The translations under genes were made by a program, and so were the position numbers. The notes under the pieces were generated by a model, which saw only the letters and a program-made list of their open reading frames with translations, had not been told where the DNA came from and did not search any database. Positions 1 through 40,656 of a stretch of DNA of 40,656 nucleotides are shown here, one piece after another (positions within the stretch are counted from its first letter, which is position 1; every line of letters starts with the position of its first letter). The DNA lies in assembly GCF_001570365.1 (NCBI RefSeq), contig NZ_BBYK01000043.1, forward strand, positions 1 to 40,656, written 5' to 3'. The stretch comes from Microtetraspora fusca. Its GTDB lineage: Bacteria; Actinomycetota; Actinomycetes; Streptosporangiales; Streptosporangiaceae.

Positions 1-885
1 CAGCCGGGGCCGCGGCCGGGGCCGCGGCCCGCTCCCGCCGCGCCGGGCGCCGGGCGGAAGGCGGGGCGGCGGCTGCCGATCCTCGCGGGCGCCGGGGGCG
101 TGGTCCTGGTGGCGGCGATCGTCGCGGCCACCGTGGTGACCACGCGGAGCACGGCGAACGTGTCCAACGAGCAGCCGAGGGCCGCCGTAATGGAGACGGG
201 CGAGGCCGTGAACGCCCCCGCCGAGGTCGCGACGGGCGATCCCGCGGACGCCCTCCTCCCCTCCCCGGACACGCCCCGGACGGCGGACCCCACGCCCTCG
301 CCGCCCCGGCGCCCGCGCTCCAACCCCGTGCAGAGCCGTACCGCGCCGCCCGTGCCCGCCCGGAACGAACCGACGCACGCCCCGGCGCCGACCCACTCCG
401 CGACGCCGAAGCCCGCGTCGTCGCCGCGGCCGTCGGACTCCTCCGTCCTGATCCCGCCGACCTCGGACCCGGATCCGGCGCCCACCAAGGCCGCTCCCAC
501 CAAGAGCGCCACCCCCAAGAGCACGCCGACGAAGACGGCCGCGCCGCTGCCTCCGAAGCCGAACCCGTACACGGCGGCGGGCGTGTGCGGGTCGGGTTTC
601 AAGGTCGTCGACTCCCACGGGTGGGGCGGCAACGCGACGACGTACCTGCTCTACAACGCGTCCACGGGCAAGAACTGCGTGATCACGATGTCGAAGTACG
701 TGGTGCCCGGCAAGATCAGAATGGGCGCGGTGCTGAAGGTCAAGAACGGCGCCTCCTCCAGCGACTGGAACTCGTACACCACGTATGCGGGCCCGCTCCG
801 GCTCGCCGCCAAGGGCACCTGCGTCATCTGGGGAGGAGGGTACGGCTCCACCACCTGGAACAGCGCCTGGTCCCACTGCGGCTGA
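1..885 (+). CDS. Membrane-anchored protein with SapA-like secreted C-terminal domain (5' truncated)
   Basis: The reading frame is open from base 1, so the N-terminus lies outside the window. What remains is about 294 residues. They comprise a Pro/Gly/Arg-rich cytoplasmic tail, one hydrophobic helix (roughly bases 70-135, residues LPILAGAGGVVLVAAIVAAT), a long Pro/Thr/Ala/Ser linker and a compact C-terminal domain of about 100 residues. That domain has four cysteines (GVCGSGF, KNCVITM, GTCVIWGG, WSHCG) and many aromatic and Gly residues. It resembles the domain of actinomycete spore-associated proteins and the extracellular tails of some Ser/Thr kinases. A membrane protein displaying a disulfide-stabilised domain outside the cell is the likely reading; whether a kinase domain precedes it cannot be seen. 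The following gene is 131 bp away with its own promoter candidate, so the two are probably not co-transcribed. Confidence 0.75.
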   Translation, partial: QPGPRPGPRPAPAAPGAGRKAGRRLPILAGAGGVVLVAAIVAATVVTTRSTANVSNEQPRAAVMETGEAVNAPAEVATGDPADALLPSPDTPRTADPTPSPPRRPRSNPVQSRTAPPVPARNEPTHAPAPTHSATPKPASSPRPSDSSVLIPPTSDPDPAPTKAAPTKSATPKSTPTKTAAPLPPKPNPYTAAGVCGSGFKVVDSHGWGGNATTYLLYNASTGKNCVITMSKYVVPGKIRMGAVLKVKNGASSSDWNSYTTYAGPLRLAAKGTCVIWGGGYGSTTWNSAWSHCG

Positions 886-953
886 TCCGGCCGCGCACAG
901 CGCCGGCACGGCGGCAGGAGCACGGCGCCGGCACACGCAGGCCCGGCCGCGCG

Positions 954-983
954 TTGACGCGCACGCCGCTCTCCAAGCAGGAT
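954..983 (+). promoter_or_regulatory. Candidate promoter of the Atu-like operon
   Basis: TTGACG (954-959), an 18-nt spacer and CAGGAT (978-983) lie 33 nt before the ATG of the carboxylase beta gene. The -35 is near consensus and the -10 is only fair. The rest of the 886-1016 gap is GC-rich with a loose direct repeat around GGCGCCGGCAC and no clear terminator. Confidence 0.4.
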
Positions 984-1016
984 CTTGCTCATGGCTGAAC
1001 ACGGTTCGGTGGCGCG

Positions 1017-2612
1017 ATGGCGATCCTGACCAGTCGCTTGGACGCCTCCGCCCCCGAGTACGGCGCGCGCCGCGCGGCCATGCTCGCCCGGCTGGGCGAG
1101 CTGGCGGCCGAGCACGCGAAGGCGGTCGCGGGCGGAGGCCCGAAATACGTGGAGCGGCACCGGGCGCGCGGCAAGCTGCTCGCCCGCGAGCGGATTGAGC
1201 TGCTGCTCGACCCCGACTCCCCGTTCCTCGAACTCTCGCCGCTGGCCGCCTGGGGCACCGACTATCCGGTGGGCGCGAGCGTGGTCACCGGCATCGGGGT
1301 CATCGAGGGCGTCGAGTGTGTGATCAACGCCAACGACCCCACGGTGCGCGGCGGCGCGTCCAACCCGTGGACGCTGCGCAAGTCGCTGCGCGCGGCCGAG
1401 ATCGCCCTGCGCAACCGGCTCCCCCTGGTGAACCTGGTCGAGTCGGGCGGCGCCGACCTCCCCGCGCAGAAGGAGATCTTCATCCCCGGCGGGCAGGTGT
1501 TCCGCGACCTGACCCGGCTGTCGGCCGCGGGCGTCCCGACGATCGCGTTGGTCTTCGGCAACTCGACGGCCGGCGGCGCGTACGTGCCGGGCATGAGCGA
1601 CTACGTCGTCATGGTGAAGGACCGGGCGAAGGTGTTCCTCGGCGGCCCTCCCCTGGTCAAGGTGGCGACCGGTGAGGAGGCCGACGACGAGTCGCTCGGC
1701 GGCGCGGACATGCACGCCCGGACCTCCGGGCTGGCCGACCACCTCGCGGCCGACGAGCACGACGCGCTACGGATCGGCCGCCGGATCGTCGCGCGACTCA
1801 ACCGGCGCGGGCCGGGTTCCGCGCCGGCCGCCGCGCCGCCGCCCCGCTACGACGAGGACGAGCTGCTGGGGATCGTCCCGGAGGACCTGAAGATCCCGTT
1901 CGACCCGCTCGAGGTCATCGCGCGGATCGTGGACGGCAGCGACTTCGACGAGTTCAAGCCGCTGTACGGCCCGAGCCTGGTCACCGGCTGGGCCGCCCTG
2001 CACGGCCACCCGATCGGGATCCTCGCCAACGCCCGGGGCGTGCTGTTCGGCGCGGAGTCACGCAAGGCCGCGCAGTTCATCCAGCTCGCCGACCAGTCGC
2101 GCACGCCGCTGCTCTTCCTCCAGAACACGACCGGATACATGGTGGGCCGCGAGTACGAGCAGGACGGCATCATCAAGCACGGCGCGATGATGATCAACGC
2201 GGTGTCCAACTCGACGGTCCCGCACATCACGATCGTCATGGGCGCCTCCTACGGCGCGGGCAACTACGGCATGTGCGGCCGGGCGTACGACCCCCGTTTC
2301 CTGTTCTCGTGGCCGAGCGCGCGGTCGGCGGTGATGGGGCCCGCGCAGCTCGCGGGCGTGCTGTCCATCGTCGGGCGGGCCGCCGCCGAGGCGAAGGGCC
2401 AGGTCTACGACGAGGAGGCGGACGCCGCCATGCGCCAGGCGGTCGAGGCCCAGGTCGAGGCCGAGTCGCTGCCGTTCTTCCTTTCCGGCCGGCTGTACGA
2501 CGACGGCGTGATCGACCCCCGGGACACGCGCACCGTCCTCGGCCTGTGCCTGTCCGCGATCGGCAACGCCCCGGCCGCCGCGCCCGCGGGCTACGGCGTC
2601 TTCCGGATGTGA
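1017..2612 (+). CDS. Acyl-CoA carboxylase beta (carboxyltransferase) subunit, AtuC-like
   Basis: A 531-residue biotin-dependent carboxyltransferase that moves the carboxyl group from biotin to an acyl-CoA. The usual two crotonase-like halves are visible. The N-terminal half has the [14 protein letters not shown] signature and two oxyanion-type Gly motifs ([15 protein letters not shown] and [14 protein letters not shown]). The C-terminal half has [16 protein letters not shown]. The segment [10 protein letters not shown]...EIF-GGQVF differs from the leucine-type paralogue in this window (34542-36116), which has [10 protein letters not shown]...[11 protein letters not shown]. The SD is weak (GGTGG), but the N-terminus matches the family start. 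It is followed 7 bp later by the alpha subunit, then by a LiuC/AtuE-type hydratase and an AtuA-family gene. That context points to a geranyl-CoA-carboxylase-like enzyme for a branched enoyl-CoA. The true substrate is unknown; methylcrotonyl-CoA is an alternative. Confidence 0.88.
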
Positions 2613-2619
2613 GGGTGCG

Positions 2620-4653
2620 ATGAGGACGATCAACCGGCTGCTGGTCGCCAACCGCGGGGAGATCGCCCGCCGGGTGTTCCGCACCTGCCGCGACCTCGGC
2701 GTGGAGACGGTCGCCGTCTTCTCCGACGTCGACGCGGGCGCGCCGCACGTCGCCGAGGCCGACCAGGCGGTACGGCTCGGCGGCCCCCGGTCGTACCTGG
2801 ACGCGGACGCGATCGTCGGGGCGGCCCGGGCCGCCGGCGCGGACGCCGTCCATCCGGGGTACGGCTTCCTCTCCGAGAACGCCGACTTCGCCCGGGCCGT
2901 GCTCGACGCGGGCCTGATCTGGGTCGGCCCGCCGCCGGAGGCCGTCGCCGCGATGGGCGCCAAGGTCGAGGCGAAGGCGTTGATGGCCGCCGCCGGGGTG
3001 CCGGTGCTCCCGACGTACGACCTCGACGGCCTCGACAGCCTCGACAGCCTCGACAGCCTCGACAGCCTCGACGACGAGGACGCCCGCCCGCGGTTCCCGC
3101 TGCTGGTGAAGGCGTCGGCGGGCGGGGGCGGGCGCGGCATGCGGATCGTGCGCGACGCGGCGGAGCTGCCCGAGGCGGTCGAGTCGGCGCGCCGGGAGGC
3201 GCTCGCGGCCTTCGGCGACGGCACGGTCTTCGCCGAGCCGCTGCTGGAGCACGCCCGGCACATCGAGGTGCAGATCCTGGCCGACGCCCACGGCACGGTC
3301 TGGGCGCTGGGTGAGCGCGAGTGCTCGGTGCAGCGCCGCCACCAGAAGATCGTCGAGGAGTCACCCTCCCCCGCCGTCACCCCGGAGCTGCGCCGCGAGC
3401 TGTGCGACGCGGCGGTGCGGGCCGCGCAGACGATCGGCTACGTCGGCGCGGGCACGGTCGAGTTCCTGGTCAAGGACGACGTCGTCGCCTTCCTGGAGAT
3501 GAACACCCGGCTCCAGGTCGAGCACCCGGTGACCGAGTACGTCTACGGCGTGGACCTGGTCCGGCTCCAGGTGGAGATCGCGGAGGGCGCCCCGCTGCCC
3601 GGACTCCCGCCGAGCCCGGTCGGCCACGCGATCGAGGCCCGTCTCTGCGCGGAGGACCCGGCGAACGGCTGGCGGCCGCAGGCGGGGGTCCTGCACCGCT
3701 TCGAGGTGCCCGGCGTGGACGCCGAGTTCCGCGCCGCCGGGACGCTGCGCCTCGACTCGGGCGTGGCCGACGGCACGACGGTCAGCCCGCACTACGACCC
3801 GATGCTGGCGAAGGTGATCGCGTACGCGCCCACCCGCGCGGGCGCGGCGCGGCGGCTGGCCACCGCGCTCGCCCGGGCCCGGCTCCACGGGCCGGTGACC
3901 AACCGCGACCTGCTCGTCAACGTCCTGCGCCACCCCGAGTTCCTGGCGGGCGAGACCGACACCGGCTTCCTCGACCGGCACGCCGCGGCCGTCTCGGCGC
4001 CGCGCGCCGGCGCGGACGCCGTACGGATCTCCGCGCTGGCGGCCGCGCTCGCGGGCGCGGCGGCCAACCGGGCGGCTGCCCGGGTGCTCGGCGAGCTGCC
4101 CGGCGGCTGGCGCAACGTCGTCTCCCAGCCCCAGCGGACCGCGTTCGCCGTCCCCGGGGAGTCCGGGGAGCGCGTCGAGATCGCCTATCTGATCACCCGG
4201 GACGGCCTGTCGTCCGAGGGGTTCGACGGCGTGGAGCTCGTCTCGGCGACGCCCGGCGAGGTCGTGCTGTCGGTCTCCGGGGTCCGCCGCGCGTTCGCCG
4301 TCCACACCTGTCCGGGCATGACGTACGTCGACTCCGTACTCGGGGCGGTGCGGCTGGCGCCGCTGGAGCGGCTGCCCGAGCCGGCGCGGCTGGTGGAGCC
4401 GGGGTCGTTGCTCGCGCCCATGCCGGGTACGGTCCTTCGCGTCGCCGTCGAACCCGGGGACCGGGTCGCCGCGGGCCAGCCGGTGGTCGTCCTTGAGGCG
4501 ATGAAGATGGAACACCAGATCGTCTCGCCCGGGGCGGGCGTCGTGACGGCGCTCGACGCCGTCGCCGGCCGCCAGGTCGAGGCGGGAGCCGTACTCGCCG
4601 TGATCGAGGAGCAAGCCGATGACAACGCCGATGACAACGCTGGTACGCAGTGA
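2620..4653 (+). CDS. Acyl-CoA carboxylase alpha subunit (biotin carboxylase + biotin carrier), AtuF-like
   Basis: A 677-residue fusion that carboxylates its own biotin using ATP and bicarbonate. It has the N-terminal biotin carboxylase fold (LLVANRGEIARRVFRT, HPGYGFLSEN), an ATP-grasp domain (KASAGGGGRGM, the [14 protein letters not shown] catalytic block), a central less conserved domain, and a C-terminal biotinyl domain whose lysine is in VVLEAMKMEHQ. The start ATG has GAGGG a few bases upstream. Just before the Gly-rich ATP loop sits an in-frame 9-bp tandem repeat adding LDSLDSLDS-type residues, absent from the paralogue at 32496-34511. Its last 35 bp overlap the hydratase gene, indicating coupled translation. 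It partners with the beta subunit upstream. Confidence 0.9.
   Translation: MRTINRLLVANRGEIARRVFRTCRDLGVETVAVFSDVDAGAPHVAEADQAVRLGGPRSYLDADAIVGAARAAGADAVHPGYGFLSENADFARAVLDAGLIWVGPPPEAVAAMGAKVEAKALMAAAGVPVLPTYDLDGLDSLDSLDSLDSLDDEDARPRFPLLVKASAGGGGRGMRIVRDAAELPEAVESARREALAAFGDGTVFAEPLLEHARHIEVQILADAHGTVWALGERECSVQRRHQKIVEESPSPAVTPELRRELCDAAVRAAQTIGYVGAGTVEFLVKDDVVAFLEMNTRLQVEHPVTEYVYGVDLVRLQVEIAEGAPLPGLPPSPVGHAIEARLCAEDPANGWRPQAGVLHRFEVPGVDAEFRAAGTLRLDSGVADGTTVSPHYDPMLAKVIAYAPTRAGAARRLATALARARLHGPVTNRDLLVNVLRHPEFLAGETDTGFLDRHAAAVSAPRAGADAVRISALAAALAGAAANRAAARVLGELPGGWRNVVSQPQRTAFAVPGESGERVEIAYLITRDGLSSEGFDGVELVSATPGEVVLSVSGVRRAFAVHTCPGMTYVDSVLGAVRLAPLERLPEPARLVEPGSLLAPMPGTVLRVAVEPGDRVAAGQPVVVLEAMKMEHQIVSPGAGVVTALDAVAGRQVEAGAVLAVIEEQADDNADDNAGTQ
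3022..3075 (+). repeat. In-frame 9-bp tandem repeat inside biotin carboxylase
   Basis: Six tandem units of CTCGACAGC: the first ends GGC, the next four are perfect, the last ends GAC. They encode repeated Leu-Asp-Ser between the PVLPTYD segment and the ATP-grasp glycine loop. All units are in frame, so copy-number change by slippage would alter linker length without breaking the gene. Confidence 0.95.
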
Positions 4654-5437
4654 GACCGCCGGGGGCGTGCGCACGCTGACCCTCGACTCCCCGTCCAACC
4701 GGAACGCCCTGTCGGTCCGGCTGCTCGGCGAGCTGCGGGAGGCCCTGGACGGCGCGCTGGCCGACCCCGATGTGCGGGTGATCGTGCTGACCGGCGCCGG
4801 GCCGGTGTTCTGCTCCGGCGCGGACCTGAAGGAGCAGCGCGCGCAGCGGGAGGGCGAGCCGGGGGCCGCGCCGGTGACCGGGGCGTTCCCCGAGATCCTC
4901 TCCCTCATCTGGGACAGCCCCAAGCCGGTGATCTGCCGCCTGAACGGCACCGCGCGCGCGGGCGGACTCGGCCTGGTGGCGGCGTGCGACTTCGCCTTCG
5001 CCCCGCTGCCGGCGACGTTCGCGTTCAGCGAGGTGCGGCTCGGCGTCGCGCCCGCGATGATCGCGGTCACCTGCCTGCGCCGGATGGAGCCGCGCGCGGC
5101 GGCCGAGTACTTCCTCACCGGCGAGACCTTCTCGGCCGCGAGGGCCGCCGAGATCGGCCTGCTCACCCGGGCGGTGCCCGAGGACGAGCTGGACGCGACC
5201 GTCGCGCGCTACGCCGACATGCTGCTGCGCGGCGGGCCGGAGGCACTGGCGATCACCAAGCGGCTGGTCCGCGAGGTGCCCGCGATGCCGGTGGACGAGG
5301 GGCTGCGCCGGATGGCCGAGCTGTCCGCCGAGCGGTTCACCTCGGAGGAGGGGCAGGAGGGCATCCGCGCCTTCATGGAGAAGCGGCCCGCGGCCTGGAT
5401 CCCGCCCGCGCCCGCCTCCGGGGACGCGCCGCGATGA
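4619..5437 (+). CDS. Enoyl-CoA hydratase/isomerase family, LiuC/AtuE type
   Basis: A 272-residue crotonase-fold enzyme, likely hydrating a 3-methylglutaconyl-type or isohexenylglutaconyl-type CoA made by the upstream carboxylase. CoA and oxyanion motifs are visible: FCSGADLKEQ, NGTARAGGLGLVAACD and FSEVRLGVAP. The NG-x3-GG-x-GLVAACD plus EVRLG-x-P pattern matches methylglutaconyl/isohexenylglutaconyl hydratases. The glutamate of classical ECH (GGGCELA) is absent at the first catalytic site, while the second (SEVRLG) is kept. ATG 4619 is chosen because GAGGAG lies 7 nt upstream; ATG 4631 is an alternative. It overlaps the alpha subunit by 35 bp and the AtuA gene by 4 bp (ATGA). Confidence 0.87.
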   Translation: MTTPMTTLVRSETAGGVRTLTLDSPSNRNALSVRLLGELREALDGALADPDVRVIVLTGAGPVFCSGADLKEQRAQREGEPGAAPVTGAFPEILSLIWDSPKPVICRLNGTARAGGLGLVAACDFAFAPLPATFAFSEVRLGVAPAMIAVTCLRRMEPRAAAEYFLTGETFSAARAAEIGLLTRAVPEDELDATVARYADMLLRGGPEALAITKRLVREVPAMPVDEGLRRMAELSAERFTSEEGQEGIRAFMEKRPAAWIPPAPASGDAPR

Positions 5438-7302
5438 CCGGCCGGGGGGACGGCGCGGGCTCCGGGCCGCTCCGCGTCGCCAACTGCAGCGGGTTCTACG
5501 GTGACCGGCTGTCGGCGGCGCGCGAGATGGTCGAGGGCGGCCCGATCGACGTGCTGACCGGCGACTGGCTGGCCGAGCTGACCATGCTGATCCTCGCCGG
5601 GAACCGGCTGAAGGGCCGTCCCGGCTACGCCCGCACGTTCCTCACCCAGATGGAGCAGGTGCTCGGCGCCTGCCTCGATCGCGGCATCAAGATCGTCACG
5701 AACGCGGGCGGGCTGGACCCGGCCGGGTGCGCGGAGGCGGTGGCCGAGCTCGCCGACCGGCTGGGCCTGTCGGTCACCGTCGGCCACACGCCCGCCGTCG
5801 ACCCGATCGAGGGCCGGGTCCGCGTCGCCCGCCGCCGGGCGCGGATCGCCCACGTGACGGGGGACGACCTCCTGCCCCGGCTGTCGCCGGACTCCCTCGA
5901 GCCGATCCCGGCCGGCGCGCTCGTCAACACCGACACCGGGGAGCCGCTCACCGGCCGTCCGGTCACCGCCAACGCCTACCTCGGAGGGCGGCCGATCGCC
6001 GTCGCGCTGGAGCAGGGCGCCGACGTGGTCGTCACCGGCCGGGTCACCGACGCCGCCCTGGTCACCGGCCCCGGCATGTGGTGGTACGGCTGGCGCCCCG
6101 GCGACCTGGACGCGCTCGCCGGGTCGGTGGTGGCCGGGCACGTCATCGAGTGCGGCTGCCAGGCGACCGGAGGCAACTACGCCTTCTTCGAGGAGGTGCC
6201 GGACCTGGCGCGGTGCGGCTTCCCGATCGCCGAGCTGCACGCGGACGGGTCCAGCGTGATCACGAAGCATCCGGGCACCGGCGGCCTCGTCTCCGTCGGC
6301 ACGGTCACCGCCCAGCTCCTGTACGAGATCGCCTCCCCGCGCTATCTCGGCCCGGACGTGACGGCCCGCTTCGACACGATCCGGCTGGAACAGGAGGGCC
6401 CGGACCGGGTCCGGATCAGCGGCGTGCGCGGCGAGCCGCCGCCGGACACGCTCAAGGTCGGGATCAACCTGGTCGGCGGCCACCGCAACACCATGACGCT
6501 CGTCCTCACCGGGCTCGACATCGAGGCCAAGGCGCGGGTCGCGGAGGAGGCGGTCTTCGCGCGGACGCCCCGGGAGTCGTTCGAGCGGGTCCACGTCGAG
6601 CTGACCCCGCTGTCGGGCGGCGACGCGGCGACGGCGCTGCTGCGGATCACCGTGATGGACCCCGACAAGGAGAAGGCCGGACGGCGGTTCTCCTCCGCCG
6701 TGGTGGAGACCGGGCTGGCGAGCTATCCCGGGTTCCACGCGCTCACTCCGCCGGGCGACGCCGCGCCGTACGGCGTCTTCTGGCCCGCGCTGGTGGACGC
6801 GGGCGAGGTGCCCGCGGTGGTGACGGTCGAGAGCAGGCGGATCACCGTGCCGCCGCTCGCGCCCGCGGACGTCCACGGCGACCGCCACGAGAGCCTGCTG
6901 GAGGCCCCGTCCTTCCCCATCCCGGCCCCGGCCGCTCCCGACGTCTCCGTACGGCTCGCCCCGCTCGGGCGGGTGGCCGGGGCGCGCTCGGGCGACAAGG
7001 GAGGCAACGCGAACCTGGGCGTCTGGGCCACGACCCCGGAGGGGTACGCCTGGCTGGCGGCGGAGCTGACCGCCGACCGGCTGAAGGAGCTGCTGCCGGA
7101 GACGCGCGACCTCACCGTCGAGCGCTTCGAGCTGCCCAACCTGCTGGCGCTCAACTTCGTCGTCCACGGACTGCTCGGCCGCGGCGTGGCGGCCAACCCG
7201 ATGCTGGACGCGCAGGCCAAGGCGCTCGGCGAGCGGCTGCGCGCGGTCACCGTGCCGATCCCGGAGCGCCTTTTGACGGACGACCGGAAATTGCCGGAGT
7301 GA
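5434..7302 (+). CDS. atuA: AtuA-family protein (DUF1446 + AtuA-like ferredoxin-fold domain)
   Basis: A 622-residue protein of the acyclic terpene utilisation AtuA family. The N-terminal DUF1446 region (about residues 10-450) begins VANCSGFYGDRLSAAREM and includes NAGGLDP, VTGRVTDAAL and the GCQATGGNYAFFEE block. The C-terminal 110 residues (from VRLAPLGRVAGARSGDKGGNANLGV) are the AtuA-like ferredoxin-fold domain that is often a separate protein. The ATG at 5434 overlaps the hydratase stop (ATGA), so an apparent longer frame upstream is not used. The biochemical role of AtuA is not established in the family, though it is needed for growth on citronellol/geraniol in Pseudomonas. Its presence is the main argument for an isoprenoid-acid substrate in this operon. 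It is the last gene of the set. Confidence 0.88.
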   Translation: MTGRGDGAGSGPLRVANCSGFYGDRLSAAREMVEGGPIDVLTGDWLAELTMLILAGNRLKGRPGYARTFLTQMEQVLGACLDRGIKIVTNAGGLDPAGCAEAVAELADRLGLSVTVGHTPAVDPIEGRVRVARRRARIAHVTGDDLLPRLSPDSLEPIPAGALVNTDTGEPLTGRPVTANAYLGGRPIAVALEQGADVVVTGRVTDAALVTGPGMWWYGWRPGDLDALAGSVVAGHVIECGCQATGGNYAFFEEVPDLARCGFPIAELHADGSSVITKHPGTGGLVSVGTVTAQLLYEIASPRYLGPDVTARFDTIRLEQEGPDRVRISGVRGEPPPDTLKVGINLVGGHRNTMTLVLTGLDIEAKARVAEEAVFARTPRESFERVHVELTPLSGGDAATALLRITVMDPDKEKAGRRFSSAVVETGLASYPGFHALTPPGDAAPYGVFWPALVDAGEVPAVVTVESRRITVPPLAPADVHGDRHESLLEAPSFPIPAPAAPDVSVRLAPLGRVAGARSGDKGGNANLGVWATTPEGYAWLAAELTADRLKELLPETRDLTVERFELPNLLALNFVVHGLLGRGVAANPMLDAQAKALGERLRAVTVPIPERLLTDDRKLPE

Positions 7303-7328
7303 CCCCCCGAAAAGCCCAAGAACCTTTA

Positions 7329-7344
7329 CAATTGCGCGCAATTG
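7329..7344. promoter_or_regulatory. Perfect 16-bp palindrome, candidate operator
   Basis: CAATTGCGCGCAATTG is a perfect palindrome 26 bp before the start of the 68-residue small gene. A related half, CGCAATTGC, occurs at 8597-8605 upstream of the other small gene of the module. The XRE regulator between them is the natural candidate to bind both; this is inference. Confidence 0.5.
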
Positions 7345-7370
7345 GTGCCCTTTTCGGGGAAGGACCGCCC

Positions 7371-7577
7371 ATGCGTCTGCGCTTTCTCGGCTCGACATCC
7401 GAGGCGGGGGCGTGCCCCTCGCTCTACGAGACCGACCGGGGCACGATCGTCGTGCAGGGGATGGAGCTCGTCGACGCCGACGCGCGGGCGGACCTGCGCC
7501 ACGTGCTCGACGGTGAGACGGCCGTCGAGGTGCCCAGGGAGCTGCTGGTGGAGATCGCCAGGCGCGTGCTCGGCTGA
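7371..7577 (+). CDS. Small hypothetical protein of the XRE/DUF5753 partner type
   Basis: A 68-residue protein beginning MRLRFLGSTSEAGACP, with a core SLYETDRGTIVVQG and a tail EVPRELLVEIARRVLG. Similar small proteins (T/S-x-x-GxCPtLYxTDRGt-VVQG) occur beside XRE/DUF5753 regulators in actinomycetes. They recall, without clear homology, the DUF397 partners of WhiJ-like regulators. ATG 7371 follows GGGGAAGGA with a suitable spacing. It sits 164 bp before the regulator gene and 26 bp after a perfect palindrome. A modulator or target of the regulator is plausible but not shown. Confidence 0.65.
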   Translation: MRLRFLGSTSEAGACPSLYETDRGTIVVQGMELVDADARADLRHVLDGETAVEVPRELLVEIARRVLG

Positions 7578-7654
7578 TCACGATTAGGCACACCCCTATG
7601 GCCGGATCGGCCCGGCGGGTCTACCTTTGAGCGCACCACAGGCGGAGGTAGCAC

Positions 7655-7744
7655 GTGACCGACCGAACCACCCGTACGGCGACCGACCATCCGCGCGCCG
7701 AAGGGGGGAGCCCGGCGGCACCGCGCGGGAGGAGCCTCGGGTGA
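7655..7744 (+). CDS. Candidate 29-residue leader peptide overlapping the XRE gene
   Basis: A short frame starts at GTG 7655 with GGAGG (7644-7648) at 6-nt spacing and runs 29 codons to a TGA that overlaps the GTG start of the XRE gene (GTGA). The peptide is polar (starts VTDRTTRTATDHPRAE) and has no recognised domain. The strong SD and stop-start overlap argue for translation and coupling. Its shortness, and the separate SD for the downstream gene, leave room for chance. Confidence 0.35.
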   Translation: MTDRTTRTATDHPRAEGGSPAAPRGRSLG

Positions 7745-8592
7745 GCGGCTTCCAGCAGGCCCGCGTGGACCTGGGGGCCGAGCTGCGGCGGTTGCGGGAG
7801 GAGGCGCACCTGTCGGGCAAGGAGCTGGCCGAGCGCCTCGGCTGGCAGGCGTCCAAGGTCTCCCGGATCGAGAACGCCCGGCAGACCGCCACCGAGGACG
7901 ACGTGGTCACCTGGGGGCAGGCGGTGGGCGCCGTCCCGGACACCGTGGACGACCTGATCGAACGGGCCCGCGGCCTCGTCGAACGGCACGACTCCTGGCG
8001 GCAGCGGCACCGGAGCGGCCTGGCCGCCCTCCAGGAGGACCTGCGCGACCTGGAATCGCGGACCCGGACCTTCCGGGCGTTCGAACCCGGCATCGTGATC
8101 GGCCTGCTGCAGACCGCCGAGTACGCCAGGAACATCTTCACCCGGGTGCGCCGCCTCTACGAGGCGACCGACGACATCGACGCGGCGATCCGGGTCCGGA
8201 TGCAGCGCCAGGAGATCCTCTACGACCCCGCCCGCTCGTTCCGGTTCGTCCTGCCGGAGGCGGTGCTGCGCTACCGGTTCGCGCCGCTCGACGTGATGCG
8301 CGGCCAGATGGACCGGCTGCTCGCCGTCACCACCCTGCCGAACGTCGAGTTCGGCGTCATCGCGACCGGGGCGCTGCTCCCCACGACCCTGGTGAACCCG
8401 TTCTGGATCTACAACGACTCCCTGGTCGGGGTCGCCACCAAGACCAAGGAGATCCTGCTCCGCGACCCCGAGGACATCGCCTTCTACGCCCGCGAGTTCG
8501 AGGATCTCTGCGCGGTCGCCGCGTTCGGGGAGGACGCCCGCCGGCTGATCGTCCGGGTGATCGACGACTACGCGAGGAGAGCCCCGGATTAA
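7741..8592 (+). CDS. XRE-family transcriptional regulator with DUF5753 domain (WhiJ-like)
   Basis: A 283-residue regulator. The helix-turn-helix is near residues 8-60 (LGAELRRLREEAHLSGKELAERLG, then WQASKVSRIENARQ). The remainder is the DUF5753 domain (FEPGIVIGLLQTAEYAR, RMQRQEILYDPARSFRFVLPEAVLRYR, FWIYNDSLVGVATKTKEILLRDPED). GTG 7741 is chosen because GGGAGGAG lies 6 nt before it; a TTG at 7627 would add an unconserved Arg/Pro-rich stretch. In Streptomyces such genes (WhiJ, AbaA-locus type) affect development and secondary metabolism and are paired with small acidic proteins. Here two small genes flank it. Regulation may involve the overlapping leader ORF and the CAATTG palindromes. Confidence 0.88.
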   Translation: MSGFQQARVDLGAELRRLREEAHLSGKELAERLGWQASKVSRIENARQTATEDDVVTWGQAVGAVPDTVDDLIERARGLVERHDSWRQRHRSGLAALQEDLRDLESRTRTFRAFEPGIVIGLLQTAEYARNIFTRVRRLYEATDDIDAAIRVRMQRQEILYDPARSFRFVLPEAVLRYRFAPLDVMRGQMDRLLAVTTLPNVEFGVIATGALLPTTLVNPFWIYNDSLVGVATKTKEILLRDPEDIAFYAREFEDLCAVAAFGEDARRLIVRVIDDYARRAPD

Positions 8593-8596
8593 TCAT

Positions 8597-8605
8597 CGCA
8601 ATTGC
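8597..8605. promoter_or_regulatory. CGCAATTGC motif upstream of the 85-residue gene
   Basis: CGCAATTGC shares its core with the perfect palindrome at 7329-7344 and lies 57 bp before the TTG start of the next small gene, just after the regulator stop. It could be a second, weaker site for the XRE protein. Confidence 0.3.
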
Positions 8606-8662
8606 TTGTATCCGCGTCGTGCCGCGTGCAATCCTTTCCCCCTGAACGGGAGGTGAAGCGCG

Positions 8663-8920
8663 TTGGTCGACACGGTTTCGCGCATCCACGAGTTCGCGTC
8701 GGCGGCCCGCGCCCACATCGACCTCTCGGTCCGGGTGATCGGCGACATGCCTCCCCGGGTCCAGGTGCGCAACCGCTTCAGCGAGACCCTCCGCGAGACC
8801 GTCACCTGCTCCGAGGACGGCGCCTTCCTCACCTCGTGGGGCTACCGCCTCGGCACCGTCGAGTGCGTCGAGTCCGCCGCCGCCCGGCTCGCCTACCTGC
8901 TGGCCGCCCTCCCCGCCTGA
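8663..8920 (+). CDS. Small hypothetical protein downstream of XRE regulator
   Basis: An 85-residue, mixed-charge protein with no recognised domain. It has an N-terminal helix-like stretch (SRIHEFASAARAHIDLSV) and a C-terminal block FLTSWGYRLGTVECVESAAARLAYLLAALPA. The start is TTG 8663, supported by GGGAGG (8648-8653) nine bases upstream; no ATG is available in frame nearby. It follows the XRE/DUF5753 gene by 70 bp and probably completes a three-gene regulatory module. It is convergent with the GT39 gene, whose stop is 49 bp away. Function is not known. Confidence 0.6.
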   Translation: MVDTVSRIHEFASAARAHIDLSVRVIGDMPPRVQVRNRFSETLRETVTCSEDGAFLTSWGYRLGTVECVESAAARLAYLLAALPA

Positions 8921-8968
8921 CGACGGCCCGTCCGCTCCCCTCGCAGCCCCTCCTCGGCGCGCGGCGCC

Positions 8969-11179
8969 TCAGTTCAGGCGGTACAGCGACGCCTCCCCGT
9001 CGGCGCCCCCGTACTCGGAGGCGGCCACCGGAGTGCCGTTGGCCTTGACCCACGCGGTGACGTCCGAGGACCCGGCGCGCGGCCCCTCCCCGCCCAGCAG
9101 GACGTACTTCAGCCGGCCGTCGGCGGCGTACTCCTTGAGTTTCGCGACCGTCATCGCCGGGTCGCCTCCGGTGAAACCGCCCATCGCGATGACCGGCCGG
9201 CCGGTGGAGAGGATGAGCGACGAGGCGCTCTGCGCGGAGGCCACGGCGACGAGCCAGGTCGCGCCGCCCTGGTTCCGCTCCAGATAGGCGGTCATCGCCT
9301 CGTCGACCCGCCCGCCGGGACCGCCGCCGAACCCCGGCCCGCCAGGGGCATCACCGAGGTCCGGGCCGCCGGGGGCATCACCGAGGTCCGGGCCGCCGGG
9401 GGCGCCGCCGAAGTCCGGGCCGCCGGGGATGTCCGACGCGCTGGGGCCGCCGTGCCGGCCCTCGAGACGATCATCGGTCCCCTGTTCCGGGCCACCCGGG
9501 AAACCGCCTCTGAAGCCGCCTCCGGGCCCTCCTCCGGGGCCTCCGGGGAAGCCCGCCCCGCGACCGGTGACGGGACCCGCCGTCGGGTTGGTGCCGTTCA
9601 CCCGCGACCCCAGCGGCGTCACCGCGTACGCCGCCGGACCGGCGAGCGCGGCGAGCAACCCGGCGGTCAGCCCGGCCGCCGCGACGCGGCGCGCGCCGAA
9701 GACCGCCGCCGCGATCCCGAGGACCGCCGCGACCGTCGTCCCCACGACCGCCCAGGGCAGCCACGGGACGAACTCCGGCGTACGGCGCAGCACCGCGAAG
9801 GACCACGCGCCGGTCACGGCGACGGCCGCCGCGAGCACGCACCCCCAGACCCGGGAGGCGCGCCGCGCCCGCCACATCAGGACCCCGCCGAGGCCGGTCA
9901 GCGCGGCGATCGCGGGCGCCATGGCGGTCGAGTAGTACGGGTGGAAGGTCCCCTCCGAGAAGCTGAACACGGCGTAGTGGACGAGCAGCCACCCGCCCCA
10001 CAGCAGCAGCGCGGCCCGGGGTAGGTAGCGCCGGCCCGGCCGCAACATGGTGACCGTTCCCATGCCCGGCGCCGGGACTCCCGGGGAGAGCCGGCGGGTG
10101 GTCAGGACGAGCCCCGCCACCAGCGCGATCGCCGCGAACGGGATCAGCCACGAGATCTGCCCGGCCAGGATGTCGTTGAAGAGCCGCCCCGCCCCCGCCT
10201 CGCCGCCGAACGAGCCGCCCTGACGGAAACCGCCCTGCCCGAAACCACCCTGTCCGAAGCCGCCGCGCCCGCCGCCTCCGAAGATCCGGCCCAGGCCGTT
10301 GTAGCCGATGACGAGGTCCCACACCGTGTTGTCGGTGCTGCCCCCGATGTACGGCCGGCTCCCCTCGGGCCACAGGTCGACGACGACCATCCACCAGGCG
10401 CCGGCGACCGCCAGCGCGACCCCGGCCGCGAGCAGCCGGCCCGTCCGCCGGAGGAGCGACCCCGGCGCCGCGTACAGGTACGTGAGCGCGAACGCGGGCA
10501 CGACGAGGTACGCCTGGAGCATCTTGGCGTTGAACGCGAGGCCGACCAGGACCGCCGCGACCACGAGGGTGCGCGTGCGGCCGTCGCGGACCGCCTCCAG
10601 GCAGAACCAGGCCGCCGCCACCAGGAGCAGCACCAGCACGGTGTCCGGGTTGTTGTCGCGGTCGATCGCGACGGTGATCGGCGTCAGCGTCATCACCAGG
10701 GCCGCGACGAGCGCGGCCGCGTGTCCGGCGGCGCCCGCCAGGGAGCGCCGGACCGCGGAGTGGAGCACCGCGACCGACGCGACGCCCGCGGCGGCCTGCG
10801 GCAGCAGCATGCTCCACGTGCCGAAGCCGAAGATCCGCGCGGACAGGCCCATCACCCACAGCGCGAGCGGCGGCTTGTCGACGGTGATGAACGAGCCCGC
10901 GTCCAGCGCGCCGAAGAAGAACGCGGTCCAGCTCCGGGTGCCGGAGTAGACGGCCGCCGCGTAGTACTCGTTGGCGTACCCGTTCGCGCCGAGCGCCCAG
11001 GTGTGCAGGACGGCCGCGAGGACGAGTACGGCCCACAGCGCGGGGCGGGCCCAGCGCGGGTCCTCGGGACGGCCGAGCAGCAGCCGGCGCATCCTGCCGT
11101 ACGCGGGCGGCGGGACGGCTCGCCTCCGGGCGGGCGCGCCCGGCGCGGTGACGGCCGGGGTGATGTGGGACGCGCTCAC
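8969..11179 (-). CDS. Glycosyltransferase family 39, ArnT-like membrane protein with Gly-rich repeats
   Basis: A 736-residue polytopic membrane glycosyltransferase of the ArnT/PMT-like superfamily, expected to move a sugar from a polyprenyl-phosphate donor to an envelope acceptor. The first extracytoplasmic loop has the family's acidic and substrate motifs (GANGYANEYYAAAVYSG, then FITVDKPPLALWV). Many hydrophobic helices follow, and a soluble C-terminal domain (MTAYLERNQGGATWLVAVASAQSA...) typical of the actinomycete subgroup. Two low-complexity Gly/Pro-rich inserts are encoded by tandem DNA repeats (9314-9421, 10215-10259). GTG 11179 overlaps the upstream stop (GTGA) and has GGAGGGAGGG before it. 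Pairing with the GT2-GtrA gene suggests the latter makes the lipid-linked sugar, as in YkcA/YkcB-type pairs. Confidence 0.85.
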   Translation of the reverse strand: MSASHITPAVTAPGAPARRRAVPPPAYGRMRRLLLGRPEDPRWARPALWAVLVLAAVLHTWALGANGYANEYYAAAVYSGTRSWTAFFFGALDAGSFITVDKPPLALWVMGLSARIFGFGTWSMLLPQAAAGVASVAVLHSAVRRSLAGAAGHAAALVAALVMTLTPITVAIDRDNNPDTVLVLLLVAAAWFCLEAVRDGRTRTLVVAAVLVGLAFNAKMLQAYLVVPAFALTYLYAAPGSLLRRTGRLLAAGVALAVAGAWWMVVVDLWPEGSRPYIGGSTDNTVWDLVIGYNGLGRIFGGGGRGGFGQGGFGQGGFRQGGSFGGEAGAGRLFNDILAGQISWLIPFAAIALVAGLVLTTRRLSPGVPAPGMGTVTMLRPGRRYLPRAALLLWGGWLLVHYAVFSFSEGTFHPYYSTAMAPAIAALTGLGGVLMWRARRASRVWGCVLAAAVAVTGAWSFAVLRRTPEFVPWLPWAVVGTTVAAVLGIAAAVFGARRVAAAGLTAGLLAALAGPAAYAVTPLGSRVNGTNPTAGPVTGRGAGFPGGPGGGPGGGFRGGFPGGPEQGTDDRLEGRHGGPSASDIPGGPDFGGAPGGPDLGDAPGGPDLGDAPGGPGFGGGPGGRVDEAMTAYLERNQGGATWLVAVASAQSASSLILSTGRPVIAMGGFTGGDPAMTVAKLKEYAADGRLKYVLLGGEGPRAGSSDVTAWVKANGTPVAASEYGGADGEASLYRLN
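9314..9421 (-). repeat. Four 27-bp tandem repeats in GT39 gene
   Basis: Units of 27 bp start at 9314, 9341, 9368 and 9395. The middle two differ by a single base; the outer ones are more diverged. On the coding strand they give collagen-like Gly-Pro-Asp-x-Gly-x-Ala-Pro-Gly blocks before the C-terminal domain. Confidence 0.85.
10215..10259 (-). repeat. Three 15-bp tandem repeats in GT39 gene
   Basis: Three 15-bp units (10215, 10230, 10245) encode a repeated Phe-x-Gln-Gly-Gly motif in an extracytoplasmic Gly-rich loop of the GT39 protein. Confidence 0.8.
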
Positions 11180-12387
11180 CGGCCCTCCCTCCGCGGGTTG
11201 AACACCCACACCCGCATGAGGAGGAAGCGGGCCAGGGTGGCGGCGCCGTTCGCGACGATCACCCCGGCCAGCTCGGCCCCGCGCGAGGCGCCCGCGGGCA
11301 GCAGGGCGAGGATGCCGGTGGTGAGGGCGAGGCCGATCAGGAAGGCGGCCAGTCCCTCGATCTGGTGCCGCAGCGCACCGGACGTCCCGGTGACCCCGAA
11401 GGTGAAGCGCCGGTTGGCGGCGGTGTTGGCGATCGCGGTGACCAGCAGCGCGACCGCGTTCGCGGCGACCGCGGGCATGACGCCGCGCAGCAGCGAGAAG
11501 ATCGCCAGGTAGGCGGCGGTGCTGATCGCCCCGATGATCGCGAACCTGGGGAGCTGCCGGGCCATCCCGGCGGGCAGCGCGGCCTGCCGTACGCGGGCGG
11601 GGACGGGCAGGCGCACGGCGCCGGAGAGCGTCCTGCGCGCGACCCGCCACATGCCCCTGAGGTCGTCGGCCGCGGTCCTGACGATGTCCACCCGGCTGTC
11701 GGGGTCGTCCACCCAGTCCACCGGCACCTCGTGGATGCGCAGCCCGTGCCGCTCGGCGAGGAGCAGCAGCTCGGTGTCGAAGAACCACTCCTGGTCCTCC
11801 ACGACCGGCAGCAGCGCCTGCACGATCTCGGTGCGGCCCGCCTTGAACCCGCACTGCGCGTCGGAGAACCCCGCCCCCAGCAGCGAGCGGAGCAGCAGGT
11901 TGTAGGAGCGGGAGATGAACTCGCGCTTGGGCCCGCGCACCACGTTGGAGCCGGTGGCGAGGCGGGTGCCGATGGCGAGGTCGCTGTGCCCGGTCATCAG
12001 CGGGGCCACCAGCGGCAGGAACGCGTCCAGGTCGGTGGACAGGTCCACATCCATGTAGCTGACGACGTCGGCCTCGCTCTCGCCCCACGCCCGCCGCAGC
12101 GCGCGGCCGCGTCCCTTCTCGTCCAGGTGAAGCGCCCGCACGCCCGGCAGCTCGCGGGCCAGCTCGGCCGCGATCGCCCAGGTGCCGTCCGTGCTGGCGT
12201 TGTCCGCGATCGTGATGCGGAAGCCGTACGGGAAGTCCCGGCTCAGGTAGGCGTGCAGCCTGCGGACGCTCTCGGCCAGCACGCGCTGCTCGTTGTGTAC
12301 GGGAACCACGACCTCGACGAGGCGGGTCCTTCCCGGGGCGCCGTCGGAGGACGGCGCCGGAGTCGGCGGAACGGTCGCGATGCTCAT
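11176..12387 (-). CDS. Bifunctional glycosyltransferase family 2 / GtrA-like protein
   Basis: About 403 residues. The N-terminal GT2 domain starts VEVVVPVHNEQRVLAESVRRL and carries ADNASTDGTW and the metal-binding YMDVDLSTDLDAF (DxD-like), as in polyprenyl-phosphate sugar synthases. The C-terminal 130 residues form four hydrophobic helices of the GtrA type (FAIIGAISTAAYLAIFSLL, ANAVALLVTAIANTAANRRF), which may help flip or hold the lipid-linked sugar. The start is placed at ATG 12387; a TTG at 12396 is possible and neither has a good SD. It overlaps the GT39 gene by 4 bp. Upstream, about 110 bp separate it from the histidine kinase of the same strand, so co-transcription is possible but not certain. 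Confidence 0.85.
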   Translation of the reverse strand: MSIATVPPTPAPSSDGAPGRTRLVEVVVPVHNEQRVLAESVRRLHAYLSRDFPYGFRITIADNASTDGTWAIAAELARELPGVRALHLDEKGRGRALRRAWGESEADVVSYMDVDLSTDLDAFLPLVAPLMTGHSDLAIGTRLATGSNVVRGPKREFISRSYNLLLRSLLGAGFSDAQCGFKAGRTEIVQALLPVVEDQEWFFDTELLLLAERHGLRIHEVPVDWVDDPDSRVDIVRTAADDLRGMWRVARRTLSGAVRLPVPARVRQAALPAGMARQLPRFAIIGAISTAAYLAIFSLLRGVMPAVAANAVALLVTAIANTAANRRFTFGVTGTSGALRHQIEGLAAFLIGLALTTGILALLPAGASRGAELAGVIVANGAATLARFLLMRVWVFNPRREGR

Positions 12388-12497
12388 GTCGTCCAACGTC
12401 GGCAGAGGGGATTGAACCTTTGTGAGCTGCCGATTAAGGCTGTCTGAGAAAAGCCGGGGATCCCGCGATCACGGACCTCCCCGTCCCTTTACCGGCG

Positions 12498-13949
12498 TCA
12501 GCCGGGCTCGCCGGGGGTCCCCGGGAGGGTGATCGTGGCCACCGTCCCGCCGCCCGGCGCGTTCGCCACGCGCACCTCGCCCCCGGCGTCCCGTACGGCC
12601 TGGGCCACGATGGCGAGGCCGAGCCCCGAGCCGGGGAGGCTGCGCGCCGACGGGGACCGCCAGAACCGCTCGAAGACATGCGGGAGTTCGTCGTCCGGGA
12701 TGCCCGGCCCGTGGTCGCGCACGGTCAGCACGCCGCCGGCCAGCCGCACCTCGACCAGGCCGCCCGGCGGGCTGAACTTCACCGCGTTGTCGAGCACGTT
12801 CACCGCGGCCCGCTGCAGGCCCCGTACGTCGCCGTGGACCCGCCACGGCCGCAGGTCCACCCGGAGCTCCAGCCCCGGGCCGCGCCGTCTGGCGCGTTCC
12901 ACGGCGGCGGCGACCAGGTCGTGGAACTCGACGTCGGCGGAGCGCTCGCCCGTCTCGGCGCTGCGCGACAGTTCGAGCAGGTCGCCGATCAGGCTCGACA
13001 TCTCCTCGAACTGCTCCTTGACGTTGACCAGCAGGCGGCGCTTGGCCTCCGGCGCCAGCGGCCGGCCGGTGTTCTCGCTGCGCAGCATCAGGTCGATGTT
13101 GGTGCGCAGGCTGGTCAGCGGCGTGCGCAGCTCGTGTCCCGCGTCCGAGACCAGGCGCCGCTGGCGCTCCTGCGAGCTGGACAACGCGGCCGTCATCGTG
13201 TTGAACGACCGGCCCAGCCGGGCGATCTCGTCGGTGCCCTCGACCGGGATCCGGACCGCCAGGTCCTCCGTACGCGCCACGTGCTCGACCGCGCTCGTCA
13301 GCCGCTGGACGGGGCGCAGCGCGGCGCGGGCCAGCCACAGCCCGGCCAGCGCCGCGCCGACCACGCCCGCGACGGTGACCGAGCCCAGGATCAGCGCGAG
13401 GATCCGGAGCGTCCCGCTCAGATCCTCGGTGGAGCGGAACACGCTCACCGCAACCGGCTCGCGCAGGACGAGCCGCCGCACCTCCTCCGGGGCCCCGGGG
13501 GGCGCCGGCTGCGGCGTGTACGTCCTGGTGAGGACGAGCACCTCGCTGCCGTTCTCGGTCACCGCGTCGCGCAGGACCGGCGCGCCGGCCGAGACCGCGA
13601 GCGCCCGCTCCTCGGCGGTCGGGACGACCCGGTCGGAGTCCCCGAAGACGCAGACGGAGCCGTCCGTCCGGATGACCGACCAGCCGCGCCCGGACGGGTC
13701 CCACGGGTGCGGCGGCCCCGCGCCCTTCAGCCCGGGGAGGCTCTGACGCGCGGTGCCGTCGCAGTCGGCGAGCGCCAGCGCCACCTGCTCGGCGCGCGGG
13801 ACGAACTCCAGCAGCGAGTCGCGTACCTGTCCCTGCATCTGGTCGCGGATCAGGAACCAGCACACCGCCGCCGACAGCGCCACGGCGGCGGCCACCGCGG
13901 ACGCGATGACCAGGGTGAGCCGGGACCTGAGCGAGCGGCGCCGCCTCAC
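12498..13949 (-). CDS. Sensor histidine kinase (HAMP-HisKA-HATPase), MprB-like
   Basis: A 483-residue membrane kinase. TM1 is near residues 10-30 ([21 protein letters not shown]). A periplasmic sensor of about 130 residues follows, then TM2 ([23 protein letters not shown]), a HAMP segment, the phospho-acceptor H in [15 protein letters not shown], the N box [11 protein letters not shown]1 [19 protein letters not shown] and G2 [12 protein letters not shown] 13949 overlaps the response regulator stop (GTGA), so the apparent N-terminal extension upstream is not used. The layout resembles MprB-type envelope-stress sensors. It probably controls envelope genes, perhaps the neighbouring glycosyltransferases; the signal is unknown. 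Confidence 0.88.
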
Positions 13950-14659
13950 GGGGAGGTCCGCAGCACGTATCCGACGCCGCGCACGGTGTGGATCAGCCGG
14001 GCCTCGTCGGCGGCCTCGGTCTTCCTCCGCAGGTACATCACGTACACGTCCAGGGAGTTGGACGACGGCTCGAAGTCGAAGCCCCACACCTCGCTGAGGA
14101 TCTGCTCGCGGGTCAGCACCTGGCGCGGGTGCGCGAGGAACAGTTCGAGCAGCAGGTATTCGGTGCGGGTCAGGTCGAGGGGGCGGCCGCCCCGGGTGAC
14201 CTCCCGGGCGGCGGTGTCCATGCGCAGGTCGGCGAAGGCGAGCACGGCGCCCGCCTCCGCGCCCGGGGTTCCGGCACTCAGCGCGCCGCGCCGCAGCAGG
14301 GCGCGCACCCGGGCGAGCAGCTCGTCCAGCTCGAACGGCTTGACCAGGTAGTCGTCGGCCCCCGCGTCGAGGCCGGACACCCGATCGCCCACGGCGTCAC
14401 GCGCGGTCAGCATCAGCACCGGGACGTGGTTGCCCCCCGCGCGCAGCCGGCGGCAGGTGGTGAGGCCGTCCAGGCGCGGCATCATCACGTCCAGCAGCAC
14501 CGCGTCGTACGGCTCGCGCTCCAGCCGGTCGAGGGCGGAGGTCCCGTCCGCGACGGTCTCGACCTTGTATCCCTCGAACTCCAGGCTGCTCCGCAGCGCC
14601 TCGCGCAGCGCCGGCTCGTCGTCGACCACCAGCAGCCGCGCCGCCTCGCCCTCTGTCAC
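13946..14659 (-). CDS. OmpR-family response regulator, MprA-like
   Basis: A 237-residue regulator. The receiver domain has the acidic pair in VVDDEP, the phosphorylated Asp in [13 protein letters not shown], Thr in LMLTARD and Lys in YLVKPFE. The C-terminal winged helix includes [26 protein letters not shown] and [15 protein letters not shown] 14659 follows 4 bp after the stop of the FAD oxidoreductase gene, with no strong SD, so translation may depend on the upstream gene. It is the cognate partner of the overlapping kinase gene. Confidence 0.9.
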
Positions 14660-14663
14660 CGTC

Positions 14664-16208
14664 TCACGGTATCCGCGCCCCATGAGAGCTCGATGAGAGC
14701 AGGACGGCCATCGCGGCGTTGTGACCAGGGATGCCGCTGACGCCTCCGCCGCGCCGGGCGCCCGCGCCGCACAGCAGGATCCGCTCGTGCGCCGTCTCCA
14801 CACCCCACGGCCCGTCCCCGGCGGACTCGGCGTACGGCCAGGACAGGTCGCGGTGGAAGATGTGCCCGCCGGGGAGCCCGGCCTCGGCCTCCAGGTCGAG
14901 CGGTGTCCGCGCCTCGATGCAGGGCTCGCCGGACGGCGCGCGGAGCAGGCAGCCCTCGATCGGCTCGGCGAGCACCGCGTCGACCGACGCGAGGGTGCGG
15001 CGCAGGGCCTCCTCGCGGGCGCCGGGCGCGGCGAACAGCCGGGCGGGCATGTGCAGGCCGAACAGCGTCATCGTGTGCGCGCCGGACTCCCGCAGCTCAG
15101 GCCCGAGGATGGACGGGTCCGTCAGCGAGTGGCAGTACATCTCGGCGGGCGGCAGGTCGGGAATGCGGCCCGCCGCGGCCTGGGCGCGGGCGGCGGCGAG
15201 CTGCTCGGCCCCCTCGTTGACGTGGAAGGTGCCGCTGAACGCCTCCTCCGGGCGTACGGAGGCGTCCCGGAGCCGGGGCAGCCGGGAGACCACCATGTTG
15301 ACCTTGAGCTGGGAGCCCTCCGGCCGCTCCGGGGTCTCGCCGAGCAGCCGGGCCAGCACGGCGGGCGGCAGCGCGGCCAGGACGTGGCCGGCGGAGACCG
15401 TGTGCTCCCCGTCCGCGTCGCGGAAGGCCACCTCGCCGGACGGGTCGATCGCGAGCACCTCGGCGCCGCACCGGATCTCGGCCCCGGCGCTCGTGGCCGC
15501 GTCCGCGAGGGCCTGCGTGACGGCTCCCATGCCGCCGACCGGGACGTTCCAGTCGCCGGTCCCGTCCCCGATGACGTGGTACAGGAAGCACCGGTTGGCC
15601 AGCAGGTCGCCGGCCGGGTCGGCGAAGGTGCCGATGAGGGCGTCGGTGAGGACCACGCCGCGCACGGTGTCGTCGGCGAAGCGCTCGGCGACCACCTCGC
15701 CGATCGGGCGTTCGAACAGGTCGCGCCACGCCTGCGCCCCGACGAGGTCGCGCAGCGCCGCCCGGTCGGGCAACGGTTCGAGGAGGGTGGGCGCGACCCG
15801 CCGGGCGACGTCGGCGGTCATCGCGTAGAAGCGGCGCCACGCGTCGTGGTCGCCGGCGCCGCCGGTGACGGCGGCGAACGACGCGGCGGTGCGCGCCTCG
15901 TCCTCGCCGTCCACGAGCAGCCCGGTGTCCCCGGCCGGCGTGTACGAGGCGAAGCGGCGGCGGCGCAGCTCGACGCGTACGCCGAGGTCCTCGACGATCT
16001 TCCTGGGCAGCAGGCTGACCAGGTAGGAGTACCGCGACAGCCGGGCGTCCACGCCGGGGAAGGCCCGGGCGGAGACCGCGAGCCCGCCGACGTGGTCGAG
16101 GCGTTCGAGCACGAGGACCCGGCGTCCCGCCCGGGCGAGATAGGCGGCGGCGACCAGGCCGTTGTGCCCGCCGCCGGCGACGACCGCGTCATAGTGCGAG
16201 TGAGCCAT
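14664..16208 (-). CDS. FAD-dependent phytoene-desaturase-like oxidoreductase
   Basis: A 514-residue flavoprotein of the carotenoid desaturase/ketolase superfamily. The N-terminal dinucleotide-binding motif is [30 protein letters not shown], split here as [16 protein letters not shown] then [14 protein letters not shown]-terminal FAD motif is [23 protein letters not shown] 16208 has GGAGA 4 nt upstream; an apparent 5' extension is unconserved. No carotenoid genes are nearby, so the substrate is unknown; many such actinomycete proteins are annotated only as NAD(P)/FAD-dependent oxidoreductases. It heads a minus-strand run with the two-component system 4 bp downstream, an unusual pairing. Confidence 0.85.
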
Positions 16209-16378
16209 CGTTCTCCAGGGGTCGGCCGCCGACCGGAGGCGGCGGGGTTCGGGATCGTGGCCGGCGGGACCCCGGGTCGCCGCGTGGCCGCGCGTGAGGG
16301 GCACACTAACCCGGAGGGTCCGCCCGGGCCAGGTGGCCCGTGCCCACTTTCCCGCCGTTTCGTTGGCTGATCATGCGG

Positions 16379-16407
16379 TGGACGGTCCCGAGCGATACGT
16401 ATAGGTT
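16379..16407 (+). promoter_or_regulatory. Candidate psuG promoter
   Basis: TGGACG (16379-16384), 17 nt, TAGGTT (16402-16407). This would give a short 5' leader ending in the SD AGGAGAG at 16438-16444. An alternative -10, TAAGAT (16426-16431), lacks a good -35. The rest of the 16209-16446 divergent gap is GC-rich without other recognisable elements. Confidence 0.4.
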
Positions 16408-16446
16408 TGTCCTTTTGTAACCGTTTAAGATCTACCCAGGAGAGTC

Positions 16447-17361
16447 ATGCTCAAGGTCGTGCCGTCGGAGGAAGTCGCCGAAGCCCTGTCGGCCGGGAGG
16501 CCGGTCGTGGCGCTGGAGTCGACGATCATCTCCCACGGGCTGCCGCAGCCGCGCAATCTGGAGGTCGCCCTCGAACTTGAGGAGATCGTGCGCGCGGCGG
16601 GAGCGGTGCCGGCGACGATCGCGGTCCTGGACGGCGTGCCCCGCGCCGGGCTGGACCGGGAGGGCCTGGAGCGCATCGCGACCGAGCCGGGCCTGCGCAA
16701 GCTCGGCTTCCGCGACCTCTCCCCGGCCGCCGCGCTGAAGGTCAGCGGCGCGACCACGGTGTCCGGCACCTCGTTCCTCGCCGCCCGGGCGGGCATCCGC
16801 GTGTTCGCCACCGGCGGGCTCGGCGGCGTCCACCGCGGCTGGACCACCGTGCAGGACGAGTCGGCCGACCTCGACACGCTGGGCCGTACCAGGATCACGG
16901 TCGTCTGCGCGGGCGTGAAGTCCATCCTCGACGTGCCCTCCACATTGCAGCGACTGGAGACCCGGCAGGTCACCGTGGTGGGGTACCGGACCGACGAGTT
17001 CCCCGGCTTCTACCTGCACACCTCGGGCGAGCCGGTGGACTGGCGGATCGAGACCGCCGCCGAGGCCGCCGAGATCATGCGGGCGCAGGACCTGCTCGGC
17101 GGGCCGGAGACGGCGCTGATCGTCGCCAACCCGGTGCCGGTCGCCGACCAGCTCGACCCCGCGCTGCACGACCGGGTACTCGCCGAGGCGCTCCGCGCGG
17201 CCGACGAGCGGGGCGTCGCCGGGCAGGCGATCACGCCGTTCCTGCTGGAGTACCTGGTCAACGGCACGGACGGCGCCTCCCTTGAGGCGAACCTGGCCGC
17301 GGTGCGCGGAAACGTCCGCCTCGCCGGGGAGATCGCGGCATCCTGGTCGCGGGAGGACTGA
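16447..17361 (+). CDS. psuG: Pseudouridine-5'-phosphate glycosidase
   Basis: A 304-residue enzyme that cleaves the C-C glycosidic bond of pseudouridine 5'-phosphate to uracil and ribose 5-phosphate. Family landmarks are strong: VVALESTIISHGLPQPRNL near the N-terminus, ATIAVLDGVPRAGL, the lysine-containing LRKLGFRDL, GATTVSGTSFLAARAGI, FATGGLGGVHRG and CAGVKSILDVPSTLQRLE. Length is typical. ATG 16447 has a clear SD (AGGAGAG). It is 1 bp from the sugar kinase, forming the classical psuG-psuK pair, so the cell can salvage pseudouridine from RNA turnover. No nucleoside transporter is adjacent. Confidence 0.95.
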   Translation: MLKVVPSEEVAEALSAGRPVVALESTIISHGLPQPRNLEVALELEEIVRAAGAVPATIAVLDGVPRAGLDREGLERIATEPGLRKLGFRDLSPAAALKVSGATTVSGTSFLAARAGIRVFATGGLGGVHRGWTTVQDESADLDTLGRTRITVVCAGVKSILDVPSTLQRLETRQVTVVGYRTDEFPGFYLHTSGEPVDWRIETAAEAAEIMRAQDLLGGPETALIVANPVPVADQLDPALHDRVLAEALRAADERGVAGQAITPFLLEYLVNGTDGASLEANLAAVRGNVRLAGEIAASWSRED

Positions 17362-17362
17362 C

Positions 17363-18307
17363 GTGGGAGGCCTGCTGGTGATCGGCGACGTCGTCACCGA
17401 CGTCGTGGCGTTGCACGGGCAGCCGGTCGCCACCGGCACCGACACCGCGGCCGACATCGTGCTGCGTCCGGGCGGCTCCGGGGCCAACACGGCCTGCTGG
17501 GCCGCCCGTCTGGGCGCGGACACGCGGCTGCTGGCCCGCGCCGGGCACGACACCGGTGAGTGGCACCGGGCCGAGCTGGTCAAGGCCGGGGTCCGGCCGC
17601 ACCTGGGGATCGACCCCGAGCGACCGACCGCCGTCGTCATCGCCATGGTCGACCCGAGCGGCGAGCGCTCCATGCTCACCAACCGCGGCGCGGGCCGCCA
17701 CATCGGGCCGGAGGACTGGTCGCCCTCGTACCTCGACGGTGTCGCGCACCTGCACCTGTCGGGCTACACGCTGTTCGAGCGGCCGGGCCTCGACCTCGCC
17801 CGGCTCGCCATGCGCGAGGCCGCCGCGCGCGGCGTGACCGTCAGTGTGGACGCCGCCTCGACCGGATTCCTCCGCGAGTTCGGTCCGGAGCGCTTCGTCC
17901 ACGAGACCTCCCTCGCCCAGATCGTCATCGCCAACCTCGACGAGGCGCTGTTGCTCACCGGCGAGACCACTCCCGAGGTCGCGGCCGCGTCCCTCAGCGA
18001 CGCGTACGGCACCGCCGTGGTGAAGCTGGGGGCGGGTGGCGCGCTGCTCGGCGGGGACGGAGCGGTCGTGGCGAAGGCGCCTGCGGCCCCCGCCGATGTG
18101 GTCGACTCGACCGGCGCCGGCGACGCGTTCGCCGCCGGGTTCCTCGCCGCGCTGCTGTCCGGACTCGACCCGCGGGCCGCGCTGGAAAATGGTTGCCGGG
18201 CGGGCGCCGCGGCGGTCGCGCAGGTCGGCGGCCGTCCTCCGGTATCGGGAGCGGCGGCTCAGTCTGCCGGTATCGCCAAGGAGCTTTACCCTATTGACAC
18301 TGATTGA
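17363..18307 (+). CDS. psuK: PfkB-family carbohydrate kinase, likely pseudouridine kinase
   Basis: A 314-residue ribokinase-family kinase that should phosphorylate pseudouridine at the 5' position for PsuG. It has the N-terminal substrate motif GGSGANTACWAARLGADTRL and the C-terminal signature DSTGAGDAFAAGFLAALLSG, whose aspartate is the catalytic base. GTG 17363 is chosen because GGGAGGA lies 6 nt before it and only 1 bp separates it from psuG. Substrate assignment rests on the psuG linkage; family sequence alone fits other nucleoside or sugar kinases. Its last codons contain the -35 of the next gene's promoter candidate. Confidence 0.87.
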   Translation: MGGLLVIGDVVTDVVALHGQPVATGTDTAADIVLRPGGSGANTACWAARLGADTRLLARAGHDTGEWHRAELVKAGVRPHLGIDPERPTAVVIAMVDPSGERSMLTNRGAGRHIGPEDWSPSYLDGVAHLHLSGYTLFERPGLDLARLAMREAAARGVTVSVDAASTGFLREFGPERFVHETSLAQIVIANLDEALLLTGETTPEVAAASLSDAYGTAVVKLGAGGALLGGDGAVVAKAPAAPADVVDSTGAGDAFAAGFLAALLSGLDPRAALENGCRAGAAAVAQVGGRPPVSGAAAQSAGIAKELYPIDTD

Positions 18308-18325
18308 TAGCTTGCGGCGTAAGCT
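18294..18325 (+). promoter_or_regulatory. Candidate promoter with inverted repeat ahead of the 601-residue gene
   Basis: A perfect TTGACA (18294-18299) lies at the 3' end of psuK. Downstream is AGCTTGCGGCGTAAGCT (18309-18325), a 5-bp inverted repeat (AGCTT/AAGCT) with a 7-nt centre, where a weak -10 would fall. This looks like a promoter with an operator or attenuating hairpin, independent of psuGK. Confidence 0.4.
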
Positions 18326-18372
18326 GCACCATTAGCAACATGCGTCACTCTCGGGAGGGTGCGGTCATACCG

Positions 18373-20178
18373 ATGGACGCCGAGTCAACGATCTGCCTGA
18401 GCGATCTGGTTCCCGCCCTTCGCTGGACCCGTGCACAGCAGGTTGCCGAAGTTCTGGCCGACCCTCGCCTGCCCGCGGGCTGGTGGGGCTCCGTCGCGCT
18501 CGGCCGAGCCCTCGGCGCGACCGGAGTGGACTGGCTCTGCGAGCGGCTGGCCCGGCTCGCCGCGACCCGCTGGGATCACCTCGCGCTGACCGATCTGCTC
18601 CCCGCGATCCAGGTCCACTCGGTGGATCCGACCCTCCCCGGCTGGCAGGAGCCGGCCCGCTCCGCGGTCACCGCCCTGGGCGGCTGGCACCGGCTCCGCC
18701 GGCTCACCCCCGGAGACCTGCAGAACCCCTCCTCGCCCGCCACTCCCGAGGCCGTCCTCGCCATCGTCTTCCGCGAGATCTTCACCCATCTCCAGCTTCC
18801 GGTGACCGCCGCCGACCCGGCCGCGTCCGCCGCGCCGTCCGCACCGGCGCAGGACACGGCAGTGGAGCAGGCCGCGCCGTCCACCACTGGGCAGGGCCAG
18901 GCGGGACAGCAGGCCGCAGCCGAACAGGCCACCCAGACCCGCCCCTCCCCCGCGGTCTCCGGCCCCCTGCCCGCGCCCACTCCCGCCGCGCAGGCGCCGG
19001 GCGGGCCGCAGCTGCCCACCCGGCAGCCCGGCCAAGGCGCCCGGTCGGGCCCTCCCGCTCCCGCTCCCGCCCCCGCCGCCGGTGCACCGGCCCGGCCCGC
19101 CGCCGCGGCACCCGCCGCGCCCGTGCCGAGCGAGTACCCCATGGTCGGCCTCGTGGAGCAACTCTTCCGGGACTGGGACCCGCTCTCCAAGGCCGTCGCC
19201 GCCGAGCGGCTGTTCGCGGCCGAACCGGTCAGCCTGCGCGCGCTCGCCCACCGTCTCAACGTGGACCGCGAGATCCTCTCCCAGGCCCAGCGGGCCGTGG
19301 AGGAACGGGTCCTGATGTGGCTGCGCTCCCCCGACTCCGCCGCGCTGACCGGCCACCTGTTCGGCCTCACCGAGTGGCTGGGCACCGCCGCGACGCAGGA
19401 TCAGCTCATCGCCGCCGACCCCTCCCACCCCGTGGAGGTCCCCGCGCTGGGGACGCCGCTGTGGCGGGTGCTCGTCACGCTCATGCCCGACCGCCGCCTC
19501 CAGGAGGGCTGGCTCGTCGTCGGCGACCTCGGCGGCCTGCGCGACAAGACCCACCAGCTCCTCGCCACCAAGCCCGCCGACACCGACATGGTCGAGCTGC
19601 TCGGCCAGCTCGGCATCCGTCCGCACTCGGCGAAGGCGTGGCTGGACGCGCTGCCCAAGGAGCAGCCGCGTCCCGAGCAGCGGCCCGCGGCCGCCGCGCC
19701 GGGCGAGACGAAGCCGCTGCCCCGCCGCACCCCCGGCGCGAACGGGCACCAGCAGCGGAACGGCGTCCCGGTCCCCTCACAGGCCGGCAACGGACCCGAC
19801 CCGGCGACCGCCCTCGCCGCGCTCAACGCGCTCACCGGCGCCGCGCCGCGCCCGCACCTGGTGCCGAGCCCGCGCACCACGCCGACCAGCCCGTCCTCCG
19901 ACCCGCGTCGCTGGCAGCGCATCGACGTCACCAGCGGACACCTGCGCGGCGAGCCGGTCGCCGTTCCCGAGGGGTACGCCGCCCAGCTCGGCATGCGCCC
20001 GGGCACGTTGCTGTCGGTCACCGGCCCCGGCGACAACGCCGTGGTGCTGGTCTGGCGCGACCAGCAGCCGGTCTTCGACTCGCTCCAGCCCGTGCTGATG
20101 CGGCTGAACGCACGGCCGGGCGACTCGGTCTACGTGACCGTGGACGGCTACCGCCTGGACGCCCAGCTCACGTCCTGA
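18373..20178 (+). CDS. Large Pro/Ala-rich protein of unknown function with an HTH-like segment
   Basis: About 601 residues, predicted soluble. The N-terminal domain (about residues 1-160) is Trp-rich (LVPALRWTRAQQVAEVLADP, PAGWWGSVALGRALG). A Pro/Ala/Gln linker of about 110 residues follows. The next domain, from EYPMVGLVEQLFRDWDPLSKA, contains PVSLRALAHRLNVDREILSQ, which has the pattern of a sigma-region-4/HTH helix pair. After a second linker, a C-terminal module of about 90 residues (WQRIDVTSGHLRGEPVAVPE ... GYAAQLGMRPGT) ends the protein. ATG 18373 is the preferred start although GGGAGGG is 13 nt upstream; ATG 18340 is an alternative. A DNA-binding or sigma-associated regulator is possible, but no function can be assigned. 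A promoter candidate suggests a separate transcription unit. Confidence 0.7.
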   Translation: MDAESTICLSDLVPALRWTRAQQVAEVLADPRLPAGWWGSVALGRALGATGVDWLCERLARLAATRWDHLALTDLLPAIQVHSVDPTLPGWQEPARSAVTALGGWHRLRRLTPGDLQNPSSPATPEAVLAIVFREIFTHLQLPVTAADPAASAAPSAPAQDTAVEQAAPSTTGQGQAGQQAAAEQATQTRPSPAVSGPLPAPTPAAQAPGGPQLPTRQPGQGARSGPPAPAPAPAAGAPARPAAAAPAAPVPSEYPMVGLVEQLFRDWDPLSKAVAAERLFAAEPVSLRALAHRLNVDREILSQAQRAVEERVLMWLRSPDSAALTGHLFGLTEWLGTAATQDQLIAADPSHPVEVPALGTPLWRVLVTLMPDRRLQEGWLVVGDLGGLRDKTHQLLATKPADTDMVELLGQLGIRPHSAKAWLDALPKEQPRPEQRPAAAAPGETKPLPRRTPGANGHQQRNGVPVPSQAGNGPDPATALAALNALTGAAPRPHLVPSPRTTPTSPSSDPRRWQRIDVTSGHLRGEPVAVPEGYAAQLGMRPGTLLSVTGPGDNAVVLVWRDQQPVFDSLQPVLMRLNARPGDSVYVTVDGYRLDAQLTS

Positions 20179-20241
20179 CGCCCTCCCGTGGCGGGGCACC
20201 CTGGATCTCCTTCGGGCCGGGCTGGGCCTGCAGCGGTCCGT

Positions 20242-20267
20242 GATCGTGCGATCGCTTCGCATCGATC
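20242..20267. terminator. Hairpin between convergent genes
   Basis: GATCGTGCGA and TCGCATCGATC pair as a 10-bp stem with one bulged base and a 5-nt loop. It lies between the stop of the plus-strand gene (20178) and that of the minus-strand gene (20281) and could terminate both. No T-run is present. Confidence 0.4.
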
Positions 20268-20280
20268 GTCCCGCCGTCGT

Positions 20281-20676
20281 CTATTCCGTGATCAGCGTTT
20301 TGACGGCGAGTTGCTCCTCGCCCGCGGGGCCGTCGAGGCGGATCGACAGTTCCCAGACGCCGCTCATCGGGAACAGTTCGCCCACGGCCACGAAGCGGCC
20401 GGGCTCACGCATGGTGGCGGAGATCTCGGGTGTGGAGTGTCCCATCTCGGCCATGACCGCCGACAGGGCCACGGTGTCGGCGTCGCCCTTGCTCACCTTG
20501 ATCTCCACAGTGACCTGGCCGGGAGCCGGGTCCGCGATGAGGACGGTGGCGGTGTAGCGGCTGCCCGTGGTGGTCAGGTTGACCGGTTCGGCGGCCGTGC
20601 TCCTGCTCACGACGTACAGCGCCACTGCCGCGATCACGAGCGCGGCCGCGGCCACCGCGTGCCACCTCTTGATCAC
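20281..20676 (-). CDS. Small membrane-anchored YtkA/FixH-like protein
   Basis: A 131-residue protein with an N-terminal signal anchor (AVAAAALVIAAVALYVV) and an extracytoplasmic beta-rich domain. The domain runs VTVEIKVSKGDADTVALSAV, then MAEMGHSTPEISATMREPGRF, GELFPMSGVWELSIRLDG. The M-x-x-M-G-H cluster and the pattern of an immunoglobulin-like fold resemble YtkA/FixH-like domains often found with copper proteins. GTG 20676 has GGAGG 4 nt upstream and overlaps the stop of the preceding gene (GTGA). It is the third gene of the coupled operon and may hand metal to, or receive it from, its neighbours. Function is inferred only from motif and context. Confidence 0.72.
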   Translation of the reverse strand: MIKRWHAVAAAALVIAAVALYVVSRSTAAEPVNLTTTGSRYTATVLIADPAPGQVTVEIKVSKGDADTVALSAVMAEMGHSTPEISATMREPGRFVAVGELFPMSGVWELSIRLDGPAGEEQLAVKTLITE

Positions 20677-21992
20677 TTGGCCTCCGGCGCGGTCACGTTC
20701 ACGGTGAAAGGTACGGTCACGATGCGGTCGGCGGTGGCGTACTGGACCCAGGCGAGGTACCGGCCCGGTTCGGGGAAGCTGAAGGTGAAGCGCACCCGGG
20801 ATCCCGGGGCGCCCATCTCGTGCACGTGGCCGAAGAAGCGGCCATCCTGACCGCGTATGAGCAGGTGGCCGGTCATGCCAAGCCAGGTCCGGACGCCGGC
20901 GGGCGTGTCCAGGTCGATCGTCGTGGGACGGCCCGCGATGGGGACGGCGGGTTGGAGCCGCGGCGTGACGGTCGTGCCCGCCTGCGTGGCGGGCGCGCCG
21001 GTCTTACCGGACTCCGTGACCGTGCCGGACTCTGCCGATGCTTTGGCCGGCCCTCCGACGGTGAAATCCGCGGCGACGAGTTGCCCGCCTGAGTTCTCCC
21101 GTTCGAGCTCGGCGTGCGCCAGGTACCGGCCCGGGCGGCCGGCGCTCAGTCTGACCTCCAGGTGCCCGGGCGCCGTGCGCAGGGGGTGCACGTGCCGGAA
21201 ATACCGCCCGTCCTCGCTGGTGACGACCACATGGGCGAGCGCCTCATGGTGCGCGGTGAGGTCGTCGACCGGCCGCCCGGTCGAGCCGTCGACGAGATCC
21301 ACCCGCAGCGTGAACTCCTCTCCCGCCTCCGGCTGTGCCGGGACCGTCTCCATGCGGGCCTGTACGTACGGCCGCCCTTCCGCGGTCGATGTCGTGGGGG
21401 CGGGGGCGGGGGCGGCGCCGTCCGGTGGGGGTGCCGGTACCTGCGATTCGAACACGATGACCATGGCGGCGACCGTCACCCCGGCCGCGGCACCCGCGGC
21501 CAGCGCCATCGCCCGTCCCGGTCGGGCCGTCGCCCCGGTGAGCAGGCCGCCCACCAGGAGCACCGCGGCCACGAACAGGCCGCCGTAGATGAGGAATGCG
21601 CCTGCCGAGTCGCGTTCGACGAGGACGCGGAACGGGATGACCGCGGTCTCGTTCCCGGCGCTCAGTTTCAGCTCGTGCGGCCCGGTCCGCTCCACCTGGA
21701 GCTGCGTGTACTGCGGGTTCGCCGCCGCCTGGGCGGTGCCGGTCACCGTGCGGCCGTCCTCGACCGAGCGGACCTCGAGGCCGATGGGCAGCCCGGACAC
21801 CGGCTGGTACGCGATGACGCCGATCCGCAGCGGCCCCGGCACCCGGGTTGTTCCTTTGACCACCACTGTCACCTCGGCGCCGGCGATCGTCTGGGCGATC
21901 CGCAGGTCCGTCCCCGCCGTGACGGTGTGCGCGGCGGCGGGGGCGGCCAGCGCCAGCACGAGGACAGCGGCGAGGCACAGGACTCGGATCAT
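20673..21992 (-). CDS. Exported two-domain membrane protein with predicted N-terminal His and duplicated HVH motifs, possible copper protein
   Basis: 439 residues. A signal peptide (MIRVLCLAAVLVLALAAPAAA) is predicted to be cut just before HTVTAG, leaving histidine as residue 1, a hallmark of copper histidine-brace proteins (CopC, LPMO, PmoB). An N-terminal beta-rich domain (about 130 residues) is followed by two adjacent TM helices (AFLIYGGLFVAAVLLVGGLL and AGVTVAAMVIVF). After a Pro-rich linker comes a duplicated extracytoplasmic region carrying AHVVVTSEDGRYFRHVHP and GHLLIRGQDGRFFGHVHE. The order beta domain-two TM-beta domain resembles PmoB/AmoB topology, but the HVH pairs here lie in the second half. 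ATG 21992 overlaps the upstream stop (ATGA). Metal binding is an inference; a copper store, chaperone or sensor are alternatives. Confidence 0.72.
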   Translation of the reverse strand: MIRVLCLAAVLVLALAAPAAAHTVTAGTDLRIAQTIAGAEVTVVVKGTTRVPGPLRIGVIAYQPVSGLPIGLEVRSVEDGRTVTGTAQAAANPQYTQLQVERTGPHELKLSAGNETAVIPFRVLVERDSAGAFLIYGGLFVAAVLLVGGLLTGATARPGRAMALAAGAAAGVTVAAMVIVFESQVPAPPPDGAAPAPAPTTSTAEGRPYVQARMETVPAQPEAGEEFTLRVDLVDGSTGRPVDDLTAHHEALAHVVVTSEDGRYFRHVHPLRTAPGHLEVRLSAGRPGRYLAHAELERENSGGQLVAADFTVGGPAKASAESGTVTESGKTGAPATQAGTTVTPRLQPAVPIAGRPTTIDLDTPAGVRTWLGMTGHLLIRGQDGRFFGHVHEMGAPGSRVRFTFSFPEPGRYLAWVQYATADRIVTVPFTVNVTAPEAK

Positions 21993-23113
21993 GCCCGGCC
22001 GGCGGCGGCCGCGCTGGGCGCAACCGGCTGGGCGGTGACCGCGTTGGGCAGGAACAGCGCCCCGAGCGCCAGCCCGATCAGGCCGGCGACGACCGGCGCG
22101 CCGGTCCACAGTTCGGGCACGGAGGGCAGGCCGCCCCCGGTGGCCGAGGCGACCCCGATGTACAGGGACCACGTGGCGAAGGCCGACAGCCCGGCGAAGG
22201 CCCAGTAGGCGGCGCGCCGCTCACCCGACGGCCGCAGCCGGCGGATCAGCAGGTCGCTCACGAACCCGGCGGCCACGAACGACAGCAGGGTCGGCACGTT
22301 GCGGAACGCCGTCTGGGCACCCGGCATGAGCACCATGATCGTGTACATGACGGTCACCGAGCCGAACGGCAACAGCCAGCGGCGCACCAGGAAGAGCACC
22401 GGGCTGAGCATGACGACGTTGGTGACGACCATCGCGACGGCCACCCGGTCGGTGGCCGGGCCGACCGGTCCAGGACCGGCGCCCGAGTCCCGCAGCATGG
22501 ACAACGCCTGGACGATGCCCTCGGAGCGGTACTGCATGGCGTCGCCGTACGACAGGAACAGCGACACCAGCGTGACGGCGAACGCGAGCCCGATCAACGC
22601 GGGCAGCAGGCGGCCGAGCGAGGGCCGGGCGCCGACATCGGGGGCGTTCCACGCCGAGCGCAGCGGTGTCGTGATGATGAGCATCATCGTCACGATGAGG
22701 CCGAGGTGTGACGGGCTGAACAAGATGTTGATGGTCGTCTCGATGCCGAGGATGGTGTGCCACAGCATGTCGGCGAATCCGAAGGCGGCGAACGCGGGAA
22801 TCGCTACCAACCCGGCGAGATAGCCGGTGGGGACGGCCGCGAGCCCCTGCCGTCCGGCGCGCACGTTGCGCCACACCTGCCAGATGATCCAGCCGGAGAC
22901 CACGGCGAAGCCGGAATAGAACACCGCATGCCATGGAGTGAAGAACGTCTCCAGCTGCGTCAGATTGCTGTGCGCCCAGGCGTCGATCATCAATCCGACC
23001 CCGAACCAGATTCCGAGCAGCGCCGTGACCAGGTCCGTCCTGGGGGACACCCATCCGCGGGGTTCCCCCGTGTCCACCACTAATCGCCGAATGCCGGCGG
23101 CGTCAGATGCCAC
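21989..23113 (-). CDS. Polytopic membrane protein with conserved-looking His/Asp intramembrane motifs
   Basis: 374 residues with about eight or nine hydrophobic segments. Polar residues sit in or near helices in a suggestive way: MIDAWAHSNL, FFTPWHAVFYSG, GFADMLWHTILGIE and LFSPSHLGLIV. The D-x3-H spacing followed 17 residues later by another H is reminiscent of, but not identical to, metal ligands in membrane monooxygenase subunits. I do not recognise the family by name. GTG 23113 is preferred because AAGGA precedes it by 7 nt; ATG 23146 has no SD. A longer in-frame extension upstream belongs to a broken permease. It is first in a three-gene operon with 4-bp overlaps, so it likely acts with the HVH protein in the membrane. 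Confidence 0.72.
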   Translation of the reverse strand: MASDAAGIRRLVVDTGEPRGWVSPRTDLVTALLGIWFGVGLMIDAWAHSNLTQLETFFTPWHAVFYSGFAVVSGWIIWQVWRNVRAGRQGLAAVPTGYLAGLVAIPAFAAFGFADMLWHTILGIETTINILFSPSHLGLIVTMMLIITTPLRSAWNAPDVGARPSLGRLLPALIGLAFAVTLVSLFLSYGDAMQYRSEGIVQALSMLRDSGAGPGPVGPATDRVAVAMVVTNVVMLSPVLFLVRRWLLPFGSVTVMYTIMVLMPGAQTAFRNVPTLLSFVAAGFVSDLLIRRLRPSGERRAAYWAFAGLSAFATWSLYIGVASATGGGLPSVPELWTGAPVVAGLIGLALGALFLPNAVTAQPVAPSAAAAGRA

Positions 23114-23313
23114 GTCGTGATCCTTTCGGCCGATCGAATCGTTCATACGCCGGTGGGCCGGGTGCCCGTCGGCGAACGCGGGTGAGGCGGACGAGGTCTC
23201 TGCGGTCCTGCCGTCACTGACGTAGTCAACTCGATACGGCGAGTGTCGTGGGTCGTTATGCGGGCCTCGGTCTGCTGAGCACCGCTGCTGCCGACGCCTG
23301 CCCAGCGGGCCGA

Positions 23314-23878
23314 TCACGCTGTTTCGGCGCTGAGGGCCTGCGCCACGGGCCTGCGCCACGGGCCGGCGCGCCGCCAGGAGTGCGGGCAGGGCGGTGAGTG
23401 CCGCCGTCGCCAGGAGAGTCGCGAGTGCGGCGCCGAGCAGCCAGAAGGAGGGGGGCACGGTCCACTTCCCGAGAGCGAACATCGAGCACAGGCCGACGCC
23501 CAGAGGGACGCCGATGACGGCGCCGGGCAGCGCGGGCAGGAGCTGGGCGGTGGACAGCCCCGCGGAGATCTGTCCGGGGGTGGCGCCGAGCGTACGCGTG
23601 ATGGCCATGGTCGCCCGGGCCTCCATCGCCGTGGTCCAGGTGAGCGTGATGGTGTTCACGACGGCGAGTGCGATCAGCAGGATGGTGACGGCGAGCATCA
23701 GCCGACGGTCGTGAACGTCTCGCAGGTTGGGCAGGGCGGAGGAGCCATTCAGGCCGTAGCCCCTCTCCGGCTGGGCGTAGAGGAAATCGGCCGCGGCCGG
23801 AGCCGAGCGCGGCTGCGGCCGCCGGGGGTGCGCCCGGAGATGGTCCGGGCACGCGTTGCAGATTCCGGTGCCCGGGGC
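23314..23878 (-). pseudogene. Broken FtsX-like ABC transporter permease (C-terminal remnant)
   Basis: Only the last part of an FtsX/MacB-type permease is recognisable. It reads LRDVHDRRLMLAVTILLIA, then NTITLTWTTAMEARATMAIT, RTLGATPGQI, two more helices and LLAARRPVAQA at the end. The N-terminal half and any start signal are missing; the frame runs straight from the histidine kinase stop. A 13-bp tandem duplication (23334-23359) shifts the frame after PVAQA. Removing one copy restores ALSAETA followed by TGA at 23314-23316, a typical permease ending. Because of the shift the frame reads on into the next gene. Doubly damaged, so a pseudogene. No ATPase partner is nearby. Confidence 0.8.
23334..23359. 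repeat. 13-bp tandem duplication causing frameshift
   Basis: GGGCCTGCGCCAC occurs twice in perfect tandem (23334-23346 and 23347-23359). Thirteen is not a multiple of three; deleting one copy restores the expected permease C-terminus and stop. Confidence 0.92.
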
Positions 23879-25099
23879 TCAGCCCGGCGCGCGCCGCACG
23901 CTCTCGCGAAGGTCGAGCCGGACCAGCGCGCCGCCGCCCTGGGCGTTCTCGAAGGTGAGGACAGCTCCGATGACTCGCGCCTGACCGGCCGCGATGGTCA
24001 GGCCGAGGCCGACGCCGCCCCCGCGCGCGGCCGAACCGGTCACGAAACGCTGCGGACCGTACGCGCGGAGCGTGGCCAGCAGCTCATCCGGAAAGCCCGG
24101 CCCGTGATCCCTGACCGTCACCAACGCCCCGTCCACGCCGACCACGACGGGTGGCGCGCCGTGCCGGGCCGCGTTCGTCACCAGGTTGGCGATGATCCGC
24201 TCGACCCGGCGTGGGTCGGTCTCCACCTCGACCGCCCCCTCCTCCGGCCGCGCCACGACCACCTCGACGCCCGGCACGCCCGCCGCCGCGACCGCCCGAC
24301 GGACCAGCGCCTCGACCGGGCGCGGCTCCCGCGCCGGAACCTCGGCCGACGCGTCCAGCCGGGCGACCTCCAGCACGTCCTCGACCAGTCGGCGTAGCAT
24401 CGCCGCACTCTCCCTGACCAGCTCCGACGGACGTCCGGGCGGCAGCAGCCCGGCCGAGGCGACCAGCCCCGCGACGGGGGTGCGCAGCTCGTGGGCGATG
24501 TCGGCGGTGACGCGCCGCTCCGCCTCCAGCCGGGCCCGCAGCGCGTCGGCCATCCGATCCAGCGCGGCGCCCACGGCCGCGACCTCGTCCCTTCCCCGCG
24601 CCCCGACCCTGGCGGTCAGGTCACCCTCGGCGATCCGCCCGGCCGTGCTCGCCACGGCGCGGATCCGGCGGCTGAGCCCGCCCGCGACCGCCCACCCCAG
24701 CGCGGACGCGAGCACGGCGGTCGCCAGGCCGGACCAGAGGAGGGTCCGGTCGAGCCGGGCAAGCTCGGCGTTCTCCCCGGCGTACGAGCGGCTGAGCGAG
24801 ACGATCTCCCCGCCCGCCGTCGTAGCGGCCCACAGCGTGCGGCCGCCCTCAAGGTACGTGGCACGCGTCCCCCGGCTCACCTCCGCGGCGAGAGGCGCCG
24901 GGACCGGCCCGCGCTCCAGCGGCGTGTCCTGCCCCTCCAGGTGGCGGGCCACGGCGTCCACCAGCTCGGCGTCCATCGCCCGCCGCGCCGCGTCGAGCGT
25001 CGCCTCCGCCGTACGGACATGGACGAGGACGCCGAGCAGCGCGGCGACGAGGACGGACATTCCGGCGATGGCCAGGCTGACCTTCGCGCGCAGGCCCAC
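23879..25099 (-). CDS. Sensor histidine kinase, CseC-like
   Basis: A 406-residue sensor. TM1 is at the N-terminus (VSLAIAGMSVLVAALLGVLV), followed by a periplasmic domain of about 120 residues, TM2 (LLWSGLATAVLASALGWAVA) and HAMP. The phospho-acceptor His is in TADIAHELRTPVAGLVASAG, followed by LLPPGRPSELVRESAAML. The ATPase has NLVTNAARHG, RDHGPGFPDEL and GVGLGLTIA. GTG 25099 has GGAG 6 nt upstream and lies 2 bp after the response regulator stop. The HisKA surroundings resemble Streptomyces CseC, the envelope-stress kinase controlling sigma-E, but no sigma factor gene is here. It ends where the broken permease begins. Confidence 0.87.
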   Translation of the reverse strand: MGLRAKVSLAIAGMSVLVAALLGVLVHVRTAEATLDAARRAMDAELVDAVARHLEGQDTPLERGPVPAPLAAEVSRGTRATYLEGGRTLWAATTAGGEIVSLSRSYAGENAELARLDRTLLWSGLATAVLASALGWAVAGGLSRRIRAVASTAGRIAEGDLTARVGARGRDEVAAVGAALDRMADALRARLEAERRVTADIAHELRTPVAGLVASAGLLPPGRPSELVRESAAMLRRLVEDVLEVARLDASAEVPAREPRPVEALVRRAVAAAGVPGVEVVVARPEEGAVEVETDPRRVERIIANLVTNAARHGAPPVVVGVDGALVTVRDHGPGFPDELLATLRAYGPQRFVTGSAARGGGVGLGLTIAAGQARVIGAVLTFENAQGGGALVRLDLRESVRRAPG

Positions 25100-25101
25100 C
25101 G

Positions 25102-25764
25102 CTATCTCCGCAGCTTGTAGCCGAAGCCGCGCACGGTCTCGATCGCGCCGTTGCCGATCTTGGCCCGGAGCCGCTGGACATGGACGTCGACGACGCGGGT
25201 GTCGCCGTCCCAGGCGTAGTCCCACACTCGGTGGAGCAGGGCGTCCCGCGACAACACAACGCCGGGCTCGGCGGCGAACTCCAGCAGGAGCTTGAGCTCG
25301 GTCGGCGTCAGCGCGACCCGCTCGCCGCGCAGCCGCACCTCCATCGCCTCGAGGTCGATGGTCAGCTCGCCGAACGCGAGCACCGTGCTCGCCCGCTCCG
25401 GCGCGACCGCGCGGCGCAGCACAGCGCGAATCCTGGCGTGCAGGACGCCCACGTCGAACGGCTTGGTGACGTAGTCGTCGGCCCCGCTCTCCAGGGCGTT
25501 GATCACGTCGATCGCGTCGGTCCTGGCGGAGATCATGATAATGGGGATGTCGGCGGCCTCCCTGATCCGCCGCGCCAGGCTGACGCCGTCCAGGTGGGGG
25601 AGCATCACGTCGAGCACCGCGACGTCCGGCACCTGCGCGCGGAAGGCCGACAGCCCGGCCGGCCCGTCGGACGCCGTACGCACCCGCATGCCGTGCATCT
25701 CGAGCGCCATGGCGGTCGCCTCGCGGATCACCGGGTCGTCCTCGACGAGCAGCACATCGGTCAT
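25102..25764 (-). CDS. OmpR-family response regulator, CseB-like
   Basis: A 220-residue regulator. The receiver has VEDDPVIREA, the phosphorylated Asp in VAVLDVMLPHLDGVSL, ISARTD and the Lys in YVTKPFD. The winged helix has LTPTELKLLLEFAAEPGVVL and WDGDTRVVDVHVQRLRAKIG. ATG 25764 is 3 bp after the lipoprotein stop, so lipoproteins, regulator and kinase form one operon. Lipoprotein plus CseB/CseC-like pair parallels the sigE-cseABC locus of Streptomyces, minus sigE. Confidence 0.9.
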   Translation of the reverse strand: MTDVLLVEDDPVIREATAMALEMHGMRVRTASDGPAGLSAFRAQVPDVAVLDVMLPHLDGVSLARRIREAADIPIIMISARTDAIDVINALESGADDYVTKPFDVGVLHARIRAVLRRAVAPERASTVLAFGELTIDLEAMEVRLRGERVALTPTELKLLLEFAAEPGVVLSRDALLHRVWDYAWDGDTRVVDVHVQRLRAKIGNGAIETVRGFGYKLRR

Positions 25765-25767
25765 GGC

Positions 25768-26205
25768 TCAGGACTCCGGGAGCGGCAGGCGGCGGTCGGT
25801 CAGCTCCCCGGCGCGGTCCGGGGGCAGGCCGTCCGCCCGGACGGTGAAACGGGTGTAGTAGCCGACGCGTTCACGCCAGGTGAGGCCGCTCAGCGTGATC
25901 GTCCCCGGGTACGGCCGGTCCTGGCAGGCGGGCAGGCACCACATGCTGCTGACGCCGCCAATTCCCACGGCCTTCTCCTCTCCCCAGGATGTCCAGCGGA
26001 TCCCGGTCATGCTGTGAAACTCGTCCAGCGCGAAGGCGCTCGGCCGTCGCAGCGGGTCGTCGGGAAAGGCGATGATGTAGACCGGCCCCCTGGGCGGCGA
26101 CGCGGACGGCGCCGGCCCCTCGACCCGCACTCCGCCATCGGCTCCGCACGCGGCCGCCAGCAGAACGGTGCAGAGAAGGGCTGCCCGCCTCACGCCATCT
26201 TTCAT
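25768..26205 (-). CDS. Secreted lipoprotein, paralogue of the next gene upstream
   Basis: About 145 residues with a signal peptide and a cysteine (LLCTVLLAAACGAD) that is probably lipidated, although the lipobox is not ideal at -3. The mature domain shares FHSMTGIRWTSWGEEKAVGI, then SMWCLPACQDRPYPGTITLS with the neighbour at 26254-26721. Two conserved cysteines in WCLPxC probably form a disulfide. ATG 26205 (or GTG 26208) has no SD; a TAGTCT box seven bases before the ATG suggests a leaderless start or reinitiation from the upstream gene, 48 bp away. It is 3 bp from the response regulator and may act as an accessory sensor like CseA, which is inferred only from position. Confidence 0.75.
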   Translation of the reverse strand: MKDGVRRAALLCTVLLAAACGADGGVRVEGPAPSASPPRGPVYIIAFPDDPLRRPSAFALDEFHSMTGIRWTSWGEEKAVGIGGVSSMWCLPACQDRPYPGTITLSGLTWRERVGYYTRFTVRADGLPPDRAGELTDRRLPLPES

Positions 26206-26253
26206 CACGTGGAGACTATGCGAACGTATCCGTGCCCCCGCTCCGGATCACAT

Positions 26254-26721
26254 TCACGGCGTCGGCAGCGACCCGGCGAGCTTGTCGGCCGGATCGGCGG
26301 GCTTGGGGAAGTCGCCGTCGACCGCGAACCGAGTGAAATACCGCGTGCCCTTCACCCTCGTGACGCCACTGAGCGTGACCGTCGCCTCGTACGGCTTCTC
26401 CGTGCAGCCGGGCAGGCACCAGCTCCCGCTCAGCCCACCGGTGCCGACCGCCCGGTCCGGCTCCCAGCTCGTCCAGGTGATCCCGCTCATGGAGCTGAAC
26501 TCCGACAGCACCAGGTTCGCCGGGCGCCTGTCGTCCCGTCCCTGCTCGGCCCCGTACAGGTTGTTCACATAGACGGGCGGCGCGGTCGGCGACGTCGCCA
26601 CCACGGCCTCGGGCGCCGTCCCGGCCGTGGTCGGGGCGCCCTTGGACGCCGGCTCGCCCCCGCCCTGCCCACATGCCGCCACCGTCGTGGCGATCGCCGC
26701 AGCAATGATGATCCTTCGCAT
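26254..26721 (-). CDS. Secreted lipoprotein with WCLPGC domain
   Basis: 155 residues. The signal peptide ends in a good lipobox (TTVAACGQG), then a Pro/Thr/Ala linker and a globular domain containing EFSSMSGITWTSWEPDRAVG, SGSWCLPGCTEKPYEATVTLS and RYFTRFAVDG. The SD is strong (AGGAGGAGAA just before ATG 26721). It is the first gene of the lipoprotein-lipoprotein-regulator-kinase operon and a tandem paralogue of the next gene. Domains of this kind occur as extracellular tails in actinomycetes; their ligand is unknown to me. Upstream (26722-26859) holds AT-richer sequence, including a GATAACTGTTAC near-palindrome, and no other gene. Confidence 0.8.
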   Translation of the reverse strand: MRRIIIAAAIATTVAACGQGGGEPASKGAPTTAGTAPEAVVATSPTAPPVYVNNLYGAEQGRDDRRPANLVLSEFSSMSGITWTSWEPDRAVGTGGLSGSWCLPGCTEKPYEATVTLSGVTRVKGTRYFTRFAVDGDFPKPADPADKLAGSLPTP

Positions 26722-26859
26722 TTCTCCTCCTCGTCCTCGCACTCTGTGCGGACGGAGAGGGCTCCATTCGAACGCCTTCCCCCGTTCCCGCACGTCGATG
26801 ACGTTAGGAGCGGCGTTTCTCGGCCTTCCGGCAGCTGTGTAACAGTTATCCATCCGCGT

Positions 26860-27103
26860 GGCGGGAAGGTCGCGGCCGAGTACCACACGGCGCGGTTCGC
26901 CGCGCAGTTGGACCGCGAGTGCATCCAGGAGAAGACCTGGAGGGCCGGCAGGCCGCCACCGCCAAGGGCAACCACGGCGGTCGGTCCCGGATGATCAACC
27001 AGGACATGCTCATCTTCGCCCGCGCGCTGCGGGAGCACGGCATGCCGATCCCCGAGATCGCTCATGCATCAAGACCGGCAAGAATGCCGGGGAAGCACAG
27101 TGA
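26860..27103 (+). pseudogene. Remnant of a serine recombinase (resolvase/invertase family)
   Basis: The translation gives FAAQLDRECIQEKT in one frame, then LEGRQAATAKGNHGGRSR, MINQDMLIFARALREHGMPI and PEIA in a second, and IKTGKNAGEAQ before a stop in a third. Together these spell the hinge and C-terminal HTH part of a small actinomycete serine recombinase. The shift near 26937 is explained by loss of one C in ACC(C)TGGAG; a second lesion lies around 27062-27070. The N-terminal catalytic domain is absent. This is a decayed fragment, perhaps of a former mobile element; no terminal repeats were found. Confidence 0.7.
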
Positions 27104-27258
27104 AACTGGTGAGCATCCTTCCACCAGGTCTTGCCCTTCTTCAGCCACTTCCCTACCAGACCGCCGGACTGGTAGCTGGTGCCGCCAATGTTGATGTACA
27201 CGAGCGCGGCCTGCAGGGTGCGCGGGCAAAGACGGTCGGGGTTCGTCACGAGCACCAT
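27010..27258 (-). CDS. Small open frame of doubtful coding status
   Basis: An 82-codon frame starts at ATG 27258 with GAGG seven bases upstream and begins MVLVTNPDRLCPRTLQAALV, then YINIGGTSYQSGGLVGKWLK. Composition of the first 50 residues looks protein-like and AT-richer than the neighbours. Its last third runs antisense to the recombinase remnant, which speaks against an intact gene. It may be a fragment of another degraded gene. No family recognised. Confidence 0.25.
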   Translation of the reverse strand: MVLVTNPDRLCPRTLQAALVYINIGGTSYQSGGLVGKWLKKGKTWWKDAHQFHCASPAFLPVLMHERSRGSACRAPAARGRR

Positions 27259-27282
27259 GGCCGTCCTCGGAAGGAGTGTTCC

Positions 27283-27624
27283 TCATCTCGGAGTGCGGGC
27301 GGTGCGGGCCGCCTCGAATCCGGACAGCATGGCGTCGAGCGCGAAGTCGAAGCGGGAACGCGACCCGGGAGCGCGCGAGGCCCGCGCGGCCTCGGCGAGC
27401 AGGGGGAACTCGTCGGGATCTATGTCGTTCAGCGACCGCGTCTGGTCAGGCGCGGCGATGTGACGCCCGTCGCCGGCACGGCTGAACGTCGCGACGTGCC
27501 CGACGACGAAGCCGGAAACGGAGTACAGCATGTCAAGGGCCACGCTCGGAGGGAAACCCGCGACGCGCAACGTCTCCAGAAGGTTCTCCATGATGCGGAG
27601 GTTCTGACGCGCCAGACAGGGGCC
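27283..27624 (-). pseudogene. C-terminal half of a TetR-family regulator
   Basis: The frame contains RIMENLLETLRVAGFPPSVA, LDMLYSVSGFVVGHVATFSR, then DPDEFPLLAEAARAS and FDFALDAMLSGFEAARTA, the ligand-binding C-terminal domain of TetR_C-type regulators. No DNA-binding helix-turn-helix is encoded upstream: sequence beyond about 27625 belongs to the opposite-strand membrane gene. The regulator has lost its N-terminal half and cannot bind DNA. Confidence 0.75.
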
Positions 27625-27633
27625 GCCTCCGGA

Positions 27634-28092
27634 CGTCCTCCTGTCCTGCCCGCCATGTACGCCGGACTCGCCCTGACCGCGATCGCCGCAGTCGTCCCGT
27701 TCATCGACACAGCCACCGTCGACAGCCTCAGCGACCACGTGCGTCGCGCCTATCCCGACTGGCCCGCCAACCTGGTGACCGGGGACCGGAACGCCATCAT
27801 CGTCTACCTGACCGTCGTCACCCTGCTCGGCATCGTGGGCTGGCTGTGGACGATCTGGGCCGTCGCGAAACGCAAGCGCTGGTCACGCCCTGCCGCCACC
27901 GTCATGTTCGTCCTCGGCATCGGACACGCCTCGCTGTGCCTCTCGTTCTCGGGAGGCCGACACGCCAACGTCGTCCCATACCCGTACGGAGCACTCGCCG
28001 CGCTCCCCGCGCTGGCGGGACTGGCAACGGTCGTTCTCCTTCGGCTCCGCGGGCCGGCGACCGGTGCCACGCCTGTCGAGAAGAGACCTTGA
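27634..28092 (+). pseudogene. 5'-truncated four-helix membrane protein, former neighbour of the TetR gene
   Basis: From RPPVLPAMYAGLALTAIAAV the frame encodes four hydrophobic segments (TVVTLLGIVGWLWTIWAV, WSRPAATVMFVLGIGHASL, ALAALPALAGLATVVLL) typical of a small actinomycete membrane family usually divergent from a TetR gene. Homology appears to begin upstream of the first ATG (27655), which has no SD. The original start and promoter seem to be deleted together with the TetR 5' end. A 145-residue product from ATG 27655 cannot be ruled out. Confidence 0.6.
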
Positions 28093-28236
28093 GCCGTGAC
28101 GGGCGGTCGCACGGCAACATCCCCGCTCGAACTCCGCCACCGAGCCGAGCACAGACCCGGGGCATCAGAGGGCCCTACGCCGGGGCACGACGTTCACAAA
28201 AGGGACAAATCGGTCGCTCGCGGCGGCGTGCGCTGC

Positions 28237-28251
28237 TAGCTTGCCATAGTG
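28237..28251 (+). promoter_or_regulatory. -10 box placed for a leaderless transcript
   Basis: TAGCTT (28237-28242) is followed by 6 nt and then the GTG start at 28249; there is no SD. The -35 region is poor. Confidence 0.4.
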
Positions 28252-28902
28252 GATCTCTTCTCACGCTCTTGGACGGCGTTGCGCACGGCGGTCGCCGAAC
28301 TCCCGGACAAGGACTTCGAGCAGCCGTCCGGCTGCACCGGCTGGCTTGTACGGGACCTCGTGTGCCACCTGATCATCGACGCGCAGGACGTCCTGATCAC
28401 GCTCGCCACCCCCGCCGAGACGGAACCGACCAGGAACGCGGTGACCTACTGGGAGCTCGTCGAAGCCCCGACCGGCGACGACCCGCTCGACGCACTGACC
28501 GTGCGGCTGGCCGCCGCGTACGAGGATCCGCGGCTGCTCAAGTTCCATCTCGACGACGTCGGCTCCGCCGCCGGGCGCGCCGCCGAGCTCGCCGACCCCG
28601 AAGCCCGGGTCGGCACCCGCGATCAGGTCCTCACCGTGGGCGACTACCTTTCCGCGTACGTCATGGAATGGACGCTGCACCATCTCGACCTGATCGCGCG
28701 CCTCCCGGACGTGGCGGGGCCGCCCACCGAGAGCCTGTCCCGTTCCCGCGCGATGCTGGAAGAGATCGCCGGGACCGCGTTCCCCACGTCGTTCTCCGAT
28801 GAGGACGCGCTGCTGATCGGCACCGGGCGCCGGGCTCCGAGCGACGCGGAGAAGGCCGAACTCGGTGAACTGGCCGCGAAGCTGCCACTCGTCCTCGGCT
28901 GA
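28249..28902 (+). CDS. Maleylpyruvate isomerase N-terminal (DinB-fold) family protein
   Basis: A 217-residue protein of the mycothiol-dependent maleylpyruvate isomerase/DinB-like superfamily. The N-terminal helix bundle has SGCTGWLVRDLVCHLIIDAQ, whose His is a metal ligand, and EWTLHHLDL supplies the E-x3-H pair that completes the divalent-metal site. These enzymes use mycothiol or related thiols for isomerisation or S-transfer, consistent with an actinomycete. GTG 28249 is taken as start; it is 6 nt after a -10 box and so probably leaderless. It is a single gene, converging with the GNAT gene 25 bp away. Substrate unknown. Confidence 0.82.
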   Translation: MDLFSRSWTALRTAVAELPDKDFEQPSGCTGWLVRDLVCHLIIDAQDVLITLATPAETEPTRNAVTYWELVEAPTGDDPLDALTVRLAAAYEDPRLLKFHLDDVGSAAGRAAELADPEARVGTRDQVLTVGDYLSAYVMEWTLHHLDLIARLPDVAGPPTESLSRSRAMLEEIAGTAFPTSFSDEDALLIGTGRRAPSDAEKAELGELAAKLPLVLG

Positions 28903-28927
28903 AACGTCCGCCCAGTCGCAACGCGCG

Positions 28928-29377
28928 TCAGGGCTGCGCGGGCGGCGTGAGCATCTTCCGGTAGTAGGTGGCCGAGACGTCGAAGCCGAGCGCGCCGAAG
29001 AAGCCGGCGGCGCGGCGGGTGGCGAGCGCCATGTATCCGGCGTCCCGCGAGCGCGCCCAGCTCTCGAACTCCTCGAGGAGGCGTCGTCCGATGCCGTGGC
29101 GGCGGAAGTTCCGCTCGATGATCGCCTCCTCGACCCAGGCGACTCGCCCGTTGGCGAAGAGCGTGAGATGTGCGAAGCCGAGGAGGTACCCGCGGACCGT
29201 CCCGTCCACGGTGGCGACCAGGAGCAGCGCGTCCTCGTTCTGGAGGAGCTGCGGCAGCGCCGCGTCGAAGGCGGCGCGTTCCGGACGGAACGACAGCGCG
29301 AACTCGCCGGCGAGCGCGAAGATCTCGTCCGCGTCGCTCTTCTCCGCCTTCCGGATCCGGAGATCACCAGACGTCAT
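28928..29377 (-). CDS. GNAT-family N-acetyltransferase
   Basis: A 149-residue acetyl-CoA-dependent acyltransferase. It starts MTSGDLRIRKAEKSDADEIF, the usual beta1-alpha1. The acetyl-CoA pyrophosphate loop is RNFRRHGIGRRLLEEF, preceded by VAWVEEAIIE; the C-terminal part ALATRRAAGFFGALGFDVSA is also characteristic. Length is normal. ATG 29377 follows a -10 box by 7 nt with no SD, suggesting a leaderless mRNA. The acceptor substrate cannot be deduced. Single gene convergent with the preceding one. Confidence 0.88.
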   Translation of the reverse strand: MTSGDLRIRKAEKSDADEIFALAGEFALSFRPERAAFDAALPQLLQNEDALLLVATVDGTVRGYLLGFAHLTLFANGRVAWVEEAIIERNFRRHGIGRRLLEEFESWARSRDAGYMALATRRAAGFFGALGFDVSATYYRKMLTPPAQP

Positions 29378-29384
29378 GGGTAGG

Positions 29385-29414
29385 ACTCTAGATTTACCGG
29401 GGCGAATACGTCCA
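29385..29414 (-). promoter_or_regulatory. Promoter of the GNAT gene (leaderless)
   Basis: On the minus strand: TGGACG (29414-29409), 18 nt, TAGAGT (29390-29385), then 7 nt to ATG 29377. Both boxes are reasonable and the spacing puts the transcription start at or next to the ATG. Confidence 0.5.
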
Positions 29415-29514
29415 TCGCCCAATTAAATCCCACGATCGCAGCGTGTCGCGGGCCCGCCCGGGAACCGGGCAGGCGCGGGTCATGCGAAGGGAGTGCCGCC
29501 CCAGGTGCGACGTG

Positions 29515-29988
29515 TCAGGCCAGGGTGATGGTGTCGCCGTCGGACGAGATGCGAACCTCGGCGAGGGCCTTCTTGGCCGGCCCTCTCTTCGGAGAGCCGT
29601 CCGCGATGGAGAACGTCGAGTTGTGGCAGGGACAGACGATGAGGCCGTCCCTGACCCGCTTCACCGGGCAGCCCTCGTGCGTGCAGATGGCGCGGTACGC
29701 CTTGAAGGTGCCCGCCTCCGGCTGGACGACCACGACCTTCTCGGCGGGGACGATCACACCGCCGCCGACCGGGATGTCGGACTTCTTGGCCAGCGTCCCG
29801 GCCGGGGCGGGTTTGTCCGCCGGCTTCTCCCCGGGCTTCTCCTCCGAGGTTCCCGCGGCCTCCTTGCCCGAGGCGGGCGCGTTTCGGGCGGTCGTTTCGG
29901 TGCCGGACGAGCAGGCTGCGACGGCCGCGCCCACTCCCGCGAGGGCGGCCGTGCTCAGAGCGTGACGGCGGGTGAGGTTCTGGTCCAC
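29515..29988 (-). CDS. Tat-exported Rieske [2Fe-2S] lipoprotein
   Basis: A 157-residue exported iron-sulfur protein. The N-terminus LTRRHALSTAALAGVG is a twin-arginine signal, ending in a lipobox (AAVAACSSG). A charged Lys/Glu/Pro linker leads to the Rieske domain with both cluster-binding boxes, CTHEGCPV and CPCHNSTFS (Cys-His, Cys-His). GTG 29988 has AAAGG 7 nt upstream; a longer frame lacks support. Tat export fits cluster insertion before translocation. Such small Rieske proteins may serve as electron carriers on the outer face of the membrane; the partner is not encoded nearby. Single gene. Confidence 0.88.
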   Translation of the reverse strand: MDQNLTRRHALSTAALAGVGAAVAACSSGTETTARNAPASGKEAAGTSEEKPGEKPADKPAPAGTLAKKSDIPVGGGVIVPAEKVVVVQPEAGTFKAYRAICTHEGCPVKRVRDGLIVCPCHNSTFSIADGSPKRGPAKKALAEVRISSDGDTITLA

Positions 29989-30071
29989 GATGCTGCCTTT
30001 CTCGGGTCGGGTCTCCCACCCAACCAGTACCACCAGGCCAAATCCGTCACCCGAGACCCTTTTCTAAGGAT

Positions 30072-30099
30072 TTATTAAGTACCTGGAATCCCAACGCAA
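30072..30099 (-). promoter_or_regulatory. AT-rich promoter candidate for the Rieske gene
   Basis: On the minus strand: TTGCGT (30099-30094), 16 nt, TAATAA (30077-30072). It lies in the only AT-rich stretch of the 29989-30343 gap and would give a leader of about 80 nt. Confidence 0.3.
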
Positions 30100-30182
30100 C
30101 ATCCCCGAAGGAGGCCCGGTCCCTCCGTAAAGACGGTCAACGTGCCAGGCCGTCGAGGTACGGCGGGAGAGCGTGGCACGGA

Positions 30183-30220
30183 GGCGGGGGTCGCTCCGGC
30201 CGGCCGGAGTGACCCCCGCC
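30183..30220 (-). terminator. 38-bp near-perfect palindrome, terminator of the branched-chain operon
   Basis: Arms 30183-30201 and 30202-30220 pair over 19 bp with one G-T pair, outer part GGCGGGGGTC and inner CTCCGGCC. It lies about 120 bp beyond the stop of the acyl-CoA dehydrogenase gene in its reading direction. No U-run follows, which is common in actinomycetes. The remaining gap (30221-30343) has loose GC-rich direct repeats around GCCGGCGCG and no gene. Confidence 0.55.
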
Positions 30221-30343
30221 GCAGCGCCTACGCACCCCGGCCGGCGCGGCGCCCACGAACCCAATGCCCGTAGCCCCTACGAACCCCAGCCGGCGCGCCG
30301 TGGGAGCACCGCCCGCCGCCGACCCCGGGCAAAACCGCCGTCG

Positions 30344-31513
30344 TCAGGATCCGGGGACGCCCAGTTCGCGGGCGATGAGCATCCGCTGGACCTCGCTGGT
30401 GCCCTCGCCGATCTCCAGGATCTTGGCGTCCCGGTAGAAGCGGCCCACCGGGTACTCGTTCATGAAGCCGTACCCGCCGAAGATCTGAGTCGCGTCCCGG
30501 GCGTTGTCCATCGCCGCGTTCGAGGAGACCAGCTTGGCGATCGCCGCCTCCTTCTTGAACGGCAGGCCCGCCAGCATCCGCTCGGCCGCGTGGTGGTAGG
30601 CCAGCCGGGCGGTGTGCGTACGCACCTCCATGTCGGCGATCTTGAACTGGATGGCCTGGTAGCGGTTGATCGTCCGGCCGAACGCGGCCCGCTCCGAGGC
30701 GTAGCGCAGCGACTCGTCCACGCAGCCCTGGGCGAGCCCGACGGACAGTGCGGCGATCGCCACCCGGCCCTCGTCGAGCGTCTGCAGGAACTGGGCGTAT
30801 CCCCGGCCGCGCTCCCCCAGGAGGTTCTCCTCGGGGACCCGGCAGTCGTCGAAGGACAGCTCGCGGGTGTCGCTGGCCGACCAGCCGACCTTGGAGTACT
30901 TCTTCGACACCGTGAACCCGGGCGTCCCGGCCGGGACCAGGATGGTGCTGATCTCCGGCACGGTCTTCCCGTCGCGCTCACGCCGTCCGGTGATCGCGGC
31001 GACGCCGACCACGCCGGTGATGTCGGTCCCGGAGTTCGTGATGAACGCCTTGATCCCGTTGATCACCCACTCGCCGCCGTCCAGGGTGGCCGTCGTGCGC
31101 ATCCCGCCCGGCACATCGGAGCCGCCGCCGGGCTCGGTCAGCCCGAACGCGCCGAGCATCTCGCCCGTGGCCAGCCGCGGCAGCCAGTGGGCCTTCTGCT
31201 CCTTCGTCCCGAAGCGCAGGATCGGCATCGCGCCCAGCGACACCGCCGCCTCCAGCGTGATGGCGACCGAGGAGTCCACCCGGGCCAGTTCCTCCAGCGC
31301 CACGCACAGGGCGAAGTAGTCGCCGCCCATGCCGCCGTACTCCTCCGGGACGGGCAGCCCGAACAGCCCCATCGCGCCCATCTTGGCGACGATGTCGTAC
31401 GGGAACTCGCACCGCTCGTAGTAGTCCCCGATCACGGGGGCGACCACCTCGCGGGCGAACCGCGCCACCGACTCACGCAACTCCACGTACTCACCGTGCT
31501 CAACGTCGAGCAT
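30344..31513 (-). CDS. Acyl-CoA dehydrogenase (branched-chain cluster, AcdH/LiuA position)
   Basis: A 389-residue flavoenzyme that oxidises acyl-CoA to 2-enoyl-CoA, passing electrons to ETF. Landmarks are GAFGLTEPGGGSDVPGGM, the flavin/substrate block FITNSGTDITG, QIFGGYGFMNEYPVGR and the final RDAKILEIGEGTSEVQRML. The Glu of EGTSE occupies the catalytic position of MCAD-type enzymes, whereas typical isovaleryl-CoA dehydrogenases have AGTSE. So a general branched or short-chain enzyme, like Streptomyces AcdH, fits better than a strict IVD. ATG 31513 has GGAG upstream. It is last in the operon, 23 bp after the HMG-CoA lyase gene, and is followed by a strong palindrome. Confidence 0.9.
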   Translation of the reverse strand: MLDVEHGEYVELRESVARFAREVVAPVIGDYYERCEFPYDIVAKMGAMGLFGLPVPEEYGGMGGDYFALCVALEELARVDSSVAITLEAAVSLGAMPILRFGTKEQKAHWLPRLATGEMLGAFGLTEPGGGSDVPGGMRTTATLDGGEWVINGIKAFITNSGTDITGVVGVAAITGRRERDGKTVPEISTILVPAGTPGFTVSKKYSKVGWSASDTRELSFDDCRVPEENLLGERGRGYAQFLQTLDEGRVAIAALSVGLAQGCVDESLRYASERAAFGRTINRYQAIQFKIADMEVRTHTARLAYHHAAERMLAGLPFKKEAAIAKLVSSNAAMDNARDATQIFGGYGFMNEYPVGRFYRDAKILEIGEGTSEVQRMLIARELGVPGS

Positions 31514-31536
31514 CTCGCGCTCCTCCTCGCCTCTGT

Positions 31537-32495
31537 TCAATCGCTCCCGCCGGCGTCGGCCGGTCCGAGCGCCCGGACGACCCGGGACACACTCGGCCGG
31601 CCGAGCCGGTCCGCCAGCCACACGCTGGTCTCCACCAGGGACGTGAGGTCCACGCCCGTCTCCACGCCGAGGCCGTCCAGCATCCAGACCAGGTCCTCGG
31701 TGGCGAGGTTGCCCGTGGCGCTCTCCGCGTACGGGCAGCCGCCGAGGCCGCCCGCCGAGGCGTCCACCACGGTGACGCCCTTGGTGAGCGCGGTGAGCGT
31801 GTTCGCCAGCGCCTGGCCGTACGTGTCGTGGAAGTGGACGGCGAGCCGCTCGGGTCCCACTCCGGCCGCCGCGAAGCCGTCGAGCAGCGCCGCGACGTGG
31901 CCGGGGGTGCCGACCCCGATCGTGTCGCCGAGCGACAGCTCGAAGCAGCCGAGGTCGAGGAGCCGGACACCGGCCCGCACGACCTGCTCGACCGGGACCG
32001 CGCCCTCCCAGGGGTCGCCGAAGCACATGGACAGGTACGCCCGGACCTTCATGCCGTGCCGCAGGGCGCGCTCGACCACGGGGGCGAACATCGCGAACTG
32101 CGACTCCAGCCCCTGGTTGAGGTTCCGCCGGGCGAACGTCTCGGTGGCGCTCCCGAAGATCGCGATCTCGGTCACGCCGCGTTCCAGCGCCCGGTCCAGG
32201 CCGCGCTCGTTGGGGACGAGCACGGGGTAGCGCACGCCGGGCGCGGGCTCCAGGCGGTCGAGCAGCTCGGCCGCGTCGGCGAGCTGCGGCACCCACTTCG
32301 GGTGGACGAAGCTGGTCGTCTCGATCCGCGTGAGCCCCGCCCGGGCCAGCCGGGCCACGAACTCCGCCTTGACCTCGACCGGGACGATCGCGGCCTCGTT
32401 CTGCAGGCCGTCCCTCGGGCCCACCTCGTGGATGGTGACCCGGGCGGGCAGCCCGTCCAGTCGGTACGCCCCGTATCCCGCCGATCCCGCTGTCG

Positions 32496-32499
<4 letters not shown>
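31537..32499 (-). CDS. Hydroxymethylglutaryl-CoA lyase
   Basis: A 320-residue TIM-barrel lyase that splits 3-hydroxy-3-methylglutaryl-CoA into acetoacetate and acetyl-CoA, the last step of leucine breakdown. Family motifs are [15 protein letters not shown] at the N-terminus, [32 protein letters not shown], the metal-binding [12 protein letters not shown] and the Cys-containing loop [19 protein letters not shown] 32499 overlaps the stop of the carboxylase alpha gene (ATGA) and has GGGAG 6 nt before it. Gene order with the carboxylase genes parallels the Streptomyces accD1-accA1-hmgL-acdH locus. Confidence 0.94.
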
Positions 32500-34511
<2,012 letters not shown>

Positions 34512-34541
34512 GCCGTCACCTCCTCTCCACGATCACGTTGC

Positions 34542-36116
34542 TCACATCCGGAAGACGCCGTACCCGACCGGGTCGAGCGGGGCGCCGGCCGCCGCCGACA
34601 GGGCCAGGCCGAGGACGGTGCGGGTGTCCACGGGGTCGATCACCCCGTCGTCCCACAGCCGGGCGGTCGAGTAGTACGGGTTTCCCTGGTGCTCGTACTG
34701 GGCGCGGATCGCGTCCTGGTCCGCGCTGCCGACGGTGGAGAGCACGTTCGCGGCCTGCTCGCCGCCCATGACCGAGATGCGGGCGTTCGGCCACATCCAC
34801 AGGAAGCGCGGCGAGTACGCCCGCCCGGCCATGGCGTAGTTGCCCGCGCCGAACGAGCCGCCGATGATCACGGTGAACTTGGGCACCCGCGCGCAGGCGA
34901 CGGCGGTGACCATCTTGGCCCCGTGCTTGGCGATGCCGCCCGCCTCGTACGCCCGGCCGACCATGAAACCGCTGATGTTCTGCAGGAACACCAGCGGGAT
35001 CGACCGCCGGTCGCACAGCTCGATGAAGTGCGCGCCCTTCAGGGCCGACTCGGAGAAGAGGATGCCGTTGTTGGCGACGATCCCGACCGGGTGCCCGTGC
35101 AGCCGGGCGAACCCGGTGACCAGGGTCGGGCCGTACTCCGCCTTGAACTCCAGGAAACGGCTGCCGTCCACGATGCGCGCGATGACCTCCCGCACGTCGT
35201 ACGGCGTCCGCGTGTCCTGCGGGACGATGCCGTACAGCTCGTGCGGGTCGTAGGCGGGCGGCTCGGACGGGATGGTCTCCCACGGCCGCGCGGCGCGCGG
35301 CGGCAGCGTGGCCACGATGTCGCGGACGATCCGCAGCGCGTGGGCGTCGTCCTCGGCGAGGTGGTCGGTCACGCCGCTGGTCCTGGCGTGGACCTCGCCG
35401 CCGCCGAGCTCCTCGGCCGTGACGGTCTCGCCGGTGGCCGCCTTCACCAGCGGCGGCCCGCCCAGGAAGATCGTGCCCTGGTTCCGCACGATCACGGCCT
35501 CGTCGCTCATCGCCGGGACGTACGCGCCTCCGGCGGTGCACGAGCCGAGCACGGCCGCGATCTGCGGGATGCCGCGCGCGGACATGGTGGCCTGGTTGTA
35601 GAAGATCCGCCCGAAATGCTCACGGTCGGGGAACACCTCGTCCTGCTTGGGCAGGAACGCGCCGCCCGAGTCGACGAGGTAGACGCACGGCAGGTGGTTG
35701 TCGAGGGCCACCTCCTGCGCCCGCAGGTGCTTCTTGACGGTGAGCGGGTAGTACGTGCCGCCCTTCACCGTGGCGTCGTTGGCCACCACGACGACCTCGC
35801 GGCCGGACACCCGGCCGATGCCGGTGATGATGCCGGCGGCGGGCGCCTGCCCGTCGTACAGGCCGTCGGCCGCGAGCGGCGACAGTTCCAGGAACCTGCC
35901 GCCCGGGTCGAGCAGCGCGTCCACCCGGTCTCTGGGCAGCAGCTTGCCCCGGGCGACGTGCCGCTCGCGGGCGCGCGGCGGGCCGCCCTCCGCGGCGGCG
36001 GCCAGCCGCTGCCGCAGCTCGGCGGCCGACTGCTCGCCCGCCTCCGCGTTCCGCTTGTACGGCTCGCCACCCGGATCACAGGCGCTACGCAGCACCGGCC
36101 ACGGGTTCGGCTCCAT
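34542..36116 (-). CDS. Methylcrotonyl-CoA carboxylase-type beta subunit (carboxyltransferase)
   Basis: A 524-residue carboxyltransferase. Signature segments are [93 protein letters not shown] and, in the second half, [20 protein letters not shown]. The [13 protein letters not shown] and [13 protein letters not shown] blocks are typical of methylcrotonyl-CoA carboxylase rather than propionyl or geranyl types. ATG 36116 ([11 protein letters not shown]) has GGAGG eight bases upstream; a longer frame to 36155 would cross the operator. First gene of the operon and divergent from the TetR gene, with operators in the shared promoter region. Confidence 0.92.
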
Positions 36117-36134
36117 GCCGTCCACCTCCGGCGA

Positions 36135-36150
36135 GTTAATGGTCGCTAAC
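36135..36150. promoter_or_regulatory. Operator 1 in the TetR/carboxylase intergenic region
   Basis: GTTAATGGTCGCTAAC. Its reverse complement matches operator 2 at 13 of 16 positions, with outer GTTA/TAAC conserved. It lies 19 bp before the beta-subunit ATG. Confidence 0.65.
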
Positions 36151-36162
36151 ACCACCGGCGAT

Positions 36163-36178
36163 GTTAGTCATCATTAAC
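36163..36178. promoter_or_regulatory. Operator 2 in the TetR/carboxylase intergenic region
   Basis: GTTAGTCATCATTAAC lies 28 bp centre to centre from operator 1 and just upstream of a TACCAT -10 candidate (36188-36193) for the TetR gene. Placement fits repression of both divergent promoters. Confidence 0.65.
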
Positions 36179-36201
36179 CGGCTCGTCTACCATTGCGTTG
36201 C

Positions 36202-36798
36202 ATGACGGCTCCCCGTACCCCTACCCGCAACAGGCGCGCCGAGATACTCCAGGCGGCGGCGGAGCTGTTCGCGGCGCGCGGGTTCCACGGGGTGTCCATC
36301 GAGGACATCGGCTCGGCCGTCGGCGTCTCCGGACCCGCGATCTACCGGCACTTCAGCGGCAAGGAGGCCCTGCTCAGCGAGATCCTGCTCGACATCAGCG
36401 AGCGGCTGCGCGAGCAGGGCGCCCGCCTGGTGACGGAGCCGGACGCCCCGGCCGGGAGCGCGTACGCGCGGGCGGCGCTGGACGCGCTGCTGCGCGGCCA
36501 CATCGACTTCGCGCTGGCCAACCCGGCGCTGATCCGGGTGCACGAGCGTGAGCTGGACAACATGCCCGAGCCGGACCGCCGCCGCGTCCGCCGCCTCCAG
36601 CGGCTGTACGTCGAAGAGTGGGTCACCGTGCTGAGCGAGCTCTATCCCGACTGCCCCCCGGCGCGGCTGCGCGCCGCCACCCACGCCGTCTTCGGGCTGC
36701 TCAACTCGACGCCGCGCAGCGCGGGCGAGCTCCCACCGGAGGCCATGGCCCCGCTGCTGCACGGCATGGCGGTCGCCTCGCTGGCCGTACTGACCTGA
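36202..36798 (+). CDS. TetR-family transcriptional regulator of the branched-chain cluster
   Basis: A 198-residue regulator. The N-terminal HTH is RRAEILQAAAELFAARGFHG, followed by VSIEDIGSAVGVSGPAIYRHFSG; the C-terminal ligand domain includes RGHIDFALANPALIRVHERE. ATG 36202 lacks an SD and lies 8 nt after a possible TACCAT -10, so it may be leaderless; a TTG nine bases upstream is less likely. It is divergent from the carboxylase operon, with two matching palindromic sites between. It therefore probably represses that operon and itself, released by an acyl-CoA intermediate (inferred). It converges with the E1 gene, 21 bp away. Confidence 0.9.
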   Translation: MTAPRTPTRNRRAEILQAAAELFAARGFHGVSIEDIGSAVGVSGPAIYRHFSGKEALLSEILLDISERLREQGARLVTEPDAPAGSAYARAALDALLRGHIDFALANPALIRVHERELDNMPEPDRRRVRRLQRLYVEEWVTVLSELYPDCPPARLRAATHAVFGLLNSTPRSAGELPPEAMAPLLHGMAVASLAVLT

Positions 36799-36819
36799 CC
36801 AGGAAGGCGGGCCGGGCGC

Positions 36820-39033
<2,214 letters not shown>

Positions 39034-39040
39034 AAGGCCG

Positions 39041-39048
39041 ATTATGTA
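39041..39048 (-). promoter_or_regulatory. -10 box of the E1 gene (leaderless)
   Basis: TACATAAT on the minus strand ends 7 nt before GTG 39033, with no SD. The -35 candidate (CGGACG, 18 nt further upstream) is weak. The rest of 39034-39245 contains no clear gene; a promoter for the plus-strand gene was not identified with confidence. Confidence 0.4.
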
Positions 39049-39245
39049 GCCAGGACCGGTGTGACGTCCGCAACAGTGATGACTATGTTGACGTCTTGTT
39101 GTCGGAACCGCCCGAACGACACCAATCGATAACGGACCGGCACTGTTACTCAACCATCGACAGGGTTTGACCGTCTACAGGTAAAGGAATGACGTGGCAC
39201 CCTCAAAGCCGCGTTCAACCCACCGGGAAGGATGGTTCACCCGAG

Positions 39246-40574
39246 ATGTTGAAACGCATCAGTGCCGTCGCCGCGGCGCTGGCGCTGGGCAGCATGGCGC
39301 TCCTCGCCTCGCCCGCCCACGCGACCGCGGCTCCGGCGGCCCCCACCGCGCTCCAGGCGTCACCCGATCCCGTCGTCGTCAGCGACGGCGGGGGCAGGAC
39401 GGCGACGTTCGGCTTCACCGCCGGCGAGGGCACGGGCTCGGCCAGGCTCGTGGACCCGAGCGGCAAGAACGTCCCCCTGACCGTGAGCGGCGGGCCGAAC
39501 TACACCGCGAGCTACACGTTCAAGTTCACCGACGAGCCGGGCGCCTGGAAGCTCGTCGCCACGGCCACCAAGGACGGGGCCACCGCCGAGTCGACCCAGG
39601 GGTTCGCGGTCCACTGGATCACGGACCTGGACTTCTCCGCCTCTCCCGACGTCGTCGACCGCGGCGACCGGGCCTGGCTGAGTGGCGCCCTGAAGTACAA
39701 GGAGGGCGGCACCTGGAAGGCCTACGACAAGCAGGCCGTCCAGATCTCCTTCAAGCCGGTCGGCGGCTCGTACGGCGCCGTCAGGACGGTGACGACCGAC
39801 GCCAACGGCCGGTTCCGCGTCCAGCAGAGCGTGGACAGGTCCGGTTGGTGGCGGGCCGAGTACGCCGGCTCCGCCGAGACGGAGGGCACGGTCAGCGACA
39901 GCGACCGCGTCGACGTCCGGGACCGGGCGCGGACGTCCCGCGTCTGGCTCGACGCCTCCCCCGATCCGGTGAACACGGGCGCCACGCTGCGCCTGCGCGG
40001 CAAGGTCGAGGCGGGCGCCTGGAACTCCTGGGACTCCGTCCGGGGCGCCAAGGTCAACCTGCTGTTCAAGGCGGACGGCGCCTACTCCTGGCGGTACGTG
40101 ACCTCGGCGTGGACCGGCCGTGACGGCAGGTTCGCCGCCGACGTCACCGCGAACGCGTCGGGCTGGTGGCGGGCCGAGTACGCCGGCGGCGACGGCGTGC
40201 GCGGTTCGCACGCGGACGACCACGTGACGGTCGTCCGGCCTCCGGTGCAGCCCCCGGCCTCGCTGGACACCCGCGTGGTCGCGTTCGACGCCTACCCCGA
40301 GCCGGTGCGGTACGGCAAGTACCTCTCCTTCAAGGGCGCGCTGCAGGCGTGGGACGGCCGCTGGGTCGGATACGGCCACCAGAAGGTGACCGTGTGGTTC
40401 AAGACGAAGACCGGCTCCTGGAAGTACGTCAAGAGCACCTGGACCAACGGCTCCGGCAAGTTCTGGACCAAGACCAAGGCGACGAAGTCCGGGTACTGGA
40501 AGGTCGTCTTCGCCGGCAACGACGAGGCCGACGGCTCCTCCAGCGCCAGGGACTGGGTCCGCGTCAAGCGCTGA
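39246..40574 (+). CDS. Secreted protein with repeated Ig-like (calcium-free beta-sandwich) domains
   Basis: 442 residues. A signal peptide (MLKRISAVAAALALGSMALL, cleavage after SPAHA) is followed by an N-terminal beta-rich domain and three tandem units of about 110 residues. Each unit ends in a matching block: GWWRAEYAGSAETEGTVSDS, GWWRAEYAGGDGVRGSHADD and GYWKVVFAGNDEADGSSSAR. Each is preceded by a T-x-x-G-x-F segment (TTDANGRFRV, TGRDGRFAAD, TNGSGKFWTK). The pattern suggests extracellular Ig-like folds. No anchor or enzyme motif is seen, so it is probably a secreted or cell-surface binding protein. ATG 39246 fits the signal peptide; ATG 39189 would add an unlikely N-tail. GGGAAGGA lies 13 nt upstream. 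Tandem hairpins follow. Confidence 0.78.
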   Translation: MLKRISAVAAALALGSMALLASPAHATAAPAAPTALQASPDPVVVSDGGGRTATFGFTAGEGTGSARLVDPSGKNVPLTVSGGPNYTASYTFKFTDEPGAWKLVATATKDGATAESTQGFAVHWITDLDFSASPDVVDRGDRAWLSGALKYKEGGTWKAYDKQAVQISFKPVGGSYGAVRTVTTDANGRFRVQQSVDRSGWWRAEYAGSAETEGTVSDSDRVDVRDRARTSRVWLDASPDPVNTGATLRLRGKVEAGAWNSWDSVRGAKVNLLFKADGAYSWRYVTSAWTGRDGRFAADVTANASGWWRAEYAGGDGVRGSHADDHVTVVRPPVQPPASLDTRVVAFDAYPEPVRYGKYLSFKGALQAWDGRWVGYGHQKVTVWFKTKTGSWKYVKSTWTNGSGKFWTKTKATKSGYWKVVFAGNDEADGSSSARDWVRVKR

Positions 40575-40605
40575 GGCGCGTGACGTGGAGGTCTGAGCAC
40601 TGATC

Positions 40606-40622
40606 GTCCGGGATGCCCGGAC
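40606..40622 (+). terminator. First hairpin downstream of the repeat protein
   Basis: GTCCGGG-ATG-CCCGGAC, a 7-bp stem with a 3-nt loop, 31 bp after the stop codon. Confidence 0.45.
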
Positions 40623-40630
40623 AAGGCGGC

Positions 40631-40656
40631 GGCCCGGGGCGGTGACGCCCCGGGCC
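40631..40656 (+). terminator. GC-rich terminator hairpin at window end
   Basis: GGCCCGGGGC and GCCCCGGGCC pair perfectly over 10 bp around a GGTGAC loop. It sits 8 nt after the first hairpin; sequence beyond the stem is outside the window, so a U-run cannot be checked. Confidence 0.7.

Follow-up and report, generated by a model that had tools for sequence, protein, structure and literature searches.

What do three tightly coupled genes of the soil actinobacterium Microtetraspora fusca encode, given that their products carry the histidine and methionine motifs of copper proteins, and are they related to the copper membrane monooxygenases? The genes lie in a stretch of 40,656 nucleotides (contig NZ_BBYK01000043.1), referred to here as the window. 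A sequence-only reading had proposed a copper system of the membrane, either for trafficking or sensing or as a distant copper membrane enzyme, and had refrained from claiming homology to pMMO. That restraint proves apt for gene 2, which has no detectable homology to PmoB, whereas the superfamily to which gene 1 belongs shows remote homology to PmoC/AmoC in profile comparisons.

Organization of the operon

The trio spans window positions 23113-20281 on the minus strand, and gene pairs 1-2 and 2-3 each share 4 bp, which confirms the gene structure originally read. The genes and the remnant next to them are as follows.

21989..23113, minus strand: gene 1 (P0001), a polytopic membrane protein of 374 amino acids, from a superfamily with remote homology to PmoC/AmoC
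20673..21992, minus strand: gene 2 (P0002), 439 amino acids, with a signal peptide, a beta domain, two TM helices and two related beta domains
20281..20676, minus strand: gene 3 (P0003), 131 amino acids, with an N-terminal hydrophobic anchor (judged by eye) and a YtkA-like domain
23200..23698, minus strand: remnant of an FtsX-like permease gene, directly upstream of gene 1

The co-occurrence of the trio had been suggested as a check: the three genes are contiguous in 36 of 80 named relatives (kept out of 540). When these 36 were scored with a custom gene caller, the 4-bp overlap was found between genes 1 and 2 in 34 and between genes 2 and 3 in 32. Genes for PadR, an ABC ATPase and FtsX occupy the same upstream place in some relatives (L058, L060 and L063).

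Ligand motifs of gene 1

No Pfam or NCBIfam family matched gene 1. Its motifs include T59-P-W-H62, D44-x3-H48 and S133-P-S-H136, all noticed at the outset, together with a second D-x3-H (D115/H119) that had been overlooked. They can be arranged as two candidate metal sites.

22928..22984, minus strand: first ligand motif, D44-x3-H48-x6-E55-x4-P60-W-H62, placed by the superfamily alignment opposite the CuC site of PmoC
22706..22771, minus strand: second ligand motif, D115-x3-H119-x5-E125-x8-P134-S-H136, placed by the same alignment opposite the CuD site of PmoC, with Asp replacing Asn

It should be noted that the first motif, taken alone, has the spacing of the PmoC CuD motif (0,2,4,11,16,18). 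H62, D115, H119 and H136 are present in all 80 relatives, and D44 and H48 in 79, the remaining sequence having a gap. Conservation of the motifs in gene 1, as in gene 2 (see below), appears to be beyond chance. The ligand table from which these counts come leaves aside L053 and the Chlorohelix protein (degenerate), L047 (partial), the fragments L183 and L279 and the repeats L282 and L284; L185 and L188 were kept out of group c. Site 1 is lost in L053, a phylum-level relative, and the Chlorohelix protein is a fusion in which the gene-1-like region has lost its His ligands.

The predicted model of gene 1 (pLDDT 89.3) has extra helices beyond the motif region. Foldseek searches with this model gave no match at E<=0.001 in the PDB or in BFVD (viral), and no PmoC was found among the best 50 of 274 PDB matches at E<=10.

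Relationship to PmoC and AmoC

Amongst the evidence for remote homology is that a profile of the motif region, built from 23 sequences of the wider superfamily with PmoC excluded and searched against 177,635 distinct PDB sequences, gave six matches at E<=10, all of them PmoC/AmoC (E 1.6e-4 to 3.8e-4). The alignment of the superfamily with PmoC covers about 125 positions and passes through both the CuC and CuD sites. The hhalign comparison of the two (93.2%, E 3e-7) scores 50.6; none of 14 decoy membrane families exceeds 15.8, and PmoC in reverse reaches 20.0. Added to this is a ranking in which 17 PmoC were pooled with 1521 neighbour proteins, family members accounting for 111 of the latter: when the module profile is drawn from subfamilies b and c, all 17 PmoC outrank every pool sequence other than the family and one further relative (L182_3), and 15 of the 17 hold that rank when it is drawn from all subfamilies. 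A profile with unfiltered members reached the 17 PmoC at E 4.1e-6 (best), 5.5e-5 (median) and 0.076 (worst). In the reciprocal direction, family members take the first 21 non-PmoC places with a trimmed PmoC profile (best E 0.004) and the first 12 with the full-length profile (best E 0.037).

The connection of gene 1 itself to PmoC would be transitive, with clear reach to PmoC coming from the combined superfamily only. A profile of the window's own subfamily (a alone) does not extend to PmoC, its best E values there being 5.4 and 1.6, and the full-length alignment A1 meets the 17 PmoC at E 0.048 in a different register; the link is therefore taken to run through subfamilies b and c. Profiles of b or c alone gave E 0.0014 and 0.001, respectively, with PmoC interspersed amongst weak family members, and full-length A1 and A5 against a three-sequence PmoC alignment gave E 0.2 and 0.09. 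Pfam AmoC (PF04896) was matched neither by P0001 nor by any of the 46 members of alignment A2 at E up to 10, and the genome of the window contains no AmoC match at E<=0.001.

The CuC ligands of PmoC are given as Asp156, His160 and His173 (PMC12576850), and those of CuD as Asn-x3-His...His (PMC11194816). Gene 1 keeps the D-H-H of CuC but has D-H-H for N-H-H at CuD, where Asp stands opposite Asn227 in 80 of 80 relatives and both His are retained. There are further differences: gene 1 has 374 residues, compared with 236-289 in six PmoC/AmoC PDB chains, and the trio is without PmoA or PmoB, its other two proteins matching neither.

AmoC and gene 1 occur together in each of three AmoC genomes, but the three come from a single family, and the co-occurrence is left out of the evidence for that reason. 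No PmoC relatives were found in viral contigs (by protein search) or in the phage collection. A DNA-pattern search for PmoC relatives gave 67. CtaG (Pfam PF09678) was also considered, since the CtaG(-CopD) membrane proteins, which deliver copper, resemble gene 1 in being polytopic, copper-linked and frequent in actinobacteria (40 of 41 genomes); hhalign of the superfamily against 20 CtaG-type proteins scored 13.6, which is decoy level, and this candidate was rejected.

Genes 2 and 3

PmoB consists of a signal peptide, a beta domain, two TM helices and a beta region, and gene 2 shares this layout. The features of genes 2 and 3 relevant to the comparison are listed here.

21930..21992, minus strand: likely signal peptide of gene 2, residues 1-21, with cleavage at AAA|H22 read by eye
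21447..21605, minus strand: two adjacent TM helices of gene 2, residues 130-182, from the predicted model
21186..21209, minus strand: GRYFRHVH of gene 2 (262-269), first His-x-His motif
20820..20843, minus strand: GRFFGHVH of gene 2 (384-391), second His-x-His motif
20437..20454, minus strand: MAEMGH of gene 3 (residues 75-80)

The model of gene 2 (mean pLDDT 71.7) has a beta domain, helices at 130-152 and 160-182, and then two beta domains, so that the topology put forward from the letters stands as architecture. The domain with the second His-x-His repeats the one that precedes it (BLASTP E 2e-10 in a single comparison). No profile match to PmoB (Pfam PF04744) was obtained, and neither of two profile searches of the PDB with gene 2 found PmoB. 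Foldseek matches of gene 2 to the PDB numbered 250 at E<=0.001; the best 50 are generic beta-sandwich proteins (TM <=0.32) and are taken to show a type of fold only.

Both G-R-[YF]-F-x-H-V-H motifs and the MAEMGH of gene 3 are present, as first described, and conserved. Amongst 37 close gene 2 sequences (the window's included, and a 98-residue fragment, L075, dropped), H22, H248, H249, H254, H267, H269, M373, H376, H389 and H391 are invariant. The proposed mature N-terminal His, a feature in common with PmoB, is thus supported in close homologues, but H22 is His in two of eight distant homologues and lost in the other six; of the His conservation that had been put up as a check, that of gene 1 and of close gene 2 sequences is upheld, and that of H22 at greater distance is not. 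The CuB site of PmoB is described as the mature N-terminal His with H-x-H (PMC12576850). Gene 2 does not show this pattern: its first beta domain is without H-x-H, and both such motifs are in the C-terminal domains.

Gene 3 appears to be YtkA-like, on the strength of a weak but consistent match. The window's protein scores 21.3 bits against Pfam YtkA (PF13115), where the cut-off is 25.9, and each of the 37 family members has a match at E<=10, the strongest at 9.5e-8. The family profile also matches PDB 9ll2, 'Copper resistance protein', at E 0.0046. M75, M78, H80 and M104 are invariant in 37 sequences, and gene 3 thus keeps Met/His residues like those of YtkA/CtaK. In B. subtilis, YtkA domains are implicated in CuA assembly and copper supply (PMC13344008).

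Genes found near the relatives

Copper genes are near some relatives of gene 1, though not near the majority of the distant ones. The order is CopA-CsoR-CopZ-gene 1 in L167 and CopA-CopZ-CsoR-multicopper oxidase-gene 1 in L168; a plastocyanin-type protein adjoins gene 1 in L166, and CopC and CopD adjoin a further relative, L301. A cupredoxin-like gene is near gene 1 in 10 of the 80 loci, and two Rhodococcus plasmids with gene 1 relatives carry a multicopper oxidase and ctaD. By eye, copper genes were seen in three of 18 phylum-level regions (L166, L167 and L168) and in one of 12 subfamily-c regions (L298); the relatives in Pseudonocardia, Deinococcus deserti and D. taeanensis are among those that lack a neighbouring copper gene. 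Proteins made up of the C-terminal domains of gene 2, one of which is encoded in the window's own genome, have a CopZ-like ORF in their flanks at 17 of 23 loci and a CsoR-like one at nine, these 23 being part of all the loci found. In 19 of the 80 loci gene 1 is accompanied on the same strand by a HisKA_3 kinase and a LuxR-type regulator, at most three genes ahead of it or four behind, and in the distant genome L158 the two come just before it; the Chlorohelix protein with the gene-1-like region is itself annotated as a histidine kinase.

Possible functions of the trio

We lean, with a little more confidence than doubt, towards the view that the products of the operon form a complex, anchored in the membrane, which handles copper on a PmoC-type core and has no PmoA. 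Gene 1 would carry a pair of metal sites (D44/H48/H62 and D115/H119/H136) where helices end, probably facing outward; they would correspond to CuC and CuD in a core derived from a common ancestor with PmoC/AmoC. Genes 2 and 3 would provide extracytoplasmic, membrane-tethered His/Met domains, most likely copper-binding, that pass copper to or from gene 1, a scheme already put forward for YtkA/CtaK- and CopC-type domains. Acquisition, buffering or delivery of copper in the cell envelope would be the likely role, under two-component control in some relatives. The homology of the gene 1 superfamily and the copper genes near some relatives speak for the general proposal of a membrane copper system.

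A rather unlikely alternative is that the trio is an oxidase or oxygenase of the membrane that depends on copper and acts on a small substrate, gene 1 providing the catalytic core, of PmoC type, and gene 2 taking over the function of PmoB. In its favour, the ligands of both PmoC sites are retained save for Asn to Asp, the PmoB-like layout comes with an N-terminal His in all 37 close homologues, and a modelling paper puts catalysis at CuD (PMC11194816). Against it, the Asn of CuD is replaced by Asp, the trio has no detectable relative of PmoA or PmoB and no evident electron donor, and the informative neighbours are genes of copper homeostasis.

The kinases and regulators raise the idea, which we rate as less probable still, that gene 1 serves a copper-responsive two-component system as its sensor in the membrane. 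The pair in 19 of 80 loci and in L158, and the annotated kinase of Chlorohelix, would fit such a role, but the pair is absent from that range in 61 loci, the Chlorohelix fusion is missing the His ligands, and sensing alone leaves genes 2 and 3 unexplained. It is also improbable, in our estimate, that another metal (iron, zinc or manganese) occupies the sites or that they are structural, with the resemblance to PmoC reflecting a shared membrane scaffold only. Asp/His/Glu ligand sets also suit harder metals, and the majority of the distant relatives have no copper gene nearby; against this, copper neighbours recur across unrelated lineages, and the aligned PmoC sites bind copper (PMC12576850, PMC11194816).

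A possible origin of the copper membrane monooxygenases

To a wider proposal we give an even chance: that PmoC/AmoC branched from an older superfamily, one of metal proteins of the membrane in which D-x3-H...H sites come in pairs, that the monooxygenases arose when PmoA and PmoB joined it, and that the trio is a PmoA-free complex with extracytoplasmic copper subunits of its own, possibly an oxidase. The superfamily occurs in actinobacteria, Deinococcus, Chloroflexota and Bacillota, partly in copper-handling loci, and no report of PmoC relatives outside the monooxygenases was found among the titles and abstract openings of the papers listed. Where the PmoC copper sites lie and what they do have long been disputed (PMC12576850, PMC11194816), and an evolutionary study used an outgroup from inside the enzyme family, the archaeal AMO (PMC6215863). 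Such a superfamily, sharing the paired sites but found in genomes where AmoC is not detected, would supply an outgroup; it would also offer a simpler system in which to study the PmoC copper sites, and a candidate origin of the monooxygenases in copper handling. It opens the function of a membrane family that has no name to testing, and may help to trace the source of the enzymes that oxidize methane and ammonia.

Organization and distribution of the trio

The genome to which the window belongs is 9.02 Mb in size, and the features discussed here are:

23113-21989, minus strand: gene 1, first of the trio (374 aa, polytopic)
21992-20673, minus strand: gene 2, second of the trio (439 aa)
20676-20281, minus strand: gene 3, third of the trio (131 aa)
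23200-23698: FtsX-like permease remnant (C-terminal part), upstream of gene 1

The 4-bp overlaps between the genes, described in the sequence-only reading, are confirmed. Besides the FtsX-like remnant, the region upstream of the trio has a histidine kinase of HAMP/HisKA type and a regulator of OmpR type. An alignment scan found 540 relatives of gene 1, of which 80 were kept for counts; PadR, ABC and FtsX relatives occur near gene 1 at 8, 10 and 8 of these 80 loci. Gene 2 accompanies 37 of the 80 and gene 3 accompanies 38. The trio is contiguous in 36/80, with 4-bp overlaps in 34/36 and 32/36; all contiguous trios belong to Streptosporangiaceae. Gene 1 itself has matches in 29/200 genomes of the host family (a few weak or partial), in 18/296 actinobacterial genomes and on plasmids of Deinococcus, Paenibacillus, Rhodococcus, Arthrobacter, Nonomuraea and Chlorohelix; its nearest named relative is from Microtetraspora niveoalba (91% identity). 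Elsewhere in the window, two adjacent small lipoprotein-like genes (25768-26886) resemble tandem duplicates by eye, and two separate gene pairs (1017-4653 and 32496-36155) resemble, also by eye, acyl-CoA carboxylase subunits.

Remote relationship of the gene-1 superfamily to PmoC

No Pfam or NCBIfam model matched gene 1, 46 members of the family being run against Pfam as well. Two distant subfamilies can be joined to its own (subfamily a). Subfamily b ('SWDVQWH...DTFFTLPH') first surfaced as weak matches adjoining homologues of genes 2 and 3, and aligns with subfamily a at 97% probability (E 1.1e-10); subfamily c was obtained by a search with b. Of subfamily b, a profile of subfamily a only reaches 5/7 (E 6e-12 to 1e-13), and of c 6/11 (E 1.8e-11 to 9.5e-4); no other b or c member scores significantly, and the best unrelated protein has E 0.005.

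The same two motifs are visible in PmoC, a subunit of copper membrane monooxygenases, from an actinobacterial genome. The main evidence for a relationship is a profile of the motif region of all three subfamilies, built with zero PmoC and run on PDB sequences: it gave six matches at E<=10, all six of them PmoC/AmoC (E 1.6e-4 to 3.8e-4), in a register that places motif 1 (D44/H48/H62) over the copper site CuC and motif 2 (D115/H119/H136) over CuD. By hhalign the superfamily aligns with PmoC at 93.2% (E 3e-7), with a score of 50.6 against at most 15.8 for 14 decoy membrane families and 20.0 for reversed PmoC. When PmoC was pooled with 1521 neighbour proteins, a profile of b and c placed it next below family members and one further relative. 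A profile made without motif-based selection found 17 PmoC at E 4.1e-6 to 0.076, the weakest (9.1 bits) lying below two gene-2 homologues (11.4 and 11.2 bits). Reciprocally, superfamily members fill the first 21 non-PmoC places for a trimmed PmoC profile (best E 0.004) and the first 12 for a full-length one (best E 0.037). Superfamily profiles reach PmoC, but the profile of subfamily a alone does not, and Foldseek of the gene-1 model against PDB and BFVD gave nothing at E<=0.001; we therefore limit the claim, made from sequence comparison, to remote homology of the gene-1 superfamily with PmoC, and do not claim membership of the monooxygenases. Among the matches listed from open-licence papers, no PmoC relatives were reported outside the monooxygenases. 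One actinobacterial locus (L197) carries a cluster resembling pmoCAB (amoC by test, the rest by look), followed by two small membrane proteins with LAHGG and LAHSG.

Putative metal sites of gene 1

Passages in the literature give the CuC ligands as Asp156, His160 and His173 (PMC12576850) and those of CuD as Asn227, His231 and His245 (PMC11194816), whereas gene 1 has Asp in place of the CuD Asn. In archaeal sequences, according to a passage of PMC9038741, the C site is fully conserved and D sites were not observed. In the confident predicted model of gene 1 (pLDDT 89.3), D44/H48 and D115/H119 each lie near a helix end, and the following helix has H62 or H136, respectively, close to its start. 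Both connecting loops contain no Lys or Arg, the surrounding loops having 3, 1 and 1; this is a weak sign that the two sites face outside.

The motifs that had been picked out from the sequence proved to be conserved, together with a second D-x3-H (D115/H119): D44 and H48 are present in 79/80 relatives (one gap) and H62, D115, H119 and H136 in 80/80. Each ligand is found in 24 or 25 of 25 phylum-level and plasmid relatives, and all six are retained in subfamilies b (7/7) and c (11/11). These counts leave out the relative at locus L053, which has lost site 1, and a Chlorohelix protein that has lost its His ligands. The latter, annotated as a histidine kinase on a plasmid (L268:4893-9014), has by eye a membrane region resembling gene 1 in which the ligands are degenerate and which a repeat-rich insert interrupts.

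The partner proteins

PmoB consists of a beta domain, two TM helices and a beta region. The PmoB-like topology proposed for gene 2 stands as a layout, since in its model (pLDDT 71.7) a first beta domain is followed by two TM helices and then a pair of beta domains, but profile searches of the PDB found no PmoB. The second and third beta domains repeat each other (BLASTP E 2e-10), each carrying H...H-x-H, and H254, H267, H269, H376, H389 and H391 are retained in 45/45 aligned sequences. The predicted mature N-terminal His is present in 37/37 close sequences, but in just 2/8 distant ones. At 23 examined loci encoding proteins whose match to gene 2 is confined to its C-terminal part, the fetched flanks hold a CopZ-like ORF in 17 and a CsoR-like one in 9; the window's own genome has one such protein behind CsoR and CopZ.

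Gene 3 is YtkA-like: YtkA is matched at E<=10 by 37/37 members, with 9.5e-8 as the best value, but the window protein itself scores below the curated cut-off. The gene-3 profile matches PDB 9ll2, 'Copper resistance protein' (E 0.0046). YtkA domains of B. subtilis are implicated in CuA assembly and copper supply in a passage of PMC13344008.

Homologues of genes 2 and 3 are also paired with subfamily b in other operon types (L178-L181, L189, L191, L193). Six of those seven add a secreted protein, A6, of ~180-215 aa ('IVHTExVQ...WPxxAMQSxDF'); among the called genes at L300 there are subfamily b and A6 only.

Neighbourhoods of gene-1 relatives

Copper genes occur in 3/18 phylum-level regions: gene 1 comes after a CopA-type ATPase, CsoR and CopZ at L167, and after the same genes with a multicopper oxidase at L168, and a plastocyanin-type protein adjoins it at L166. 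No copper gene was recognized by eye in the remaining 15, which include L158 with a kinase-regulator pair. At Saccharothrix-type loci the genes after gene 1 encode a membrane protein starting AHAGG (12/80), a cupredoxin-like protein (10/80) and a further polytopic protein (12/80). Subfamily-c regions have a cupredoxin-like gene in 1/12 (L298, where the c match has E 6.7e-4), and a further relative lies beside CopC and CopD at L301. A HisKA_3 kinase with a LuxR-type regulator lies <=3 genes before or <=4 after gene 1 at 19/80 loci. Annotation is available for seven plasmid regions and lacking for two further regions. Of the seven, two have a multicopper oxidase and ctaD, one a heavy-metal ATPase 2.6 kb off with a transposase in between, one is the kinase fusion, one has a cytochrome c biogenesis gene only, and two have no copper or related gene. 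In Pseudonocardia, gene 1 adjoins genes that by eye resemble M16 peptidases. Membrane proteins without a Pfam match, at L123:9011-11204 (starting AHAGG) and L298:7359-8711 (starting HG[VL]G), lie near cupredoxin-like genes and gene-1 relatives, and were linked to each other by eye.

Function of the trio

Because the core of gene 1 is that of an oxygenase subunit, an oxidase is the main rival reading of the trio; the absence of PmoA and PmoB from the trio and the replacement of the CuD Asn by Asp argue against it. The odds that we give to the readings are our own judgement. The simplest account is that the trio forms a copper-handling complex, for which we infer copper binding, the side of the membrane, the direction of transfer and the partners. 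In such a complex gene 1 would be a PmoC-type core carrying two putative metal sites, and genes 2 and 3 would supply membrane-tethered, extracytoplasmic His/Met subunits.
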